Source: Tessaracoccus sp. MC1865 (GTDB lineage: Bacteria > Actinomycetota > Actinomycetes > Propionibacteriales > Propionibacteriaceae). Taken from it: DNA of 64,000 nt. Under the pieces are notes generated by a model. That model ran no database searches. It was not told the origin of the DNA and saw only the letters and a program-made list of their open reading frames with translations. The position numbers were made by a program, and so were the translations under genes. Positions 1-64,000 of the stretch are shown here, in pieces (position 1 is the first letter of the stretch; the number at the start of each line of letters is the position of its first letter). The stretch covers positions 1,860,001 through 1,924,000 of the forward strand of contig NZ_CP072596.1 of assembly GCF_017815535.1 (NCBI RefSeq), written 5' to 3'.

Positions 1-584
1 TCGACGTTCACGGAGCGGGACTGCGCCGGCTGCTGCTCGCGCTGCTGTTGCTGCGGCTGCTGCTGCGGCTGCTGCTGGCCGCCGGCTGCCGGCTGCGCGC
101 CGCCCATGGCGGCCTCCAGGAGTTCGCCCACCACTTCGATGGTCTCCGGGTTGGGCTGACGCTCGCGGTCACGGCCGCGGCGACGCCGGGTGCGGGTGCC
201 GTCGCCCTGCTGCTGGTCGCCACGCTGCTGGTCGCCACGCGACTGCTGATCGCGCTGCTGGCGCTGTTCGCGGGGCTGCTGGTCACGCTGTTCGCGGGGC
301 TGCTGGTCACGCTGTTCGCGGGGCTGCTGGTCGCGGGACGACTCGCCATCGCGCGGCTGCTCCGGGGCGGAGGATCCGTTCTTCGGCTGCGCCTCGGTGA
401 GGAGCTCCGCCTGCGCGGGGCGCTCGGCGCTGCGCTGGCGCGCCGGCCTGCCGCCCCCCTGGTTCTGGATGGCGGAGACCAGATCGGCCTTCCGCATGGC
501 GGAGATGCCCTTGATGCCCAGCCCTGTGGCCACCTGCTTCAGGTCGACCAGTTTCATGCTGGACAGGTCAGCGGATTCGCTCAA
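1..584 (-). CDS. rho: Transcription termination factor Rho, N-terminal part (3' end cut by the window)
   Basis: The visible 194 codons give the Rho N-terminal SAP-like domain (residues about 10-50, MKLVDLKQVATGLGIKG and MRKADLVSAI) followed by a very long, low-complexity Gln/Arg/Glu-rich insert containing DQQPREQR repeats and an RRRRGRDRER basic patch. Such an Arg/Gln-rich insertion before the RNA-binding domain is typical of actinobacterial Rho. The RNA-binding and ATPase domains lie beyond base 1. I chose the TTG at 582-584 because GGAAGGA sits 6 nt upstream and the resulting start (SESADLSSMKL) matches the family; the ATG ten codons in has no such site. Rho is the hexameric helicase that terminates untranslated RNAs. 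The neighbour thrB is on the same strand 180 bp upstream, so rho probably has its own leader. Confidence 0.9.
   Translation of the reverse strand, partial: MSESADLSSMKLVDLKQVATGLGIKGISAMRKADLVSAIQNQGGGRPARQRSAERPAQAELLTEAQPKNGSSAPEQPRDGESSRDQQPREQRDQQPREQRDQQPREQRQQRDQQSRGDQQRGDQQQGDGTRTRRRRGRDRERQPNPETIEVVGELLEAAMGGAQPAAGGQQQPQQQPQQQQREQQPAQSRSVNV
263..334 (-). repeat. Three tandem 24-bp units inside rho
   Basis: The unit gctgttcgcggggctgctgg plus four bases occurs three times back to back (263-286, 287-310, 311-334; the last differs at one base near its end). In the Rho frame each unit encodes the octapeptide DQQPREQR. Near-identical DNA copies point to recent expansion by slippage or unequal recombination in a disordered linker, so copy number may vary between strains. 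Confidence 0.9.
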
Positions 585-764
585 CGAGATTCCTTCCCAA
601 GAGCCGACGCGCCGAAAATGGATTCAGGAGGCGCCGTCGGCGTCAGAATGATGGGACCCACTCAGCAGCTGAAGAACTGCGGCAGACTCGCCGCGAACAG
701 CGCCTTCTTCGGTGGGCCACTCATCAGGTTAGCAATGACCCGGCCCAGATACCAAAGTTTCGGG

Positions 765-1649
765 CTAAAACAGTTCCACGCCCCCGGCGGGACGAAGGTG
801 GCGCACGGTGAAACCCGTGACATCGACGGCGTCGACACCCGCCAGTTGCTCGTCGAGGCCGACGGCGATCACCGTGGGCCCGGCACCGGAGATCGCGGCC
901 GGCGCCCCTGCCTCACGAAGGCGCAGCATCAGGTCGTGGCTCGAGGGCATCATCGGCGCGCGGTACTGCTGGTGCAGCCGGTCCGACGTCGCGTCGAAGA
1001 GGAGATCGGGTCGTTTCGTGAGAGCCAGCGGCAGGGCGGCCGCGGCGATGGCCTGCGCGACGGCGTCGGCACGCGTCACGGTGTCCGGCAGCACGGCGCG
1101 CGCGTCGTCGGTCTTCGACTCGAAATCCGGCACGAACGCCACCGCGCGGAAATCCTCCGGCAGCGGCAACTGCACCAGCGAAACCCTCTCATCGCGGGCC
1201 CACGCAAGGATCGCGCCTCCCCAGACCGCGGCACCGGCGTTGTCGGGATGGCCCTCGGCTTCGTGGGCCAGCCGCGTGATGGCGGAACGGTCGATGGGTT
1301 CGCCGGGGCGGGCGATGCCCCACGCCAGCGTCAGGCCGGCCACGATGGCAGCCGCCGAGGAGCCGAGTCCCCGCGAGTGCGGAATGGTGTTGTGCGCCGT
1401 GAGGCGGAACCCGGGCGCCTCAGCGCCCCAGGCGGCCAGGCCACTGTGGATGGACCGCACCACGAGATGGCTCTCGTCCGTCGGCACCTGGTGGGCGCCC
1501 TCCCCCGTCACCGCAACCTCGAGGCCGGGCTCCTCCCACAAGTCCAGCGTCAGTTCGTCGTACCAGTCGAAGGCCATGCCGACGCAGTCGAACCCGGAAC
1601 CCAGGTTCGCCGTCGTGGCCGGCACCCGCACAGTCAGGCGTCGGGCCAC
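765..1649 (-). CDS. thrB: Homoserine kinase
   Basis: A GHMP-family kinase of 294 aa, the usual length for ThrB. It phosphorylates homoserine with ATP to O-phosphohomoserine, the substrate of threonine synthase. The N-terminus has the family start RLTVRVPATTANLGSGFD, and the ATP-binding loop PHSRGLGSSAA lies at residues 90-100; a C-terminal ISGAGPTVIA motif is also present. It starts with GTG one base after the hom stop, so hom-thrB are co-transcribed and probably translationally coupled. Threonine synthase (thrC), which often lies between or beside these genes in actinobacteria, is not here. Confidence 0.95.
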   Translation of the reverse strand: MARRLTVRVPATTANLGSGFDCVGMAFDWYDELTLDLWEEPGLEVAVTGEGAHQVPTDESHLVVRSIHSGLAAWGAEAPGFRLTAHNTIPHSRGLGSSAAAIVAGLTLAWGIARPGEPIDRSAITRLAHEAEGHPDNAGAAVWGGAILAWARDERVSLVQLPLPEDFRAVAFVPDFESKTDDARAVLPDTVTRADAVAQAIAAAALPLALTKRPDLLFDATSDRLHQQYRAPMMPSSHDLMLRLREAGAPAAISGAGPTVIAVGLDEQLAGVDAVDVTGFTVRHLRPAGGVELF

Positions 1650-1650
1650 C

Positions 1651-2955
1651 TCAGAAGCCTACGACGCGCATGACGCGCACCTGGGAGCCCACGAAATCAG
1701 ATTCGCACAGTTGCTTGACGACGGCCGCCAGCGACGACTCCTGCGTGATGTGCGTCATGACGCCGAGGCGTGCGGGGAAGCCCTCCACGTGCGCCTCGTC
1801 CTCGAGATAGGACTGCTGCACCACGCGCAGCGACACGTTATGGTCGCCGAACACCGCGGCACACCTGGCGAGCACGCCCGGGCGGTCCTCCACCTCGAAG
1901 CTGACGTAGAACTGCGTCCAGGACTCTCCGACGGGCGCCACCTGGCGGCGGGTGTAGCCCGAGCCGATGTGGGCGGCGGTGCCGCGGTGGCGGTTGCGGC
2001 CCACGGTGACGACGTCGCCCATCACTGCGCTGGCCGTCGGGGCACCGCCCGCGCCGGCGCCGAGGAACATCAGTTCGCCGGCCTCACGCGAGTTCACGAA
2101 GATGGCGTTGTAGGCGCCGCGCACCGCCGCCAACGGGTGTTTGTTGGCCACCATGGCCGGGTGCACCTTGACGATGATGCGGTCGTCGTCGGTCAGCTTG
2201 GCCACCGCGAGGAGCTTGACGGTGCAGTCCATGGACTCGGCCGCGGCGATGTCGGCCTCGGTCACGCCTGTGATGCCCTCGGTGAAGACCTCCTGGCCCT
2301 TGACCTCGGTGTGGAACGCCAGCCCGGCGAGGATGGCGGCCTTCGCCGCCGCGTCGTGGCCGCCCACGTCGGCGGTGGGATCAGCCTCGGCGTAGCCCAG
2401 TTGCTGGGCTTCAGCGAGCGCCGAGTCGAAGCTGACGCCGTCTGTGACCATCTTGTCGAGGATGAAGTTGGTGGTGCCGTTGACGATGCCCATCACCTCG
2501 GTGATGTCGTCGCCCACCAACGACTCGCGCAATGGCCGGATGATCGGGATGGCGCCCGCGACAGCAGCCTCGTAGTAGAGGTCGACGCCCTTCTCCTCCG
2601 CGATGCGGGACAGTTCACCCAGATCCTCCGCCAGGAGGGCCTTGTTGGCGGAGATCACCGAGGCGCCCTTCTGGAGGGCCGTGCGCACCAGTTCACGGGC
2701 GGGCTCGAGGCCGCCGATGAGTTCGATGACGATGTCGAGGTCGTCGCGGGCGACGAGGGACTCGAGGTCTGTGGTCAGCAGCGCCGGGTCGATGCCGGGC
2801 CGCTCGACGTCCATGCGCCGGACGCCGATGCCCACGAGTTCGAGGCGACGGCCGATGCGGGCCTCGAGGGTGTCGCCCTCGTTGAGGATGATGCGTGCCA
2901 CCTGGCTACCGACGACGCCGGCCCCCAACAGCACAACCTTCAGCGGCTTGCTCAC
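1651..2955 (-). CDS. hom: Homoserine dehydrogenase
   Basis: Monofunctional enzyme of 434 aa converting aspartate semialdehyde to homoserine with NAD(P)H, the branch point to threonine and methionine. The Rossmann loop LLGAGVVGSQVARII is at residues 9-23, the catalytic core follows (GGLEPARELV, NGTTNFIL), and an ACT domain begins near residue 350 (SFEVEDRPGVLARCAAVFG), the usual site of threonine feedback inhibition in this family. Its GTG start overlaps the lysA stop by 4 bp (GTGA), giving the order lysA-hom-thrB in one transcription unit that joins the lysine and threonine branches of the aspartate pathway. Confidence 0.96.
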   Translation of the reverse strand: MSKPLKVVLLGAGVVGSQVARIILNEGDTLEARIGRRLELVGIGVRRMDVERPGIDPALLTTDLESLVARDDLDIVIELIGGLEPARELVRTALQKGASVISANKALLAEDLGELSRIAEEKGVDLYYEAAVAGAIPIIRPLRESLVGDDITEVMGIVNGTTNFILDKMVTDGVSFDSALAEAQQLGYAEADPTADVGGHDAAAKAAILAGLAFHTEVKGQEVFTEGITGVTEADIAAAESMDCTVKLLAVAKLTDDDRIIVKVHPAMVANKHPLAAVRGAYNAIFVNSREAGELMFLGAGAGGAPTASAVMGDVVTVGRNRHRGTAAHIGSGYTRRQVAPVGESWTQFYVSFEVEDRPGVLARCAAVFGDHNVSLRVVQQSYLEDEAHVEGFPARLGVMTHITQESSLAAVVKQLCESDFVGSQVRVMRVVGF

Positions 2956-4355
2956 TTACCCACGTCCAATCTCATGAGGTCATCCAGCGTTTCGCGGCGC
3001 AGCATCACGTCGGTGACACCGTCCTTCGCGCTGACGACAGGGGGCTTCGGGATCTGATTGTAGTTATTGGCCATGCTGCGTGCGTAGGCGCCGGATCCCG
3101 GGACGGCGATGAGGTCCCCGATGCGCACGTCCGCGGGGAGGAAGACGTCGCGGATGAGGATGTCGCCACCCTCGCAGTGCTTGCCCACGACGCGGCACAG
3201 GACCGGCTGCGCATCGGAGGTACGGTTGGCGAGTGCGCCGGAATACTCGGCGGCGTACAGGGCCGGGCGGATGTTGTCGCTCATGCCGCCGTCGACACTG
3301 ACGTACATCCGCGAGCGGCCTCCCTCGAGTTCGACCTGCTTGACGGTGCCGACCTCATAGACGGCCACACCGGACGGGCCACAGATGGCGCGGCCGGGCT
3401 CGATGCTCAGGTGCGGGCGGTTGATGCCGAACGCGCGGCATTCGTGGTCGATCATCTCCTCGAACGAGGACGCGAGTTCCGTGGTCGTCGACGGCGTGTC
3501 GGCCGCGGTGTAGGCGATACCGAAGCCGCCGCCGAGGTCCAGCTCCGGCAGTTCGACACCGGTGGCCTGACGGAACTGCGAGGCCAGCTTCAGCGTGCGG
3601 CGGATCGCCACCTCGAAGCCGTGGGTATCGAAGATCTGAGAGCCGATATGGCTGTGGATGCCGCGCAGCTCGAGGAACCTCGAGGAATGGCAGCGCACCA
3701 ACGCGGTCAGCGCCGCGCCACCCATGATGCTGAGGCCGAACTTCTGGTCCTCGTGCGCGGTGGCGATGTACTCGTGGGTGTGCGCCTCGACGCCGGTGGT
3801 GACGCGGATCAGGACATTGGCGGTGTGACCGCCGTCGGCGCACGCCCGCTCCAGGCGGTTGATCTCGTCGAAGGAGTCGACGATGATCCGCCCCACGCCC
3901 TGCTCGAGGGCGAACGCGATCTCGTCGTCGGACTTGTTGTTGCCGTGCAGACCGAGCCGCTCGGCCGGCATCCCGCCGGCCAGCGCGATGCGCATCTCGC
4001 CCATGGTGGTGACGTCGAGGTTGAGCCCCTCCTCGGCCGCCCACCGTGCGACGCGCCGCGTCAGCAGCGCCTTGCCCGCGTAGTAGACCGACCAGCCGGG
4101 GAAGGCCGTGATGAAGTCATGGGCCCTCGAGCGGAAGTCGTCCTCATCGATCAGGTAGACGGGCGTCCCGTGCTCAGCGACGGCGTCGGGCAGCGCCACA
4201 CCTGCCACGACGATGCGGCCCTGGTCGTCGCGGTGGGTGCCGCGTGGCCAGAGCTTGAGGTCGAGCTCGTTGAGGTCGTCCGGCACGGTGAGCCACTGGG
4301 GCCCGCCCTGCACGGCGTCCGCGTGGATCGAGCCGGCGATGTGCATGTGCGTCAT
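2952..4355 (-). CDS. lysA: Diaminopimelate decarboxylase
   Basis: PLP-dependent enzyme (467 aa) that decarboxylates meso-diaminopimelate to lysine, the last step of lysine synthesis. The PLP lysine is in the YYAGKALLTRR motif (Lys95), and the alanine-racemase-type barrel motifs HIGSQIFD, LDLGGGFGIAY and EPGRAICGPSG follow. The open frame continues 52 codons further upstream, but MTHMHIAGSIHADAV is the natural beginning and the upstream residues look like non-coding frame. Its end overlaps the hom start by 4 bp. The partner enzyme dapF is also in this window at 59.2 kb. Confidence 0.95.
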   Translation of the reverse strand: MTHMHIAGSIHADAVQGGPQWLTVPDDLNELDLKLWPRGTHRDDQGRIVVAGVALPDAVAEHGTPVYLIDEDDFRSRAHDFITAFPGWSVYYAGKALLTRRVARWAAEEGLNLDVTTMGEMRIALAGGMPAERLGLHGNNKSDDEIAFALEQGVGRIIVDSFDEINRLERACADGGHTANVLIRVTTGVEAHTHEYIATAHEDQKFGLSIMGGAALTALVRCHSSRFLELRGIHSHIGSQIFDTHGFEVAIRRTLKLASQFRQATGVELPELDLGGGFGIAYTAADTPSTTTELASSFEEMIDHECRAFGINRPHLSIEPGRAICGPSGVAVYEVGTVKQVELEGGRSRMYVSVDGGMSDNIRPALYAAEYSGALANRTSDAQPVLCRVVGKHCEGGDILIRDVFLPADVRIGDLIAVPGSGAYARSMANNYNQIPKPPVVSAKDGVTDVMLRRETLDDLMRLDVGK

Positions 4356-4398
4356 GGGGTCAAGCCTGCCAGAGCGCGGTTGGCAATCGGTATTTCGC

Positions 4399-4902
4399 TC
4401 AGCTGGTGGCCACGACCTGGATCTCCCTGGCATCACGCAGGAACACCTGGGCAGGCTCGCCGTCCACGACCTCGCCGTCGACCCTGACCTCGAGCGAGCC
4501 GCAGGCGGCACCGAGGCAGCCGGCGCCGAACCTCACACCCCACAGCGCAAAGAAGTGGCCCAGAGTGGATTCCCTGTTCGCCCCTCCCTCCAGCCACACT
4601 TCACCGCCGGCATCGTGGGTGTGCACCGGCGCCTGGATGGCTCGCGGCCTGTCGATCCCGATGTAGGCCGGAATCTCGACGGGTGCGCCGTCGACCGTGA
4701 TCGCCAGGTCCAGGATCCACGGGTCCGCGTCGTCGCCGAGGGCCAGTTCGCGCAGTCCGGCCGCACGGATGTAGGAGACGGCGTCACGAGGAGCATCCCA
4801 GGGCGGAGCGGTGTCGCGCAGCACCGCAGGAGCGGGCTCCGGGCGCGAGACGCACCCCACGAGCAGCGCCGCACTGACCACCAAAACGAGCAACCTACGC
4901 AC
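4399..4902 (-). CDS. Predicted lipoprotein of unknown function with an HTHD motif
   Basis: A 167-aa exported protein. Residues 1-17 form a lipoprotein signal (MRRLLVLVVSAALLVGC), with the lipobox LVGC placing the lipidated cysteine at position 17. The mature part has no enzyme motif I recognise; the most distinctive stretch is APVHTHDAGGEVWLEGG, resembling an HTHD...G...E segment seen in uncharacterised actinobacterial secreted proteins, and a CLGAACG pair that could form a disulfide. It precedes lysA on the same strand with a 43-bp gap. The start is supported by the signal peptide. Function unknown. Confidence 0.75.
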   Translation of the reverse strand: MRRLLVLVVSAALLVGCVSRPEPAPAVLRDTAPPWDAPRDAVSYIRAAGLRELALGDDADPWILDLAITVDGAPVEIPAYIGIDRPRAIQAPVHTHDAGGEVWLEGGANRESTLGHFFALWGVRFGAGCLGAACGSLEVRVDGEVVDGEPAQVFLRDAREIQVVATS

Positions 4903-4985
4903 GCCGCAACCATAACGGCAGGCGGTGGTGGTGTTGACGACCGTTTCGAGGTGCTAACCTTTCACCGGTCGCCTTCGGGTAACTG

Positions 4986-5057
4986 GCCCCCGTAGCTCAG
5001 GGGATAGAGCACCGCCCTCCGGAGGCGGGAGCCGAGGTTCGAATCCTCGCGGGGGCG
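4986..5057 (+). tRNA. tRNA-Arg (anticodon CCG)
   Basis: A complete cloverleaf of 72 nt: acceptor stem GCCCCCG/CGGGGGC, D stem GCTC/GAGC, anticodon stem CCGCC/GGCGG with loop CTCCGGA (anticodon CCG, reads CGG), T stem CGAGG/CCTCG with loop TTCGAAT, discriminator G. CCA is not encoded. It lies in the gap between the divergent lipoprotein and glycosyltransferase genes. Confidence 0.97.
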
Positions 5058-5084
5058 CAAGCCGTTCACAGGGGAGGCCAGAAG

Positions 5085-6353
5085 ATGACCGGAGCCGGGC
5101 GCGCGCCTCGTGGCCTGACTTTCCGAGACATCCTCGTACCTGTGCTGTTGGTGGCACTGTTCGCCGCCACCCGGTTCCTCATCCTGCTATCGCTCAAGCT
5201 CGAGCAGGTGGCGTTCATCGCCAACGACGTGAGCTACTACGCCTTCTACCTCAACAAGCTGGACATGGGCGAGACGGGCATCATGCTCGAGTACCCCGTC
5301 CCCGCCGTGTGGCTCCTGCAGATCATCTACGCCCTGGGCGGCGGCTGGGAAACCTGGACCCCGGTGTACGTCGGCTGCTTCCTCGCGCTCGACGCCCTGG
5401 TGGCGATCCTCATGTACCGACGCGGCAATGCTGCGGGGACGCTCTTCTGGATCCTGTTCACCGGCGCGCAGGGGGCGGTGCTCTGGTACCGCTTCGACCT
5501 CATTCCTGCGGCCCTGGTCGCCGTCGCCTGCGTGTACGCGCTGAGGTTCCCGAAGATCGCCGGCGGCGCCATCGGGCTGGGCGCGGCCGTGAAGCTGTGG
5601 CCGGCGCTGCTGATCGGGCCCCTGTTGGCGCCCAACCCGCTGCGCAGAGGGGGCGCACGTTCGCGGCTCATCGGCTTCATCGTGGTGGGTTTCGGCCTGG
5701 CTGCCGCGTCGCTCATCACGAGCGGCTGGACCCGTTCGGCCTCCCCGCTGACGTGGCAGAGCGACCGCGGCCTACAGATCGAATCCGTGCCCGCCACCCC
5801 CCTGATGTTCCTGCGCACGTTCACCCACAACGAGAGCTGGCTCATCGAGTTGTCGCAGTACAACGCGCTCGAGATCGTCACCGGCCCGGGCATCAACCAG
5901 CTGCTGACGGTGTCGACGGTGCTGACCGCCGCGTCGGTGCTGCTGACCATCTGGCTGAGCTACCGCCTCATCCAGCTCTTCCGCGAACAGGACCACCGTC
6001 TCCACGAGGCCATGCTGCTGGCTGTGCTGGCGATCGTGCTGGCCACGGTGATCGCCAACAAGACGCTGTCGCCGCAGTACATCGTGTGGCTCGGCGGCCC
6101 CGTCGCCGCACTCCTGGTGGTGCAGCGCAGCGAGTGGTTGCGGCGCCACACCACGGTGATCGCGGTGGCGCTGGTGATCGTCGGCGGCCTCACCCAGTTC
6201 ACCTATCCGTGGGGCGCGTACGGGATCATGGCGATCCCCCAGGGCGCCGGCCCGGAGACCTCCGTGCTCATCCTGCGCAACCTCGCGCTCGTGGCACTGA
6301 CGGCCTACTCCGTCGTGCTGACTCTGAAGGCGACCCGTCGCTCCACGTCCTGA
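5085..6353 (+). CDS. GT87/DUF2029-type integral membrane glycosyltransferase
   Basis: A 422-aa polytopic membrane protein with about ten hydrophobic segments. The N-terminal loop after the first segment contains NDVSYYAFYLNKLD and LEYPVPAVW, a pattern of the DUF2029/GT87 family of polyprenyl-phosphate-mannose-dependent mannosyltransferases (PimE relatives), where an acidic residue in the first extracytoplasmic loop is catalytic. A later MRFD-like WYRFDLIPAALVA segment and GAAVKLWPALLIGPLLAP also fit. It probably adds sugars to cell-envelope lipids or glycans from outside the membrane; the acceptor cannot be read from the sequence. ATG at 5085 follows GGGGAGG at 5070-5076. Downstream kgd is 105 bp away. 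Confidence 0.8.
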   Translation: MTGAGRAPRGLTFRDILVPVLLVALFAATRFLILLSLKLEQVAFIANDVSYYAFYLNKLDMGETGIMLEYPVPAVWLLQIIYALGGGWETWTPVYVGCFLALDALVAILMYRRGNAAGTLFWILFTGAQGAVLWYRFDLIPAALVAVACVYALRFPKIAGGAIGLGAAVKLWPALLIGPLLAPNPLRRGGARSRLIGFIVVGFGLAAASLITSGWTRSASPLTWQSDRGLQIESVPATPLMFLRTFTHNESWLIELSQYNALEIVTGPGINQLLTVSTVLTAASVLLTIWLSYRLIQLFREQDHRLHEAMLLAVLAIVLATVIANKTLSPQYIVWLGGPVAALLVVQRSEWLRRHTTVIAVALVIVGGLTQFTYPWGAYGIMAIPQGAGPETSVLILRNLALVALTAYSVVLTLKATRRSTS

Positions 6354-6399
6354 GAGTGGTCGGGACGGCTGCCCATTATTGGGTAAGCTCAGTGAAGCA

Positions 6400-6417
6400 G
6401 CCGCAGACGTCTGCGGC
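6400..6417. promoter_or_regulatory. 18-bp perfect palindrome upstream of kgd
   Basis: GCCGCAGACGTCTGCGGC reads the same on both strands. It lies about 40-60 bases before the kgd start in the short gap after the glycosyltransferase gene. It has no loop and no T-run, so an operator for a dimeric regulator is more likely than a terminator, but no regulator can be named. Confidence 0.5.
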
Positions 6418-6439
6418 CTCCGTCCAAATAGAGGGGAAA

Positions 6440-6472
6440 GTGGCTTCTGCCACGGAACATGTCAGCACCTGA
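6440..6472 (+). promoter_or_regulatory. Possible 10-codon upstream reading frame overlapping the kgd start
   Basis: A GTG at 6440 directly follows a purine-rich AGAGGGGAAA ribosome-binding-like stretch and opens a frame MASATEHVST that stops at 6472, past the kgd ATG at 6459. The kgd ATG itself has only a weak GGA nearby. The arrangement could couple kgd translation to a short upstream frame. Confidence 0.35.
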
Positions 6473-9400
6473 CTCGAATGACCTTTTCGGTGCCAACTCC
6501 TGGCTGATCGACGAAAAGCGGGAGGCGTATGACGCAGACCCGCAGTCAGTGGACGCCACCTGGCGTGAGTTCTTCGCTGCCGAGGGTGCACCTCCGCAGC
6601 CCGCAGCGGTGGAGTCCGCCGCTCCGCCGACGAGTCGTGCCCCCGAGAAACCGCAGGCCACGCCCCGGGCCGAGACGAAGCCCGCCCCGAAGGCCGAGAC
6701 GAAGCCGGAAGCCAAGTCGGAGCGCCCGAAGTCGCCTGAGGCGAAGCAGCGCGAAGCGGCCTCCGGCCTGTCTGACGCGCCCGCCCCCAAGCCTGCTACG
6801 GCCAAGACGGAGAGCAAGCCCACCGTCGAAAAGGTGACCACGGGCCGCAACGCGCCGCACAACCCCGGCACCGGTGCCGGCCTCAGCGCCAACACACCCA
6901 ACCCGAACGTGCGTCCCGAGCCCTCGGGTGCCCAGCCCAAGTACACGGTTCTGCGCGGTGCCCCCATGCGCACGGCCAAGAACATGGACACCTCCCTCAC
7001 CGTGCCCACGGCCACGTCCGTGCGCTCGGTGCCGATGAAGCTGGTCATCGACCAGCGCGTGCTGATCAACAACTTCCTGCGCCAGTCAAAGGGCGGCAAG
7101 GTCTCGTTCACCCACCTCATCGGCTACGCCATGGTGCAGGCTCTCAAGGCCATGCCGGAGATGAACAACGCCTACGACATGGTGGACGGCAAGCCCAACC
7201 TGATCGAGAACCCCTCGATCAACCTCGGCATCGCCATCGACATCCAGAAGGGCGACACCCGCCAGCTCCTGGTGCCCAACATCAAGGGCTGCGAGAACTT
7301 CAACTTCTTCCAGTTCTGGTCGGCCTACGAGCAGGTGGTGCGCAAGACCCGCGCCGGTGACCTGCAGGTGTCGGACTTCGCCGGCACGACGGCGTCGCTC
7401 ACCAACCCGGGCGGCATCGGCACCAACCACTCGGTGCCCCGACTGATGACCGGTCAGGGCATGATCCTGGGCGTCGGCAACATCGACTACCCGGCCGAGT
7501 TCCAGGGCATGAGCGAGTCCAAGATGACAGACCTCGCCGTATCCAAGGTCACCACCCTGACCTCCACCTATGACCACCGCGTGATCCAGGGCGCCACCTC
7601 CGGCGAGTTCCTGAAGACGATGCACGGGCTGCTGCTCGGCGAGAACGGCTTCTACGACGAGATCTTCGAAGCGCTGCGCATCCCCTACGAGCCGCTCCGC
7701 TGGGCCGGCGACATCTCCGCGCACCGCGACAACCAGGTCTCCAAGACCGCCCGGGTACTGGAGCTGATCAACTCCTACCGCGCGTTCGGCCACCTGGTCG
7801 CCGACACGGACCCCTTGGAGTACCGCCAGCGTTCCCATGAGGACCTGCGCCTTGAGACGCACGGGCTCTCCATCTGGGACCTGGACCGTCAGTTCGCGGT
7901 GGGCACCTTCGGTGGCTCCGAGCGCACCTACCTGACGCTGCGCGACATCATCTCCACGTTGCAGGATTCGTACTGCCGTACCGTGGGCATCGAGTACATG
8001 CACATCCCGGATCCGCGGCAGCGCCGCTGGTTCCAGCAGCGCATGGAGAAGCCGCACCAGGCGCTGACGCACGACGAGCACATGCACGCGCTGGACAAGC
8101 TCAACGAGGCGGAGATCTTCGAGACGTTCCTCCAGACGAAGTTCGTCGGGCAGAAGCGCTTCTCCCTCGAGGGAGGCGAGTCCGTCATCGTGCTGCTCGA
8201 CGAGATCGCGCAGCAGGCGGCCAACGACTCCGTCGACGAGGTCTGCATCGGCATGCCGCACCGTGGCCGGCTCAACGTGCTGGCCAACATCGTCGGCAAG
8301 AGCTACGGCCAGATCTTCCGCGAGTTCGACGGCCAGGTCGACAGGTCGGGCACGGGTGACGTGAAGTACCACCTGGGCGCGGAGGGTACCTTCGTCGCCT
8401 CGAACGGTGCCACCGTCAAGACGTCCGTGGCCGCCAACCCGTCGCACCTTGAGGCGGTGAACCCGGTGCTCCAGGGCATCGCCCGCGCCAAGCAGGACAT
8501 GCTGCGCCAGAGCGACTACCCGGTGCTCCCCCTCACCATGCACGGCGACGCGTCGTTCGCCGGCCAGGGCGTGGTCTTCGAGACGCTGCAGATGTCGCAG
8601 CTGCGCGGCTACAAGACCGGTGGCACGATCCACGTCGTGGTCAACAACCAGGTGGGCTTCACCACGGCCCCCACCGAGTCGCGTTCCTCGACGTACTCCA
8701 CCGACGTGGCGAAGTCCATCTCCGCCCCCGTGCTGCACGTCAACGGCGATGACCCGGATTCCTGCATCCGCGCGGCCCGCATCGCGTTCGAGTACCGGCA
8801 GACGTTCCACAAGGACGTCGTCATCGACATGGTCTGCTACCGGCGTCGTGGCCACAACGAGGGCGACGACCCGAGCTTCACGCAGCCGAACATGTACGAC
8901 CTCATCGAGCAGAAGCGCTCCACGCGCCGGCTCTACACCGAGTCGCTGATCGGCCGTGGTGACATCTCCATGGCCGACGCCGAGGACGTCATGAACCGCT
9001 TCCGAGCCCGCCTCGAGAACGTGTTCCGCGAGGTGCGCGACTCCAAGGGCGCGCCGGACGAGTACCGCAAGGTGCCGTACTACCCCACCAAGCCGGAAGA
9101 GCGGCTCACGGAGATCACCACGGAGATGCTCCAGCGGATCGCCAATGTGCACACGCAGTTCCCGGAGGGGTTCGCCGTGCATCCCAAGGTCCAGCCGCAG
9201 CTTGAGCGCCGCGCCGAGGCGATCATGAACGGCCCCATCGACTGGGCCACCGCTGAGATGATCGCCATCGGTTCGCTGCTCATCGAGGGTCGCCCGGTGC
9301 GCATGGCCGGCCAGGATTCGAGGCGGGGCACGTTCTCGCAGCGCTTCGCCGCCATCGTGGACCGGGTCACCAACGAGGCGTGGGTGCCGCTGAAGCACCT

Positions 9401-10280
9401 CACCGAGGACCAGGCCACCTTCGAGGTGTGGGATTCGCTGCTGAGCGAATACGCCGCCCTCGGATTCGAGTACGGCTACTCGGTGGCCCGTCCCGACGCG
9501 TTGGTGCTGTGGGAGGCGCAGTTCGGCGACTTCGTCAACGGCGCTCAGATCATCTCGGACGAGTTCGTCGCCTCGGGCAACGCCAAGTGGGGCCAGAAGT
9601 CGGGCGTGTGCCTGCTGCTCCCCCACGGCTACGAGGGCCAGGGGCCGGACCACTCGTCGGCCCGCATCGAACGCTGGCTGCAACTCTGCGCCGAAGGCGC
9701 GCTCGCGGTGTGCCAGCCGTCGACTCCCGCGAACCACTTCCACCTGCTGCGCCAGCACGCCTACGTCAACTGGCACCGCCCGGTCGTGATCGCCACCCCG
9801 AAGTCGATGCTGCGCAACAAGCTGGCGACGTCGACGCCGGAGGAGTTCACCTCGGGTCGTTGGCACCCCGCCCTCGACGATCCCACCATCGAGGACCCGT
9901 CGAAGGTGGAGCGCATCGTCCTGTGCTCCGGCAAGGTCCGTTGGGACCTGGTGGCCCGCCGCCAGAAGAACGGTCACGACGGAAAGATCGCGATCATCGC
10001 TCTGGAGCGCCTCTACCCGCTCCCGGCCGAAGAACTCGTGGCCATCCTGCGCCGCTACTCGCACGTCAGCGACATCCGCTTCGTGCAGGACGAGCCGGAG
10101 AACCAGGGAGCGTGGGCATTCATGTCGGTGCACCTGCCCGGAGCCGTCAAGGAACTGTTCCCCGAATTCGACCTGAAGATGACCCCGGTGACCCGTCCGT
10201 GGTCCTCGGCGCCGTCGGTGGGCTCGATGGCGGTGCATAAGCAGCAGGAGGAGGACCTGCTGCGCGCCGCCCTGGGCTGA
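6459..10280 (+). CDS. kgd: Multifunctional 2-oxoglutarate decarboxylase/dehydrogenase E1-E2 (Kgd/SucA)
   Basis: A 1273-aa fusion enzyme of the actinobacterial type. Residues 1-43 (DLFGANSWLIDEKREAYDAD) are the SucA-type N-terminal helix; 44 to about 160 is a Pro/Ala/Lys-rich linker; about 165-400 is an E2 succinyltransferase core with the catalytic DHRVIQGA (Asp372-His373-Arg374) but no lipoyl domain; about 410-1273 is the thiamine-diphosphate E1 part with GDASFAGQG beginning at residue 696 and GGTIHVVVNNQVGFTT after it. It oxidatively decarboxylates 2-oxoglutarate in the TCA cycle, working with E2p and E3 encoded elsewhere, and in related species can release succinate semialdehyde or do carboligation. 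The DUF6104 gene and galK follow closely. Confidence 0.97.
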   Translation: MSAPDSNDLFGANSWLIDEKREAYDADPQSVDATWREFFAAEGAPPQPAAVESAAPPTSRAPEKPQATPRAETKPAPKAETKPEAKSERPKSPEAKQREAASGLSDAPAPKPATAKTESKPTVEKVTTGRNAPHNPGTGAGLSANTPNPNVRPEPSGAQPKYTVLRGAPMRTAKNMDTSLTVPTATSVRSVPMKLVIDQRVLINNFLRQSKGGKVSFTHLIGYAMVQALKAMPEMNNAYDMVDGKPNLIENPSINLGIAIDIQKGDTRQLLVPNIKGCENFNFFQFWSAYEQVVRKTRAGDLQVSDFAGTTASLTNPGGIGTNHSVPRLMTGQGMILGVGNIDYPAEFQGMSESKMTDLAVSKVTTLTSTYDHRVIQGATSGEFLKTMHGLLLGENGFYDEIFEALRIPYEPLRWAGDISAHRDNQVSKTARVLELINSYRAFGHLVADTDPLEYRQRSHEDLRLETHGLSIWDLDRQFAVGTFGGSERTYLTLRDIISTLQDSYCRTVGIEYMHIPDPRQRRWFQQRMEKPHQALTHDEHMHALDKLNEAEIFETFLQTKFVGQKRFSLEGGESVIVLLDEIAQQAANDSVDEVCIGMPHRGRLNVLANIVGKSYGQIFREFDGQVDRSGTGDVKYHLGAEGTFVASNGATVKTSVAANPSHLEAVNPVLQGIARAKQDMLRQSDYPVLPLTMHGDASFAGQGVVFETLQMSQLRGYKTGGTIHVVVNNQVGFTTAPTESRSSTYSTDVAKSISAPVLHVNGDDPDSCIRAARIAFEYRQTFHKDVVIDMVCYRRRGHNEGDDPSFTQPNMYDLIEQKRSTRRLYTESLIGRGDISMADAEDVMNRFRARLENVFREVRDSKGAPDEYRKVPYYPTKPEERLTEITTEMLQRIANVHTQFPEGFAVHPKVQPQLERRAEAIMNGPIDWATAEMIAIGSLLIEGRPVRMAGQDSRRGTFSQRFAAIVDRVTNEAWVPLKHLTEDQATFEVWDSLLSEYAALGFEYGYSVARPDALVLWEAQFGDFVNGAQIISDEFVASGNAKWGQKSGVCLLLPHGYEGQGPDHSSARIERWLQLCAEGALAVCQPSTPANHFHLLRQHAYVNWHRPVVIATPKSMLRNKLATSTPEEFTSGRWHPALDDPTIEDPSKVERIVLCSGKVRWDLVARRQKNGHDGKIAIIALERLYPLPAEELVAILRRYSHVSDIRFVQDEPENQGAWAFMSVHLPGAVKELFPEFDLKMTPVTRPWSSAPSVGSMAVHKQQEEDLLRAALG

Positions 10281-10298
10281 GGCCCTAAACTCTCGGTC

Positions 10299-10475
10299 AT
10301 GTATTTCACTGACCGCGGGCTGGAAGAGCTGGTTGATCGGCGCGGCCACGAGGAGGTCTCCTTCGAGTGGCTCGCCGAACAACTGCGCACCTTCGTCGAC
10401 CTCAACCCCGAATTCGAAACCCCCGTGGAGCGTCTGGCCTCGTGGCTCGCGCGTCTCGACGACGAGGAGGACTGA
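10299..10475 (+). CDS. DUF6104 small protein
   Basis: A 58-aa protein beginning MYFTDRGLEELVDRRGHEEV and ending WLARLDDEED. This matches the DUF6104 family, a short acidic protein that in many actinobacteria lies directly after the 2-oxoglutarate dehydrogenase gene. Function is unknown. Its start is 18 bp after the kgd stop, and its TGA shares one base with the galK ATG (TGATG), so it is sandwiched in one transcript with coupled translation to galK. The constant position beside kgd suggests a link to that enzyme, but this is inference. Confidence 0.85.
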   Translation: MYFTDRGLEELVDRRGHEEVSFEWLAEQLRTFVDLNPEFETPVERLASWLARLDDEED

Positions 10476-11617
10476 TGCTGGATCTCGATGCGCTGAGAGA
10501 CCGTTACCGTGCTGTGGTGGGCAGTGCGCCCGAGGGCCTGTGGTTCGCTCCGGGTCGGGTGAATCTCATCGGTGAGCACACCGACTACAACGATGGGTTC
10601 GTCCTGCCGTTCGCCCTCGACAAGAAGGCGGTCATCGCGGGCGGTCGCCGCGACGACGACGAGCTCGTGATGGTCTCGCTCGAACTCGACGACGAGGTGC
10701 GCCTGGGGATCGAGGACCTGGCCCCCGGCACCGAGGGCTGGTCCTCCTACCTCGCCGGTGTCGTCTGGGCGCTGCGCGAGGCCGGCCACGCCGTGGGCGG
10801 GGCCAACCTGGTGATGAGCTCGGACGTGCCCCTCGGTGCGGGCCTGTCGAGCTCCGCCGCCATCGAGTGCGCCACCGTCGCGGTACTCACAGACCTGTAC
10901 GGGCTCGACATCGAGCCCATCGACCGCGCCAAGCTCGCCCGCGTGGCCGAGAACGCCTATGTGGGAGCGCCCACGGGCCTGCTGGACCAGGCCGCCAGCA
11001 CCCTGTGCGAGGCCGCGCACGGCCTGTTCATGGACTGCCGCACGCTGGAGACAGAGCAGGTTCCCCTGCCGATGGCCGAGCAGGGCTACGAGATGCTGGT
11101 GCTCGACACGAAGACCCCGCACAGCCACGTCGACGGCGAATACGGCACCCGCCGGGCCTCCTGCGAGCAGGCGGCCGCCATCCTGGGCATCCCTGCGCTG
11201 CGCGACGTCACTGACCTGGACGAGGCCGTCGAGAAGCTCGAGGACCCCACCATGGTGAAGCGGGTGCGGCACGTGGTCACGGAGAATGAGCGAGTCCTGA
11301 AGGCTTTCGAGCTGGCGCGATCCGCAGATCTCGCGGAGTTGGCACCGCTGCTGGATGCGTCGCACGCCTCGATGCGCGACGACTACGAGATCACGGTGCC
11401 CACCGTCGACCTCGCCGTGGACACGGCCAAGCGGGCCGGCGCCCTGGGTGCGCGCATGACTGGAGGCGGTTTCGGCGGCTGCATCATCGCGCTCACGAAG
11501 GCGGGCGAGGCGGACACGATCGGCCAGGCCATCGCCACCGCTTTCGCCGACGCGGGCTTCGGTGCCCCGGAGTGGTTCACCGCCACGCCGGCCGCCGGAG
11601 CAGGGCGGCTCGTCTAG
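10475..11617 (+). CDS. galK: Galactokinase
   Basis: GHMP-family kinase of 380 aa phosphorylating alpha-D-galactose at C1, first step of the Leloir pathway. The galactokinase signature GRVNLIGEHTDYN is at residues 27-39, the ATP loop PLGAGLSSSAA at 119-129, and motif 3 TGGGFGGC near the C-terminus. The start is fixed by the TGATG overlap with the DUF6104 gene. galT and galE are not adjacent, so the rest of the Leloir pathway lies elsewhere; a mutarotase-like gene (62.7 kb) and a GH112 phosphorylase (45 kb), which releases galactose-1-phosphate, are in the same window. It ends overlapping the convergent membrane-protein gene by 4 bp. Confidence 0.96.
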   Translation: MLDLDALRDRYRAVVGSAPEGLWFAPGRVNLIGEHTDYNDGFVLPFALDKKAVIAGGRRDDDELVMVSLELDDEVRLGIEDLAPGTEGWSSYLAGVVWALREAGHAVGGANLVMSSDVPLGAGLSSSAAIECATVAVLTDLYGLDIEPIDRAKLARVAENAYVGAPTGLLDQAASTLCEAAHGLFMDCRTLETEQVPLPMAEQGYEMLVLDTKTPHSHVDGEYGTRRASCEQAAAILGIPALRDVTDLDEAVEKLEDPTMVKRVRHVVTENERVLKAFELARSADLAELAPLLDASHASMRDDYEITVPTVDLAVDTAKRAGALGARMTGGGFGGCIIALTKAGEADTIGQAIATAFADAGFGAPEWFTATPAAGAGRLV

Positions 11618-11988
11618 AGCTTCTCCAGCTCGCCGCGGCCCACCGCCACCACAGAGGTGACGACCGTCGCGAGGATGAAGGGGGCCACGGCGAGGGCACC
11701 GATGAACTGCGCGCGGTCATCGGTGCCCAACAGGCTGTAGACGACCATGGCGTGCAGCAGGGACGACGCGACGATCAGGCCCAGGGCCCACCGCTGGCCG
11801 CGCACGACCAGCCAGGCGAAGGCGATCAGGGCGATGCCGTAGACCGAGAGCATCGCCGCCACCCCGATGCCGAACATCCTGCTGTTGGCCACCAGCGTGC
11901 CGACGGCGACGCCCAGGATGGCCAGACCGGTCAGGGCGGTCAGGATCACAGGGATCGCCAGCAGGGGGCGTCGCAGCACAGCAGTCAC
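11614..11988 (-). CDS. Small membrane protein, function unknown
   Basis: A 124-aa protein with four hydrophobic segments (PLLAIPVILTALTGLAILGVAV, GIGVAAMLSVYGIALIAFAWLVV, ALGLIVASSLLHAMVVYSLL, GALAVAPFILATVVTSVVAV). No family motif is recognised. The frame stays open further upstream, but the sequence there is not hydrophobic or protein-like and overlaps the whiB promoter, so the GTG at 11986-11988 is preferred. It converges on galK with a 4-bp overlap at the shared CTAG. Confidence 0.65.
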   Translation of the reverse strand: MTAVLRRPLLAIPVILTALTGLAILGVAVGTLVANSRMFGIGVAAMLSVYGIALIAFAWLVVRGQRWALGLIVASSLLHAMVVYSLLGTDDRAQFIGALAVAPFILATVVTSVVAVGRGELEKL

Positions 11989-12067
11989 CCGATCAGCGTG
12001 CCGCAGCCAGCAATTCTCAGCAAGTTTGCAGCCGATCGGCGCGGTATACAACACGCAGCCACTGCTA

Positions 12068-12096
12068 TTGCTTATCGTTGCCCGCAGGGGTAATCT
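12068..12096 (+). promoter_or_regulatory. Promoter of whiB1 (TTGCTT-N17-TAATCT)
   Basis: A -35 TTGCTT at 12068-12073 and a -10 TAATCT at 12091-12096 are separated by exactly 17 bp, predicting transcription from about 12103 and a 5' UTR of about 50 nt before the whiB1 ATG. Confidence 0.7.
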
Positions 12097-12105
12097 GCAT
12101 GAGCT

Positions 12106-12121
12106 TGCGGAGAATTCCGCA
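12106..12121. promoter_or_regulatory. Inverted repeat at the whiB1 transcription start
   Basis: TGCGGA-GAAT-TCCGCA lies just downstream of the predicted start of the whiB1 transcript. In Mycobacterium the whiB1 promoter is controlled by several regulators; this repeat is in a position where binding would block transcription, or it may form a 6-bp RNA stem. Confidence 0.45.
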
Positions 12122-12154
12122 GCGGATTTTCCCCCCGACAGAAGGAGTACAACT

Positions 12155-12406
12155 ATGGATTGGCGCCACCGGGCTGCCTGCCTCACTGAGGATCCGGAGT
12201 TGTTCTTTCCCGTCGGTAACACGGGGCCGGCCTTGGCTCAAATCGAAGAGGCCAAGAAGATCTGCGCCCGTTGTGTCGTCAAGGACCAGTGCCTCTCGTG
12301 GGCACTCGAAGCCGGTCAGGACCACGGCGTCTGGGGCGGTCTGAGCGAAGACGAGCGTCGCGCGATCAAGCGCCGCGCCGCCCGCTCCCGCCTCCGCAAC
12401 AACTGA
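12155..12406 (+). CDS. whiB1: WhiB1-type iron-sulfur transcription factor
   Basis: An 83-aa WhiB protein. It carries four cluster-binding cysteines at positions 9, 37, 40 and 46, the same spacing as Mycobacterium WhiB1, and the GVWGG turn followed by the basic C-terminus RRAIKRRAARSRLRNN for DNA binding. N-terminal MDWRHRAACLTEDPELFFPVGNTGPA is characteristic of the WhiB1 subgroup, whose [4Fe-4S] cluster reacts with nitric oxide and which binds the primary sigma factor region 4. GAAGGAG at 12141-12147 is a strong ribosome-binding site. The gene is monocistronic and ends at a strong hairpin. Confidence 0.95.
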   Translation: MDWRHRAACLTEDPELFFPVGNTGPALAQIEEAKKICARCVVKDQCLSWALEAGQDHGVWGGLSEDERRAIKRRAARSRLRNN

Positions 12407-12440
12407 CCCGACCCCCCTCGCGACTTCTCTCGGGGGCGGG
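12407..12440 (+). terminator. Hairpin after whiB1
   Basis: CCCGACCCCC and GGGGGCGGG pair around a 15-nt loop, starting at the base after the whiB1 stop. There is no clear T-run, as is common in high-GC actinobacteria. Confidence 0.65.
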
Positions 12441-12483
12441 CTCTGCGCGTCCTGAGCCTCTGACACGCCGCCCGTTCAGCACC

Positions 12484-13917
12484 TCACGGAACGGGCAGCA
12501 CGATGTGGGCCACGGCGCCCTCGCCGTCCTCCCTGTTCCTCAGCGTGAAGGTGCCGTCGAGGTCGTGGATCAGCGTCGAGATGATCGACAGCCCCAACGA
12601 CTTCTGGGATCCCATCCGGAATCCGTCGGGAAGACCGTTGCCGCCGTCGAGGATGTCGATCGTCAGCGTGCCACCGTCGCGGTGGGGCAGCACCTCCACG
12701 AGCCCTGAGGCGCTGTCCAGGCCGTGCTCGACGGCGTTCTGACAGAGCTCGGTGATGACCATCGAGAGCGACGTGGCCATCTCCGCCGGGATCACTCCGA
12801 ACGTGCCGTGCCGCGTGGCCCGTACCGTGCCGGCTGAGGCGGCGAGGTCGCCCACCATCTCGAGGATCTTGTCGCAGACGCCGTCGAAGGCCACCTCCTC
12901 CACCAGCGAGTAGCTGAGGGTCTCGTGAACCATGGCGATCGACGACACGCGGCGCATGGCGTCGCGCAGGGCTTCCCTTCCCTCCTCCGACTTCAACCGC
13001 CGCGACTGCATGCGCAGCAGCGCGGCCACCGTCTGCAGGTTGTTCTTCACCCGGTGGTGGATCTCCCGGATCGTGGCGTCCTTGGTGACGAGCATCCGGT
13101 CGCGGCGCCGCAGGTCTGTGGTGTCGCGGCACAGCACGAGCATGCCGGCGGTGGTGAACTCCAGCCACAGCGGCAGCACCACGAAGCGCATGGACGCGCC
13201 CCGGGCCTCGACGTCGAACTCCAGGGTGAGCCTGCCGTCGATGTCCGCGCTGACCGTCTGCCCCATGGACTCGACGCCCTGCCGGAGGTGGCGGGTGAGT
13301 TCCCGGAACCGCTCCCCCTCGATGTCGCCGATGGCGCCCAGCCTGCGGTAGCCGGTGATGGCGTTGGGGCTGGCGTACGAGATGACACCGTCCGGCTGCA
13401 CCCTCAGCACGCCGTCGGCGACTCGCGGCATGAGCGCCTTGTCCGACGGGGGCACCAGAGGGAACTCGCCGCGCATCAGCATCTGGGTGAGGATCTCTGC
13501 GGCTTCGAGGTAGTTCTCTTCGAGGGCACCGGTGGCTCGCATGCCCATCTGGTTGGTGTGGCGCTCGATCACCGCGACCGGGCGGTCGTGCCTCAGCACC
13601 GGGATGGCCCAGACGTCGACGGGGATGCCCGCGGAGATCGCGTTGTCCGTGGTTTCCGCGATTTCGTGCGTCATGAAGGCGACAGTGACCTGGTGGTCCG
13701 GCTCGTACTCGATGAGCTCGCCCACGATGTCCTCCTCGAGGGCTGTGGGGCCCGTCACCGGCCTCACCTGGGCGGTACAGGCGAAGATGTCGCCTTCTTC
13801 GGTGAGGGGCTTCCAGAGGACCAGGTCAGAGAAACTCAGGTCTGCCAGCATCTGCCAGCCGGACACGAACGCGTCCAGCCACTCGTCGTCGCTCATCAGG
13901 TCTACGTCACGGGTCAC
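12484..13917 (-). CDS. pdtaS: PdtaS-type sensor histidine kinase (HisKA_2 family)
   Basis: A soluble histidine kinase of about 477 aa. The N-terminal GAF-like domain covers roughly residues 1-140 (GWQMLADLSFSDLVLWKP), a PAS-like domain about 145-260 (PDGVISYASPNAITGYRRLG), the HisKA_2 box EIHHRVKNNLQTVAALLRMQ with the phospho-accepting histidine (His287/288), and a HATPase_c domain with ELCQNAVEHG and DGGNGLP at the end. Such kinases phosphorylate PdtaR, an RNA-binding ANTAR antiterminator; pdtaR is not beside it here. The start is uncertain: I use the GTG at 13917, while the frame is open 18 codons further and an ATG is 7 codons downstream. Divergent from the bL37 gene. Confidence 0.88.
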   Translation of the reverse strand: MTRDVDLMSDDEWLDAFVSGWQMLADLSFSDLVLWKPLTEEGDIFACTAQVRPVTGPTALEEDIVGELIEYEPDHQVTVAFMTHEIAETTDNAISAGIPVDVWAIPVLRHDRPVAVIERHTNQMGMRATGALEENYLEAAEILTQMLMRGEFPLVPPSDKALMPRVADGVLRVQPDGVISYASPNAITGYRRLGAIGDIEGERFRELTRHLRQGVESMGQTVSADIDGRLTLEFDVEARGASMRFVVLPLWLEFTTAGMLVLCRDTTDLRRRDRMLVTKDATIREIHHRVKNNLQTVAALLRMQSRRLKSEEGREALRDAMRRVSSIAMVHETLSYSLVEEVAFDGVCDKILEMVGDLAASAGTVRATRHGTFGVIPAEMATSLSMVITELCQNAVEHGLDSASGLVEVLPHRDGGTLTIDILDGGNGLPDGFRMGSQKSLGLSIISTLIHDLDGTFTLRNREDGEGAVAHIVLPVP

Positions 13918-14019
13918 AGGCTCCACTCTGCCACGGACACCCTTTTCCGTGCAGCCGGGTCCTTCTGGCACAATGGGGCGTCACCTGAATAGACATAAAC
14001 AGACCTAAGGAGGCCCAAC

Positions 14020-14094
14020 ATGGGTAAGCGTGGCCGTAAGCGTAAGGCTCGTCGTAAGAACGGCGCCAACCACGGTAAGCGTCCCAACGCCTGA
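14020..14094 (+). CDS. Small ribosomal large-subunit protein bL37
   Basis: A 24-codon gene, extremely basic, beginning MGKRGRKRKARRKNG and ending NHGKRPNA. The length, composition and conserved NHGKRPNA tail match the actinobacterial 50S protein bL37 found in mycobacterial ribosomes. A perfect TAAGGAGG Shine-Dalgarno at 14007-14014 precedes the ATG, and an intrinsic terminator follows the stop by 16 nt, so this is an independent, highly expressed transcript. Confidence 0.88.
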   Translation: MGKRGRKRKARRKNGANHGKRPNA

Positions 14095-14109
14095 CCGGAG
14101 AAACCACAA

Positions 14110-14132
14110 AGCCCCCGCCTGGTGCGGGGGCT
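14110..14132 (+). terminator. Bidirectional intrinsic terminator between bL37 and rsrA
   Basis: AGCCCCCGC-CTGGT-GCGGGGGCT is a 9-bp perfect stem followed by TTGTTGTTT on the plus strand; on the minus strand it is followed by TTTGTGGTTT. It can end both bL37 and the convergent sigR-rsrA operon. Confidence 0.9.
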
Positions 14133-14161
14133 TGTTGTTTGTCTGACTTTTCGGCTGGTCG

Positions 14162-14434
14162 TCAGCCGGTCCGGGAGATGCGCATGGTCTGGATGCGGGC
14201 CGTCAACGTCGACGGTGCCGTCTTCTGCGGCAGGCTGCGCTGGATCATCTCGGTGATGGTGGATTCGATTTCGAAGTTCTCCATACATCGTTCACAGGCG
14301 TGGAGGTGGTGACGGATCATGTCCGCGTCGGCGTCGAGGAGCTCGTTGTGCAGGAACGCGTGCACCCTGGCGAGGGCCTGGACGCATTCGTCCATCTCGT
14401 CGTGCGCATGGGAGAACATGTCGCTTTCACTCAT
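14162..14434 (-). CDS. rsrA: Redox-sensing zinc anti-sigma factor (RsrA-type)
   Basis: A 90-aa protein with the zinc-associated anti-sigma (ZAS) signature: a first cysteine in MDECVQAL (residue 17 from this start), then HHLHACERC with the HxxxCxxC zinc residues, in the same arrangement as Streptomyces RsrA and Mycobacterium RshA. Disulfide stress is expected to oxidise the cysteines, expel zinc and release SigR. It lies immediately downstream of sigR and the stop and start overlap as TGATG; a GTG one codon earlier is also possible. It ends before the shared terminator with bL37. Confidence 0.93.
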   Translation of the reverse strand: MSESDMFSHAHDEMDECVQALARVHAFLHNELLDADADMIRHHLHACERCMENFEIESTITEMIQRSLPQKTAPSTLTARIQTMRISRTG

Positions 14435-15048
14435 CACCGGCCCCCCGCCTTCCGGCCGATGCCCCGCTCGAGGGCGTAGTCGGCGAGCAGCTCGCGCAGC
14501 TGGGCGCGGCCGCGGTTCAGTCTGCTCATCACGGTGCCCAGCGGGGTGTCCATGATCTCTGCGATCTCCTTGTAGGAGAACCCTTCGACATCTGCGAGGA
14601 GAACGGCCATGCGGAAGTTCTCCGGGAGTGCCGCAATCGCGTTGGCGACGGCTGCATCCGGCGTCTGATCGAGCGCTTCCATCTCTGCGCTGCGCAGGCC
14701 GGTGGAGTCGTGTGAGGCGGCGCGGGCCAGCTGCCAGTCCGTGACGTCCTCGTCGCCGCTGGTCTGCGGGGAGCGCTGCGCCTTGCGGTAGGCGTTGATG
14801 TAGGTGTTGGTGAGGATGCGGTACAGCCAGGCCTTGAGGTTGGTACCGGGCTGGAACGTGTGCCGCGAGGCGAAGGCCCGCGCGTAGGCGTCCTGGACGA
14901 CATCCTCGGCGTCTGCCGGGTTGCGCGTCATGCGCAGCGCCGCGGCGTAGAGGCGGTCGAGATGGCTCAGCGCTTCCTCCTCGAACGCCGCGGCTGCCGC
15001 GGCGTCGAGTTCGGCGTCAGTTGACGCATCGAGCAGTTCCTTGTCCAT
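14434..15048 (-). CDS. sigR: ECF sigma factor SigR/SigH (thiol-oxidative stress)
   Basis: A 204-aa group IV sigma factor. Region 2 is at about residues 25-95 ([31 protein letters not shown], then [16 protein letters not shown]), and region 4 at about 130-190 ([41 protein letters not shown]). It directs transcription of thiol-redox and proteostasis genes when freed from RsrA. The chosen ATG at 15048 matches the usual N-terminus, but the frame stays open upstream to 15234 with several ATGs, and a perfect SigR-type promoter lies about 100 bp upstream, so a longer isoform is possible as in Streptomyces. Confidence 0.95.
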
Positions 15049-15150
15049 CACGACAGAGAATAGCGCGAGAAGCACGATAGCTCGCACTGAGCCCACCGGC
15101 AACGCGGTGGCGCTGCGTGTCATGGCTGGCATCGTGGTCATGTGCTGTGT

Positions 15151-15176
15151 AACGCTGCGCATCGGCGAGATATTCC
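15151..15176 (-). promoter_or_regulatory. SigR-dependent autoregulatory promoter of sigR-rsrA
   Basis: On the minus strand GGAAT at 15172-15176 is followed after exactly 18 bases by GTT at 15151-15153, the consensus recognised by SigR/SigH (GGAAT-N18-GTT). It points toward sigR and predicts a start of transcription near 15143, giving positive feedback. Confidence 0.88.
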
Positions 15177-15251
15177 CACGGAAGGACTGTGTACCGCGGG
15201 CACCTGCGGCGGCGAACAACCCCACCGGGCTCACCGATCCCGGGGACAGCA

Positions 15252-15283
15252 GAAGGGGACCTGCCCCTGGGCAGGTCCCCTTC
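15252..15283 (-). terminator. Hairpin after leuCD
   Basis: A perfect 14-bp stem, GAAGGGGACCTGCC with GGCAGGTCCCCTTC around a CCTG loop, lies about 20 bp past the leuD stop. No long T-run, but the stem is strong. Confidence 0.8.
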
Positions 15284-15303
15284 GTGCGATGAGTGGTGCG
15301 AAC

Positions 15304-15909
15304 TCAGCCGGCGGTGCGCACCGGGAGGGTCTTCGGCTTGAACGACGGACGGGTCGCCTCGTAGGCCGAGATGGTGTCCGCGTCCTGCAGGGTCAACGAG
15401 ATGTCGTCGAGGCCGTTGAGCAGCCGGTGCTTCGTGTACTCGTCGATGTCGAACCTCACGGTGAGGTCACCGCGCACGATCGTCTGCGACTCGAGGTCCA
15501 CCGTCGTCTCGACGTTGGGGTCCGCCTCGATGGCGGCCCACAGCAGGTCGCGGTCCGCGTCGGAGACGAGCGCCACGAGCAGGCCTGCCTTGCCGGAGTT
15601 CGAGCGGAAGATGTCGCCGAAGCGGGTACCGATGACCACGCGGAAGCCGTAGTTCTGCAGGGCCCACACAGCATGTTCACGCGAGGAGCCGGTGCCGAAG
15701 TCGGGGCCGGGGATCAGGATGGTGCCGGAGGTGAACGGCTCCTTGTTCAGGACGAACTCCGGATCGTTGCGCCATGCGGAGAACAGGCCGTCCTCGAAAC
15801 CGGTGCGGGTGATGCGCTTGAGGTACACCGCAGGGATGATCTGGTCGGTGTCGACGTTCGAGCGCTGCAGCGGAACGGCGATGCCGGTGTGGCTCTTGAA
15901 GGGTTCCAT
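15304..15909 (-). CDS. leuD: 3-isopropylmalate dehydratase small subunit
   Basis: A 201-aa aconitase swivel-domain subunit that with LeuC isomerises 2-isopropylmalate to 3-isopropylmalate; the same pair can act on citramalate in the CimA route to isoleucine. Visible motifs are [15 protein letters not shown] near the N-terminus and [22 protein letters not shown] in the middle. The ATG starts 3 nt after the leuC stop, so the two subunits are co-translated. The operon ends at the hairpin about 20 bp downstream. Confidence 0.97.
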
Positions 15910-15912
15910 TGG

Positions 15913-17319
15913 TCAGGCTCCAATCAGGTCTGCAGGGGCGGCCAGGTGGCCGACGATGGCGGTGGCGGCAGCGACGGCCGGCGACACCAGGTGGGTGCGC
16001 CCACCCTTGCCCTGGCGTCCTTCGAAGTTGCGGTTCGAGGTGGACGCGGCGCGCTCCCCCGGGGCCAGCTGGTCCGGGTTCATGCCGAGGCACATCGAGC
16101 AGCCGGCGGCGCGCCACTCGGCGCCGAAGTCGAGGAAGACCTGGTGCAGGCCCTCGGTCTCGGCCTGGATGCGGACGCGCGCCGAGCCCGGCACGACCAG
16201 CATGCGGACGCCGTCGGCGATGTGCTGACCCTGCAGCACGGAGGCGGCGAGGCGCAGGTCCTCGATGCGGCCGTTCGTGCAGGAGCCCAGGAAGACGGTG
16301 TCGACGGTGATGTCGCGCATGGGTGTCCCGGGCACCAGGTCCATGTATTCGAGGGCACGCTTGGCGGTGGCCTGCTCGACCTCGGACTCGAAGTCTTCGG
16401 GGGCCGGCACGACGCCGCCCAGCGGGACGCCATGCCCCGGGTTGGTGCCCCAGGTGACGAACGGGGTCAGCTGCGTGGCGTCGATGTCCACCTCGACGTC
16501 GAACGTGGCGTCGTCGTCGGTGCGGAGGGTCTTCCAGTACTCGACGGCGGCGTCCCACTCCTCGCCCTCGGGCGCGTGCGGGCGACCCTTCAGGTAGGCG
16601 AACGTGGTCTCGTCCGGCGCCATCATGCCGGCCTTGGCGCCCCACTCGATGGACATGTTGCAGATCGTCATCCGGCCTTCCATCGAGAGGTTCTCGATGG
16701 TGGAGCCGCGGTACTCGACGATGTGGCCCTGGCCGCCGCCGGTGCCGACCTTGGCGATCAGCGCCAGGACGACGTCCTTGGCGGTGACGCCGTCAGGCAG
16801 TTCGCCGTTGATGTTGACGGCCATGGTCTTGGGCTTGGCCTGGTTCAGCGTCTGCGTGGCGAGCACGTGTTCGACCTCGGAGGTGCCGATACCGAACGCG
16901 AGGGCGCCGAAGGCGCCGTGCGTGGAGGTGTGGGAGTCGCCGCAGACGATCGTCATGCCCGGCTGGGTGACACCCAACTGGGGGCCGATGATGTGCACGA
17001 CGCCCTGGTCCTTGTCGCCCAGCGAGTGGATGCGGATCCCGAAGGCCGCCGCGTTCTCGCGCAGGGTGTCGACCTGCTTGCGCGAGACCGGATCAGCGAT
17101 CGGCGCAAGGATGTTCAGGGTGGGGGTGTTGTGGTCCTCTGTCGCGAGCGTGAGGTCCGGGCGACGGACGGGACGGCCGGCGAGGCGCAGGCCCTCGAAG
17201 GCCTGGGGGCTGGTCACCTCGTGGACGAGATGGAGGTCAATGTAGAGCAGGTCCGGCTCTCCCTCGGCGGCGCGGACGACGTGTGCGTCCCATACCTTTT
17301 CGCTCAGGGTCTTACCCAT
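15913..17319 (-). CDS. leuC: 3-isopropylmalate dehydratase large subunit
   Basis: A 468-aa [4Fe-4S] aconitase-family subunit. The cluster cysteines are visible in [13 protein letters not shown] and [12 protein letters not shown], and [32 protein letters not shown] is the characteristic N-terminal block. Its start [13 protein letters not shown] at 17319 follows AGGAG closely; a further in-frame ATG seven codons upstream is less likely. The divergent regulator gene ndgR starts 115 bp away, the classic leuCD/IclR-regulator arrangement of actinobacteria. Confidence 0.97.
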
Positions 17320-17416
17320 GGCTCCTCGCTTCGCAAACATTGGATCGTTCGTGTGTGAACTCCCCGTAAGTATGCAGGAATTGGCGCAACTTCCCCGTTT
17401 GCTTGTCCAGCATGTG

Positions 17417-17427
17417 GATTGATAATC
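17417..17427. promoter_or_regulatory. Dyad GATT-GAT-AATC in the leuC-ndgR gap
   Basis: A short inverted repeat lies 7 bp before the ndgR ATG in the region shared by two divergent promoters. NdgR/LtbR-type IclR regulators bind this gap in other actinobacteria, so it is a candidate operator; it also replaces any recognisable ribosome-binding site for ndgR. Confidence 0.4.
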
Positions 17428-17434
17428 TCACCAT

Positions 17435-18160
17435 ATGGACGACACATCTGGCGTTGGAGTACTCGACAAAGCGAGCCTCGTGCTGGCCGCTCTCGAGCGC
17501 AACCCCCTCACCCTCGCGGGCCTGGTCACGGCCACCGGACTGGCCCGACCCACCGCCCACCGCCTCGCGGTGGCATTGGAGCACCACCGGTTCGTGGGGC
17601 GCGACCTCCAGGGCCGCTTCGTGCTGGGCCCCCGCCTGATCGAGCTCGCCGAGTCCGCCGGCGAAGACCCCCTCCTGGCCACGGCCGGTCCCATCCTGCA
17701 GCGCCTCCGCGACATCACGGGCGAATCCGTCCAGTTGTTCCGCCGCCAGGGCGACGTCCGCGTGTGCGTGGCCTCAGTGGAACGCCCCACCGGTCTGCGC
17801 GACACCGTCCCCGTCGGCGCGCAAGTGTCGATGTCCGCCGGCTCTGCGGCCCAGGTGCTGCTGGCCTGGGAGGAGCCGGACAAGCTGGACAAGCTGCTCG
17901 ACGCGGCGTCGTTCACCATGGCCACGCTGCAGACCGTGCGCCGTCGTGGCTGGTCCCAGTCCGTGGCGGAGCGCGAGGCCGGCGTCGCGTCCGTCTCTGC
18001 CCCGGTGCTGGCACCGTCCGGCAAACTCATCGCGGCAGTGTCGGTCTCTGGGCCCATCGAGCGGCTGACCCGCTCCCCCGGTCGTCTCCACGCGCCTGCG
18101 GTGCTGGCGGCGGCCGAGCGCCTGAGCGAGGTTCTCCGTAGGAGCGGCGCCCCCGAATGA
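17435..18160 (+). CDS. ndgR: IclR-family regulator of leucine biosynthesis (NdgR/LtbR type)
   Basis: A 241-aa regulator: winged helix-turn-helix at about residues 10-65 (LDKASLVLAALERNPLTLAGLVTATGLARPTAHRLAVALE) and an IclR effector domain from about 75 to 240. The length and its place divergent from leuCD match NdgR (Streptomyces) and LtbR (Corynebacterium), which repress or activate leuCD and other amino-acid genes in response to amino acids. No clear Shine-Dalgarno precedes the ATG, so the mRNA may be leaderless. It is followed by a strong terminator. Confidence 0.92.
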   Translation: MDDTSGVGVLDKASLVLAALERNPLTLAGLVTATGLARPTAHRLAVALEHHRFVGRDLQGRFVLGPRLIELAESAGEDPLLATAGPILQRLRDITGESVQLFRRQGDVRVCVASVERPTGLRDTVPVGAQVSMSAGSAAQVLLAWEEPDKLDKLLDAASFTMATLQTVRRRGWSQSVAEREAGVASVSAPVLAPSGKLIAAVSVSGPIERLTRSPGRLHAPAVLAAAERLSEVLRRSGAPE

Positions 18161-18170
18161 GACAACCAGA

Positions 18171-18205
18171 AACATCCCTCGGCACACCGCCGGGGGATGT
18201 TTTTT
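18171..18205 (+). terminator. Intrinsic terminator of ndgR
   Basis: AACATCCCTCGGC pairs with GCCGGGGGATGTT (one T-G pair) and is followed by TTTTTT, ten bases after the ndgR stop. The same stem may also serve the converging gene on the other strand. Confidence 0.93.
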
Positions 18206-18210
18206 GTCGC

Positions 18211-18510
18211 CTAAAGGCCGGCCAACGCCCTGAAGACCTGCTTGACGCGCGGTTCGGTCTGTACCCGGTTGGTCACCTCGGCCCACGCCCTGTAGTGGTC
18301 GGTCTGCTTGTGGGCGTCCAGCGCACCCTCATCGACGTAGGCCTCGGCGAGTGTGAACCTCGTGGGGTCGTCGTCGTGCTGGAGAACGTCGAACCGGAGG
18401 CAGCCCGGTTCCTGGAGTGAGGCGGCGCTGTTGGCCACCGTCACGGCGGCGAACTCCTCCTCGGCTTCTGGATGGATGGTCACGACTACCTGGAAGACGT
18501 ACATGGGCAT
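18211..18510 (-). CDS. Antibiotic biosynthesis monooxygenase (ABM) domain protein
   Basis: A 99-aa dimeric alpha/beta-barrel protein. MYVFQVVVTIHPEAEEEFAAV, EPGCLRFDVLQHDDDPTRFTLAEAYVDEGALDAHKQTDHY is the standard ABM/LsrG-like pattern (quinone monooxygenases, autoinducer isomerases, heme-degrading relatives). The substrate cannot be told. Of three nearby ATGs I use the one at 18510, which is 8 nt from GGGGAG; 18516 and 18504 are alternatives. Confidence 0.85.
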   Translation of the reverse strand: MPMYVFQVVVTIHPEAEEEFAAVTVANSAASLQEPGCLRFDVLQHDDDPTRFTLAEAYVDEGALDAHKQTDHYRAWAEVTNRVQTEPRVKQVFRALAGL

Positions 18511-18621
18511 CAACATAGCTCCCCGGGGGTGGCTCGGGAGGCCGGGACCCGGGCACCGGCAGGGGTCGGGTCCGGGCTGATCCGGATACCCTCGCCGCCG
18601 CTGCCCCCCTACCCTCGAAAC

Positions 18622-19008
18622 ATGACCTACCACTATTCCGACGCCCCGGCCGCGCGGAGCGACGAACGCTCCATGGCGGTCCTCGCCCACCTCTCCGCGA
18701 TCATCGCCATGGTGCTCAGCGCCGGCTGGCTGAGCTTCGCCGGTCCCCTGATCGTCTGGTTCCTCTACAAGGACCGCAGCGGCTACGTCCGCCGTGCGGC
18801 CGCCGGTTCGTTCAACTTCAACATCTGGGCCTGGCTGATGAACGCCATCGCCTGGGTCTGCCTGTTCACGGTCGTCCTGATCCCGGTGTCGATCGTGCTC
18901 TGGGCGATCGCCGGCATCATGACCCTCTGGTGCCACATCCACGGAGCGGTTCGCGCGTCCGACGGCCGTCCCTACGACTACCCGGCGTCCGTCCGCATCC
19001 TCAGCTGA
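18622..19008 (+). CDS. DUF4870 membrane protein
   Basis: A 128-aa protein with three hydrophobic segments and the DUF4870 hallmarks: ERSMAVLAHLSAIIAMVL near the N-terminus, FLYKDRSGYVRRAAAGSFNFNIW in the middle and AIAGIMTLWCHIHGAVRASDGRPYDYPASVRIL at the end. The family is widespread and of unknown function (Tic20-like fold). It stands alone, in the same direction as ndgR. Confidence 0.88.
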   Translation: MTYHYSDAPAARSDERSMAVLAHLSAIIAMVLSAGWLSFAGPLIVWFLYKDRSGYVRRAAAGSFNFNIWAWLMNAIAWVCLFTVVLIPVSIVLWAIAGIMTLWCHIHGAVRASDGRPYDYPASVRILS

Positions 19009-19035
19009 CCGCCCGTCGCGCAGCCCTGGGCACAC

Positions 19036-19074
19036 AAAAAAGCAGCCTGGTCAACAGATGTTGACCAGGCTGCT
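19036..19074 (-). terminator. Intrinsic terminator of the tRNA-Gln/tRNA-Glu transcript
   Basis: AGCAGCCTGGTCAAC pairs perfectly with GTTGACCAGGCTGCT around AGAT (15-bp stem). On the minus strand it is followed by TTTTTT, so it ends the tRNA transcript. It can also stop read-through from the DUF4870 gene. Confidence 0.95.
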
Positions 19075-19081
19075 CGCTTGG

Positions 19082-19154
19082 TAGCCCCGACGGGATTCGA
19101 ACCCGCGCTACCGCCTTGAGAGGGCGACGTGCTAGGCCGCTACACAACGGGGCC
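19082..19154 (-). tRNA. tRNA-Glu (anticodon CTC)
   Basis: Cloverleaf of 73 nt: acceptor GGCCCCG/CGGGGCT with a G-T closing pair, D stem GTGT/GCAC, anticodon stem TCGCC/GGCGG with loop CTCTCAA (anticodon CTC), T stem GCGGG/CCCGT with loop TTCGAAT. The 3' CCA is encoded at 19079-19081. Confidence 0.96.
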
Positions 19155-19210
19155 CCTAACGCGTGGGAGAGCTTAACACTCTCTCCTGCTGGATGGCTAA
19201 TCGCCATCCG

Positions 19211-19282
19211 CAGGGGTACCAGGACTCGAACCTAGACTAACGGAACCAGAAACCGTCGGGCTGCCAATTACCCCATACCCCT
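19211..19282 (-). tRNA. tRNA-Gln (anticodon CTG)
   Basis: Cloverleaf of 72 nt: acceptor AGGGGTA/TACCCCT, D stem GGGT/GCCC, anticodon loop TTCTGGT (anticodon CTG), T stem CTAGG/CCTGG with loop TTCGAGT. CCA is not encoded. It is transcribed first, ahead of tRNA-Glu, from a promoter at 19313-19342. Confidence 0.96.
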
Positions 19283-19312
19283 AGTTACTCGGCTACCCGA
19301 GCACGAGAAGAA

Positions 19313-19342
19313 ACACTACACCACCCTCAGCCGGCTCCACAA
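19313..19342 (-). promoter_or_regulatory. Promoter of the tRNA-Gln/tRNA-Glu unit (TTGTGG-N18-TAGTGT)
   Basis: On the minus strand a -35 TTGTGG (19337-19342) and a -10 TAGTGT (19313-19318) are 18 bp apart, about 30 bp upstream of mature tRNA-Gln. Confidence 0.75.
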
Positions 19343-19361
19343 ATTCAGCGCGCGCGCCGGT

Positions 19362-20297
19362 TCAGGGCGTGGTGGTCGCGAGATTGAGGCGCCGGGCCAG
19401 CGACCAGGCCGCGAGCCCGAAGAGGACGAACGCCAGGATGTTCCAGCCGGCCTCCGCCCACGTGATACCCGTGGTTGCCCGCAGTTCCTCGAGCCCGATG
19501 CTGAAGAGCGCGTAGACATAGCTCAGGATGTTGTTCACGATGTGCGCCCCGATGGCGGCCTCGAGGCCCCCGGTCACCAGCACGAGCGAACCGGCCACCA
19601 GGCCGAACACCAGGCGGTGCGCGAACAGCGCCGGGTTCTGCAGCCCGTGCATGAGCGCGAACAGCAGCGCTGAGCCGAGGACGCCCACCCAGGCGCGACC
19701 CGTCGCCGAGCCGATGGCCTGCAGCAGGTAGCCCCGGAAGAAGAACTCCTCCGCAGCGGCCTGCAACGGCGAGGAGAGGACGATCAGCACCAGGAAGCCC
19801 TGCCACCCCGGCTGCCCCTCCGTGAACGGGGGCAACTGCCCGAGCGCCCACTGCGCCCACACGACGGCGTTGAGGAGCACGGCGGCCACCACCAGCGTCA
19901 TCAGCAGATAGCGCCACCGCATCCCCGGTTGGACGGAGGCGAGCCAGCGGGGTTTCACGCCGTGCACATAGCGCATCAGCAGTAGCGAGATGGGGATGAG
20001 CAGCGCGAGCGCCAACTGCCCCGACACGGGGCCGTCGGGGAGCCGGTAGCTGGCCGCGTCCGCCAGGTAGGCCGACCAGTCGCTGCCCCCGCGCACCAGG
20101 AACCCGAGGCCCAGGAAGGCCTGGTTCGCCAGCGGGATCAGCAGCGCATAGGCCGAGAAGCCCAGCAGAACGCCGAGGGTCACCGTCATGCCCAGGAACG
20201 GGACCTTCGGCAGCACCCTCGGGTACGGCATGTCCGGCGGCGGATCCACCGCCTCCCCTGGATGCAACAGCGCGAGCGGCGTAGGAGGCTGGGTCAC
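19362..20297 (-). CDS. CPBP-family intramembrane metalloprotease
   Basis: A 311-aa membrane protein with about eight hydrophobic segments. The CPBP (Abi) motifs are complete: EEFFFRGYLL with Glu183-Glu184 and Arg188, FALMHGLQN with Phe213 and His217, and HIVNNILSY near residue 263. These residues form the glutamate/histidine catalytic centre of type II CAAX prenyl endopeptidase relatives. Bacterial members act in bacteriocin self-protection or regulated proteolysis; the target here is unknown. The GTG start overlaps the upstream FAH-family gene by 4 bp. Confidence 0.88.
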   Translation of the reverse strand: MTQPPTPLALLHPGEAVDPPPDMPYPRVLPKVPFLGMTVTLGVLLGFSAYALLIPLANQAFLGLGFLVRGGSDWSAYLADAASYRLPDGPVSGQLALALLIPISLLLMRYVHGVKPRWLASVQPGMRWRYLLMTLVVAAVLLNAVVWAQWALGQLPPFTEGQPGWQGFLVLIVLSSPLQAAAEEFFFRGYLLQAIGSATGRAWVGVLGSALLFALMHGLQNPALFAHRLVFGLVAGSLVLVTGGLEAAIGAHIVNNILSYVYALFSIGLEELRATTGITWAEAGWNILAFVLFGLAAWSLARRLNLATTTP

Positions 20298-21097
20298 GCG
20301 TCGACGACGGGGTTGCTGAGCGTGCCGAGGCCGTCGATGCTGACGTGCACCTCGTCGCCGGGCTGCATCTCGCCCACTCCGGCGGGGGTGCCGGTGAGGA
20401 TGAGGTCGCCCGGGAGCAGGGTGATGGACTGCGAGATGTAGCTCACCAGCTCAGCGATGCCGCGCACCATCTGGGAGGTGTTGCCGCTCTGGCGTACCTC
20501 CTCGCCGAGCCGGGTCTCGATGGGCAGGTGGCCTGCCTCGTCGAGGGTGAGATGCGTGTTCATCCACGGCCCCAGCGGGAGGAACGTGTCCGCGCCCTTG
20601 GCGCGGGCCCACTGGCCGTCCGATGCCTGCCAGTCACGCGCGGTGACGTCATTGGCGATGGTGTAGCCGAAGATCACCTCGGGCACCCGCTCGACGGGCA
20701 CCTGCTTGCAGATCCGGCCGATCACGACGGCGAGCTCGCCCTCGAAATGCAGCGACTCCACCCCGGCGGGCCGGATGATCGACTCGTTGGGTCCGATCAC
20801 CGAGGTGTTCGGCTTCAGGAACAGCAGCGGCGCCGGCGGTACCTCCCCGCCCATCTCCTTGGCGTGGTCCGCGTAGTTCTTCCCGACGCCGACCACCTTG
20901 GAGCGCGGGATGACCGGCGACAGCAGCCGCACGTCGTCGAGCTCGTGCCGCTCCCCCGTGTAGTTGACGGGGACGCCGGCCAGCGGATCTCCGGTCAGCG
21001 TGGCGATGGTGTCGGGGTAGTCACCCCCGTCGACAGCGAGTTCGATGACCCCGTAGGCGGGATCCTGTCCGGCGGTGGCGAAACGTGCGATGCGCAT
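20294..21097 (-). CDS. Fumarylacetoacetate hydrolase family protein
   Basis: A 267-aa protein with the FAH C-terminal domain. The metal-binding glutamate pair is in [13 protein letters not shown] and the aspartate in [27 protein letters not shown] and [17 protein letters not shown] complete the pattern. Members hydrolyse or isomerise 2-keto acids and related C-C bonds (for example 2-hydroxyhepta-2,4-dienedioate isomerase or acylpyruvase). No catabolic operon surrounds it, so a housekeeping acylpyruvase or oxaloacetate tautomerase role is as likely as aromatic degradation. It overlaps the CPBP gene by 4 bp and follows cimA by 31 bp. Confidence 0.88.
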
Positions 21098-21128
21098 GAG
21101 GCACAGAGTAGTGGACCCCGGCTCGGCG

Positions 21129-22709
21129 CTACTGCGCGTAGGTCATGAGTCCGTAGGCCAGCGCGTCGCGCAGCGCCTCCCACGAGGCCTCGATGACGTT
21201 GGTGCCCACGCCCACCGTCGTCCAGGCGTAGCCGTTGTACGCGGTGTCGATCAGCGTGCGGACGATGGCGTCGGTGCCGTGACCCTCGTCGAGGATGCGG
21301 ACGCGGTAGTCCGTGAGCTCGAACTGGGCCACCTGCGGGAACGTCGGCTGCAGCGCCGAGCGCAACGCGTGGTCCAGGGCGTTGACGGGCCCGTTGCCCT
21401 CGCCGACGACCATGAAACGGCCGCCGTTGGTCGTGAGCTTCACGGTGGCCTCGGAGAGGTCCTCGCCGGCGCGCTCCTCGGTGAAGACGCGCCAGCTCTG
21501 CACCTGGAACGGCAGTTCGAGGATGCCGAGTTCGTCGCGCAGCAGCATCTCGAAGCTGGCGTCGGCCGACTCATAGGAGTAGCCCTCGGCCTCGCGCTTC
21601 TTGACGCGCTCCGTGACCCGCGCGGCCAGTTCGCGGTCGTTCAGGTCGAAGCCGAGCTGCTCACCCTTGATCTGGATGTTGGCGCGGCCAGCCATGTCCG
21701 AGACCAGCATGCGCATGTCGTTGCCCACCAGGCTGGGGTCGATGTGCTGATAGAGGTTCTCGTCCACCTTGATGGCCGAGGCGTGGAGACCAGCCTTGTG
21801 CGCGAACGACGACTGACCGACGTAGGGCTGGCGACCCACCAGAGGCTGATGCGCCACCAGCGCGATGGCGTGCGCGACCCTGGTGAGCTCCGCCAGGTTT
21901 TCAGCCGGCAGCACGTCCCAGCCGTACTTGAGCTGGAGGTTGGGGATGAGGGCGGACAGATCTGCGTTGCCGGTGCGCTCCCCGTAACCGTTGAACGTGC
22001 CCTGCACGTGCATCACGCCCGCCTCGACGGCCGCCATGGTGTTGGCGACGGCACAGGCCGTGTCGTTGTGGCAGTGGATGCCCAGCCTCGCGCCGGTCGA
22101 CGCGGCCGCCTGGACCACCTCCGCCATCCAGCTGGGCAGCATGCCGCCGTTGGTGTCGCACAGGACCACGACGTCGGCGCCGGCCTCGTGGGCGGTGCGT
22201 ACCACCTGCAGCGCGTACTCGGGATTGGCGCGGTAACCGTCGAAGAAGTGCTCGCAGTCGACGAAGACGCGCTTGCCCTGGCTGCAGAGGTACTCGACGG
22301 TGTCGCGGACCATCTCGAGGTTCTCCTCGAGCGTGGTGCGCAGCGCACGGAAGACGTGCTCGTCATGAGACTTGGCCACGATGCAGATGTCATCAGTGCC
22401 GGCGTCGACGAGGGCCTTCGTCAGCGCGTCCTCAGAGGCGGTGGCGCCGGCCTTGCGGGTGGCACCAAAGGCGACCAGCCGGGAGCGCTGCAGGTCGAGT
22501 TCCCTGGCGGCGCGCTGGAAGAACTCCGTGTCGTTGGGGTTGGCCCCCGGCCAACCGCCCTCGATGAAGTGCACCCCCAGTTCGTCGAGGTAACCCGCGA
22601 TCTTCAACTTGTCGTTGACGGACAGGTGCATGCCCTCCTGCTGCGCTCCGTCGCGCAGGGAGGTGTCGAAGACGTGGAACTCGGCGGGCTGCACCGGCAC
22701 GGTCGGCAT
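21129..22709 (-). CDS. cimA: (R)-citramalate synthase
   Basis: A 526-aa enzyme of the DRE-TIM metallolyase group condensing acetyl-CoA and pyruvate to citramalate, the first step of threonine-independent isoleucine synthesis. The N-terminus [21 protein letters not shown] holds the metal-binding [24 protein letters not shown] is diagnostic of CimA rather than 2-isopropylmalate synthase, [18 protein letters not shown] gives the metal histidines, and a LeuA dimer (regulatory) domain fills the last 130 residues. It is divergent from leuB, whose product with LeuCD carries citramalate to 2-oxobutyrate. Confidence 0.95.
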
Positions 22710-22838
22710 GGTCTCTCCAGTCGGTTGGGGATCTGGGGGAACAATACGCTGTCCAGCGCCTGCCCGGACGTCTCAGCCAGTGGACGGACACCTGAGACGC
22801 GCACCGCCACCGGAGACGCCTCGCGTAGGGTTTCCGCC

Positions 22839-23891
22839 ATGACTTCAGCGAAGATCGCCGTGATCGGCGGAGACGGTATCGGCCCCGAGGTGACCAGGGA
22901 GGCGCTCAAGGCGCTGACCGCCGCGGCCGGACCGGACACTTTCGAGTTCGTCGACTACGACCTGGGCGCCGAGCGCTGGCAGCGCACCGGCGAGGTCCTG
23001 CCGGACTCCGTCCTCGAAGAACTGAAGTCCGTCGACGCCATCGTGCTCGGCGCCGTCGGTGCGGCCCCCGGTTCGAAGGCCATCCCCAGCGGCCTCCTGG
23101 AGCGGGGCCTCCTGTTGAAGCTGCGCTTCGCCTTCGACCACGCCGTCAACCTCCGCCCCTCCAAGCTCTACCCGGGCGTCCCCACCCCCCTGGCGCCGCA
23201 CATCGTCGAGGGGCGCACCGTCGACTTCGTCGTGGTGCGCGAAGGCACCGAGGGCCTCTACTGCGGCAACGGCGGCTCAGTCCGCACCGGCACCCCACAT
23301 GAACTGGCCACCGAGGTCTCCGTCAACACCGCCTACGGCGTGGAGCGGGTCGTGCGTGACGCCTACCGTCGCGCCCAGGCGCGTCGTGGCCACCTCACGC
23401 TGCTGCACAAGCACAACGTGCTGGTCAACGCCGGCAGCCTCTGGAACCGCGTCTTCACGGAAGTCGGCCGGGAGTTCCCGGACGTCGAGACGAAGTACCT
23501 GCACATCGACGCGGCGATGATCGCCATGGTCGTGGACCCCGCGCAGTTCGACGTGATCGTCACCGACAACCTCTTCGGCGACATCGTCACGGATCTCGCC
23601 GCGGCGGTCACCGGCGGCATCGGGCTGGCGGCCTCGGCCAACATCAACCCCACCGGCGAATTCCCGTCGATGTTCGAGCCCGTACACGGCTCCGCCCCCG
23701 ACATCGCCGGCAAGGGCATCGCGGACCCGACGGCGGCCATCTCGTCGATGGCGCTGCTGCTCGACCACCTGGGCAGGCCGGAACTGGCGCAGAAGATCGA
23801 CGACGCGGTCACCGCAGACATCGGCGCCCGCGGCGCGGAGAAGTTCTCCACCACCGAGATCGGCGACCGGATCGCGGCCAAGCTCGCCTGA
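22839..23891 (+). CDS. leuB: 3-isopropylmalate dehydrogenase
   Basis: A 350-aa beta-decarboxylating dehydrogenase (isocitrate/isopropylmalate family) that oxidises 3-isopropylmalate, or 3-methylmalate in the CimA route. Start [23 protein letters not shown] is typical, with [30 protein letters not shown] and the metal-binding [25 protein letters not shown] later. The frame is open for a further 588 codons upstream, but those lie opposite cimA and are not coding. The 130-bp gap to cimA holds both promoters. A hairpin follows. Confidence 0.96.
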
Positions 23892-23912
23892 CCAGGCACA
23901 ACGCAGGAACCC

Positions 23913-23940
23913 GTGACCCCGGCACCGCCGCCGGGGTCAC
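23913..23940. terminator. Hairpin between leuB and mgtE
   Basis: GTGACCCCGGC pairs perfectly with GCCGGGGTCAC around ACCGCC. It lies between two convergent genes, so it may act in both directions; there is no T-run. Confidence 0.7.
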
Positions 23941-23952
23941 GCCCACCGCGGA

Positions 23953-25314
23953 TCACACGCCGAGGACTGCCTTGGCGATCAGGAAGTAGATGACCAGGCC
24001 CGTGGCATCCACCAGGGTCGTGACCAGCGGCGCCGACACCACGGCCGGGTCGATCCCCATCTTCCGTGCCAGCAACGGCATGGCGCCGCCGATCGTGGCC
24101 GCCCACGCACAGATCAGCACGAGCGAGATGGCCACCACCAGAGCGATGCCGGGGCCGACGAAGAAGGTGCCGACGACGAGCCCGAGGATCGCCAGCATCA
24201 GGCCCAGCAGCAGCCCCACGCGCAACTCGCGCCACGCGACCGTTGGCAGGTCGCGGAACCTCAACTCACCGATCGCCAACGCCCGCACAGAGGCGGTCGC
24301 GGCCTGGGCCCCGGCGTTGCCACCGGCGCCGATCAGCATGGGGATGAACAGCGCGAGGGCGGCCACCTGCTCCAGCGTCGCCTCGAACGCCTGGGTCACC
24401 GATACCGTCAGCGTGGCGGCCACCAGCAGCAGAGACAGCCACATCGCCCGGTAGCGGGCCAGCCGGAACACTCCGACCGCCATGTAGTGGCCGGCCCACG
24501 GCGCCGAGCCGGACTGGAGGGCCGTGTCCTCGTTGTCGGCCTCCTCGATGACCTCGATGGCGTCGTCGAGCGAGAGCATGCCCACCAGGCGACCCTCGCT
24601 GTCGACCACCAGCATGTTGTACGCGTTGGTCTCGCGCATCAACCGTGAGGCGTCCTCGGCGCTCTCGGTGGCCGGCACGACGACGGCGTCCGGGTCCAGC
24701 AGTTCCCCGACGCGGGTCCCGGGCTCTGAGAGCACCAGCGTTCCGAGCTCCAGGACACCCACGAGATGACGCGTCGCGTCCACTGCGGCCAGGGTGTAGA
24801 CGTTCTCCGCCTGCTGCCCCTTCCGCTGCACGGTCAGGAGCGCCTCCCCCGCCGTCGCACCGGCCGGCACCGTGAGCACCTCGGGTGTCATCACGCGTCC
24901 GACGGAGCCCTTGGGGTAGCCGAGCAGGGTGGCGGTCATGGCGCGCTCAGTGGGGCTCAGGCCGCCCAGGACGCGCCGCACAACCTTGGCCGGGGCCTCG
25001 TTCAGCATCCGGGCGCGGTCGTCCGGGTCCATCCCCTCGACGACCTCCTGGAAGGCCTCATCACGCAGCGACTCGAGCAGCCGCTGTTGGTCGAACGGCT
25101 CGAGCTCCTCGAACACCTCGATGCCCGTGTCCTTGGGGAGCAGGCGGAACGCGATTGCCATCGGCACGTCGTCGAGCCGGGCCAGTTCCCCGGCGATGAC
25201 ATGGTCCGGTTGGTCGCCCAGCAACCTGGCGGCCTCAGGCAACCGCATCTCGTCGATCAGCTTGGTCAGTTCCCGGGCGTAGTCCTGGGTCGCCGTCCCG
25301 TCATCGCGCGCCAT
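23953..25314 (-). CDS. mgtE: Magnesium transporter MgtE
   Basis: A 453-aa channel: MgtE N-terminal helical domain about residues 1-130, two CBS domains about 135-255 (VGRVMTPEVLTVPAGATAGEAL and VGELLDPDAVVVPATESAEDASRLM), and five membrane segments from about 290, including the conserved GAGGNAGAQAAT and APLVTTLVDATGLVIYF motifs. CBS domains sense Mg2+ and close the pore. I use the ATG at 25314; the longer open frame upstream is not protein-like. Divergent from the helical-bundle gene at 25423. Confidence 0.94.
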   Translation of the reverse strand: MARDDGTATQDYARELTKLIDEMRLPEAARLLGDQPDHVIAGELARLDDVPMAIAFRLLPKDTGIEVFEELEPFDQQRLLESLRDEAFQEVVEGMDPDDRARMLNEAPAKVVRRVLGGLSPTERAMTATLLGYPKGSVGRVMTPEVLTVPAGATAGEALLTVQRKGQQAENVYTLAAVDATRHLVGVLELGTLVLSEPGTRVGELLDPDAVVVPATESAEDASRLMRETNAYNMLVVDSEGRLVGMLSLDDAIEVIEEADNEDTALQSGSAPWAGHYMAVGVFRLARYRAMWLSLLLVAATLTVSVTQAFEATLEQVAALALFIPMLIGAGGNAGAQAATASVRALAIGELRFRDLPTVAWRELRVGLLLGLMLAILGLVVGTFFVGPGIALVVAISLVLICAWAATIGGAMPLLARKMGIDPAVVSAPLVTTLVDATGLVIYFLIAKAVLGV

Positions 25315-25422
25315 CTCACCCTTCCCCCTTCGTAGCCGACCGAAGTCTAGCCGGGCATCTGTCACGGGCTGTGGCGACAACGGGTAGCGTCGAGCGTGAT
25401 GACCCACAGGAAGGCTGTGACC

Positions 25423-25908
25423 ATGACCTACATCAAGACCTATCTCCGGGACCATCACGGCGGAGCCGCTGCCGGCGTGGACGCCTTTCACCGCGTCGCG
25501 GAGGGCCACGGCGACCAGGGCGTGCGGGACGCCGTCGCCCGCATCGCCGTCGACATCGAGGCGGCCCACCAGGAACTGCAGCAGATCATGGAGCGCTTCG
25601 GGGCGCGGCCCAACAGCGCGAAGGATTTCGTCGCGAAGATGGCCGAGAAGGCGAGCAGGCTGAAGCTCAACCGCGAGGTGGTGCGCCGCTCCCCGCTCTC
25701 AGACCTGGTGGAGCTCGAGGCGTTGCTGGACGCCGTGCACGCACAGTCCAGGATGTGGCAGATCCTGCTGCAGCTCGACGACTCCCGCCTCGACCGTCGG
25801 CAGCTCACCGATCTCTTCTCCCGTGCCCGGCAGCACGAGAGCGAGCTCGAGGAGCTCTGGCTGAAGCAGGCCCCCACGTTGCTCGAACGCGACGACCAGC
25901 CCGGGTGA
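25423..25908 (+). CDS. Uncharacterised helical protein (ferritin-like bundle suspected)
   Basis: A 161-aa soluble, mostly alpha-helical protein. It starts MTYIKTYLRDHHGGAAAGVDAFHRVAEGH and contains DIEAAHQELQQIMERFG and a conserved-looking block LKLNREVVRRSPLSDLVELEALLDAV. Similar uncharacterised proteins occur in many actinobacteria. The His, Glu and Asp spacing in the first half (DHHGG, EGHGD, DIEAAHQE) hints at a ferritin-like four-helix bundle, but the metal site is not proven. It stands between divergent mgtE and convergent ilvC. Start chosen at the ATG that follows AGGA; an earlier GTG/ATG pair 24-27 bp upstream lacks a ribosome-binding site. Confidence 0.72.
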   Translation: MTYIKTYLRDHHGGAAAGVDAFHRVAEGHGDQGVRDAVARIAVDIEAAHQELQQIMERFGARPNSAKDFVAKMAEKASRLKLNREVVRRSPLSDLVELEALLDAVHAQSRMWQILLQLDDSRLDRRQLTDLFSRARQHESELEELWLKQAPTLLERDDQPG

Positions 25909-25916
25909 GACGAAAA

Positions 25917-25949
25917 AGCCCCCAGTGACCGGTGCGGTCACTGGGGGCT
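25917..25949. terminator. Bidirectional intrinsic terminator between the 25.4-kb gene and ilvC
   Basis: AGCCCCCAGTGACC pairs perfectly with GGTCACTGGGGGCT around GGTGC. On the minus strand the stem is followed by TTTTTCG, so it is the terminator of ilvBNC and also serves the plus-strand gene. Confidence 0.93.
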
Positions 25950-25966
25950 TCTCAGGCCGGCCCTGA

Positions 25967-27542
<1,576 letters not shown>

Positions 27543-27546
<4 letters not shown>

Positions 27547-29285
27547 AGGACTTCCTCTTCCCACTCGGGAGCCATGTCGCGGGCGACGCGGATCTCATCG
27601 TTGCTGACACCGGCGGGCACCATCGGCCACACCATGGCGTCCTTGTGCACGACGAATTCGATGACCACGGGGCGGTCGTTGATCTCCAGGGCCTGCTGGA
27701 TGGCGGCCTCCGCCTCCACCTCGTTGGTGGCGCGCAGCCCGACGCAGCCCATCGATTCCGCGAGCATCGGGAAATTGGGCAGCGACTCGGTCATCAGGTC
27801 GGTGTTGGAGTAGCGGCCCTCGTAGAACAGGGACTGCCACTGGCGCACCATGCCGAGGGCGTGGTTGTTGATGATCGCGATCTTGATCGGGATGTTGTTG
27901 AGCGCGCAGGTGACGAGCTCCTGGTTGGTCATCTGGAAGCAGCCGTCGCCGTCGATCCCCCACACCGTGGCGTCCGGGTTGGCGACCTTGGCTCCCATCG
28001 CCGCAGGGACACAGAAACCCATGGTGCCGGCGCCGCCGGAGTTGAGCCACGAGTTCGGCTTCTCGTGCGGCAGGAAGTGCGCTGCCCACATCTGGTGCTG
28101 GCCGACGCCGACCGCGTAGATGCTGTCTGCGGGGCTCAGCTGGCCGATGCGTTGGATGACCTCCTGCGGGGAGAGCTGCCCGTCAGGAGCGGCATCCCAC
28201 CGTGGCTGGTAACGCGCCTTCATCGTGCCCAGCTGACGGCGCCACGCGTCGATCTGGGGCATCTCATAGGCCTCGATGGCCTCGTTGAGCTGGACGAGCG
28301 TCTGCTTGACGTCGCCCACGATCGGGATGTCGACCGGCTTGTTCTTGCCGATCTCTGCCGGGTCCACGTCTGCGTGGATGATCTTGGCCCCCATGGCGAA
28401 GCTGTCCAGCTTGCCGGTGACGCGGTCGTCGAACCGGGTCCCCAGCGCGATGAGGAGATCGGCCTTCTGCAGCGCGCCCACGGCTGCGACGGTGCCGTGC
28501 ATGCCGGGCATCCCCATGTTGAGCTCGTGCGAATCCGGCAACGCACCGCGCGCCATCAACGTGGTCACCACGGGGATGCGGGTCTTCTCGACGAACTCGG
28601 CCAGTTCCTCGTGCGCCCGGGCGAGGGTGACGCCGCCACCGATGTAGAGCACGGGGCGCTTGGCCTCGGAGATCATCTTCGCCGCCGCCCGGATCTGCCG
28701 CGAATGCGGACGGATCGTGGGCTTGTAGCCGGGCAGGTCGAGCGTCTCCGGCCAGATGAACGGCGCCGAGTTGGTCAGCGCGTCCTTGGCGATGTCGACG
28801 AGCACCGGGCCGGGACGGCCCGTGGCGGCGATGTGGAAGGCCTCCTGGATCGCGCGCGGGATCCCGCCGACCTCTTTGACGAGGTAGCTGTGCTTCGTGA
28901 TCGGCATCGTGATGCCGCGGATGTCAGCTTCCTGGAAGGCGTCGGTGCCGATGGAGTGGCTGTTGACCTGTCCGGTGATCGCCACGATCGGCGTCGAATC
29001 CATGTACGCGTTGGCGATGGGGGTCACGAGGTTCGTGGCGCCAGGTCCGGACGTCGCGATACAGACGCCGACGCGGCCGGACGACATCGCGTAGCCCTCG
29101 GCCGCGTGGCCGGCGCCCTGCTCGTGCCGCACCAGGATGTGGCGGATCTTGGAGTCGTAGAGCGGGTCGTACGCAGGCAGAATGGCGCCGCCGGGAATAC
29201 CGAAAGCTACATCGACACCCATTCGTTCGAGTGACTCAACGAGAGCCTGGGCCCCCGTCATGAGCTGACCGTCTGTCTGCGCCAT
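27543..29285 (-). CDS. ilvB: Acetolactate synthase large (catalytic) subunit
   Basis: A 580-aa thiamine-diphosphate enzyme making acetolactate from two pyruvates or acetohydroxybutyrate from pyruvate and 2-oxobutyrate. [17 protein letters not shown] and [13 protein letters not shown] (with the catalytic glutamate) are in the PYR domain, a FAD-type middle domain follows, and [39 protein letters not shown] is the PP-domain cofactor motif. The start [19 protein letters not shown] at 29285 lies 4 nt after GGGAG; the longer open frame runs into the leader region. Expression is probably attenuated by the leader peptide and terminator upstream. Confidence 0.98.
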
Positions 29286-29333
29286 TGCCTCTCCCTTCTC
29301 ATGTGCAGTGGCTCGTGGACTTCGTCTTCCAAG

Positions 29334-29358
29334 AAAAAACCCCCGCTGCCACTGGGGC
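29334..29358 (-). terminator. Attenuator terminator in the ilvB leader
   Basis: On the minus strand GCCCC and GGGGG flank AGTGGCAGC and are followed directly by TTTTTT, about 50 nt before the ilvB start. It lies downstream of a leader peptide and a stable stem, which is the layout of a transcription attenuator. An alternative TGCC/GGCA pairing inside the same sequence could weaken it. Confidence 0.75.
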
Positions 29359-29367
29359 ACACGAGGG

Positions 29368-29397
29368 AGCGCTTCAGATCTGAGATCTGTCAGCGCT
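29368..29397 (-). promoter_or_regulatory. Pause/antiterminator hairpin in the ilvB leader
   Basis: AGCGCT and AGCGCT (self-complementary) enclose CAGATCT-C-AGATCTG, forming a long near-continuous stem that begins in the leader-peptide stop codon. A ribosome stalled in the leader would prevent it from forming, which is how it could control the downstream terminator. Confidence 0.65.
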
Positions 29398-29431
29398 AAA
29401 AGTCAATTACGAGCCAGCTGGCGTTGGGCAT
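29396..29431 (-). CDS. ilvBNC leader peptide ([11 protein letters not shown])
   Basis: An 11-codon reading frame with consecutive Leu (CTC), Val (GTA) and Ile (ATT) codons, the three end products of the pathway. GGGAGGG lies 7 nt before the ATG, a strong ribosome-binding site. It is followed by a stable hairpin and a U-tract terminator before ilvB. Leader peptides rich in branched-chain residues are known for ilvB of Corynebacterium and Streptomyces; this one has its own sequence. GTA and ATT are rare-type codons in such a GC-rich genome, which would sharpen stalling. Confidence 0.8.
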
Positions 29432-29495
29432 GGGTCAACCCTCCCGTTTGGCGGCGTCACTGTCAAGCGATACAGCTGCACGTTCCGAAATGTGG

Positions 29496-29527
29496 GACGG
29501 CGGGCCGGGAAAACCCGACCCGCCGTC
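29496..29527 (-). terminator. Strong hairpin between the 29.6-kb gene and the ilv leader
   Basis: GACGGCGGG-CC-GGG-AAAA-CCC-GA-CCCGCCGTC forms a long stem with one small internal loop. It follows the stop of the gene at 29552 and would isolate the ilv leader from upstream transcription. Confidence 0.8.
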
Positions 29528-29551
29528 TCACGAGCGTTCAGAGGTGCGTGA

Positions 29552-30037
29552 TCACGCCTCGACGCGGCCAACCACCGACGGGCGGATGGTGGTGAGTGCC
29601 CAACCGATGAGGGCGAACAGGATGCCGAGACCGATCACCAGAGCGGCGACGCCGAAGGCGACGACCGAGGTGAACAGCGAGGCACGGAGGAAGGAACCGT
29701 TCATGACGGTGTTGCGCTGCTTGTTGAACTCCTCAGCGGCGGCGGTGTCGCCGGCGGCCTCGGCCTCACGGGCGAGCGAGCCGAGCTCGGCGTAGGTCTT
29801 GCCCTCGGAACCGGCCAGGGCGTGCATGTTGATCGTGTCTGCCTGGGCGAACGCGCTCAGCGGGCCGGTGACTTCCTTGCCCGCGTAGGCGCCGTTCATG
29901 AACGTCGAATCGCCCGGCACGGTGATGTTCTCAGCCTTGAGCTGCGACGACACCTGGGTCCAGGTGACGGCGCCGGCGACGATGAGGACAACGCCGGCGA
30001 TGATCGACAGGATGCCGACAATTTTGGTGGCCTTCAT
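29552..30037 (-). CDS. Two-segment membrane protein (often mislabelled LigA)
   Basis: A 161-aa protein with an N-terminal membrane helix (IVGILSIIAGVVLIVAGAVTWTQV), an extracytoplasmic central part of about 75 residues (LKAENITVPGDS, AFAQADTINMHAL, EAEAAGDTAAAEEFN), and a second long helix (FTSVVAFGVAALVIGLGILFALIGWAL). It resembles an actinobacterial family often named aromatic ring-opening dioxygenase LigA in databases, but it has no dioxygenase residues, so that name should not be used. Start ATG at 30037 follows AAAGAGGG. It has its own good promoter and a hairpin terminator, so it is monocistronic. Confidence 0.75.
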   Translation of the reverse strand: MKATKIVGILSIIAGVVLIVAGAVTWTQVSSQLKAENITVPGDSTFMNGAYAGKEVTGPLSAFAQADTINMHALAGSEGKTYAELGSLAREAEAAGDTAAAEEFNKQRNTVMNGSFLRASLFTSVVAFGVAALVIGLGILFALIGWALTTIRPSVVGRVEA

Positions 30038-30060
30038 GGAAGCCCTCTTTCTATCTGTCT

Positions 30061-30076
30061 GGGTGCGCTTGCACCC
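30061..30076 (-). promoter_or_regulatory. Small 5'-UTR hairpin before the 29.6-kb gene
   Basis: GGGTGC-GCTT-GCACCC lies in the predicted roughly 80-nt leader of this gene, 24 bp before the start codon. It may be only a stabilising stem. Confidence 0.4.
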
Positions 30077-30122
30077 TGGGACTGTTGTCTCGGGACCCAC
30101 TGGAGGGAGGGCTCCGGCCGTT

Positions 30123-30151
30123 ACCTTACGGGGGTTCGGTATTTACGACAA
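30123..30151 (-). promoter_or_regulatory. Promoter TTGTCG-N17-TAAGGT
   Basis: On the minus strand a -35 TTGTCG (30146-30151) and a -10 TAAGGT (30123-30128) are exactly 17 bp apart, driving the membrane-protein gene at 29552-30037. Confidence 0.72.
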
Positions 30152-30198
30152 TTGGTAGTATGCACCCCTGTGGTTAGCCTGTCCTAATCGGGGGTCGC

Positions 30199-30591
30199 TC
30201 AAGGCTTCAGTGCCGAGTGGACATCGTCCAGATCAACGTCGATCACGCCGCGCATGTTACTGATTCCGGGGTTGTCGGCATAGCGCGGAATCACGTGCAC
30301 GTGGGTGTGGAACACCTCCTGGCCAGACACGCCCCCGACGTTGACGAGCACGTTGAAACCGTCCGACCCCAGGCGCTCCTTGAGGAGCCGGCCGACCCGA
30401 GCCACGGCGTGCCCGATCTCGGCGAGCACGTCGTCGTCCTCCAGGATGTCGACGGTGTGCCGCTTGGGCACCACGAGGCTGTGACCCTTCTGCCAGGGCG
30501 AGATGTCGAGGAACGCGAAGGCCACGTCGTCCTCATAAATCTTCTTCGAGGGGATGTCGCCGTTGATGATCTTGCAGAACAGGCAGTCCAT
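30199..30591 (-). CDS. HIT-family protein
   Basis: A 130-aa histidine-triad protein of the HINT type. The triad HTHVHV places His95, His97 and His99, with His99 expected to be the nucleophile, and the N-terminal DCLFCKIINGDIPSKKIYEDD is the standard start, with Cys3 and Cys6 as possible zinc ligands. Such enzymes hydrolyse nucleotide phosphoramidates. It lies 18 bp after hisF on the same strand and is probably co-transcribed with it. Confidence 0.93.
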   Translation of the reverse strand: MDCLFCKIINGDIPSKKIYEDDVAFAFLDISPWQKGHSLVVPKRHTVDILEDDDVLAEIGHAVARVGRLLKERLGSDGFNVLVNVGGVSGQEVFHTHVHVIPRYADNPGISNMRGVIDVDLDDVHSALKP

Positions 30592-30609
30592 GAAGAGCTC
30601 CTTCGGTTG

Positions 30610-31371
30610 TCAGCGGACTTCGAGCCCGGCCTCGCGGAGGCCGGCCTTCACTTGGTCGACGGTGAGGGCACCGTAGTGGAACACGCTCGCCGCGAGCACC
30701 GCGTCGGCGCCGGCACGGGCCGCGTCGACGAAATGCTGCACCGTGCCCGCCCCACCGGAGGCGATGAGGGGCACGTCGACGGTCTCTCGCACGGCGCGCA
30801 ACATCTCGAGGTCGAAACCGTCCGTGGTGCCGTCGGCGTCCATCGAGTTGAGCAGGATCTCTCCCACGCCGCGGTTGCAGGCCTCCCTGGCCCACGCCAG
30901 CGCGTCGACCCCCGCCGACTTCTTCCCCCCGTGGGTGGTGACCCCGTAGCCCGACGGCATCCCCTCTTCGCGGCGGGCGTCCACTGAGAGCACGAGCACC
31001 TGGTTGCCGAAGGCTCTGGCGATCTCGTCGATCACCCCGGGGCGGGCCAGCGCACCGGTGTTGATGCCCACCTTGTCGGCACCTGAGCGCAACAACGCGT
31101 CGACGTCGGCGACCGAGCGCACTCCCCCGCCCACCGTCAGCGGGATGAACACCGTCTCGGCGCAGCGGGCGACCATCTCACGGGTGGTCGCCCGGCCCTC
31201 GACAGAGGCGGAGATGTCCAGGAAGGTGAGTTCGTCCGCCCCCTGGGCGGAGTACTTCGCGGCCAGCTCGACGGGGTCGCCCGCGTCGCGGAGGTTCTGG
31301 AAGTTGACCCCCTTGACCACCCGGCCGTCGTGGACGTCGAGGCAGGGAATGACACGCAGAGCTACTGACAC
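30610..31371 (-). CDS. hisF: Imidazole glycerol phosphate synthase, cyclase subunit
   Basis: A 253-aa (beta/alpha)8 barrel. [15 protein letters not shown] carries the first catalytic aspartate (Asp12), [10 protein letters not shown] the second, and phosphate-binding loops [25 protein letters not shown] and [11 protein letters not shown] are present. With HisH it forms imidazole glycerol phosphate and AICAR. It is separated from other histidine genes here (no hisH, hisA or hisI adjoining), with HIT downstream and helY upstream, so the histidine pathway is split in this genome. Confidence 0.96.
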
Positions 31372-31434
31372 GGGGAAATCCTACTGTTCTCTCGCCGGAC
31401 ACACGCTCGCTCCCACGGACGCAGGGGGACGCGG

Positions 31435-34191
31435 TCAGTCCTCCGTCAGGTCCGTGGCGACCACCCCGCGTCTCATCGAATCCGCCACTGCGTGGCAGGT
31501 ACGACGCAGGTCACCGGGACCGACGGCGGTGGCCAACTGGCCCGCAAGGTCCACGACCTGGCGCACCCAGCGCACGAAGTCACCGGCCGACAGGCTGGTG
31601 GTGGCGAGCACCTTCGAGAGGTCCTGGCCGGACGACCAACGCCACGCGGCCTCGGCGAACCCGATGTCCGGCTCCCTGCCCCGGTCACGCTTGTGCTGGC
31701 GCTCCAGCCTGCCCACCTCTCGCCACACGTCACGCAGCGCGGACTGCGCGCGCTCCGACTCGGCGTCCGGCATGCGCGGCAGCACGGCGTCGCGCGTGGG
31801 CCGCGACTCGTAGACCAGCGTTGACAGCACCGCGGCCAACTGGGGAGGGGTGAGCCCGGCGAAGACGTCACGGCGGATGCATTCGGCCGCGACGAGATCG
31901 AGTTCGTTGTAGATGCGGCGCAGCATGCGTCCGGCATCCGTGAGCGAGTCGTCGTCGAGATAGCCCAGTTCCTCGAGCACCGCCAGCACGCGCTCGAACT
32001 GCACCGCCAACGAATTCGCGCGGCCGGTGATCTGTGACTCGATCCGCTCCGCCTCACGCTCCAGCCGGATGACGCGCGCAGCCTCGACGGCATGGATCTC
32101 CCGATCCGGGCACTCGTGGCAGGGATGGGCCTTGAGTTCGCCGCGCAGCTGCCGGATCTCGCGCTGCACCTGGTCGTCGGACGGCGGCGCGGTGTCTGGG
32201 ATCTCAGGGTCTGCGGAGGCGATCTTGCTGCTCATGGCCGACAGCAGAGAACGCCTGTCCGCGCGGTCACGCACCGAGAAGTTGCGTGGCACGCGCACCC
32301 GGCCGACCGGCTGGACCGGGCCGCGGAGGTCGTGGGCCTGCAGCTTGAGGACCGTGTGATCGCCGGAGATGATCTGCGCCCAGGGCTCGGCCTGCCGACC
32401 CTGCTGCCCCACTCGCAACACCACGGACCACCCCTGGCGGGGTACGTGCACGATGTCCCCGGGCATCAGCGTGGTCAGCGAGTGCCCGACGAGCTCCGAC
32501 TGCTCAGCCTTGCGCGCCTTCGACGACACCGCCTCCAGCCGGGAGATCTCGTCGCGCAGCCGCGCGTAGCTCATGAAGTCGCCCAGGTGACACTCCACCG
32601 CCTCGCGTGCGACGACGAGATCGGCCCGCGTCGAGCGGGAGGTGCGGGTGGCCTTCACCACCGACTTGTCCGTCTGGAACTGCGCGAACGACTGGTTGAG
32701 CAGGTCGCTGGCCCGTTCACGGCCCAGCGTGGCCATGAGGTTCACGGCCATGTTGTAAGTGGGGGCGAAGCTGGACACCAGCGGATACGTGCGTCGCGAG
32801 GCGAGGCCGGCGACCGCACGCGGGTCCATGCCGGACTGCCACAGCACGACGGCGTGGCCCTCGACGTCGATGCCGCGTCGGCCGGCACGCCCGGTCAGCT
32901 GGGTGTACTCCCCCGGCGTGATGTCGACGTGCGACTCGCCGTTGTACTTCACCAGCTTCTCGATGATCACGGTGCGCGCCGGCATGTTGATGCCCAGCGC
33001 GAGCGTCTCCGTGGCGAAGACCAGCTTGAGGGCACCCGTGGCGAAACCCTCTTCGACGATCGCCTTGTAGGCGGGCAACTGGCCGGCATGGTGCGCGGCC
33101 ACCCCCGCCATCAACGCCTCCCGGAACCGGTCGTAGCCCAGCGCGTCCAGGTCCGCCCACGACAGCCCCTTGACGTGCTTGTCGGCGATGTCGCCGAGCA
33201 GCGCAGCCTCGGACCGGTTCGTCAGCGTGATGCCGGCGTCGAAGACCTGGCCGACCGCCGCGTCGCAGCCGACCCTGGAGAAGATGAAACAGATGCCCGG
33301 CAGCAGCTGCGCCCTGTCCAGCACGACGGCGACCTCGCCGCGGCTCGTGCGGTGCTCGCGGAAGCGCTCGTGTGCGGCGCCACCGTACCTGCCCGAACCC
33401 TGCGTCACCTCACGCTTGCCCCGCCCGGACCTGCCGCGCGGCCTGCGGGCGTCGTCGCGCACCTTGGTGGCCTCACCCTTCGAGACCCTCAGCAGCTCAC
33501 GGTTGACCTTCGACGCGCGCGCCTCCGGCAGTTCCTGTGCAGTGGGGGCCACCCCTTCGAACAGGTCCATCAGCTTGCGGCCCACCAACACGTGCTGGAA
33601 CAGCGGGACCGGCCGCCGCTCGGACACGACGATGGAGAACTCACCGCGCACGGTGCGGAGCCACTCGCCGAAGTCCTCCACGTTGCTCACCGTGGCCGAC
33701 AGCGCCACGATCTGCACCGAATCCGACAGGCCGAGGATGACCTCTTCCCACACCGCGCCGCGGAACCGGTCCGCCAGGTAGTGCACCTCGTCCATCACGA
33801 CGAAGCCGAGGTTGGCCAAGGTCGGGGAGCCCGCGTAGATCATGTTGCGCAGCACCTCTGTGGTCATCACCACGATCTGCGCCTCAGAGTTGATGGAGGT
33901 GTCGCCCGTCAGCAGACCCACCCGGTCTGACCCGTAGCGCTCCACCAGGTCGTGGTACTTCTGGTTCGAGAGCGCCTTGATGGGCGTGGTGTAGAAGCAC
34001 TTGCGGGAGGTCTCAACCGCGAGGAAGACCGCGAACTCGCCCACGACGGTCTTGCCGGCGCCGGTGGGGGCGGCCACGAGGACGCCGCGGCCCTCCGCCA
34101 GCTCGCGGCATCCGTCGAGTTGGTAGTCGTCGAGCTGGTACGGGTAGAGCGCACTGAACTCGGAGAGTTGGTCGAGAACGTTGTCCGTCAT
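31435..34191 (-). CDS. helY: Ski2-like DEAD/DEAH-box RNA helicase (HelY)
   Basis: A 918-aa superfamily 2 helicase. Walker A APTGAGKTVVGEF is near residue 45, DEVH in VVMDEVHYLADRFRG near 135, SAT in ALSATVSNVEDFGEW, a helicase C domain with FATETLALGINMPARTVIIEKL and QLTGRAGRRGID, and a C-terminal DSHCT domain with IYNELDLVAAECIRRDVFAGL. The closest named relative is mycobacterial HelY, an Mtr4/Ski2-type enzyme thought to act in RNA metabolism. In the middle is a basic linker (DARRPRGRSGRGKREV). It lies between hisF and the lipid kinase-tatCA genes. Confidence 0.92.
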   Translation of the reverse strand: MTDNVLDQLSEFSALYPYQLDDYQLDGCRELAEGRGVLVAAPTGAGKTVVGEFAVFLAVETSRKCFYTTPIKALSNQKYHDLVERYGSDRVGLLTGDTSINSEAQIVVMTTEVLRNMIYAGSPTLANLGFVVMDEVHYLADRFRGAVWEEVILGLSDSVQIVALSATVSNVEDFGEWLRTVRGEFSIVVSERRPVPLFQHVLVGRKLMDLFEGVAPTAQELPEARASKVNRELLRVSKGEATKVRDDARRPRGRSGRGKREVTQGSGRYGGAAHERFREHRTSRGEVAVVLDRAQLLPGICFIFSRVGCDAAVGQVFDAGITLTNRSEAALLGDIADKHVKGLSWADLDALGYDRFREALMAGVAAHHAGQLPAYKAIVEEGFATGALKLVFATETLALGINMPARTVIIEKLVKYNGESHVDITPGEYTQLTGRAGRRGIDVEGHAVVLWQSGMDPRAVAGLASRRTYPLVSSFAPTYNMAVNLMATLGRERASDLLNQSFAQFQTDKSVVKATRTSRSTRADLVVAREAVECHLGDFMSYARLRDEISRLEAVSSKARKAEQSELVGHSLTTLMPGDIVHVPRQGWSVVLRVGQQGRQAEPWAQIISGDHTVLKLQAHDLRGPVQPVGRVRVPRNFSVRDRADRRSLLSAMSSKIASADPEIPDTAPPSDDQVQREIRQLRGELKAHPCHECPDREIHAVEAARVIRLEREAERIESQITGRANSLAVQFERVLAVLEELGYLDDDSLTDAGRMLRRIYNELDLVAAECIRRDVFAGLTPPQLAAVLSTLVYESRPTRDAVLPRMPDAESERAQSALRDVWREVGRLERQHKRDRGREPDIGFAEAAWRWSSGQDLSKVLATTSLSAGDFVRWVRQVVDLAGQLATAVGPGDLRRTCHAVADSMRRGVVATDLTED

Positions 34192-34250
34192 TTGCGGATC
34201 ACGTTACCGCACACGTTTGGGCAGGATGGGGACCTCGGGGGCGCGGAGCC

Positions 34251-35174
34251 TCAGCCCGCGTCCCCGACGATGACCTTCAGGCAGCCAGGGACGCAGGTCA
34301 CGGTGGCGGGCACGTCGCCCATCTCCTCGCCGTCGCCCATCAGGAACAGACCGTCACCGTCCACCTCGACGGTGTGCGCACGGAGGCGCTCCACCACCGG
34401 GTCCGTGACGAAACCACCCGTGTAGACCGAGGGCAGGAGGCGCAACAGCTTGCCGCGTGACGCCTCATGGATGATCGTGACATCGAGCATGCCGTCGGCG
34501 ACGTCCGCGTCCGGCGCGATCTGCATGCCGCCGCCGAACACCGCGGTGTTCGCGACCGCCACCATCATGGCCCGCAGTTCGCGGGGCTGGCCGTCGATGA
34601 CCAGGCGGTACTCCAGGGGCGCGAAGGAGGCCAGCTCCCGCAGCGCGATCCAGCCGTAGCTCAGCGCCCCGAAGCGCAGCCGGATGTCGTTGGTGGCACG
34701 GTTGACCCGCGCGTCGTAGCCGCTGGAGACGACCGCGCCGACGAAACGCGCGCCGGAGTCGTTGGTGAGCTTGCTGAGGTCCATCACGCGGACGACGCCG
34801 GCCACGACGGCCTCCACGGACTGCCGGATGGATTTGGGGATACCCGCGCCGCGGGCGAAATCGTTGCCGGTGCCGGCGGGGATGACCGCGAGCGTCGCAT
34901 CGGTTTCCGCGCAGGCGTTGAGGCCCAGATGGGCCATGCCGTCGCCACCCATGACCGCAACCACGTCGCCGGGACGGGCCTGCAGGGCGAGCGAACGCGT
35001 CAGGTCCCGGGCCTGGTCGTAAGACGTGGAGGTGACGATGTGCAGGTCTGCGCCGGTGAGGCCGTCGCGCAACTGGCGGGCGACGCCGGGAAGGGCACGG
35101 CCGGCACGACCGCCGCCGGAGGCTTCGTTGCACACGACGCTGACGAGGCGGCGTTTGGCAATCTCACCGGTCAC
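34251..35174 (-). CDS. Diacylglycerol kinase-family lipid kinase
   Basis: A 307-aa protein with the DAGK catalytic domain: GGDGMAHLGLNA (the GGDG nucleotide loop) near residue 77 and PAGTGNDFARGAG near 96, then the YegS/BmrU-type C-terminal half with AVFGGGMQIAPDADVADGMLDVTI. It likely phosphorylates diacylglycerol or a related lipid (sphingosine/diacylglycerol kinase family) at the membrane. The gene overlaps the tatC stop by 4 bp, so tatA-tatC-lipid kinase form one unit. Confidence 0.9.
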   Translation of the reverse strand: MTGEIAKRRLVSVVCNEASGGGRAGRALPGVARQLRDGLTGADLHIVTSTSYDQARDLTRSLALQARPGDVVAVMGGDGMAHLGLNACAETDATLAVIPAGTGNDFARGAGIPKSIRQSVEAVVAGVVRVMDLSKLTNDSGARFVGAVVSSGYDARVNRATNDIRLRFGALSYGWIALRELASFAPLEYRLVIDGQPRELRAMMVAVANTAVFGGGMQIAPDADVADGMLDVTIIHEASRGKLLRLLPSVYTGGFVTDPVVERLRAHTVEVDGDGLFLMGDGEEMGDVPATVTCVPGCLKVIVGDAG

Positions 35175-36040
35175 TTGCCGTCTTCCAGGTCGATCGCGTA
35201 TTCGGCGACCGTTTCCTCGGTGATGCCCTTGCGCTTGTCTGAAATCCGGCAGATCAGCTCCGCGATCAGGAACATGCCGGACACCGGCAGCGCCAGTGAC
35301 AGCATCGAGAAGGGATCTGTGGTGGGCGTGGCCACTGCCGCGAGTACGACGCTGCCGAACATCACGAACTTGCGGGCTCTCTTGAGCTGGTAGCCGCGCA
35401 CGACGTTGGCCATGTTCAGCGCCACGACGACCACGGGCAGCAGGAAGCTCAGGCCGAAGACCAGAATGATCTGGATCTCCATCTTGAGGAACTCCGCCAT
35501 GTCCTGCATGTTGGTGATGCCCATGTCCTGTGGCGTGAAGCTCAACAGCACCTCAATGCCCTTGGGCCAGATGTAGTAACCGAGTGCGCACCCGCCGAGG
35601 AACAGCGGAGTGGCAGCGCCGATGAACCCGATCGCGTACTTCTTCTCCTTGGCCACCAGGCCGGGGGCTACGAAGGCCCACAGCTGGTAGACCCAGATGG
35701 GGGTGGACAGGATGATGCCGGCCACCACGCACAGCACCACGGCGAAGGTGAAGGAACTGGTCACGCCGTTGTTGACCACCATGAGGCTGGCTCCGGGCCG
35801 GGCCTCTTCGAGGGCGGTGCGGGCCCGGTTCCAGGGCGCCATGATCAGCAGCACCAGCTGCTTGTAGAAGATGATCGAGAAGGAACCGGCGAGGACGATC
35901 GCGATGGCGGCAATGGTGACCCGGTAGCGGAGTTCCCGCAGGTGGTCCCAGATTGACATCGTCCCGCCGGGGCCACCCTTCGGTGGCCGCAGCCAGGCGA
36001 ACCGGCCCTCGGTGGCTGGCTCAGCAGTTGCGGCCGACAT
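35171..36040 (-). CDS. tatC: Sec-independent protein translocase TatC
   Basis: A 289-aa six-helix membrane protein, the receptor for twin-arginine signal peptides. MSIWDHLRELRYRVTIAAIAIVLAG is the conserved N-terminal helix entrance, and YQLWAFVAPGLVAKEKKYAIGFI with its PGL loop and FGLSFLLPVVVVALNMANVVRGYQLKRARKF follow. It has an extra N-terminal 28 residues with a Gly/Pro-rich stretch. It starts 2 bp after tatA; the two are co-transcribed, with the lipid kinase last. Confidence 0.95.
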   Translation of the reverse strand: MSAATAEPATEGRFAWLRPPKGGPGGTMSIWDHLRELRYRVTIAAIAIVLAGSFSIIFYKQLVLLIMAPWNRARTALEEARPGASLMVVNNGVTSSFTFAVVLCVVAGIILSTPIWVYQLWAFVAPGLVAKEKKYAIGFIGAATPLFLGGCALGYYIWPKGIEVLLSFTPQDMGITNMQDMAEFLKMEIQIILVFGLSFLLPVVVVALNMANVVRGYQLKRARKFVMFGSVVLAAVATPTTDPFSMLSLALPVSGMFLIAELICRISDKRKGITEETVAEYAIDLEDGK

Positions 36041-36042
36041 GA

Positions 36043-36285
36043 TCAGCTTTCGCGCGGCTTCCGGTCGTGATCGATCTCAGGCTGGACGATCTCGGCGTCG
36101 ACGACCTCGTCGTGACGCGTTGCACCACCCTCGCCCTCGACACCCTTGACCTCTTCCTTGAATTCGCGGATGGAGCGTCCCATGCCCTTACCGACACCGG
36201 CAAGACGCGAGCCGCCGAAAAGCAGCAGCGCGACAACGAGAATGATCACCCATTCCCAGCCGCCCATGAACAACAACGTAGGCAT
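36043..36285 (-). CDS. tatA: Twin-arginine translocase subunit TatA
   Basis: An 80-aa subunit: short N-terminal helix GWEWVIILVVALLLFGGSRLAGV, the FG hinge, an amphipathic helix KGMGRSIREFKEEVKG, and a charged, disordered tail. It forms the protein-conducting oligomers with TatC. AAAGGGACC precedes the ATG. A 7-bp hairpin AGGCGAC/GTCGCCT lies in its leader at 36299-36319, so there may be some RNA-level control. No tatB is adjacent, as usual for actinobacteria. Confidence 0.93.
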   Translation of the reverse strand: MPTLLFMGGWEWVIILVVALLLFGGSRLAGVGKGMGRSIREFKEEVKGVEGEGGATRHDEVVDAEIVQPEIDHDRKPRES

Positions 36286-36335
36286 TGGTCCCTTTCTTAG
36301 GCGACGGGAGGCGTCGCCTGTTCTGCCCTCACAGT

Positions 36336-36521
36336 CTAGTCGCGCTGCGCAGGGGTTCTCTCAAGCTGACCGAGCAGCGTGCGCAGTTCGGCGCGCCGCT
36401 CGTTCAACACGGTGATCTCGGCCTTGACGTCTGAGGCCTTGTGCCCCAGCGACACGGCGTGGATGACCAGCGCCACCACACCTGCAACGGCGAGCGCGCC
36501 GACAACAACAACCCAGATCAC
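36336..36521 (-). CDS. Small single-helix membrane protein with coiled coil
   Basis: A 61-aa protein: one membrane helix (VIWVVVVGALAVAGVVALVIHAV) followed by a charged heptad-like helix (KASDVKAEITVLNERRAELRTLLGQLERTPAQRD). It lies between pafC and tatA, on the same strand. The frame reads back into the end of pafC; the GTG at 36521, 11 bp after the pafC stop, gives the neatest start but has no strong ribosome-binding site. Function unknown; a septum- or envelope-associated role is only suggested by its shape. Confidence 0.6.
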   Translation of the reverse strand: MIWVVVVGALAVAGVVALVIHAVSLGHKASDVKAEITVLNERRAELRTLLGQLERTPAQRD

Positions 36522-36531
36522 GGGCGAAATG

Positions 36532-37464
36532 CTACCGGACGACCTCGGGATATCCAGCAAGGGCCCTGCCTGCCTTCACCTTGGCCGCCTGGGCGACCCT
36601 GTCGTCGGACACGTCCAGCACCGCGCCGCCGAGGCGCAGGATGAGCGAAACGGCCCAGTCGTGCGAGGCGACGGGGAACGTGACGGCCACCCTGTCACCC
36701 AGATCCTCGACGCCCACCGTCGGGAAGTACTCGGCGATCCAGCGGGCCGAGGGCTGCACCGTCAGCGTCAGCCGGTCGGGCACGTCGTCGAACCAGCCGT
36801 CCGGGGGTGCCCCGTGGTCGCCGGCCGCCTCGTCGAGCACCTCGACGGCGACGACCCGGTCCAACCGGTAGCTGCGCCAGGCCTCGCGTGACCTGCTCCA
36901 CGCGTCGAGATAGGTGTAGCCGTCCACCAGGTTCAGCCTGGCGGGCTCGACCACGGCAGTGGTGGTCCCCTGCCTGCCGGTGGTGCGGTACTCCAGCTGC
37001 ACTGCGCGTCGCTGTTCGACGGCTCGGCTCAGCGCCGCGCGCCGCTGCGGATCCGTCGACTCCACGGCCACGCTGACGTGGGCGTCGGCCTCCCCCACGG
37101 CCGCCTCCAGCTTCTTCAGCGCGCTCGCTGCCGCGTCGGACCTGCCCGCGACGTCGACGACGAGCCGCAGTGCGGCCAACAGGCCCGCGGCCTCCGCCGG
37201 GCGCAACCGCAGCGGCCGGGCCAGGACGTCAGCGTTGCGGAAGTCGATGTGTCCCTCCTCGCGCACCACGTCGATGTCGACGTCGAAGAGGTCGTCGAAG
37301 TACCCGCCCGGAAGGCCGCAGAACTGCAGCACCTCGAGGTCCCTGATCACCTGACGCGGCGTCACGCCGAACTCCTCAGCCACCTTCGCCACCTCGATAC
37401 CGGGGTGGGCGGACAGGTACGGCACCAACCGCAGGAGCCGCGCGAGCTGTTCCTCGGACCTCAC
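36532..37464 (-). CDS. pafC: WYL-domain DNA-damage regulator PafC
   Basis: A 310-aa regulator: N-terminal winged helix (residues about 1-60, LARLLRLVPYLSAHPGIEVAKVAEEFGVTPRQVIRDLEVL), a WYL domain about 140-220 (YTYLDAWSRSREAWRSYRLDRV) and the WCX extension to the end. With PafB it forms the heterodimer that activates the LexA-independent SOS branch through RecA-NDp promoters. The start overlaps the pafB stop by 4 bp. The proteasome accessory genes that give the name are not here. Confidence 0.92.
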   Translation of the reverse strand: MRSEEQLARLLRLVPYLSAHPGIEVAKVAEEFGVTPRQVIRDLEVLQFCGLPGGYFDDLFDVDIDVVREEGHIDFRNADVLARPLRLRPAEAAGLLAALRLVVDVAGRSDAAASALKKLEAAVGEADAHVSVAVESTDPQRRAALSRAVEQRRAVQLEYRTTGRQGTTTAVVEPARLNLVDGYTYLDAWSRSREAWRSYRLDRVVAVEVLDEAAGDHGAPPDGWFDDVPDRLTLTVQPSARWIAEYFPTVGVEDLGDRVAVTFPVASHDWAVSLILRLGGAVLDVSDDRVAQAAKVKAGRALAGYPEVVR

Positions 37465-38393
37465 GATGCCACCGCCCGCAGTCGCTCGATCACGGCGGCG
37501 CGGAGCTCCGGCGGGTCGAGGAGGATCATGTCTGGCCCCGCCGCGGCCACCTCGCCGACGATCGCGTCGTCGGTGGAGAGGCTGACCCGGTAGGCGGTGT
37601 AGCCCTCGGGGACTCCCGCGTGGGCCACGGCCTCCGGGTGGGGGAAGTCGTGCGGGGCGCCTTCGCGCACTGCCACGACTGCGGTGCTGGCGCCGGGCGG
37701 CGCGAGCCGTTGGGCGCGCTCCCCCACGTCATCAGGCACGCTGTAGGCTCCCGCCTTGCCGTGGGCCACGGCCTCGCCGGTGAAGCGCGACAATTTGAAG
37801 AAGCGGTCCGCCTGGCGGTCCGGATCGAACCCGAACACATACCAGTGGCCGCGGCGCTGCAGCATCTTCCAGGGCTGCAGCCGACGCTCCTCCCCTGCAT
37901 AGCTGAACGTCACCTCGACGCGACGCAGGATGGCGTCGTAGAGCACGTCGAAGCTCGGCTCTGCCACGGCCAGGAGCGGGCGCATCCGGGGCACCAGGGT
38001 GGGGTCCGGTGCAGCGCCGCCGGCACGCAGCGCCTCGAAGGCCTGGGCCGTGTGGTCCGCCGCCACCGTGTCCTGCCAGACCTGACCGGCGAGGCCGAGC
38101 GCGGAGAGTTCCTCGGGCGTGAAATCCAGCGGCGGGAGTTCGAACTCGGACCGGTTGATCCGGTACCCCTCCTCGTCGTCGAAGAACGGATCGTTGGAGC
38201 CGGTTTCGATCAGCACCCCGATGTTGCGCAGTTCTTCCTTGTCACGCTCGAACTGGCGTTCAAAGGCGCTGTCGCTCGCGGAGAGCCGGTAGCCCTCAAC
38301 CGTCTCACGCAGTTCCTGTTTGGTCAGGAACCGACGGGTGCTGAGCAGCGCTATGAGCAGGTTGACAAGCCGCTCCGATTTCCTCGCTGACAT
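37461..38393 (-). CDS. pafB: WYL-domain DNA-damage regulator PafB
   Basis: A 310-aa WYL protein: winged helix MSARKSERLVNLLIALLSTRRFLTKQELRETV at residues 1-32, WYL domain with GHWYVFGFDPDRQADRFFKLSRF, and a C-terminal WCX. It is the first of the pafBC pair, overlapping pafC by 4 bp. The ATG at 38393 is the natural start although the open frame reaches much further. Only 33 bp separate it from divergent gluQRS, so their promoters must overlap. Confidence 0.92.
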   Translation of the reverse strand: MSARKSERLVNLLIALLSTRRFLTKQELRETVEGYRLSASDSAFERQFERDKEELRNIGVLIETGSNDPFFDDEEGYRINRSEFELPPLDFTPEELSALGLAGQVWQDTVAADHTAQAFEALRAGGAAPDPTLVPRMRPLLAVAEPSFDVLYDAILRRVEVTFSYAGEERRLQPWKMLQRRGHWYVFGFDPDRQADRFFKLSRFTGEAVAHGKAGAYSVPDDVGERAQRLAPPGASTAVVAVREGAPHDFPHPEAVAHAGVPEGYTAYRVSLSTDDAIVGEVAAAGPDMILLDPPELRAAVIERLRAVAS

Positions 38394-38426
38394 GCGGCTC
38401 AGGGTACCGGGTGCGGAGGCGGCATC

Positions 38427-39350
38427 ATGGACCCCATGCCACATATCGACCGATACGCGCCGAGCCCGACCTCGGACCTCCACCTGGGGAACCTGCGCAC
38501 CGCCCTGGCCGGTTGGCTGCTCACCCGTTCCGTGGGCGGCCGGTGGCTGATGCGCGTCGAGGACCTGGATGCGGAACGGGTGCGGGCCGCCGACGGCGTG
38601 GAGTCGCGGAACCTGGCAGACCTGCTGGCCCTGGGGTTGGAATGGGACGGCGAGGTGGTACGCCAGTCCGAGCGGGTGGACCTGTACCGCGATGCCGTGC
38701 ACAGCCTGCCCACCTACGAATGTTTCTGCAGTCGCCGGGAGATCGCCGAGGCTGCCTCCGCACCGCACGACGGGTACCGCGCCTACCCCGGCACCTGCCG
38801 GCGGCTGACCGCCTGGGAACGCGCCGAGCGCCGCGCCACCCGCAGGCCCGCCCTGCGGGTGGATTCCGGGGGCGCCACGTTCACCGTCGAGGATGTGCAC
38901 GCAGGCCGGGTGGAGGGCGTCGTCGACGACTTCGTGCTGGTGCGCGGTGACGGCGCCTTCGCCTACAACCTGGCGGTGGTGGTCGACGACCTCGGGATGG
39001 GGGTCACCCACATCACCAGGGGCGACGACCTCCTCAGCTCGGCGCCCCGGCAGGCGTGGCTCACCCGCCAACTCGGCGGCACGCCGGCCACGTACGCGCA
39101 TATCGGGCTGGTGGTCAACGAGGAGGGGCGACGGCTCGCCAAGCGCGACGGTGCGGTCACCCTCGCCGACCTGGCCCCGCTCAAACCCGCAGACGTTCTG
39201 GCGCGGCTCAGCAGCTCGCTCGGGCTCGGTCCCTGCCGGACAACAGAAGAAGCGCTGGCCGCCATGCCGGGCGATCAGCGCTTCTTCTCGGGTGCCGTGT
39301 TGCGGTCCTCCGACCGGGCCTTGGCGCCCGGCGAGGCCGTGGCGGACTAG
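38427..39350 (+). CDS. gluQRS: Glutamyl-Q tRNA(Asp) synthetase
   Basis: A 307-aa truncated glutamyl-tRNA synthetase that attaches glutamate to queuosine at the tRNA-Asp wobble position. It has the class I HIGH variant HLGN in APSPTSDLHLGNLRTALAGWL, zinc ligands in YECFCSRREI and YPGTCRR, and the KMSKS-like RRLAKRDGAVTL, but lacks the anticodon-binding domain. Start at the ATG of MDPMPHIDRYAPSPTSDLH; a second ATG three codons in is equally possible. Its 3' end overlaps the convergent FKBP gene by 4 bp. Confidence 0.92.
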   Translation: MDPMPHIDRYAPSPTSDLHLGNLRTALAGWLLTRSVGGRWLMRVEDLDAERVRAADGVESRNLADLLALGLEWDGEVVRQSERVDLYRDAVHSLPTYECFCSRREIAEAASAPHDGYRAYPGTCRRLTAWERAERRATRRPALRVDSGGATFTVEDVHAGRVEGVVDDFVLVRGDGAFAYNLAVVVDDLGMGVTHITRGDDLLSSAPRQAWLTRQLGGTPATYAHIGLVVNEEGRRLAKRDGAVTLADLAPLKPADVLARLSSSLGLGPCRTTEEALAAMPGDQRFFSGAVLRSSDRALAPGEAVAD

Positions 39351-40384
39351 TTCTGCACGTCCAGGATGTCGATCACGTAGACCAGCGTCTGGCCGGCCTC
39401 GAGCGGCGGGGTGGCCTCCGGGAGGCCGTCGGGGAACGCCAGCGCGGGCGGCACGACGAGCAGCACGCGGGAGCCGGCCGTCTTGCCGACGAGGCCCTGC
39501 TTCCAGCCCTCGATGAGGCTGGAGAGCTTGCCCGACTGCGGCGCCCAGGCGTCCTGCCAGATGGTGCCGTCGGCATAGTTGAACGCGCGGTACTGGACCT
39601 GGACGGTGGACTCTGCGGTGATGGCGGCACCCGGGCCCGTGATCAGCGCCTGGGCGCGCAGCTCTGTGGGAGCCGCAACTCCGGCCGGGACGGCGATCTC
39701 GGGCTTGCCGTCCTTCATCGTGACGGTGGGCATGCCCTCGGCCGGGGGAACCTCTTCGCCCACGGCCTCGGAGAAGTTCGACGAGATGATGTCGACGAGG
39801 AAGACCAACGACGTGCCTGCTTCGATGCCGGCGCCGGGGTTGCCCTCGCCGTAGCCGTCCTCGGGGACCATGCCGATCAGCACGCGGGAGCCGACCTTCT
39901 GGCCGGACAGCCCCTTCTGGAACCCGGGCACGACCTGCTCGAGCGAGAAGGTGGCGGGCTCGCCGCGCTCGTAGGAGCTGTCGAACACCTCACCGGTGGT
40001 GCCGTTGACGCCCATGTAGTTGATGGTGACCACCGACGTGTCGGTGAGCGTCTGCGCGCTCTCACCCTCCTTCAGCACGTCCGCCTGGGTCTTCTCGATG
40101 CCCCACGGCGCGGGGACCTTGACCTCGGGGACCTCGCCGTCGACGACCTCGACGGCGCTCAGGTCCGCGGAGGGGGTGATGGTGGGCTTGGGGCTCTCTT
40201 CGGCGCTCGGTGATGCCTCGACGCTCGGCGACGCCTCCGCATTCGGCTCAGCGGAGACCGACGCCGATGGCGACACCTCCGGCTCAGTGGTGGGGTCGTC
40301 GGAGCCACAGGCGGACAGGGTGATCAGCGAGGCGATACCGACGGCGGCCAGCATGCGACGCAGCGTTTTGGCGGAGAAAGTCAC
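39347..40384 (-). CDS. FKBP-type peptidyl-prolyl isomerase lipoprotein
   Basis: A 345-aa exported lipoprotein. The signal peptide ends at a lipobox (LITLSAC, cysteine about residue 26), then a Ser/Pro/Glu-rich linker of about 55 residues (EPEVSPSASVSAEPNAEASP), then two FKBP-like domains: the first from about residue 85 (TLTDTSVVTINYMGVNGTTGEVFDSSYERGEPATFSL, VVPGFQKGL), the second from about 220 (ESTVQVQYRAFNYADGTIWQDAW, LIEGWKQGLVGKTAGSRVLLVVPP). It probably assists folding of exported proteins outside the membrane. The GTG at 40384 is used; the longer frame runs into the divergent AEC gene. Confidence 0.9.
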   Translation of the reverse strand: MTFSAKTLRRMLAAVGIASLITLSACGSDDPTTEPEVSPSASVSAEPNAEASPSVEASPSAEESPKPTITPSADLSAVEVVDGEVPEVKVPAPWGIEKTQADVLKEGESAQTLTDTSVVTINYMGVNGTTGEVFDSSYERGEPATFSLEQVVPGFQKGLSGQKVGSRVLIGMVPEDGYGEGNPGAGIEAGTSLVFLVDIISSNFSEAVGEEVPPAEGMPTVTMKDGKPEIAVPAGVAAPTELRAQALITGPGAAITAESTVQVQYRAFNYADGTIWQDAWAPQSGKLSSLIEGWKQGLVGKTAGSRVLLVVPPALAFPDGLPEATPPLEAGQTLVYVIDILDVQN

Positions 40385-40453
40385 GGGGGAATCGTAGCCG
40401 ACCCCGACAGGACCTCTGAAACCACGGCGAAGCCTGGGCGTAGTCTTCTGCGC

Positions 40454-41365
40454 ATGTGGGCGGCGCTGCAGGGATTCACGACGATCGGCATCGTCGTCGC
40501 CGTCGGATATCTGCTCGCCCGCACCCGGGTCACCGGCCGCTCGGCGCAGAAGGTGCTGGGCGACGTGGCGTTCTACGTGGGCCAGCCCGCCCTGGTGTTG
40601 GTGGCCGTGGCGGGGGCGGATCTCGACCTGCTGATCGGCCCCCACGTGCTGGCCTTCGGGCTGGCCTGTGTCCTCACCGGCCTGGCGTTCTCCGTCACGA
40701 TGGTGCGACGGTGGGGCGCCACCCGTGCGGAGGGTGCCCTCGCATATCTGGCCACGAGCTACGTCAACGCCGGCAACCTGGGCATCTCCATCGCCGCCTA
40801 CGTGCTGGGCGACGCAGCGTGGGCGGCTCCCGCGATGCTGCTCCAGGTGCTGATCCTGCAACCCACTGCGGTGGCGGTGCTCGAGTCGACGCCGGCGGGC
40901 CGTGGCCGTTCGGTGGTCCGCAGCTTCCTCACCCATCCCCTGGTACTGGGGGGAGTCATCGGCCTGGCGCTGAACCTCAGTGCTGGGCAACCACCCATCG
41001 TTCTCTGGGATCCCCTGGTGCTGATGGCAGAGCTGGGTATTCCGGCCATGCTGCTGGCCTTCGGCATGTCGTTCCACTCCACTCCCCTGCCCGCCCTGAA
41101 CAGGCTTCCCCGGCTGACCGTGGCCGCCATCGCGACGAAGTCTTTCGTGGTGCCGGGGGTGGCGCTCGGCCTGTCCCTGCTGTTCGGCCTCACCGGCACG
41201 CCGCTACGCGCCGCCGTCGTCCTGGCTGCGCTACCCACGGCCCAGGTCGTCTTCGTGCACGCCATGCGTTACCGCACCGCCCTCCCGCTGGTGCAGGCGA
41301 CAACCCTGTGGACCACTCTGCTGAGCGTGCCGGTGATCGTGGCCGCCGGTGCCTTCCTCAACTGA
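40454..41365 (+). CDS. AEC-family transporter (auxin efflux carrier type)
   Basis: A 303-aa membrane protein of about ten helices with the AEC pattern: GFTTIGIVVAVGYLLARTRVTGRSAQKVLGDVAFYVGQPALVL at the start, SYVNAGNLGISIAAYVLGDAAWAAPAMLLQVLILQPTAVAVLES in the middle and LAALPTAQVVFVHAMRYR near the end. Members export or import carboxylates such as malate or malonate; the substrate here is unknown. It is followed 48 bp later by the DedA-like gene. Confidence 0.88.
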   Translation: MWAALQGFTTIGIVVAVGYLLARTRVTGRSAQKVLGDVAFYVGQPALVLVAVAGADLDLLIGPHVLAFGLACVLTGLAFSVTMVRRWGATRAEGALAYLATSYVNAGNLGISIAAYVLGDAAWAAPAMLLQVLILQPTAVAVLESTPAGRGRSVVRSFLTHPLVLGGVIGLALNLSAGQPPIVLWDPLVLMAELGIPAMLLAFGMSFHSTPLPALNRLPRLTVAAIATKSFVVPGVALGLSLLFGLTGTPLRAAVVLAALPTAQVVFVHAMRYRTALPLVQATTLWTTLLSVPVIVAAGAFLN

Positions 41366-41413
41366 ACAGATACACTGGCGGAGCCTCATCCCCCTCGCAG
41401 CACCAGGAGAGCC

Positions 41414-41896
41414 GTGTTTGATCCCACCACCTGGGACGCCCCCTTAGCGGTCGTGGTGATGGCGCTCTTCGGGATCGTGATGCTGCGGGCCAACGCCACC
41501 TACTGGTTGGGGCGCGGCGTCGCCGCAGGGGCCCGGCGGACGCGGCTCGCCAAGCTGATGGAGTCGCGGCACTACGCCACGGGGGCCCTCTGGCTGAACC
41601 GGTGGGGCGCTCCCGCGGTGTCCATCTCGTTCCTGACCATCGGGATCCAGACCATGGTCAACCTGGCCGCGGGTGTCACGCGGATGCCGTTGCGTCGCTA
41701 CCTGCCCGCCGTCACCATCGGCTGCATCATGTGGGCCTTCCTGTACGGCACCATCGGCATGATCGGCTTCAAGGCGATCGGGATCCTCTGGACCCGTTCC
41801 CCCTGGCTCGTGCTGGCCGTGGCTCTCGTGGCCGCCGCGCTGGTCATCTGGATCGTGCGTCGACGCGACGTCGCCCCCGACGCTGCGACACACTAG
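41414..41896 (+). CDS. DedA/VTT-domain membrane protein (short)
   Basis: A 160-aa membrane protein. The central block LNRWGAPAVSISFLTIGIQTMVNLAAGVTRMPLRRYLPAVTIGCIMWAFLYGTIGMIGFKA follows the VTT (DedA/TMEM41-VMP1) pattern, with the G...AG..RM....F-type motif, though it is shorter than typical DedA proteins (about 200 aa). The group includes C55-isoprenyl phosphate and phospholipid translocases. AGGAGA precedes the GTG. corA starts 5 bp after its stop, so the two are co-transcribed. Confidence 0.78.
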   Translation: MFDPTTWDAPLAVVVMALFGIVMLRANATYWLGRGVAAGARRTRLAKLMESRHYATGALWLNRWGAPAVSISFLTIGIQTMVNLAAGVTRMPLRRYLPAVTIGCIMWAFLYGTIGMIGFKAIGILWTRSPWLVLAVALVAAALVIWIVRRRDVAPDAATH

Positions 41897-41901
41897 GGGC
41901 C

Positions 41902-42939
41902 ATGACCCAGCCGCGCCCCACCTCGATCGTCGATGCCGGCTTCTACGTCGACGGGCGGCGGATCGCGTCGCCCACCACGTTCGACCAGAGCTTCAACCTG
42001 CTCGACGAGCACGCCGACGGTTTCGTGTGGATCGGCCTGTACCGGCCCACCCACGCTGAGATGGCCCTGTTGGCCGAAGAGTTCAAGCTGAGCCCCCTGC
42101 TGGTCGAAGACACCATCACCGCACATCAGCGGCCCAAGTTCGAGCGATACGGCGACACACTGTTCCTCGTGCTCCACGCCGCGAGGTACGTGGACCGCAC
42201 CGAGACGGTGGATTTCGGCGAGGTGCACGCCATCGCCGGCGACCGTTTCGTCATCACGGTGCGCCACTCAGAGACACCTGACCTCACAGTTGTCCGGCGC
42301 GACCTCGAATCGGCGCCGGAGACCCTGGGGATCGGGCCCAGCGTGGTGCTGGAGCAGCTCCTCGACAACATCGTCGACGATTACGGTCCGGTGGTGCTCG
42401 GCATCGAGAACGACATCGATGAGATCGAAACCCAGGTGTTCAGCGGGTCGGCCCGGGTGTCGCGCCGCATCTACCAGTTGTCACGCGAGGTGATGGTCCT
42501 CCAGCGCGCGGTACGCCCCCTGAAACCCATCCTCGACTCCGTGCGCCGCGACAGGGTGTTCCTGATGGCCGGCGAGCACCGTCGGCAGGAACTGCGCGAC
42601 ATCGAGGATCACGCCATCCACATCACCGAGCACGTCGAGGTGCTCCGCGAGACGCTGAAGGGCACCCTGGACCTCAACATATCGCTGCAGACGCAGCGGC
42701 AGAACGAGGAGGCCAGGAACATGACCTCGGCCAGCCTGAAGCAGACAGAGGACTCACGACGCATCGCGGCATGGGCCGGTGTGCTGTTCGTACCCAGCCT
42801 GGTGACGGGCACCTACGGGATGAACTTCCACAACATGCCCGAACTGGACTGGCCGTTCGGCTACCCCTTCGCCCTGCTCCTCATGGTGGGCACGGGCGTC
42901 GCGATGTACCTGGTCTTCAAGTCCAAGAAGTGGTTATAA
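41902..42939 (+). CDS. corA: Magnesium/cobalt transporter CorA
   Basis: A 345-aa protein with an N-terminal cytoplasmic domain, a long stalk helix and two C-terminal membrane helices. The signature GMN is in [23 protein letters not shown]. It transports Mg2+ (and Co2+/Ni2+) as a pentamer. The gene is the second Mg2+ transporter in the window after mgtE. Its last six bases overlap the convergent ilvD stop (TTATAA). Confidence 0.94.
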
Positions 42940-44787
42940 GGCCTGGTTGAGCTTGCGCGCTGCGCCCTTGTCGGCCGACTGCGCGAGCATCCCGTAGATC
43001 TTCAAGGCCGTCGACACCGCACGCCGGCGCTGTTGCGTCGGCTGCCACCCCTTCGCGTCACGCGCGGCGCGCCGGGCGGCGAGGGTCTCGTCGTCGACCT
43101 CGAGGTGCAGCGAGCGGTCCGGGATCGAGATGGTGATCTTGTCGCCGTCCTCGATCAGCCCGATGGCGCCGCCGCTGGCGGCCTCCGGCGACACGTGCCC
43201 GATCGAGAGGCCCGAGGAGCCGCCGGAGAAGCGGCCGTCGGTGATCAGCGCACACTGCTGGCCGAGGCCGAGCGCCTTGAGGTAGGACGTGGGGTACAGC
43301 ATCTCCTGCATGCCGGGACCGCCCTTGGGTCCTTCGTAGCGGACGATGACGATGTCGCCGGGCTTGACCACCTTGCCCAGGATGGCCTCCACAGCCGCGT
43401 CCTGCGACTCCGTGACCACCGCGGTGCCGGTGAAGTGCCACTGCGATTCCGGCACGCCGGCGGTCTTGACGATGGCGCCGTCGGGCGCGAGGTTGCCGGT
43501 GAGCACCGCCAGTCCGCCGTCGACCGTGTAGGGGTTGGCGGTGGAGCGGATGCACCCGTTGTCGGAATCGGTGTCCAGGCTCTCCCACCGGTTGGTGCTG
43601 GAGAACGCCTCGGTGGTGCGGACCCCGCCGGGAGCCGCGTGGAACAGCTCGATGGCCTCCGGCTTCGTCTTGCCGCTGCGGATGTCCCAGTCGTCGAGCC
43701 ACTGCTGGAGCGTCGGGGTGTGCACGGAGGTGACCGCTTCGTTGAGCTTGCCGCCGCGGTGCAGTTCGCCCAGGATCGCCGGCACGCCGCCGGCGCGGTG
43801 CACGTCCTCCATGTAGTAACGCTCGGAGTTGGGCGCCACCTTGGCCAGGCACGGGGTGACCCGCGAGATCGCGTCGATGTCGGCCATGGTGAAGTCGACG
43901 TCGCCCTCCTGGGCCGCGGCGAGCAGGTGCAGCACGGTGTTGGTGGAGCCGCCCATGGCGACGTCGAGCTTGATGGCGTTCTCGAACGCGGGCTTCTGGG
44001 CGATGGACCTGGGCAGCACCGAGTCGTCGTCGTCCCCGTAGTACCGCTTGCACAGGTCGACGATGAGGCGCCCGGCCTCCTGGAACAGGCCCTTGCGCGC
44101 CGCCGCGGTGGCCAGCGTGGAGCCGTTGCCCGGCAGTGCGAGGCCGATGGCCTCGAGCAGGCAGTTCATCGAGTTGGCCGTGAACATGCCGGAGCAGGAG
44201 CCACATGTGGGGCAGGCGTTCTCTTCGATCCGGCCCAGTTCGGCGTCGCTGACGTTGGGGTCCACCGCAGCGACCATGGCGTTGACCAGGTCCAGCGAGC
44301 TCTCGACGGTACCGCCGTCCTTGATGACGGCCTTGCCAGCCTCCATGGGGCCGCCGGAGACGAACACTGTGGGGATGTTCAACCGCAGGGCGGCCAGGAA
44401 CATGCCGGGTGTGATCTTGTCGCAGTTGGAGATGCACACCATGGCGTCGGCGCAGTGCGCATTGACCATGTACTCGACGGAGTCGGCGATCAGCTCGCGG
44501 CTCGGCAGCGAGTAGAGCATGCCGTCGTGGCCCATGGCGATGCCGTCGTCGACGGCGATGGTGTTGAACTCGCGGCCCACGCCGCCCGCTTCCGCGATGG
44601 ACTCGGAGACGAGCTTGCCCATGTCCCGCAGGTGCACGTGGCCCGGCACGAACTGGGTGAACGAGTTGACCACCGCGATGATCGGCTTGCCCCAGTCGTT
44701 GTCCGTGACGCCGGTAGCACGCCAGAGCGCGCGGGCGCCTGCCATGTTGCGGCCGTGGGTGGTGGTGCGGGAGCGGAGCGCCGGCAT
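42934..44787 (-). CDS. ilvD: Dihydroxy-acid dehydratase
   Basis: A 617-aa iron-sulfur dehydratase producing the 2-keto acids of valine and isoleucine. Cluster cysteines are in [12 protein letters not shown] and [19 protein letters not shown], and the C-terminal half contains [23 protein letters not shown]. It is the long, [4Fe-4S] E. coli-type form. [23 protein letters not shown] is the standard start, and GGAGG lies 9 nt before it. It completes the branched-chain pathway with ilvBNC, leuDC, cimA and leuB, but stands alone 14 kb from ilvB. Confidence 0.97.
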
Positions 44788-44809
44788 GGTGTGGATACCT
44801 CCAAGGGAT

Positions 44810-44821
44810 TTGTGCTCACAA
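44810..44821. promoter_or_regulatory. Palindrome TTGTGAGCACAA at the ilvD promoter
   Basis: A 12-bp perfect palindrome lies just downstream of a -10-like TATTGT (minus strand, 44823-44828), at the position where ilvD transcription would begin, 23 bp before the start codon. This is a plausible repressor site; the regulator is unknown. Confidence 0.4.
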
Positions 44822-44866
44822 CACAATAGCGGCCCGCTCCGCGGGCTCAGCTCGCTGTACGTACCG

Positions 44867-44944
44867 TGAGCAATTGGATGGGGTCGTCGGGCGACACGCC
44901 GGGAAAACGGCTCGGAACCACACGTGACCCCACCCAATTGCTCA
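44867..44944. repeat. 19-bp inverted repeat between ilvD and lnbP
   Basis: TGAGCAATTGGATGGGGTC at 44867-44885 is mirrored by GACCCCACCCAATTGCTCA at 44926-44944 (18 of 19 positions match), around a 40-bp centre. It starts 8 bp after the lnbP stop. The arms could form a large stem that ends lnbP, or it may be a small palindromic insertion of the REP/MITE type. Confidence 0.6.
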
Positions 44945-44952
44945 TGACCCAC

Positions 44953-47160
44953 TCAGGCGAGGTCGATCCAGCGCGACTCCATCGGCTCGAGGTCCAACTG
45001 CAGCGCAGTGACGTCGCCGTCGGAGACAAGGCCACCCACGCGGCCGGACACCGCTGTCGACGTCGCGACGGTGAGGTTGTTCATGACGAAGGCCCTGCCT
45101 GCGTCGGGGAACACCGCAATCTCGACCCCGGGGTTCGACGGGATCCAGTGGGCGTCGAAGTCGTCCTCGCGGCCGGCGGCCCAGTAGATGGCGCGGTGCA
45201 GCAACCGGGCGTTGTCGTGGCTGTAGGGCAGCCCAGCGGCGTAGACGGCCCGGCCGTTGCCGGTCTCCTTGGCCGCCAGGTCGACGGACTTATCGGTGAG
45301 GCGCAGGATCCGGGTGTCGTCGTTCAGGGCGAAGATGTCGCCGGCCCCTTCGCCCACGTCGACCTTGGTGGAGTCGTCGAGGTGGGCCGTGATGAAGTGC
45401 TGGGGCTTCTCCACCGGGTACCGGTCCGTCGACTGGCTGAGCCCCAGTTCCTTGTCGACGCCGAAAACGTCGGACAGCTGGAAGAAGGCCCCGTTGGCCA
45501 GCACCGCGGTCGGTTCACCCACACCGATGAGGCCGCCGCCCTGGTGGACGAACCGGCGCAGCGCCACGGCCAGCGACTCGTCGAGCCATTCGCTGCCGCC
45601 CGAGAACGCCGTCTCCGCGGCGCCGACGTTCAGCACCACGTCGAGGTCGGCCAGCTTGCCGTCGCGGGCCTCATCGAAGCTGACGAACTTCAGGTCGAAC
45701 GGGAGCCCGGCGAGGGCCTCCATGACGCCGAGGTAGGAGTAGATCTGCTTGTACCAGAGCGCGTGCGCCACCATGTGCGTCTGCCAGGTGCGCAGGCTCC
45801 CCCAGGCGTTGAGCACGCCGATGCGGATGGGCGCGTTCTGGGGACGCTTGCCCTGTCCCTCGTCGTGGATGGAGCGGAACTCGTTGCAGATCTGTTCGAT
45901 CCGCGCCATGAAGTCCGGGAACTGCACCGCCAGCGACAGGTAGCCGCCGTATCCGATGCGGTCCAGCGGCGTGCGCGCGATGGCGCGTCGGGCCAGCAGC
46001 CAGCTGTCGTTGGCCTCCCCGAGGGGGTCGCCGCCCGGGCGGAACACGTCGGGGAAGAAGTACGGGAGGAACCTGCCCTCGGTGAACTTCACGCCCGGGA
46101 TGTCCGAGATCATGCGGCACGTGACAGAGGATCCGACCGAGCCCACGACACCGTCGATCCCGGTGCCGGAGAACAGCTCACCGTACGGTTCGGTGCCCAT
46201 CCAGTTGTCGCCGAGGAACATGAGGGCTTCCTTGCCGTACTCGTGCACGATGTCGACGAGTTCCTTGACGCGGGAGCAGACGAAGCGGGTGGTGAACTCG
46301 ATCCAATCGCGGAACACCTTCGACGGCACCCGGAAGGGCGAGTTGTAGTAGCCCTGGTCGATGAAGTCCTCGGCGCGCAACCGGTAGCCGTACTCCTCCT
46401 CGAAGGCCTCCATCGCCATGGGATTGACGGAGGTGGAGTAGCCGAACCAGTCGACGTACTTCTCCTTGCCGAGGTCGTTGAAGACGAGCGTGAAGTGATA
46501 GAAGAACGTGGTGAAGCGCACCACGTCGACCTCCGTGCGCTCCTCACACCACTGGCGCAGGGACGACTTCATGAACTCCCACGCGGCGGGGTGCCGGGCG
46601 TCGTAGCCGACCTCCCGCACGCGTGAATCGTCGTCCCACCAGTTGTTGGTGATGTAGTTGTACATCTGCGTGGAGTCCCAGACCTGCCAGGCCAGGAAGT
46701 TCACCGTGTACACGTGGAAGGGCACAGGCTCAGCGACGGTGACGGACACGTCGGTTCCCTGCCCCTCGACAGTCCAGCCGTCCACCGGCACGACCTCGCC
46801 GGTGGTGCGGTCGATGACCTCCCACCAGCGCTGCACATTTCCCTGGTCCGGCTCGACCTGGAGCTCGTAGTAGCCCTTCATGATGTCGATGGACAGCGGA
46901 CCCTCGGCCGGAGCGGCCACGCGCTCACTCATCAGATAGAAGCGTGGGCGGGCGTCGAGGTTGGCTTCGGCAAACGCCTGCTGACCGCGTGCCGGGAAAT
47001 ACGTCTCGTAGACCTTCACCCCCAACTGGGGTGTGATCTCAGGCAGCCAGGTCCCGTCCGAGTTGCGCACGGCGTCGGCGCCGAGCCGTGCCAGAATGCC
47101 GGGCAACTGGTCGTCCATGCCCTGTTCGATCGGGAGGGTCACTCGCCCCTTTGCGTTCAT
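44953..47160 (-). CDS. lnbP: Lacto-N-biose/galacto-N-biose phosphorylase (GH112)
   Basis: A 735-aa glycoside hydrolase family 112 enzyme that cleaves Gal-beta-1,3-GlcNAc or -GalNAc with phosphate, giving galactose-1-phosphate. FLGDNWMGTEPYGELFSGTGIDGVVGSVG contains Asp318, the expected general acid. The catalytic barrel is residues about 10-440, followed by a glutaminase-like and a C-terminal beta domain (VVLNVGAAETAFSGG, AGLPYSHDNARLLHRAIYWAAGRE). Start MNAKGRVTLPIEQGMDDQLPG fits the family. Substrates come from mucin or human-milk glycans, so the enzyme suits a host-associated or mucin-feeding lifestyle. Unusually, no ABC transporter or nahK/galT adjoins it. Confidence 0.95.
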   Translation of the reverse strand: MNAKGRVTLPIEQGMDDQLPGILARLGADAVRNSDGTWLPEITPQLGVKVYETYFPARGQQAFAEANLDARPRFYLMSERVAAPAEGPLSIDIMKGYYELQVEPDQGNVQRWWEVIDRTTGEVVPVDGWTVEGQGTDVSVTVAEPVPFHVYTVNFLAWQVWDSTQMYNYITNNWWDDDSRVREVGYDARHPAAWEFMKSSLRQWCEERTEVDVVRFTTFFYHFTLVFNDLGKEKYVDWFGYSTSVNPMAMEAFEEEYGYRLRAEDFIDQGYYNSPFRVPSKVFRDWIEFTTRFVCSRVKELVDIVHEYGKEALMFLGDNWMGTEPYGELFSGTGIDGVVGSVGSSVTCRMISDIPGVKFTEGRFLPYFFPDVFRPGGDPLGEANDSWLLARRAIARTPLDRIGYGGYLSLAVQFPDFMARIEQICNEFRSIHDEGQGKRPQNAPIRIGVLNAWGSLRTWQTHMVAHALWYKQIYSYLGVMEALAGLPFDLKFVSFDEARDGKLADLDVVLNVGAAETAFSGGSEWLDESLAVALRRFVHQGGGLIGVGEPTAVLANGAFFQLSDVFGVDKELGLSQSTDRYPVEKPQHFITAHLDDSTKVDVGEGAGDIFALNDDTRILRLTDKSVDLAAKETGNGRAVYAAGLPYSHDNARLLHRAIYWAAGREDDFDAHWIPSNPGVEIAVFPDAGRAFVMNNLTVATSTAVSGRVGGLVSDGDVTALQLDLEPMESRWIDLA

Positions 47161-47275
47161 GCAGAGTCCTTCGCAGATGTGTTGGTAAAGCGGTGTAGGT
47201 CGGAGACGAGTCTGGCACCGACGTGAGCGGTTCCGCACGTTGCGTGCAGACGCGCCGTCCACTCTGCGCGATTGC

Positions 47276-48073
47276 TCACTCCCCGACGGCGACGGGCCTC
47301 TCGGTGCCGCTGTACTGCGACCATGAACCCGGGTACAGGCGGCCCCGTCCGAGTCCCGCGTACTCCATCGCAATGAGGTTGTGACAGGCGGTGATACCGG
47401 ACCCGCAATAGGAGATGGTCTTCGCCGCATCGTCGATCCCGCGGAAGCGTTCGCGCAACTCCTCCGGGCTGAGGAAATGGCCATCCTCCGTGAGGTTGTC
47501 CGTGAGCGGAAAGCTACGTGCACCGGGAATGTGTCCGGCCTTCGCGTCGATCGGCTCGGTCTCGCCACGGAAACGCTCAGCACCACGGGCATCGATGACG
47601 ATGGACCCGCGCGCGGCCTCCTCGATGGTGGCCAGCGCCTCGTCCGGCCACGGCCTGACGGTGAAGGTGGCATGAGCCGGGTCGGGGACCACCGTGGTGA
47701 GTTCCCCGTCATAGGCGGCCATTCCGCCGTCGAGCAGGGCTGCGTCGCGGCCCAGCATGCGCAGGAGCCACACCAGGCGTCCGGCCATCGACCCCCCCGC
47801 GTCGTCATAGGCCACGACGATGGAGTCGTCGCCGATCCCGACGGCGGCGAGCCCATCGGCGAAGCGCTGCGGGGTGGGCAACGGATGCCGGCCCAACTCA
47901 GCCGTGGGGGGATCCGCCAGCACCTCGTCCATCGGAACATGGACGGCGCCGGGAAGATGGCCGTGCTCATAGGCCAGGGCGCCGGAGCGACCGTCGAGGT
48001 AGTGCCGCACATCCGCGAGCACCACGTGGGGATGGGCCTGGAGCCAGGCCACGTCGACGACTGGAGGAATCAC
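47276..48073 (-). CDS. Thiosulfate/3-mercaptopyruvate sulfurtransferase (tandem rhodanese)
   Basis: A 265-aa protein with two rhodanese domains, residues about 1-120 and 140-260. The second, active one has the catalytic cysteine in YCGSGITACHNLIAMEYAG (Cys223), and the linker includes DARGAERFRGETEPIDAKAGHIPGARSFPL. It transfers sulfur from thiosulfate or 3-mercaptopyruvate to cyanide or thiols. The GTG start overlaps the preceding regulator by 4 bp (GTGA). It may provide sulfur for iron-sulfur or cysteine metabolism. Confidence 0.92.
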   Translation of the reverse strand: MIPPVVDVAWLQAHPHVVLADVRHYLDGRSGALAYEHGHLPGAVHVPMDEVLADPPTAELGRHPLPTPQRFADGLAAVGIGDDSIVVAYDDAGGSMAGRLVWLLRMLGRDAALLDGGMAAYDGELTTVVPDPAHATFTVRPWPDEALATIEEAARGSIVIDARGAERFRGETEPIDAKAGHIPGARSFPLTDNLTEDGHFLSPEELRERFRGIDDAAKTISYCGSGITACHNLIAMEYAGLGRGRLYPGSWSQYSGTERPVAVGE

Positions 48074-48735
48074 GCGTCCAGCGTAACGTGGCTGAAGTCT
48101 GGCAACATTCCGTTCTCCAGCCCCCACCTCACCGCCTGGGAGCGCCGTTCGACGCCGATCTTGCGGTACGCCGAGCGGATATAGGACTTCACCGAGTTGA
48201 TGCTCAGGTAACTGCGGCTCGCGATGTCCTGGTTGGTCAGGCCGCGGGTGATGAGCGCCAGGACTTCCGATTCCCGCGCCGTGAGGCCGAAGTGGGCCCC
48301 CGGCCAGGCGAGGTCCTCGGGCGAGGTGAGCGTGTGCCCGTCGTGGTCCGGGTTCGGCTCCGAGATCACCACTTCGCCGCGGGCGATGGCCTCGAGCGAC
48401 TCCACCAACTGGGCTGCGGACATCGACTTGTCGAGGTACCCCCGGCACCCTCTGGCGACGGCCTGCGCCGCGAGGTCCGGATGCATGGTCCAGGTGTAGA
48501 TCACCAGCGCCCCCGTCCCCCTGCCGCCGATCAGGGCCTGAATGTCCGGGTCATCTTCGTGGTTCTGGCTGAACGTGTCGTAGAGGGTGACATCCACGGG
48601 TTCCTCCACGTGTTGACGGGAACCCATGTCGACGACCTCGACCCGATCCTCGTAGGGCGCGAGCATGCTACGTAGCCCATGCACGACCACTTCATAGTCG
48701 TTGAGGATTGCGATACGCAGTCGTTTGTCAGTCAC
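48070..48735 (-). CDS. LuxR-family (NarL-type) response regulator
   Basis: A 221-aa regulator: a receiver-like domain (RLRIAILNDYEVVVHGLRSMLAPYEDRVEVVD and DVTLYDTF, with the candidate phospho-aspartate in LYD) and a C-terminal LuxR helix-turn-helix from about residue 150 (FGLTARESEVLALITRGLTNQDIASRSYLSINSVKSYIRSAYRKIGV). No sensor kinase is adjacent. The GTG at 48735 is used; a TTG ten codons earlier is possible. It overlaps the rhodanese start, so the two are co-transcribed. Confidence 0.85.
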   Translation of the reverse strand: MTDKRLRIAILNDYEVVVHGLRSMLAPYEDRVEVVDMGSRQHVEEPVDVTLYDTFSQNHEDDPDIQALIGGRGTGALVIYTWTMHPDLAAQAVARGCRGYLDKSMSAAQLVESLEAIARGEVVISEPNPDHDGHTLTSPEDLAWPGAHFGLTARESEVLALITRGLTNQDIASRSYLSINSVKSYIRSAYRKIGVERRSQAVRWGLENGMLPDFSHVTLDA

Positions 48736-48810
48736 GAGAGTCAATATACGCAGCAACCTGTGCAAAAGGCGGTAAACGCCGACAAACTCACCCTGACTAG
48801 CGTTTTAGTC

Positions 48811-49350
48811 TCATCTCAAAGGGTGGGGTGGGGGTTTCCAGCGCCGGCCGAAGGTGCTCCACAGGGCCCATCCGAGAGCGCCTGCGAGATAGGTGACGAG
48901 GACGACCCAGAAGGCCCCTGAGAAACCCGGCTGCCCCCTGGCCACCCTGCCCACCTGATCCAGGGCGAAGCCGACGAAGGTGATGGTCGCGGCCCCGAAC
49001 CACCCCATGTCGTCAGCGATCATCCGACGCGTCCGAGGGAGGTTCTCCGCCCTCAGCCAGTAGTCACGGTGCGGGAGGTTGATGGCTTCGACCGGCAGCC
49101 GGCCGATCAGTCTGGGGACGAACCACATCACCAGGAACAGCCCCAGGCCGGCCAGGCAGGCCATCAGCACGTGGGTGGGGCGGTCGGACCATCCGGTGAC
49201 CTCCCCTCCGGGCCCGATCTGTCCCGGCACCCGGTGCGGCAGTGTGGACGCCTGGTAGACCACGAGCACCGCGTAGCCGGCGGCTGCGGCGAGCAGTGCG
49301 GCTCGCGCCGTCGACAGACCGGTCGACGCAGGCTCGTTCACTTCCCTCAC
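48811..49350 (-). CDS. DUF1648-type membrane protein
   Basis: A 179-aa protein with four hydrophobic segments. The first loop, LPHRVPGQIGPGGEVTGWSDRPTHVLM, has the DUF1648 signature (IP.H....G..D.WG/SK-like). The C-terminal half (DQVGRVARGQPGFSGAFWVVLVTYLAGALGW) is a second membrane pair. DUF1648 proteins of Gram-positives can act as sensors for immunity or regulatory systems, but function here is unknown. It is followed by the LuxR gene on the same strand. Confidence 0.78.
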   Translation of the reverse strand: MREVNEPASTGLSTARAALLAAAAGYAVLVVYQASTLPHRVPGQIGPGGEVTGWSDRPTHVLMACLAGLGLFLVMWFVPRLIGRLPVEAINLPHRDYWLRAENLPRTRRMIADDMGWFGAATITFVGFALDQVGRVARGQPGFSGAFWVVLVTYLAGALGWALWSTFGRRWKPPPHPLR

Positions 49351-49380
49351 GGGGACAGCCTAAGCCCGGCGCAACGCGGA

Positions 49381-49414
49381 CAGGGCCGCCCCGGTTGTGC
49401 CCGGGGCGGCCCTG
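49381..49414 (-). terminator. Strong hairpin, original terminator of nrdJ
   Basis: CAGGGCCGCCCCGG pairs perfectly (14 bp) with CCGGGGCGGCCCTG around TTGTGC. It lies 24 bp left of the mobile element. If the element is removed, joining 49438 to 50769, it falls about 19 nt after the nrdJ stop codon, exactly where a terminator would be expected. It may now terminate transcription from the element. Confidence 0.8.
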
Positions 49415-49433
49415 CGGTTCCACATCGTGCTGG

Positions 49434-49438
49434 TCAGC
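49434..49438. other. Left target-site duplication TCAGC
   Basis: The five bases TCAGC immediately before the left terminal repeat are repeated exactly at 50764-50768 after the right terminal repeat, the mark of a transposition event. Confidence 0.8.
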
Positions 49439-49450
49439 TGTCAGTTCTCA
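49439..49450 (+). repeat. Left terminal inverted repeat
   Basis: TGTCAGTTCTCA, exact complement of the sequence at 50752-50763. Inward of it, TGTC at 49457 and CGCACTGA at 49472 match the spacing of the right end within two bases, so the transposase-binding region is longer than 12 bp. Confidence 0.85.
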
Positions 49451-49651
49451 GGCAGTTGTCGCTCCGGTTCTCGCACTGACTCAGCGCAAGGTGCCGTTCA
49501 CCCAGTGACTCAGCTCCGCCCCCAGCCGCAGTGGAGCGATACGATCGGATCAAGCGGCGCGATCGTTGACTCCGTCCGTCAAGGTGCCACCGTGATCAGC
49601 TGGACGCCCAGCTTGCTCTCGAGGCTCCACATCGGGGAGTACGCAACGCAA

Positions 49652-50389
49652 CTATCCTGCCAATAACCCGTGGCGGGGTTCCATCCAGGGCCCCATGGTG
49701 CATGAGTGAGAGTAGTTTGAGGGGACGCCGGGCGCCGTCATGGTCGAGCCTGCTCGATATGGAGCAACTGTGTCGTTCCTAGCCCAGCCCTCCTCGGAGG
49801 GTCCAGCATCAATATCGCCGGTGACGTGTACCTCTGAGACAAGGTCAGCATCGCCGATCGCCTCCCTCGCAGCGACCGCAAGGTCCTGATCAATCAGTAC
49901 GCGAACGACTGGGTTATCGTCGTGCGTGCCGGGTCCAACCCACGCGTACACTGGCTTCAGCGCGTCAACGATGGACTGGACAGTCAGTACGTCATCGGCG
50001 ATCTGATCGCGCGAGGTCGTAACAATTCGGGTTGCGGGCTCGCTAGCGAGTTCCACCCCAGCCAAAGCTAGTTCCTCGTCCAAGGCGGCGCTCCCCGACT
50101 TGGCCAATCTCGACCCCTGCAAAATATCAATCGTGACGGATAGGTCGAAATCCACGCTGACACCGTCGAAACCTGGTAGATCGGCGAGCGCGGTTTCGAG
50201 TCGGCGCTGTAGGGCGATCTGCTCATCTACCAAGACCCCTGTCCTCGGGTCATCCTGCGAATATATCTGCTCGGTGCTGACTGTCCCTGGCGGACCCGGG
50301 ATGGGCACTTCGCTCTTCTCGGCAGCAGCCCAGGGACCTAAGCTCGCCAACGCTAGGGCACTTACAATCACGATGGCTGAACGTCTCAT
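49652..50389 (-). CDS. Passenger gene: secreted protein of unknown function
   Basis: A 245-aa protein with an N-terminal Sec signal (MRRSAIVIVSALALASLGPW, cleavage likely after AAA) and a predicted mature region with a mixed alpha/beta part (LPGFDGVSVDFDLSVTIDILQGS, VTTSRDQIADDVLTVQSIVDAL, VRVLIDQDLAVAAREAIGDADLV) and a tail ending NYSHSCTMGPWMEPRHGLLAG. The tail vaguely recalls the entrance of secreted S1-type serine proteases (AG....CTxG), so a propeptide with a missing protease domain is possible, but no catalytic triad is present. A strong GAAGGAG site is 8 nt before the ATG. One base out of frame after residue W, another frame continues 33 codons with Trp, Tyr and Cys, so a frameshift may have shortened it. 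Confidence 0.6.
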   Translation of the reverse strand: MRRSAIVIVSALALASLGPWAAAEKSEVPIPGPPGTVSTEQIYSQDDPRTGVLVDEQIALQRRLETALADLPGFDGVSVDFDLSVTIDILQGSRLAKSGSAALDEELALAGVELASEPATRIVTTSRDQIADDVLTVQSIVDALKPVYAWVGPGTHDDNPVVRVLIDQDLAVAAREAIGDADLVSEVHVTGDIDAGPSEEGWARNDTVAPYRAGSTMTAPGVPSNYSHSCTMGPWMEPRHGLLAG

Positions 50390-50584
50390 ACTTGAGACTC
50401 CTTCGGTGGAAACCACGCAGTCTCCTTTTCGAGAGATTAGCCGGGGTTGCCCCATGATTGTTCATCATCCGAGAAATCGGACGGTCCATGTGCACGCTTT
50501 GCATACATCTGCGGGCTGCGGAGCGGATCGACGGAACGCCACCTCAAGGGACTTTAGGTACTGCCTCGATATCTGGCGGCACAC

Positions 50585-50619
50585 AAGAGGCCCGGAACCA
50601 CATCGGTTCCGGGCCTCTT
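50585..50619. terminator. Strong hairpin inside the right end of the element
   Basis: AAGAGGCCCGGAACC pairs perfectly with GGTTCCGGGCCTCTT around ACATC (15-bp stem). It separates nrdJ transcription from the passenger gene and now probably serves as the working terminator for nrdJ. Confidence 0.85.
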
Positions 50620-50670
50620 CGCGTTGCCGTTGTACGTTCCCGGTGAAAGTCACACCCGTGACCGTCTCAC

Positions 50671-50763
50671 GTCACTGACATGCCTGTGCGAATCCACTGA
50701 CATCGGGTGTGAATCCACTGATAAATCAGTGCGAATCCGCTGACATTTCGATGAGAACTGACA
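50671..50763 (-). repeat. Five degenerate ~20-bp repeats in the right end of the element
   Basis: Read on the minus strand, units of the form TGTCAG-TGGATTCGCAC recur about every 18-23 bp: near 50763, 50746, 50723, 50703 and 50681, with TGTCAG or TATCAG at each start and GATTCGCAC or GATTCACAC in three. They look like multiple transposase-binding sites; the left end has fewer and more degenerate copies (CACTGACTCAGC, CAGTGACTCAGC). Confidence 0.7.
50752..50763 (-). repeat. Right terminal inverted repeat
   Basis: TGAGAACTGACA on the plus strand, exact complement of the left terminal repeat at 49439-49450. It directly abuts the nrdJ stop codon (50764-50766). Confidence 0.85.
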
Positions 50764-50768
50764 TCAGC
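50764..50768. other. Right target-site duplication TCAGC
   Basis: Identical to the five bases at 49434-49438. It contains the complement of the nrdJ stop codon (TGA), so insertion regenerated the stop and left the coding sequence intact. Confidence 0.8.
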
Positions 50769-53598
50769 TGCAACCGCTGGTGGAGCCGCAGCCCTCGCAG
50801 ACGTAGCAGCTGCCCGACGGGCGCATCTTGGTGCCGCAGGTCATGCAGAGCGGCGCGTCGATCGCGGCGACACCCATGGCCTCCATCAACTCCGCCGTCG
50901 TGTGCGCGTCGATCAGCGAAGGCTGACGGGCGCCGTCCACGTTGAAGTCGTCGAACTCGTCGTTGCGGAGTTGCTCGGCCTCGGGCATCCGGGCCTCGTC
51001 CTCCTCCGACAGGTAGCTGCCGGTCTCGACGTAGCGGGCGCGCTCACCGGCGGTGTAGATGCCGAGTTCGGCGCGGTCGTCGAACGTGAGGTAGTCCAGG
51101 GCCAGGCGGCGGAAGATGTAGTCCATGAAGGACTGCGCGATCCGGATGTCGGGGTCGTCCGTCATACCGGCGGGTTCAAACTTCAGGTTGGTGAACTTCT
51201 GCACGAAACTCTCCAGCGGCACGCCGTACTGCAGGCCGATCGACACTGCGATGGAGAACGCGTCCATCACGCCGGACAGCGTGGAACCCTGCTTGCCGAG
51301 CTTGAGGAACACCTCGCCGAGGCGGCCGTCGTCGTAGGCACCCGACGTCATGTAGCCCTCGGCACCGCTCACAGAGAAGCTCGTGGTGCGCGAAGCACGC
51401 GACTTGGGCAGGCGGCGGCGCTTGGGACGGTACTCGATGCGCACCTCGGGCTGCGGGGCTTCCTTCGCCTCGACGGCGGTCTTCTTCTTGCCGTCGGAGA
51501 GGGGCTGGCCGACCTTGCAGTTGTCGCGGTAGACGGCGAGCGCCTTGAGACCGAGCTTCCAGCCCTGCAGGTAGACGTCCGCGATCTCCTCGACCGTGGC
51601 GTCCTCCGGGAGGTTGACCGTCTTGGAGATGGCGCCGGAGAGGAAGGGCTGCACGGCCGCCATCATGCGCACGTGACCCATGGGCTTGATGGCCCGGGTC
51701 CCCATGGCGGTGTCGAAGACCTCGTAGTGCTCGGCGGCCAGACCTGGAGCCCCGATCACGTGACCGTGGGTGCCGATGAACTCGACGATGGCGTCGATGT
51801 CCTCCGACTTGTAGCCGAGACGCTTGAGCGCGCGCGGGACCGTCTGGTTGACGATCTGCATCGAACCGCCGCCGACGAGCTTCTTGAACTTCACGAGCGA
51901 GAAGTCCGGCTCGACGCCGGTGGTGTCGCAGTCCATCATGAAGCCGATGGTGCCGGTGGGCGCCAGCACGGAGGCCTGCGCGTTGCGGAAGCCGTTCTTG
52001 GCGCCCAGCGAGACCACGTGGTCCCACTCGCGGGTGGCGACGGCATGCAGCTGCCGGTCGTCTGCCAGCACGCGCAGGTCGTCGTTGGCCGCCTGGTGCT
52101 TGCGCATCACGCGCTGGTGGGCCTCCGCGTTGACGGCGTAGCCGTTGTACGGGCCGACGATGGCGGCGAGCTCAGCCGAGCGGCGGTACGAGGCGCCCGT
52201 CATGACCGACGTGATGGCGGCGGCGGTGGAGCGGCCACCATCCGTGTCATAACCCTTGCCCATGGCCATCAGCAGTGCGCCGAGGTTGGCGTAGCCGATG
52301 CCCAGCTGGCGGAAGTTGCGGGTGGTCTCCCCGATGGACTCGGTGGGGAAATCCGCGAAACAGATCGAGATGTCCATCGCGGTGATGATCAACTCGACAG
52401 CCTTGACGAACGTCTCCGCGTCGAAGGTGCCGTCGGGCTTGAGGAACTTCAGCAGGTTGAGCGAGGCCAGGTTGCACGACGAGTTGTCGAGGCTCATGTA
52501 CTCGGAGCAGGGGTTGGACGCCGTGATGGGGCCGGTCACCGGGTTGGTGTGCCAGTCGTTGATGGTGTCGTTGTACTGGATGCCGGGATCCGCACATTCC
52601 CAGGCCGCCTTGGCCATCTTCTGGAACAGGTCGTTTGCGTCGACCTCCTCGATCACCGAGCCGTCGCTGCGGGACCGCAGCCCGAAGGAGGCACCGTCCT
52701 CGACGGCGGTCATGAACTCGTCGCTGACGCGAACGGAGTTGTTGGCGTTCTGGTACTGCACCGAGGTGATGTCCTTGCCGCCCAGGTCCATGTCGAACCC
52801 GGCGTCACGCAGGGCGCGGATCTTGTCCTCTTCGCGCGCCTTGGTCTCGATGAACTCCACGATGTCCGGGTGGTCCACGTCGAGCACCACCATCTTGGCG
52901 GCCCTACGGGTGGCGCCGCCGGACTTGATGGTGCCGGCCGACGCGTCGGCGCCCCGCATGAAGGACACCGGGCCGGAGGCGGTGCCGCCGGAGCTCAGGA
53001 GTTCCTTGGACGAACGGATGCGGGAGAGGTTGAGGCCGGCGCCGGAGCCGCCCTTGAAGATGAAGCCCTCTTCCCGGTACCAGTTGAGGATGGACTCCAT
53101 GGAGTCGTCGACCGAGAGGATGAAGCAGGCGCTGACCTGCTGCGGCGAGGGGGTGCCGACGTTGAACCAGACGGGCGAGTTGAAGGAGAAGTACTGGTTG
53201 AGCAGCATCCACGTGAGTTCGTGGCCGAACATCTCCGCGTCGGAGTCCGTGGCGAAGTAGCCGTAGTCGGCGCCGGCCTTGACGTAGCTCGTCACCACCC
53301 GGTCGATGAGGGTGCGCAGCGAGTCTTCCCGCTCGGGGGTGCCGACGGCGCCACGGAAGTACTTCGTGGTGACGATGGTGGAGGCGTTGACGCTCCAGGA
53401 CGACGGGAACTCCACGCCGTGCTGCTCGAAGACGGTCTCACCGGTTCGCCAGTTCGTCTGCACCACGTCGCGGCGGTCCCACTCAACTTCGTCGTACGGA
53501 TGCACGCCCGGCTTGGTGAAGACGCGGTCGATGACGAGACCCTTGGCCTCTGTGTCCGAGGACTTGCGGCGGGAGGCCCGCGCTGCGGTCGCTGTCAT
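50764..53598 (-). CDS. nrdJ: Vitamin B12-dependent (class II) ribonucleotide reductase
   Basis: A 944-aa adenosylcobalamin-dependent reductase that makes deoxynucleotides with or without oxygen. The radical-enzyme barrel includes SFNSPVWFNVG and SACFILSVDDSMESILNWYREEGFIFKGGSGAGLNLSRIRS, and NPCSEYMSLDNSSCNLASLNLLKFL; the C-terminus CGTKMRPSGSCYVCEGCGSTSGCS is a zinc-ribbon-like Cys-rich tail that re-reduces the active site. The ATG at 53598 is used. It follows nrdR by 59 bp. The mobile cassette begins at the base after its stop. Needs cobalamin, typical of Propionibacteriaceae. Confidence 0.97.
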   Translation of the reverse strand: MTATAARASRRKSSDTEAKGLVIDRVFTKPGVHPYDEVEWDRRDVVQTNWRTGETVFEQHGVEFPSSWSVNASTIVTTKYFRGAVGTPEREDSLRTLIDRVVTSYVKAGADYGYFATDSDAEMFGHELTWMLLNQYFSFNSPVWFNVGTPSPQQVSACFILSVDDSMESILNWYREEGFIFKGGSGAGLNLSRIRSSKELLSSGGTASGPVSFMRGADASAGTIKSGGATRRAAKMVVLDVDHPDIVEFIETKAREEDKIRALRDAGFDMDLGGKDITSVQYQNANNSVRVSDEFMTAVEDGASFGLRSRSDGSVIEEVDANDLFQKMAKAAWECADPGIQYNDTINDWHTNPVTGPITASNPCSEYMSLDNSSCNLASLNLLKFLKPDGTFDAETFVKAVELIITAMDISICFADFPTESIGETTRNFRQLGIGYANLGALLMAMGKGYDTDGGRSTAAAITSVMTGASYRRSAELAAIVGPYNGYAVNAEAHQRVMRKHQAANDDLRVLADDRQLHAVATREWDHVVSLGAKNGFRNAQASVLAPTGTIGFMMDCDTTGVEPDFSLVKFKKLVGGGSMQIVNQTVPRALKRLGYKSEDIDAIVEFIGTHGHVIGAPGLAAEHYEVFDTAMGTRAIKPMGHVRMMAAVQPFLSGAISKTVNLPEDATVEEIADVYLQGWKLGLKALAVYRDNCKVGQPLSDGKKKTAVEAKEAPQPEVRIEYRPKRRRLPKSRASRTTSFSVSGAEGYMTSGAYDDGRLGEVFLKLGKQGSTLSGVMDAFSIAVSIGLQYGVPLESFVQKFTNLKFEPAGMTDDPDIRIAQSFMDYIFRRLALDYLTFDDRAELGIYTAGERARYVETGSYLSEEDEARMPEAEQLRNDEFDDFNVDGARQPSLIDAHTTAELMEAMGVAAIDAPLCMTCGTKMRPSGSCYVCEGCGSTSGCS

Positions 53599-53657
53599 GG
53601 TCAAAACCCCTCTGATTCTCTTGCTGCGTTTGATTCGATGTGAAGCTGATGTGTTGC

Positions 53658-54176
53658 TCAGCCGAGGAGCGGCTCTTGGGCGGTGAGCTGCTGGAAGGCA
53701 GCTCCGCCCTCGGGTGCCGGCTTCCTGGTGGTTGCGCTGAGGCGCAGGGCGTCGATCTCGCGTTGGAAATCGTCGACCGACTCGTAGTTCTTGTAGACGC
53801 TGGCGAAGCGGAGGTACGCGACGGAGTCGAGCTCCTCCAGTGGGCCGAGGATGGCCACGCCGATCTGTTCCGAAGGGATCTCCGCCTGGCCGGAGGCCCG
53901 GAGGGACTCCTCCACACGCTGGGCGAGAGCGGCCAACTGCGCCGGTGTGACGGGACGGCCCTTACAGGCCTTCGACACGCCGCGCATGACCTTCTCGCGG
54001 CTGAACGATTCGACGACGCCGGACCGCTTCACCACCGTCAGGATGATCTGTTCGATCGTGGTGAACTTGCGCTCGCACATGGGGCACATGCGACGGCGCC
54101 GGATGGCGGAACCGTCGTCTGTCGCGCGCGAATCCGACACCTTGGTGTCGCAGTGGCGGCAGAACGGGCAGTGCAC
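53658..54176 (-). CDS. nrdR: Transcriptional repressor NrdR
   Basis: A 172-aa repressor of ribonucleotide reductase genes: zinc ribbon with Cys3, Cys6, Cys31 and Cys34 and an ATP-cone from about residue 49 to 139 ([45 protein letters not shown]). ATP/dATP binding controls oligomer state and DNA binding. The GTG at 54176 is chosen because GAGGAAGG lies 8 nt upstream and it places the cysteines in the family positions. It leads the nrdR-nrdJ operon and has tandem NrdR boxes upstream. Confidence 0.95.
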
Positions 54177-54265
54177 TGTGCGGGCCTTCCTCAAGCGATG
54201 GAGCGAGTGGACAACAGTGCCACACCGGAGCGGTTCCTCACAAGTGGCGAATCACGTTCGAATCA

Positions 54266-54275
54266 CAACTTGTAG
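54266..54275. promoter_or_regulatory. NrdR box, proximal copy
   Basis: CAACTTGTAG matches the core CwAtATaTwG of the NrdR box in most positions. It lies 32 bp (three helix turns) from the second box, the spacing needed for cooperative NrdR binding. Confidence 0.65.
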
Positions 54276-54297
54276 GGGAATCACATCAGTGCAACCA

Positions 54298-54307
54298 CTA
54301 GATGTAG
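54298..54307. promoter_or_regulatory. NrdR box, distal copy
   Basis: CTAGATGTAG, in the context CCACTAGATGTAGG, is a good NrdR-box core. With the copy at 54266 it forms the tandem pair expected ahead of nrdR-nrdJ, giving autoregulation and repression when dATP is high. Confidence 0.72.
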
Positions 54308-54343
54308 GGATCACACTAGGCGCGGCCCATCACGAAGGCAAGA

Positions 54344-54370
54344 GACACGCCGAGGGGAATTCGGCGTGTC
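54344..54370 (-). terminator. Hairpin after the SOS-linked gene
   Basis: GACACGCCGA pairs perfectly with TCGGCGTGTC around GGGGAAT, 13 bp past the stop of the gene at 54383, separating it from nrdR. Confidence 0.78.
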
Positions 54371-54382
54371 CCAGTAGAGGAA

Positions 54383-54721
54383 TCAGGGCTGTGTGACGTG
54401 GGCCCATGCGGGGTCACCGGGGACGTATGCCACCGCCGGATCCGGCGACACGAAGCCGTCCACCAACTGAGCGGCGGAGACGGCGCCGCCAGCCAGTGCC
54501 AACAGCGACACCACCGCGACCTTGACCGCGAGCCACGCGGAACGGCGCTCCGGGCTCACGACACGGCACGAGGCAGCGGCGCCCGTGCGGCCGGGGCCCA
54601 CCGGGCGGGCAGGACTGAGGCGGGGCAGATGGAGATCAGGGCGGCCGGCCGGGGACACGGTGACGACCCGACGACCGGGCGTGCCGACGATCTGGAAGCG
54701 AACTGCGCTCGACGTGGTCAT
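54383..54721 (-). CDS. Small membrane protein divergent from lexA (SOS cell-division-inhibitor type)
   Basis: A 112-aa protein with a basic cytoplasmic N-terminus of about 60 residues (LHLPRLSPARPVGPGRTG, CRVVSPERRSAW), one membrane helix (AVKVAVVSLLALAGGAVSAAQLV), and a short external tail (FVSPDPAVAYVPGDPAWAHVTQP). In other actinobacteria the gene divergent from lexA encodes an SOS-induced membrane or LysM protein that slows division (DivS, ChiZ/Rv2719c, YneA-like). Here the LysM domain is absent. A LexA box lies 20 bp upstream of its ATG, and AGAGG 6 nt before it, so it should be SOS-induced. Confidence 0.7.
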   Translation of the reverse strand: MTTSSAVRFQIVGTPGRRVVTVSPAGRPDLHLPRLSPARPVGPGRTGAAASCRVVSPERRSAWLAVKVAVVSLLALAGGAVSAAQLVDGFVSPDPAVAYVPGDPAWAHVTQP

Positions 54722-54740
54722 GACTGACCTCTTTCATTCC

Positions 54741-54756
54741 TAGAACAAGTGTTCGA
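54741..54756. promoter_or_regulatory. LexA (SOS) box 1
   Basis: TAGAACAAGTGTTCGA matches the actinobacterial SOS palindrome TCGAAC-N4-GTTCGA at all but one position. It lies just before the divergent membrane-protein gene. Confidence 0.85.
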
Positions 54757-54786
54757 TTGAAACGGTACCCCATGTGCGGATCAGAT

Positions 54787-54802
54787 TCAAACATTCGTTC
54801 GA
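54787..54802. promoter_or_regulatory. LexA (SOS) box 2
   Basis: TCAAACATTCGTTCGA differs from TCGAAC-N4-GTTCGA at one base, in the middle of the lexA intergenic region. Confidence 0.7.
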
Positions 54803-54893
54803 AGCGTGGTGTGCGCCACGGGATTTCGCGACGTGAACCATTCAACACGTCCCCTCTGACAAAATTCGTCGACCATCGACACGCCTGCGCATT

Positions 54894-54909
54894 TCGAACA
54901 CCTGTTCCA
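54894..54909. promoter_or_regulatory. LexA (SOS) box 3
   Basis: TCGAACACCTGTTCCA differs from the consensus at one base. It overlaps the lexA promoter or start region (first ATG at 54914), giving autoregulation. Confidence 0.85.
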
Positions 54910-54931
54910 GCTAATGGCTACCATGGGGGCC

Positions 54932-55669
54932 ATGGCTGACAAGACGAACCGCCCGCGCCGTGGCCGCCCGAGCAACGCAGAGATCGAGGCACAGCTCGCA
55001 GGCTTCCCCATCCCCGACGGACCGGATTACGGGCTCTCCCGCAGGCAACTGGCGCTGGTGCACGTGATCAAGGACGCCATCGAGGACCTCGGCTACCCGC
55101 CCAGCATCCGCGAGGTGGCGGACAGGGCCGGGCTGGCGTCGACGTCCTCAGTGACCTACCAACTGCGCATGCTGGAGCAGAAGGGCTTCATCCGCCGCGA
55201 CCCGAACCGGCCGCGTGCCGTCGTGCTGACCCTGCCGGACGTGCCCAAGCTCCCCGAGGAACTGGATTCGGCGCAGGGATGGGATGCGCGTCCCTCAGCG
55301 GTTGCCGCCCCCGTGTTGGGCCGGATCGCGGCCGGCGGGCCGATTCTGGCCGAGGAGCACATCGAGGACGTGTTCGCGCTGCCGAAGCAGATCGTCGGCG
55401 ACGGCCAGCTCTTCCTCCTGGAGGTCAAGGGCGATTCCATGATCGATGCGGCCATCTGCGACGGTGACTGGGTAGTGGTACGCCAACAGAAGGACGCCAC
55501 CAACGGCGACATCGTCGCCGCGCTGCTCGACGACGAGGCCACCGTCAAGACCTACAAGCTGCAGCAGGGCAAGGTGTGGCTGCTGCCGCACAACGAGCGC
55601 TACTCCCCCATCGACGGCACCCACGCCAGCATCATGGGCAAGGTCGTGGCGCTGCTCCGCAAGGTGTGA
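54932..55669 (+). CDS. lexA: SOS repressor LexA
   Basis: A 245-aa repressor-protease. Winged helix about residues 33-100 ([56 protein letters not shown]), cleavage site Ala134-Gly135 in RIAAGGPI, catalytic Ser169 (GDSM) and Lys206 (ATVKTYK). It represses SOS genes until RecA filaments trigger self-cleavage. The ATG at 54932 is used; in-frame ATGs at 54914 and 54923 are possible, and the first is only 4 bp from LexA box 3. Its 3' end is 11 bp from convergent dinG. Confidence 0.96.
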
Positions 55670-55680
55670 GCCCCGGTAGG

Positions 55681-57675
55681 TCACTCAAGGTCGCCGCGGA
55701 GGCGGCGGAGTGCCGACACGGCCACGTCGCCATCCGTGGTGGCCCAGAAATCAGGTAGCGACGCAGTGAGGAAGGATCCGTACCGCGCGGTGGCCAACCG
55801 TGGGTCGAGCATGGCCACCACTCCTCTGTCCTCGGAGCGCCGGATCAGCCTTCCGGCCCCCTGGGCCAGGAGCAGTGCGGCATGGGTGGCGGCCACACTC
55901 ATGAAACCGTTGCCCCCCGCGTCGTCGACCGCCTTCTTCCTGGCCTGCATCAGTGGGTCGTCCGGCCTCGGGAACGGGATCTTGTCGATGATGACGAGCT
56001 GGCACGATTCGCCCGGGACGTCGACACCCTGCCACAGCGACATGGTGCCGAACAGGGCGGTGGTGGGCTCGTCGAGGAAGCGTCTGGTGAGCTCTGACAG
56101 TTGGGCGTCGCCCTGCGCCAGGATGGTCAGGTCCGGCAGTTCCCGCCTGCAGTAGTCGGCGGCCTGGTCAGCCGCCCTGCGCGAAGCGAACAGCCCCAGC
56201 GCCCTGCCCTCCGCCGCCCAGACCAGCTGCGCGATCTCCGCGAGGGTCTTGTCGTGCATCCCGTCGCGGCCCGGTGGCGGCAGCCGGCGGGCCACGTACA
56301 GGATGCCCTGCTTGCGGTAGTCGAACGGCGAGCCGACGTCGATGCCGCGCCACGCGAACTCGTTGTCCCCCTCTTCCTCGGCCTCAAGCCGGTCTGCCGC
56401 GCGCAGCCCGACGGCGCCCGCAGCCGGTTCGAACGCCCCGCCCAACGTGAGCGTGGCAGAGGTCAGCACGGTTGGCCCTTGGCCGAAGACCTGGTCCCTG
56501 AGGAGGCCCGACACGTTGAGCGGCGCCACGTACGCGGCGCGCCCCATGATGTCGGACTCTGTCACCCAGACCACGTCCTGGGGTTTCAGAGCGGCGATCC
56601 GCTCCGCGATGTCGAAGATCTCCCTGACCGACGAGGTGGCCTGCTGACGGTCCGGGTCGTCGGTCACCTTGCCCAGCGCGCTCACCACACGACGAGAAAC
56701 GTCGCGCAGCGCTGCCGCAGCGTACGGCAGTGGCGCGGAGGACTCCGTGATGCGGGTGAGTTCTGATTCGTCCAGGGCCTCGCGCAACGTGTCCACCTGG
56801 TCGAGGAAATCCACGCCGAGGTCGTCGTCGAGCCAGGTGAGTGCCCGCCGGGCGGCGCGATCCACGATGCCCGGGGTCAGTTCATCCGTTGCCGCGGTCG
56901 TGATGCGGCTGACCAGTTCGTGCGCCTCATCCACGACGAGCGCTGCGTGTTCCGGCAGCGCGGTGCCACCGTGCATGGCGTTGATGGCCAGCAGCGCATG
57001 GTTGGTGACGATGAGATCCGCGTCGCGTGCAACCTCGCGGGACTTCTCGACGAAGCACTCCGCCCCGAAGGGGCAGGCCGACACCCCCAGACACTCCCTC
57101 GTGGGGATCGACACCTGCGACCAGCCGCGGGCGGTGTGCGTGGGGGCATCGTCGCGGTCTGCCAGGCCGCCGCTCTGCGCCTGGCCCTCGATCCATTCGC
57201 GCAGCGCCAGTACCTCGGCGCCGAGCCTGCTGACGTCGTCGGCCTTCGACTTGGCCGCCGTCTCCGCCATGGCGGAGGCGCCGATCAGGGAATCCTGGTC
57301 CAGGTCTGAGCCCTGGCGGGCCCGGTAGAGGCAGGCGTAGTTGGTGCGGCCCTTCAGGATGGCCGCCTTGGGCCGCTGGCCGGTGACCTCCTCCACTGCG
57401 TCGAGCGCCGTGGGGATGTCCTTGGTCGCCAACTGGGCCTGGAGCGCCAGGGTGGCCGTGGCCACGACCACGACCTCGCCGGTGCTCACGCTCCGGGCGA
57501 GCGCGGGTGCGAGGTAGCCGAGCGACTTGCCGGTGCCCGTACCCGCCTGCACCAGGAGGTGGGTGTCATCCTCGAATGCCGCGGCCACGGCGTCTGCCAT
57601 GGCCTGCTGACCGGGGCGTGCCTCGCCCCCGATGTCACCGACCGCGGCCGCCAGAATGGCTCCGTGATCAGTCAC
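55681..57675 (-). CDS. dinG: DinG-type ATP-dependent DNA helicase
   Basis: A 664-aa XPD-like superfamily 2 helicase. Walker A is LVQAGTGTGKSLGYLAPAL, the DEAH box is LVVDEAHELVSR, and four cysteines between them (NYACLYRARQ and CLGVSACPFGAECF) would bind an iron-sulfur cluster. It unwinds 5'-tailed DNA, R-loops or G4 and is often linked to DNA repair. The start GTG at 57675 overlaps the hflX stop by 8 bp (GTGACTGA). It is next to lexA, consistent with an SOS connection, but no LexA box was seen before hflX. Confidence 0.93.
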   Translation of the reverse strand: MTDHGAILAAAVGDIGGEARPGQQAMADAVAAAFEDDTHLLVQAGTGTGKSLGYLAPALARSVSTGEVVVVATATLALQAQLATKDIPTALDAVEEVTGQRPKAAILKGRTNYACLYRARQGSDLDQDSLIGASAMAETAAKSKADDVSRLGAEVLALREWIEGQAQSGGLADRDDAPTHTARGWSQVSIPTRECLGVSACPFGAECFVEKSREVARDADLIVTNHALLAINAMHGGTALPEHAALVVDEAHELVSRITTAATDELTPGIVDRAARRALTWLDDDLGVDFLDQVDTLREALDESELTRITESSAPLPYAAAALRDVSRRVVSALGKVTDDPDRQQATSSVREIFDIAERIAALKPQDVVWVTESDIMGRAAYVAPLNVSGLLRDQVFGQGPTVLTSATLTLGGAFEPAAGAVGLRAADRLEAEEEGDNEFAWRGIDVGSPFDYRKQGILYVARRLPPPGRDGMHDKTLAEIAQLVWAAEGRALGLFASRRAADQAADYCRRELPDLTILAQGDAQLSELTRRFLDEPTTALFGTMSLWQGVDVPGESCQLVIIDKIPFPRPDDPLMQARKKAVDDAGGNGFMSVAATHAALLLAQGAGRLIRRSEDRGVVAMLDPRLATARYGSFLTASLPDFWATTDGDVAVSALRRLRGDLE

Positions 57676-59089
57676 GTACGAACTCGGCCAGCTCATCGGC
57701 GAGATCAGGGCGCACCCGCGCGCTGATCAGCGTGCCGTCGCCGGTGTGCTCGAGCGAATCGATCACGGCCGTCTTGTGGACCTTGTCCACCAGATCCCCG
57801 CGGTTGTACGGCACCAGAGCGGTGAGCGCGACCTCGGGGCGCGGGAGCCTCTGCTCGAGGGCCTCACGCAGCGCCTCGAGGCCGCGGCCCGTCCGCGCGG
57901 AGATGACGACGGCATCCGGGTGCTTTGCACGCAACGCCATGATGCTGGCGGCATCCGCGACGTCCGCCTTGTTGAGGACCAGCAGTTCCGGCACAGAGGC
58001 TGCGCCGATCTCTGACAACACGGTGCGGACGGCCCTGATCTGCCCCTCAGGATCCGGATCTGCGGCGTCCACCACGTGGAGCAGCAGGTCTGCCTGGGCC
58101 GACTCCTCCAAGGTGGAGCGGAACGCCTCGACGAGGTCGTGGGGGAGATGCCGCACGAAGCCGACGGTGTCTGTGAGCGTGAACACGCGGCCGTCGTCGG
58201 TCTCCGAGCGGCGGGTGGTGGGGTCCAGGGTGGCGAACAGCGCGTCCTCCACCAGCACCCCGGCGCCCGTGAGCCGGTTGAGCAACGACGACTTACCCGC
58301 GTTGGTGTACCCGACGATGGCGACGGAAGGCACCTGGTGACGACGCCGCTCCGCCCGCTTGGATTCGCGGGTGGCGTCCATCTCGCGCAGCTTCCGGCGC
58401 AACTGCGAGATCCGGGTGTGGATGCGGCGGCGGTCTGTCTCGATGCGGGTCTCACCGGGGCCTCGGCCACCGATACCTGCACCGCCAGCGACGCGGCCAC
58501 CCGCCTGGCGCGACAGGTTGCCGCCCCAGCCGCGGAGGCGCTGCTTGAGGTACTGCAGTTGGGCCAGTTCGACCTGGGCCTTGCCCTCCGCGCTCTTGGC
58601 GTGCTGGGCGAAGATGTCGAGGATCAGTGCTGTGCGGTCCACCACCTTGACCTTGATCCGGTCTTCGAGGTTTCGCAACTGCGCGGGTTCGAGTTCACCG
58701 TCGCAGATGACGGTGTCTGCGCCCGTGGCGCGCACCACCTCCGCGACTTCCAGCACCTTGCCGCGGCCGATGTAGGTTGCCGGGTCCGGGTGGGAGCGAC
58801 GCTGGACCAGCGCGTCGAGCACCTCTGAGCCGGCGGTCTCCGCCAGCAGCTTGAGCTCGTCCATCGCGTTGTCGGCGTCTTCCTGTGAGCCTGTGGTCCA
58901 GACACTGACCAGCACCACGCGCTCGAGCCGCAGTTCGCGGTACTCGACCTCTGTGACGTCCTCGAGTTCGGTGCGCAGGCCGGCGACGCGGCGCAACGAA
59001 TGGCGCGCCGCCAGGTCTTCCTGGTCGCCGTCGTAGTCAGGCTCCAGCTCGTCGTCGTAGTCGAGCAGGTCTTCGTCAGAATTAGTCAT
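57668..59089 (-). CDS. hflX: Ribosome-associated GTPase HflX
   Basis: A 473-aa GTPase. The HflX N-terminal domain (about residues 30-200: RVVLVSVWTTGSQEDADNAMDELKLLAETAGSEVLDALVQRRSHPDPATYIGRGKVLEV) precedes the Gly-rich hinge GGRVAGGAGIGGRGPGETRIETDRRRI and G domain with VAIVGYTNAGKSSLLNRLTG, DTVGFVRHLPHDLVEAF and LNKADVAD. It splits or rescues stalled ribosomes. It lies between dapF and dinG; a DnaA-box-like sequence is in its upstream gap. The ATG at 59089 is chosen over a frame extending upstream. Confidence 0.94.
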   Translation of the reverse strand: MTNSDEDLLDYDDELEPDYDGDQEDLAARHSLRRVAGLRTELEDVTEVEYRELRLERVVLVSVWTTGSQEDADNAMDELKLLAETAGSEVLDALVQRRSHPDPATYIGRGKVLEVAEVVRATGADTVICDGELEPAQLRNLEDRIKVKVVDRTALILDIFAQHAKSAEGKAQVELAQLQYLKQRLRGWGGNLSRQAGGRVAGGAGIGGRGPGETRIETDRRRIHTRISQLRRKLREMDATRESKRAERRRHQVPSVAIVGYTNAGKSSLLNRLTGAGVLVEDALFATLDPTTRRSETDDGRVFTLTDTVGFVRHLPHDLVEAFRSTLEESAQADLLLHVVDAADPDPEGQIRAVRTVLSEIGAASVPELLVLNKADVADAASIMALRAKHPDAVVISARTGRGLEALREALEQRLPRPEVALTALVPYNRGDLVDKVHKTAVIDSLEHTGDGTLISARVRPDLADELAEFVRD

Positions 59090-59142
59090 CGTCTGCTCAT
59101 TCTTCCAGCCCAGCCCCTGACATCCAAGGGACGGGCACGGGC

Positions 59143-59151
59143 TGTGGATAA
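59143..59151 (-). other. Perfect DnaA box in the dapF-hflX gap
   Basis: TTATCCACA on the minus strand (TGTGGATAA on the plus strand) lies 50-60 bp upstream of hflX, right after the dapF stop. It is a single consensus box without neighbours, so it is a possible DnaA titration or regulation site, not an origin. Confidence 0.5.
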
Positions 59152-59156
59152 TCGCG

Positions 59157-59972
59157 TCAGATCCAGAATTCCCCACGCCCGATGATCACCGCAGGCCCGG
59201 TCAGGCGGGCCGCGTCACCGTCGAAATCGACCGTGAGGTCGCCACCGGGAACGGTCACGTCGACGCTGCCGTCATGCTGAGCGCGCCGGCGATAGGCCGC
59301 CGCGGTGGCCACCACGCCAGTGCCGCAGCTCTGGGTCTCCCCCACGCCGCGCTCGAAGACCCGCATGGACAGCTTGCCTGGCTCGTCGACCCGGACGAAC
59401 TCGACATTGACGCCCTCGGGGAAGGCACTCACAGGTTCCCAGGTGGGGGCGTCGTACAGATTGAGGGAGTCGAGGTCCTCGTCCTGAAGGAACACCACGG
59501 CGTGGGGGTTGCCGACATCCACCTTCGTCGCCGGCCACTCCCGCCCGCCGAGCCGGACGGTGACGTCCTCATCGGACACGGTCGCGTCCCCCATGGTGGT
59601 GCGGATCAGCCCGTGCCTGGCCACTTCGACGCGGCGGAGGCCCGCCCGGGTTGCCACGTCGAACTCCCCGTTGTCGACCAGCTGCTCGTTGATCAGGTGG
59701 CGGGCGAACACCCGCAACCCGTTGCCGCACATCTCGGCGATGGATCCGTCGGCGTTGTAGTAGTCCATGAACCAGAGCGAGCTGTCGCCCTCCCAGCCGC
59801 GGATGCTGGAGGCCCGGACCACGCGGATCACGCCGTCGGCGCCGATGCCGCTGTGCCGGTCACAGACCATCTGGATGAAGTCGGGATGCATCTCATGCAT
59901 GCCGTAGGAGTCATCCAGGATGATGAAGTCGTTGCGGGTGCCGTGACCCTTGTGGAAGCTGAACCGACGCAT
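59157..59972 (-). CDS. dapF: Diaminopimelate epimerase
   Basis: A 271-aa two-cysteine racemase converting LL- to meso-diaminopimelate, used for lysine and peptidoglycan. The catalytic cysteines are in EMCGNGLRVFARHL and TQSCGTGVVATAAA; FHKGHGTRNDFIILDD and RHSGIGADGVIRV are the usual N-terminal motifs. AGGAGG is 5 nt before the ATG at 59972, deciding it over the GTG one codon earlier. It lies 17 bp after miaA in the same direction. Confidence 0.97.
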   Translation of the reverse strand: MRRFSFHKGHGTRNDFIILDDSYGMHEMHPDFIQMVCDRHSGIGADGVIRVVRASSIRGWEGDSSLWFMDYYNADGSIAEMCGNGLRVFARHLINEQLVDNGEFDVATRAGLRRVEVARHGLIRTTMGDATVSDEDVTVRLGGREWPATKVDVGNPHAVVFLQDEDLDSLNLYDAPTWEPVSAFPEGVNVEFVRVDEPGKLSMRVFERGVGETQSCGTGVVATAAAYRRRAQHDGSVDVTVPGGDLTVDFDGDAARLTGPAVIIGRGEFWI

Positions 59973-59988
59973 CACGCCCTCCTGAGTT

Positions 59989-60906
59989 TCACAAGTCTAT
60001 CCCTGTGAGCACGCTTTGGACCGCCGTCGGGGAGGTTGCGTCCAGCCATGTGATGCGGGGGTCGCGCCGGTACCAACCGAGTTGGCGACGGAAGAACCGC
60101 CGGGTGGCTCGCTGCACCTCACCGCGGGCCTCCGCTTCGGTGAGTTCGCCGTCGAGGAAGCCGACCACCTGCCGGTAGCCGATCGCCCGGATCGCGGTGA
60201 CGCCCTCACGCAGGCCCCGCGCCAGGAGGGCCGTGACCTCCTCAACGAGGCCCTGTTCCCACATCTGTTCGACGCGCAGGTCGATCCGCCGGTCCAGTTC
60301 CGCCCGGTCCAGGTTCAGCCCGAACTGGTGCACGTCTTCCAGTTCGTAGGTCCACTCGGGGATGACGGGGGCGTGGCCCCCTGTCAGCTCGAGCACCTCG
60401 AGGGCCCGGACGATCCGGCGGCCGTTGGCGGGCTCGATGGCGGCCGCCGACTCAGGCGCCAGTTCGGCGAGCCGACGGTGCAGCGCATGCGGCCCGCCCT
60501 GGTCGAGTTCCTGCTCCCAACGCGCCCGGACGGCCGCGTCAGAGGCCGGGAACTCGAAGCGGTCGGTGATCGCTCGGGTGTAGAGGGCCGAGCCGCCCAC
60601 CAGGATCGGGATGACCCCCCTAGCCCGCAGGCTGGCGATGGTGGCGCGGGCGAGCCGCTGGAAGTCTGCCACCGACGCCCGCTCGGTGACCTCTGCGATG
60701 TCGATCAGGTGGTGGGGCACCCCGCGCCGCTCCTCGACGGTGGGCTTGGCCGTGCCGATGTCCATCCCCCGGTAGACGAGCATCGAGTCTGCGTTCACCA
60801 CTTCGGCGGGGTGGCCGCGCTCTGCCAACGCCAGCGCGAGATCGACGGCGAGGCCCGATTTGCCTGTGGCCGTGGGGCCGACGAGAACGATCAAGGGAAG
60901 GGACAC
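59989..60906 (-). CDS. miaA: tRNA dimethylallyltransferase
   Basis: A 305-aa enzyme adding a dimethylallyl group to A37 of tRNAs reading UNN codons. P-loop VGPTATGKSGLAVDLALAL near residue 8, VNADSMLVYRGMDIGTAKPT, LVGGSALYTRAITDRFEFP and the C-terminal RFFRRQLGWYRRDPRITWL are present. The product is then methylthiolated by MiaB, whose gene is 1.2 kb away. The GTG at 60906 (VSLPLIVLVGPT) is used; upstream codons are not protein-like. Confidence 0.95.
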   Translation of the reverse strand: MSLPLIVLVGPTATGKSGLAVDLALALAERGHPAEVVNADSMLVYRGMDIGTAKPTVEERRGVPHHLIDIAEVTERASVADFQRLARATIASLRARGVIPILVGGSALYTRAITDRFEFPASDAAVRARWEQELDQGGPHALHRRLAELAPESAAAIEPANGRRIVRALEVLELTGGHAPVIPEWTYELEDVHQFGLNLDRAELDRRIDLRVEQMWEQGLVEEVTALLARGLREGVTAIRAIGYRQVVGFLDGELTEAEARGEVQRATRRFFRRQLGWYRRDPRITWLDATSPTAVQSVLTGIDL

Positions 60907-60990
60907 GCCCCCAGTCTGCCAAAAGCCTGACGCGCGGGTCTCCGGGGTGGGCATGATGGGGACCTCACCCCACCACCCGAAGGACATGAC

Positions 60991-61215
60991 ATGGGACTCT
61001 TCGACAACCTCGATGACCTGGCCAAGCAGCACGAGACGCAGATCGAGGAGGGCATCGAGCGGGCCGGCGACTTCGTCGACGACAAGACCGACGGCAGGTA
61101 CGCCGGTCATGTGGACAAGGCGCAGGACTTCGGCAACGACCAGCTCGACAAGCTCACGGGCGACCAGCCCGAGCGCCCGGCCGATCAGCCCAGGCGCCCA
61201 GCCGACCAGCCCTGA
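60991..61215 (+). CDS. MT0933-type antitoxin-like small protein
   Basis: A 74-aa acidic protein: MGLFDNLDDLAKQHETQIEEGIERAGDFVDDKTDGRYAGHVDKAQDFGNDQLDKL then a Pro/Arg/Asp tail with repeated RPADQP. The N-terminal pattern matches the MT0933-like antitoxin family (Pfam name). No toxin gene is beside it: miaA is divergent and miaB is convergent, ending at the very next base. It may be an orphan or a general stress protein rather than half of a toxin-antitoxin pair. Start ATG supported by the family pattern. Confidence 0.82.
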   Translation: MGLFDNLDDLAKQHETQIEEGIERAGDFVDDKTDGRYAGHVDKAQDFGNDQLDKLTGDQPERPADQPRRPADQP

Positions 61216-62709
61216 TCAGTTGCAGCCGGTGGCGGCGGGCAGCGGCGCGGGCTTCTCCAACGTGGGCATGCCCAGCCCGACGCCCGCCGGCCTGGCGCCT
61301 CCCTGCGCCGCCTCCCACGCGTCCCCTCCGCGGGTACGCCTGAGGTTGGTGGGCAGGAGGTCCGAGTTCAGGTGGTGCGGCGCCGCATGTGTGATCGACA
61401 CCGTGGCGATGTCGCCCGGCCGGGGCCGCAGCGCCGGGTCCTCCGGAACCGCCACGTGGACCAGGCGGTTGTCCCGCGCCCGGCCGCTCATGCGGTGGGT
61501 CTCGGCATCCTTGCGGCCCTCACCGGTGGCGAACATGACCTCGATCTCCTGGCCGGCGAACGTCTTGTTCTCCTCCCAGGCCAGGTCATTGACCAGGTCG
61601 ACGAGGCGCAGGTAGCGCTCCTGCACGATCTCCTTCGGCACCTGGTCAGGCATGGTGGCCGCAGGCGTGCCGGGGCGGATCGAGTACTGGAAGGTGAAGG
61701 CGGCGGAGAACCGCGAGCGACGCACGACGTCCATCGTCGCCTGGAAGTCCTCTTCGGTCTCGCCGGGGAATCCCACGATGATGTCGGTGGTGATGGCGGC
61801 GTGCGGCATGGCCGTCCTGACCCTGTCGAGGATGCCCAGGTAGCGCTCCGCCCGGTAGGAGCGACGCATCGACTTGAGGATCCGGTCCGAGCCGGACTGC
61901 AGCGGCATGTGGAGCTGGGGCATCACGTTGTGGGTCTCGGCCATGGCCTCGATCACGTCGTCGGTGAAGTCCTTGGGGTGGGGCGAGGTGAAGCGCACGC
62001 GCTCCAGACCGTCGACGGTGCCGCAGGCCCGCAGCAACTTCGCGAAGGCCTGCCTGTCGCCGAATTCCACGCCGTAGGCGTTGACGTTCTGGCCGAGCAG
62101 GGTGATCTCCTGGACGCCCTGACTGACCAGCATCTCGATCTCCGCGAGGATGTCGCCCGGGCGGCGGTCGGTCTCCTTGCCCCGCAGGGCCGGCACGATG
62201 CAGAAGGTGCAGGTGTTGTTACAGCCCACGGAGACCGACACCCAGGCCGAGTAGGGCGATTCGCGGCGCGTCGGGAGGTTGCTGGGGAACGTCTCGAGGG
62301 CTTCCTTGATCTCGATCTGAGCCTCGCGCTCCACCCGGGCCCGCTCCAGCAGCCTGGGGAGGGAACCGACGTTGTGCGTACCGAAGACGACGTCCACCCA
62401 CGGAGCCTTCTTCAGGATGGTGTCGCGGTCCTTCTGCGCCATGCAGCCGCCCACGGCGATCTGCAGCCCCGGATGGACGGCCTTGATGCTGGCCATGTGG
62501 CCGAGGTTGCCGTAGAGGCGGTTGTCTGCGTTCTCGCGCACGGCGCACGTGTTGAACACCACGACGTCGGCACCGGCTCCCAGCGCGTCGTTGCCCGGCG
62601 CGGCGCGGTGCATCCCGGCCTCTTCGAGCAGGCCGCTGATGCGTTCGGAGTCGTGGACGTTCATCTGACACCCGTAGGTGATGACGTGATATGTGCGCGG
62701 ATCAGTCAT
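61216..62709 (-). CDS. miaB: tRNA-2-methylthio-N6-dimethylallyladenosine synthase
   Basis: A 497-aa radical SAM methylthiotransferase. The N-terminal UPF0004 domain has the auxiliary-cluster cysteines ([32 protein letters not shown]), the radical SAM motif is [11 protein letters not shown], and a TRAM domain follows near residue 385-455. It methylthiolates i6A37 made by MiaA. The C-terminus carries an extra 40 residues ([23 protein letters not shown]...) that look disordered. It is divergent from the mutarotase gene and convergent with the antitoxin-like gene. Confidence 0.96.
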
Positions 62710-62742
62710 AGCCCGACCATGTTACCCATTAGGGTTCGAGAC

Positions 62743-63627
62743 ATGAACATCCTGCCTACCGGCCAACAATTCCTCATCGAGTCCGGGCCGTACACCGCGG
62801 TCGTGACCGAGGTGGGCTCGACGCTGCGCAGCCTCACCCGCGACGGCGTGGAGTTGCTGCACACGTTCCTTGAGGACGGGTCGCCGAGTTCCTCCATGGG
62901 CCGCCAGCTGGTGCCGTGGCCCAACCGCATCCGCGACGGCCGCTACACGTTCAACGGGGTGGAGCAGCAGCTCCCGATCAGCGAGGTGCCGCGGAACAAC
63001 GCCATCCACGGCCTCGGCTCTGACCACGCGTGGCGGCTCCTGAGCCACGACCCCGACGAGGTGGTGCTGACCACCGTCATCTACCCGCAGGCCGGATGGG
63101 ACGGCGTGCTGGAAGTCGAGATCAGTCACGCGCTGGACGACGGGGGGCTCACCGTCACTGTGACGGCGCGCAATGCCGGGCAGAAGGCGCTCCCCTACGG
63201 CTACGGCACCCACCCGTACCTGGCCGTCGACACCACCGCCGTGCTCACCTCGCCGTTCCCCTATGAACTGGCCGTCGACGACCGGCTGCTCCCCGTGGAA
63301 CTGACCGACGTGACCGCTGAGCACGACTTCCGGGAGCCCCGGGAGATCGGCAGCACGGAGTTCGACAGCGCGTTCCGAATCGACGACGGCCCGTGGGAAC
63401 TGACGGTGGCCGACGGCACCCGCACGATTGCCATGTGGGCCGACGCGACGCTTCCGTGGTGCCAGATCTACGTGCCGCCGACGCGCAATGCGATCGCCGT
63501 GGAGCCCATGACCTGCGCCGCCGACGCGTTCAACGAAGGCCCCACCCACGAATCGCTCATCGTGTTGCAGCCCGGCGCCGAGACGTCGTCGCGCTGGGGC
63601 ATCCGGGTGGACGCCGTCGAGAACTGA
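62743..63627 (+). CDS. Aldose 1-epimerase family protein
   Basis: A 294-aa galactose mutarotase-like protein. VPWPNRIRDGRYTFNGVEQQLPISEVPRNNAIHGLGSDHAWR contains the conserved substrate-binding PNR and the NAIHG histidine, GYGTHPYLAV the second conserved histidine, and AVEPMTCAADAFNEG the catalytic glutamate region. It interconverts sugar anomers, probably galactose or glucose, and could feed galK. The ATG at 62743 starts a typical N-terminus; an earlier ATG at 62719 would add eight residues. Confidence 0.9.
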   Translation: MNILPTGQQFLIESGPYTAVVTEVGSTLRSLTRDGVELLHTFLEDGSPSSSMGRQLVPWPNRIRDGRYTFNGVEQQLPISEVPRNNAIHGLGSDHAWRLLSHDPDEVVLTTVIYPQAGWDGVLEVEISHALDDGGLTVTVTARNAGQKALPYGYGTHPYLAVDTTAVLTSPFPYELAVDDRLLPVELTDVTAEHDFREPREIGSTEFDSAFRIDDGPWELTVADGTRTIAMWADATLPWCQIYVPPTRNAIAVEPMTCAADAFNEGPTHESLIVLQPGAETSSRWGIRVDAVEN

Positions 63628-64000
63628 TCAGTGGGCGGTCTCCGTGGCGCGGGACTCGCGCACCACGGTGATCCGGATCTGTCCCGGGTAGCTCAGCGTC
63701 TTCTCGACCTCTGCGGCGATGTCGCGGGCCAGCGCGTGCGCCCCCGCGTCGTCGACATGGTCCGGTGAGACCATGACGCGAACCTCGCGCCCGGCCTGCA
63801 TGGCGTAGGCGCGCACCACACCTTCGTGCTTCGTGGCGATGTGCTCGAGGTTCTCCATCCGCTCCACGTACGCCTCGAGCGATTCACGCCGGGCACCCGG
63901 GCGGGAGCCGGAGATGGCGTCTGCTGCCTGTGTGAGCACCGCTTCAACGGTGCGCGGCTCGACCTCGTTGTGGTGCGCCTCCACCGCATGAGCGATGTCC
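63628..64000 (-). CDS. rny: Ribonuclease Y, C-terminal part (5' end beyond the window)
   Basis: The last 123 codons of an RNase [78 protein letters not shown] is the end of the HD domain and the conserved C-terminal region. RNase Y is a membrane-anchored endoribonuclease that starts mRNA decay. The rny-miaB neighbourhood is usual for actinobacteria. Its stop directly abuts the mutarotase stop. Confidence 0.93.

Follow-up and report, generated by a model that had tools for sequence, protein, structure and literature searches.

A small insertion behind nrdJ in Tessaracoccus is very probably a reduced member of a Tn7-like transposon family

Introduction

What lies between nrdJ and its terminator in Tessaracoccus sp. 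MC1865, and how might it have come to be there? In the window (the whole 64,000-nucleotide stretch of DNA analysed here, positions 1,860,001 to 1,924,000 of its contig), a short segment at the nrdJ stop codon had been read in an initial annotation as a transposase-less cassette with IS481/IS3-like ends, moved in trans by a full-length element elsewhere. We argue instead that it very probably belongs, as an internally shortened and non-autonomous copy, to a Tn7-like family whose attachment site would be the 3' end of nrdJ. Attachment sites of Tn7-like elements named in PMC11406308 are glmS, parE, comM, yhiN, tRNA and a few others. No report of nrdJ as a landing site for such elements was found in the literature searched; supplements and subscription papers lay outside its scope, so Benler et al. 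or others may table such elements without comment.

Results and Discussion

Anatomy of the insertion

The element is bounded by perfect 12-bp inverted ends lying 1,301 bp apart and by a TCAGC duplication (Table 1), and its GC content (59.1%) is below that of the measured flanks (66.8% and 66.3%); the initial annotation had named the inverted ends, the duplication and the lower GC. The exact boundaries assigned to it between nrdJ and the native terminator also hold: excision of the element together with one TCAGC leaves a hairpin with 14-bp arms 19 nt 3' of the nrdJ stop. Within the 3.04-Mb genome the exact terminal 12-mer occurs at two places only, both in this element, and no second copy of the element was found there. 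When the window was resampled 100 times with a first-order Markov model, 14 resamples gave a 12-bp inverted repeat with a 5-bp duplication at a spacing of 0.5-5 kb, and the anatomy alone is therefore no overwhelming proof of insertion; as far as sequence comparison can tell, it is the homologous elements at the same site that settle its reality. The insertion in the window is confirmed as genuine.

The R end carries an array of putative TnsB boxes spaced 22 bp apart and the L end two boxes, in the window element and its relatives alike, and the first 94 bp of the R end are 81-82% identical to those of the elements in Phycicoccus and in genome G766. The ends are thus present and the transposase is absent, as had been proposed: profiles for the TnsA, TnsB, TnsC, X and HTH proteins of the relatives (described below) had no significant match to either the element or the window (best in the window, X at E 0.83). 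The one passenger gene encodes a putative secreted protein whose N-terminus resembles a signal peptide by eye, which matches no Pfam or NCBIfam model, and for which no homologue was found in the other 196 of the 197 family genomes searched. A suspicion by eye that it might be the pro-region of an S1 protease, like proteins of the congener G013, was dropped (no match; hhalign E 0.59).

Table 1. Features of the nrdJ locus in the window and elements related to the insertion
Feature	Position	Strand	Size or remark
Whole element	49439..50763	- (nrdJ-proximal end given first)	1,325 bp
Distal copy of the target duplication TCAGC (reads GCTGA along nrdJ)	49434..49438		GCTGA also flanks 4 related elements
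Target duplication, nrdJ-proximal copy	50764..50768		nrdJ stop codon inside
L end terminal inverted repeat TGTCAGTTCTCA	49439..49450	+	L end as a whole 86-88% over 34-43 bp vs G766/Phycicoccus
L end, second putative TnsB box	49457..49472	+	Resembles L ends of relatives
R end terminal box	50749..50763	-	12-bp inverted repeat is 50752-50763
R end putative TnsB box 1 TGTCAGCGGATTCGCAC	50729..50745	-	
R end putative TnsB box 2 TATCAGTGGATTCACAC	50707..50723	-	
R end putative TnsB box 3 TGTCAGTGGATTCGCAC	50686..50702	-	
R end partial putative TnsB box 4 TGTCAGTGAC	50671..50680	-	
15-bp perfect hairpin within R end, proposed replacement terminator of nrdJ	50585..50619		
Passenger gene, putative secreted protein	49652..50389	-	245 aa; 267 aa (to 50455) if translation starts at an upstream ATG
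nrdJ, class II ribonucleotide reductase	50764..53604	-	Pfam; 3' end is the attachment site proposed
Native nrdJ hairpin terminator, parted from gene by insertion	49381..49414		14-bp arms
Phycicoccus avicenniae BSK3Z-2 element			15,289 bp; GCTGA both sides; repeats start directly behind nrdJ stop
G766 element			18,801 bp; R end abuts nrdJ stop; GCTGA both sides
G621 element			11,625 bp; R end abuts nrdJ stop; GCTGA both sides; X and tnsC frames broken
G155 element			17,882 bp; R end abuts nrdJ stop; GCTGA both sides; ambiguous base in two genes
G647 composite element			R end ~6.8 kb past nrdJ; R and L ends mismatched

Larger elements with the same ends occupy the same site

A search for the two-end repeat pattern over 84,980 species genomes returned 10 stretches, two of them relevant by eye (in P. 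avicenniae BSK3Z-2 and in G013, which was also the one good congener match when the element was compared with 96 relatives). The other 8 of the 10 genome contigs looked unrelated and were dropped, as were 3 of 4 class-level end-pattern matches, short matches to the hairpin in G052, G029 and G043, a match in G078 and weak matches in G125 and G143. With the Phycicoccus transposase as query (E <= 1e-10), matches came from 6 of 186 genomes of its family, which we take to be Dermatophilaceae, and from 1 of 197 in the family of the window's host. Over the aligned TnsB, five homologues, Phycicoccus included, showed at least 44% identity among the 383 genomes of both families; over the whole alignment, identity to the Phycicoccus protein was 72% in G766, 44% in G647, 43% in G621 and 45% in G155, and weaker matches in G753 and G750 had 28-29%. 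Each of the five had nrdJ within the 40 kb fetched, upstream and in the same orientation, four of them directly at the stop.

Four of these relatives, of 11.6-18.8 kb, are two-ended (P. avicenniae, G766, G621 and G155, from two actinobacterial families) and have the same ends as the window copy, at the same site. GCTGA flanks all five two-ended elements, the window copy included, and in each of them the R end lies directly at the nrdJ stop in a fixed orientation. The earlier expectation that the ends would recur in larger elements with a DDE transposase, and in other cassettes of different content, was thus correct, the latter being present at the same site in other genomes. Specificity for nrdJ, with five two-ended elements behind it, is well supported by this comparison, and we judge the insertion point in the window to be a specific site and not a matter of chance.

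The family is rare. A class-wide search with the TnsB profile gave 0 of 394 class genomes at E <= 1e-60, a strict limit that, with three candidates scored per genome, makes this zero say little on distant relatives; no further L ends were found among the 394. Plasmids gave no match to the R end or to X, with TnsB relatives at no more than 28% identity among the matches listed, and viral contigs yielded no partner, their single pattern match being unrelated.

Transposition proteins of the relatives

All five large elements, G647 included, share the gene order HTH-X-TnsC-TnsB-TnsA. In the Phycicoccus element these genes, taken outward from nrdJ and all facing it, encode an HTH protein (239 aa), X (394 aa), an ATPase (251 aa), the transposase (519 aa) and a TnsA-like protein (208 aa). 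The TnsB profile of the relatives matched ShTnsB (E 4.9e-4) and the PADLOC TnsB (E 4.4e-4), and the DDE residues are kept in all five homologues. Their TnsC profile matched ShTnsC (E 6.6e-6) and MuB (E 7.4e-5), with generic ATPases as the best PDB matches, scoring above both; Walker motifs are kept in 4/4 aligned sequences, the TnsC of G621 being truncated. The TnsA-like protein, encoded beside tnsB, keeps an E...D...ExK pattern in 4/4 aligned members, one of which matches PDDEXK_1 weakly (E 7.9e-4); its profile matched no solved structure and gave no alignment with Tn7 TnsA. As a yardstick, profile comparison with Tn7 itself gave E 0.0025 for TnsB and E 0.0014 for TnsC (P-loop only).

Besides X and the HTH protein, the full relatives encode a TnsA-like nuclease of the PD-(D/E)XK type, a TnsB-like transposase with a DDE triad and an AAA ATPase resembling TnsC. 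In the mechanism that we propose, TnsB would bind the repeated boxes at both ends, and excision would be the joint work of TnsA and TnsB. Binding of X, possibly assisted by the HTH protein, to the conserved last codons of nrdJ would then recruit TnsC, so that insertion would follow right behind the stop. The window copy keeps both ends and a single gene, whose product is probably secreted, and would have lost all transposition genes; it would now be stranded, and any movement would require TnsABC and the selector from a full relative.

The nrdJ site in congeners

A NrdJ match was found in 38 of 39 congeners, and all 38 gene 3' ends were read; behind the stop, the window shows an intact R end. 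G015, the closest relative by the NrdJ C-terminus (99%), provides the clean empty site that the initial annotation had sought among relatives: nrdJ has no insert behind it there, and the gene that directly follows is homologous (58% over 146 aa) to the one next in line in the window. In the empty sites of G015 (L060) and G030 (L061), the hairpin behind nrdJ and the beginning of the following reading frame appear to overlap.

Element traces of other kinds were seen in a few congeners. G011 has a decayed R end behind the nrdJ stop (80% over 50 bp), and G026 may, by eye, have an element remnant there. In G020 the stop is followed by different, similarly spaced repeats (TGTCACC boxes), with no tns genes detected within 40 kb of nrdJ; these repeats suggest a second, diverged transposon lineage at the same site. 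They start at ~631 of L089, are end-like with a 22-bp spacing, and are followed by a transposase that looks ISL3-like by eye. The G013 contig (L009) begins with the 3' part of nrdJ, followed by a native-type hairpin and then by element remains: an island in which a shortened HTH gene (E 1.7e-16) is accompanied by genes for secreted proteins, by a transposase of IS256 type and by element ends. At the end of this contig (6225-6342) an L end, GCTGA and an R end stand in succession, which may reflect a tandem insertion of two elements or an assembly effect (the contig has a run of N). A secreted protease-like gene in the island (2536-3771 and 5642-6196; VTAGHC and GDSGG by eye), without a Pfam match, is apparently split by the IS256-type transposase (3785-5092), and more secreted-protein genes adjoin it. 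The other 33 of the 38 ends have no such element end directly behind the nrdJ stop. A repeat scan also flagged G024, where a unit that looks unrelated occurs three times at a greater distance from the stop, and gave two-copy matches in G015, G037 and G009.

X as a candidate target selector

No Pfam match to TniQ was obtained for X (n=4), the HTH protein (n=5), TnsA (n=4) or the other element proteins scanned, which took in part of the small ORFs, and X compared with Tn7 TnsD gave nothing (E 0.49). One tblastn match of TnsD, 57 aa long at E 0.002, falls within the type IIG gene of G621 but in antisense, and was taken as chance. TniQ/TnsD has been described as ubiquitous in the Tn7 branch (PMC10293859), and PMC8649781 puts the presence of TnsD in Tn7-like elements at 73-97%, depending on the clade.

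X is present in all five large elements, although broken in G621. Aligned by hhalign to the catalytic region of six tyrosine recombinases (122 columns), it scored 33.0 (E 0.0019) with a probability of only 14.5%, in a comparison that followed a single-sequence hint (E 0.015) and is thus not an independent test; 60 column shuffles reached at most 22.6, and the reversed control 17.4. The arginine of the first tyrosine-recombinase motif is, by eye, replaced in 4/4 aligned X. A single-sequence structure model (mean pLDDT 37.6) was too low in confidence for use. We regard X as a candidate TnsF-like selector, no more, a role that draws on its position and the weak profile match. Most likely, we infer, TnsABC are guided to the site by X, perhaps acting with the HTH protein, through recognition of the conserved 3' end of nrdJ.

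Alternative readings

With its inverted ends, duplication, passenger and lack of a transposase, the window copy has the anatomy of a mobile insertion cassette that relies on a complete IS of IS481, IS3 or IS21 type for movement in trans, and the transposase of the relatives is distantly similar to the NCBIfam models of IS481 and IS21. The scores, however, fall far under the respective cut-offs (IS481 49.7 bits against 224, IS21 35.8 against 160, IS3 28.5 against 160), the elements that encode this transposase measure 11.6-18.8 kb and also have TnsA-, TnsC-, X and HTH genes, and the genome of the window's host has neither another copy of the ends nor a TnsB relative (E <= 1e-10). The search for an autonomous partner there found none, so that movement in trans by a full-length element has no support in this genome. 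We consider the IS481/IS3 assignment of the initial annotation to be largely refuted, leaving a cassette of this sort highly improbable. We see the chances as evenly balanced between a decayed remnant of a larger nrdJ element, its passenger being leftover cargo without selection, and a cassette that moved at its present size. Larger and eroded material does occur behind nrdJ in G013, with its HTH-gene fragment and a gene broken by the IS256-type transposase, and in G011, and in the window another frame continues behind the passenger stop. Against decay, neither the 12-bp ends nor the duplication shows a mismatch, as would fit recent movement or recent deletion, and the nearest congener is empty. 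On either course, moved at 1,325 bp or shrunk in place, the window copy is best described as a derivative that is reduced in size, non-autonomous and placed where the family usually inserts; because no tns gene is present, its membership of the family rests on its ends and site.

As to the selector, this might instead be the HTH protein, or a divergent TniQ that escaped detection, with X in another role. The HTH gene adjoins the R end in all five large elements and its product has weak Cro/C1-type DNA-binding matches (best E 0.0061, in 2 of 5 members); the profile method also missed TnsA against Tn7 TnsA, and a TniQ could therefore have been overlooked. We find this assignment rather doubtful, since X is kept in all five elements and its recombinase-like match, weak as it is, is in line with TnsF. 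Returning to X as the candidate, we would put forward, tentatively and as a picture that may well prove wrong, a TniQ-free Tn7-like lineage: a catalytically dead recombinase-like X (perhaps with the Cro/C1-type HTH protein) would read the nrdJ 3' end and recruit TnsC directly, setting the transposon across the stop codon with an end that brings a replacement terminator and so spares nrdJ; the nrdJ 3' end would be a recurrent dock for defence islands in actinobacteria, and the window copy a minimal natural donor.

Comparison with known systems

Like Tn7, which targets glmS and has TnsABC with TnsD/TnsE, the nrdJ elements have a TnsA-, TnsB- and TnsC-like core, a 5-bp duplication, cargo and repeat arrays at asymmetric ends, and they insert in a fixed orientation just past the 3' end of a conserved gene. 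Unlike Tn7, they sit at the stop itself, TnsD/TniQ and TnsE were not found in them, their TnsC has ~250 aa compared with 555 aa in the R721 Tn7, and the proteins are only distantly similar. Tn5053/Tn402 (TniABQ) elements share with them a small ATPase of TnsC/TniB size, a 5-bp duplication and repeats at the ends, but the nrdJ elements differ in their TnsA-like gene, in that TniQ was not detected, and in having a chromosomal gene as target. Tn6022 with TnsF (PMC10293859) encodes, beside tnsABC, a protein with a degenerate tyrosine-recombinase-like C-terminus, which X may resemble to judge by the description of TnsF; Tn6022 uses TniQ and TnsF and inserts into comM, whereas TniQ was not detected in the nrdJ elements. 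Mobile insertion cassettes and passenger-carrying MITEs resemble the window copy in their intact ends, passenger gene and lack of a transposase, but the parents of the window copy would be Tn7-like elements with a fixed site and not insertion sequences.

nrdJ would thus join the short list of chromosomal attachment sites of Tn7-like elements, as a target whose product, a class II reductase, supplies DNA precursors. If X selects the target without TniQ, this would be a second way to link TnsC with a protein that recognises the site. At 1,325 bp, the window copy reveals the end sequences that were retained, and would be a compact donor for tests.

The R-end hairpin and the conserved 3' end of nrdJ

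In all five two-ended elements a strong hairpin starts 104-167 bp in from the R terminus. For the four large elements, 200 interior windows drawn at random from each gave nothing as strong; for the window copy, 3 of 200 samples taken across the window were as strong. Since insertion parts nrdJ from its own terminator, we read the R-end hairpin as a possible replacement, which the R end would bring with it; such hairpins suggest that the transposon repairs the transcript end that its insertion disrupts. Among the five hosts from other genera, the last 90 nt of nrdJ are 81-87% identical as against 43-47% (ungapped) in the preceding 90 nt, a drop exaggerated by length differences. In the last 75 nt, third codon positions make up only 4 of 40 invariant positions, so that the conservation is explained by the protein and is no proof of selection at the DNA level.

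Defence cargo of the relatives

The Phycicoccus element carries a type III restriction-modification pair together with two PycC and one PycTM, which form a Pycsar-like set; that of G766 a type III restriction system (by similarity to Phycicoccus) and CBASS proteins; that of G155 type I restriction-modification; and that of G621 type IIG restriction-modification and a TIR-domain protein. Given these restriction, CBASS and Pycsar genes, the 3' ends of nrdJ are a place to seek defence islands in actinobacteria. A similar gene lies beside the L end in G621 (L110, 12737-13579) and in G647, the G621 copy having a TIR domain (Pfam E 5e-18). The composite G647 region (contig C1, ~1005500-1031900; L108/L109) also contains, by eye, a gene for a tyrosine recombinase and fragments of type I restriction genes.
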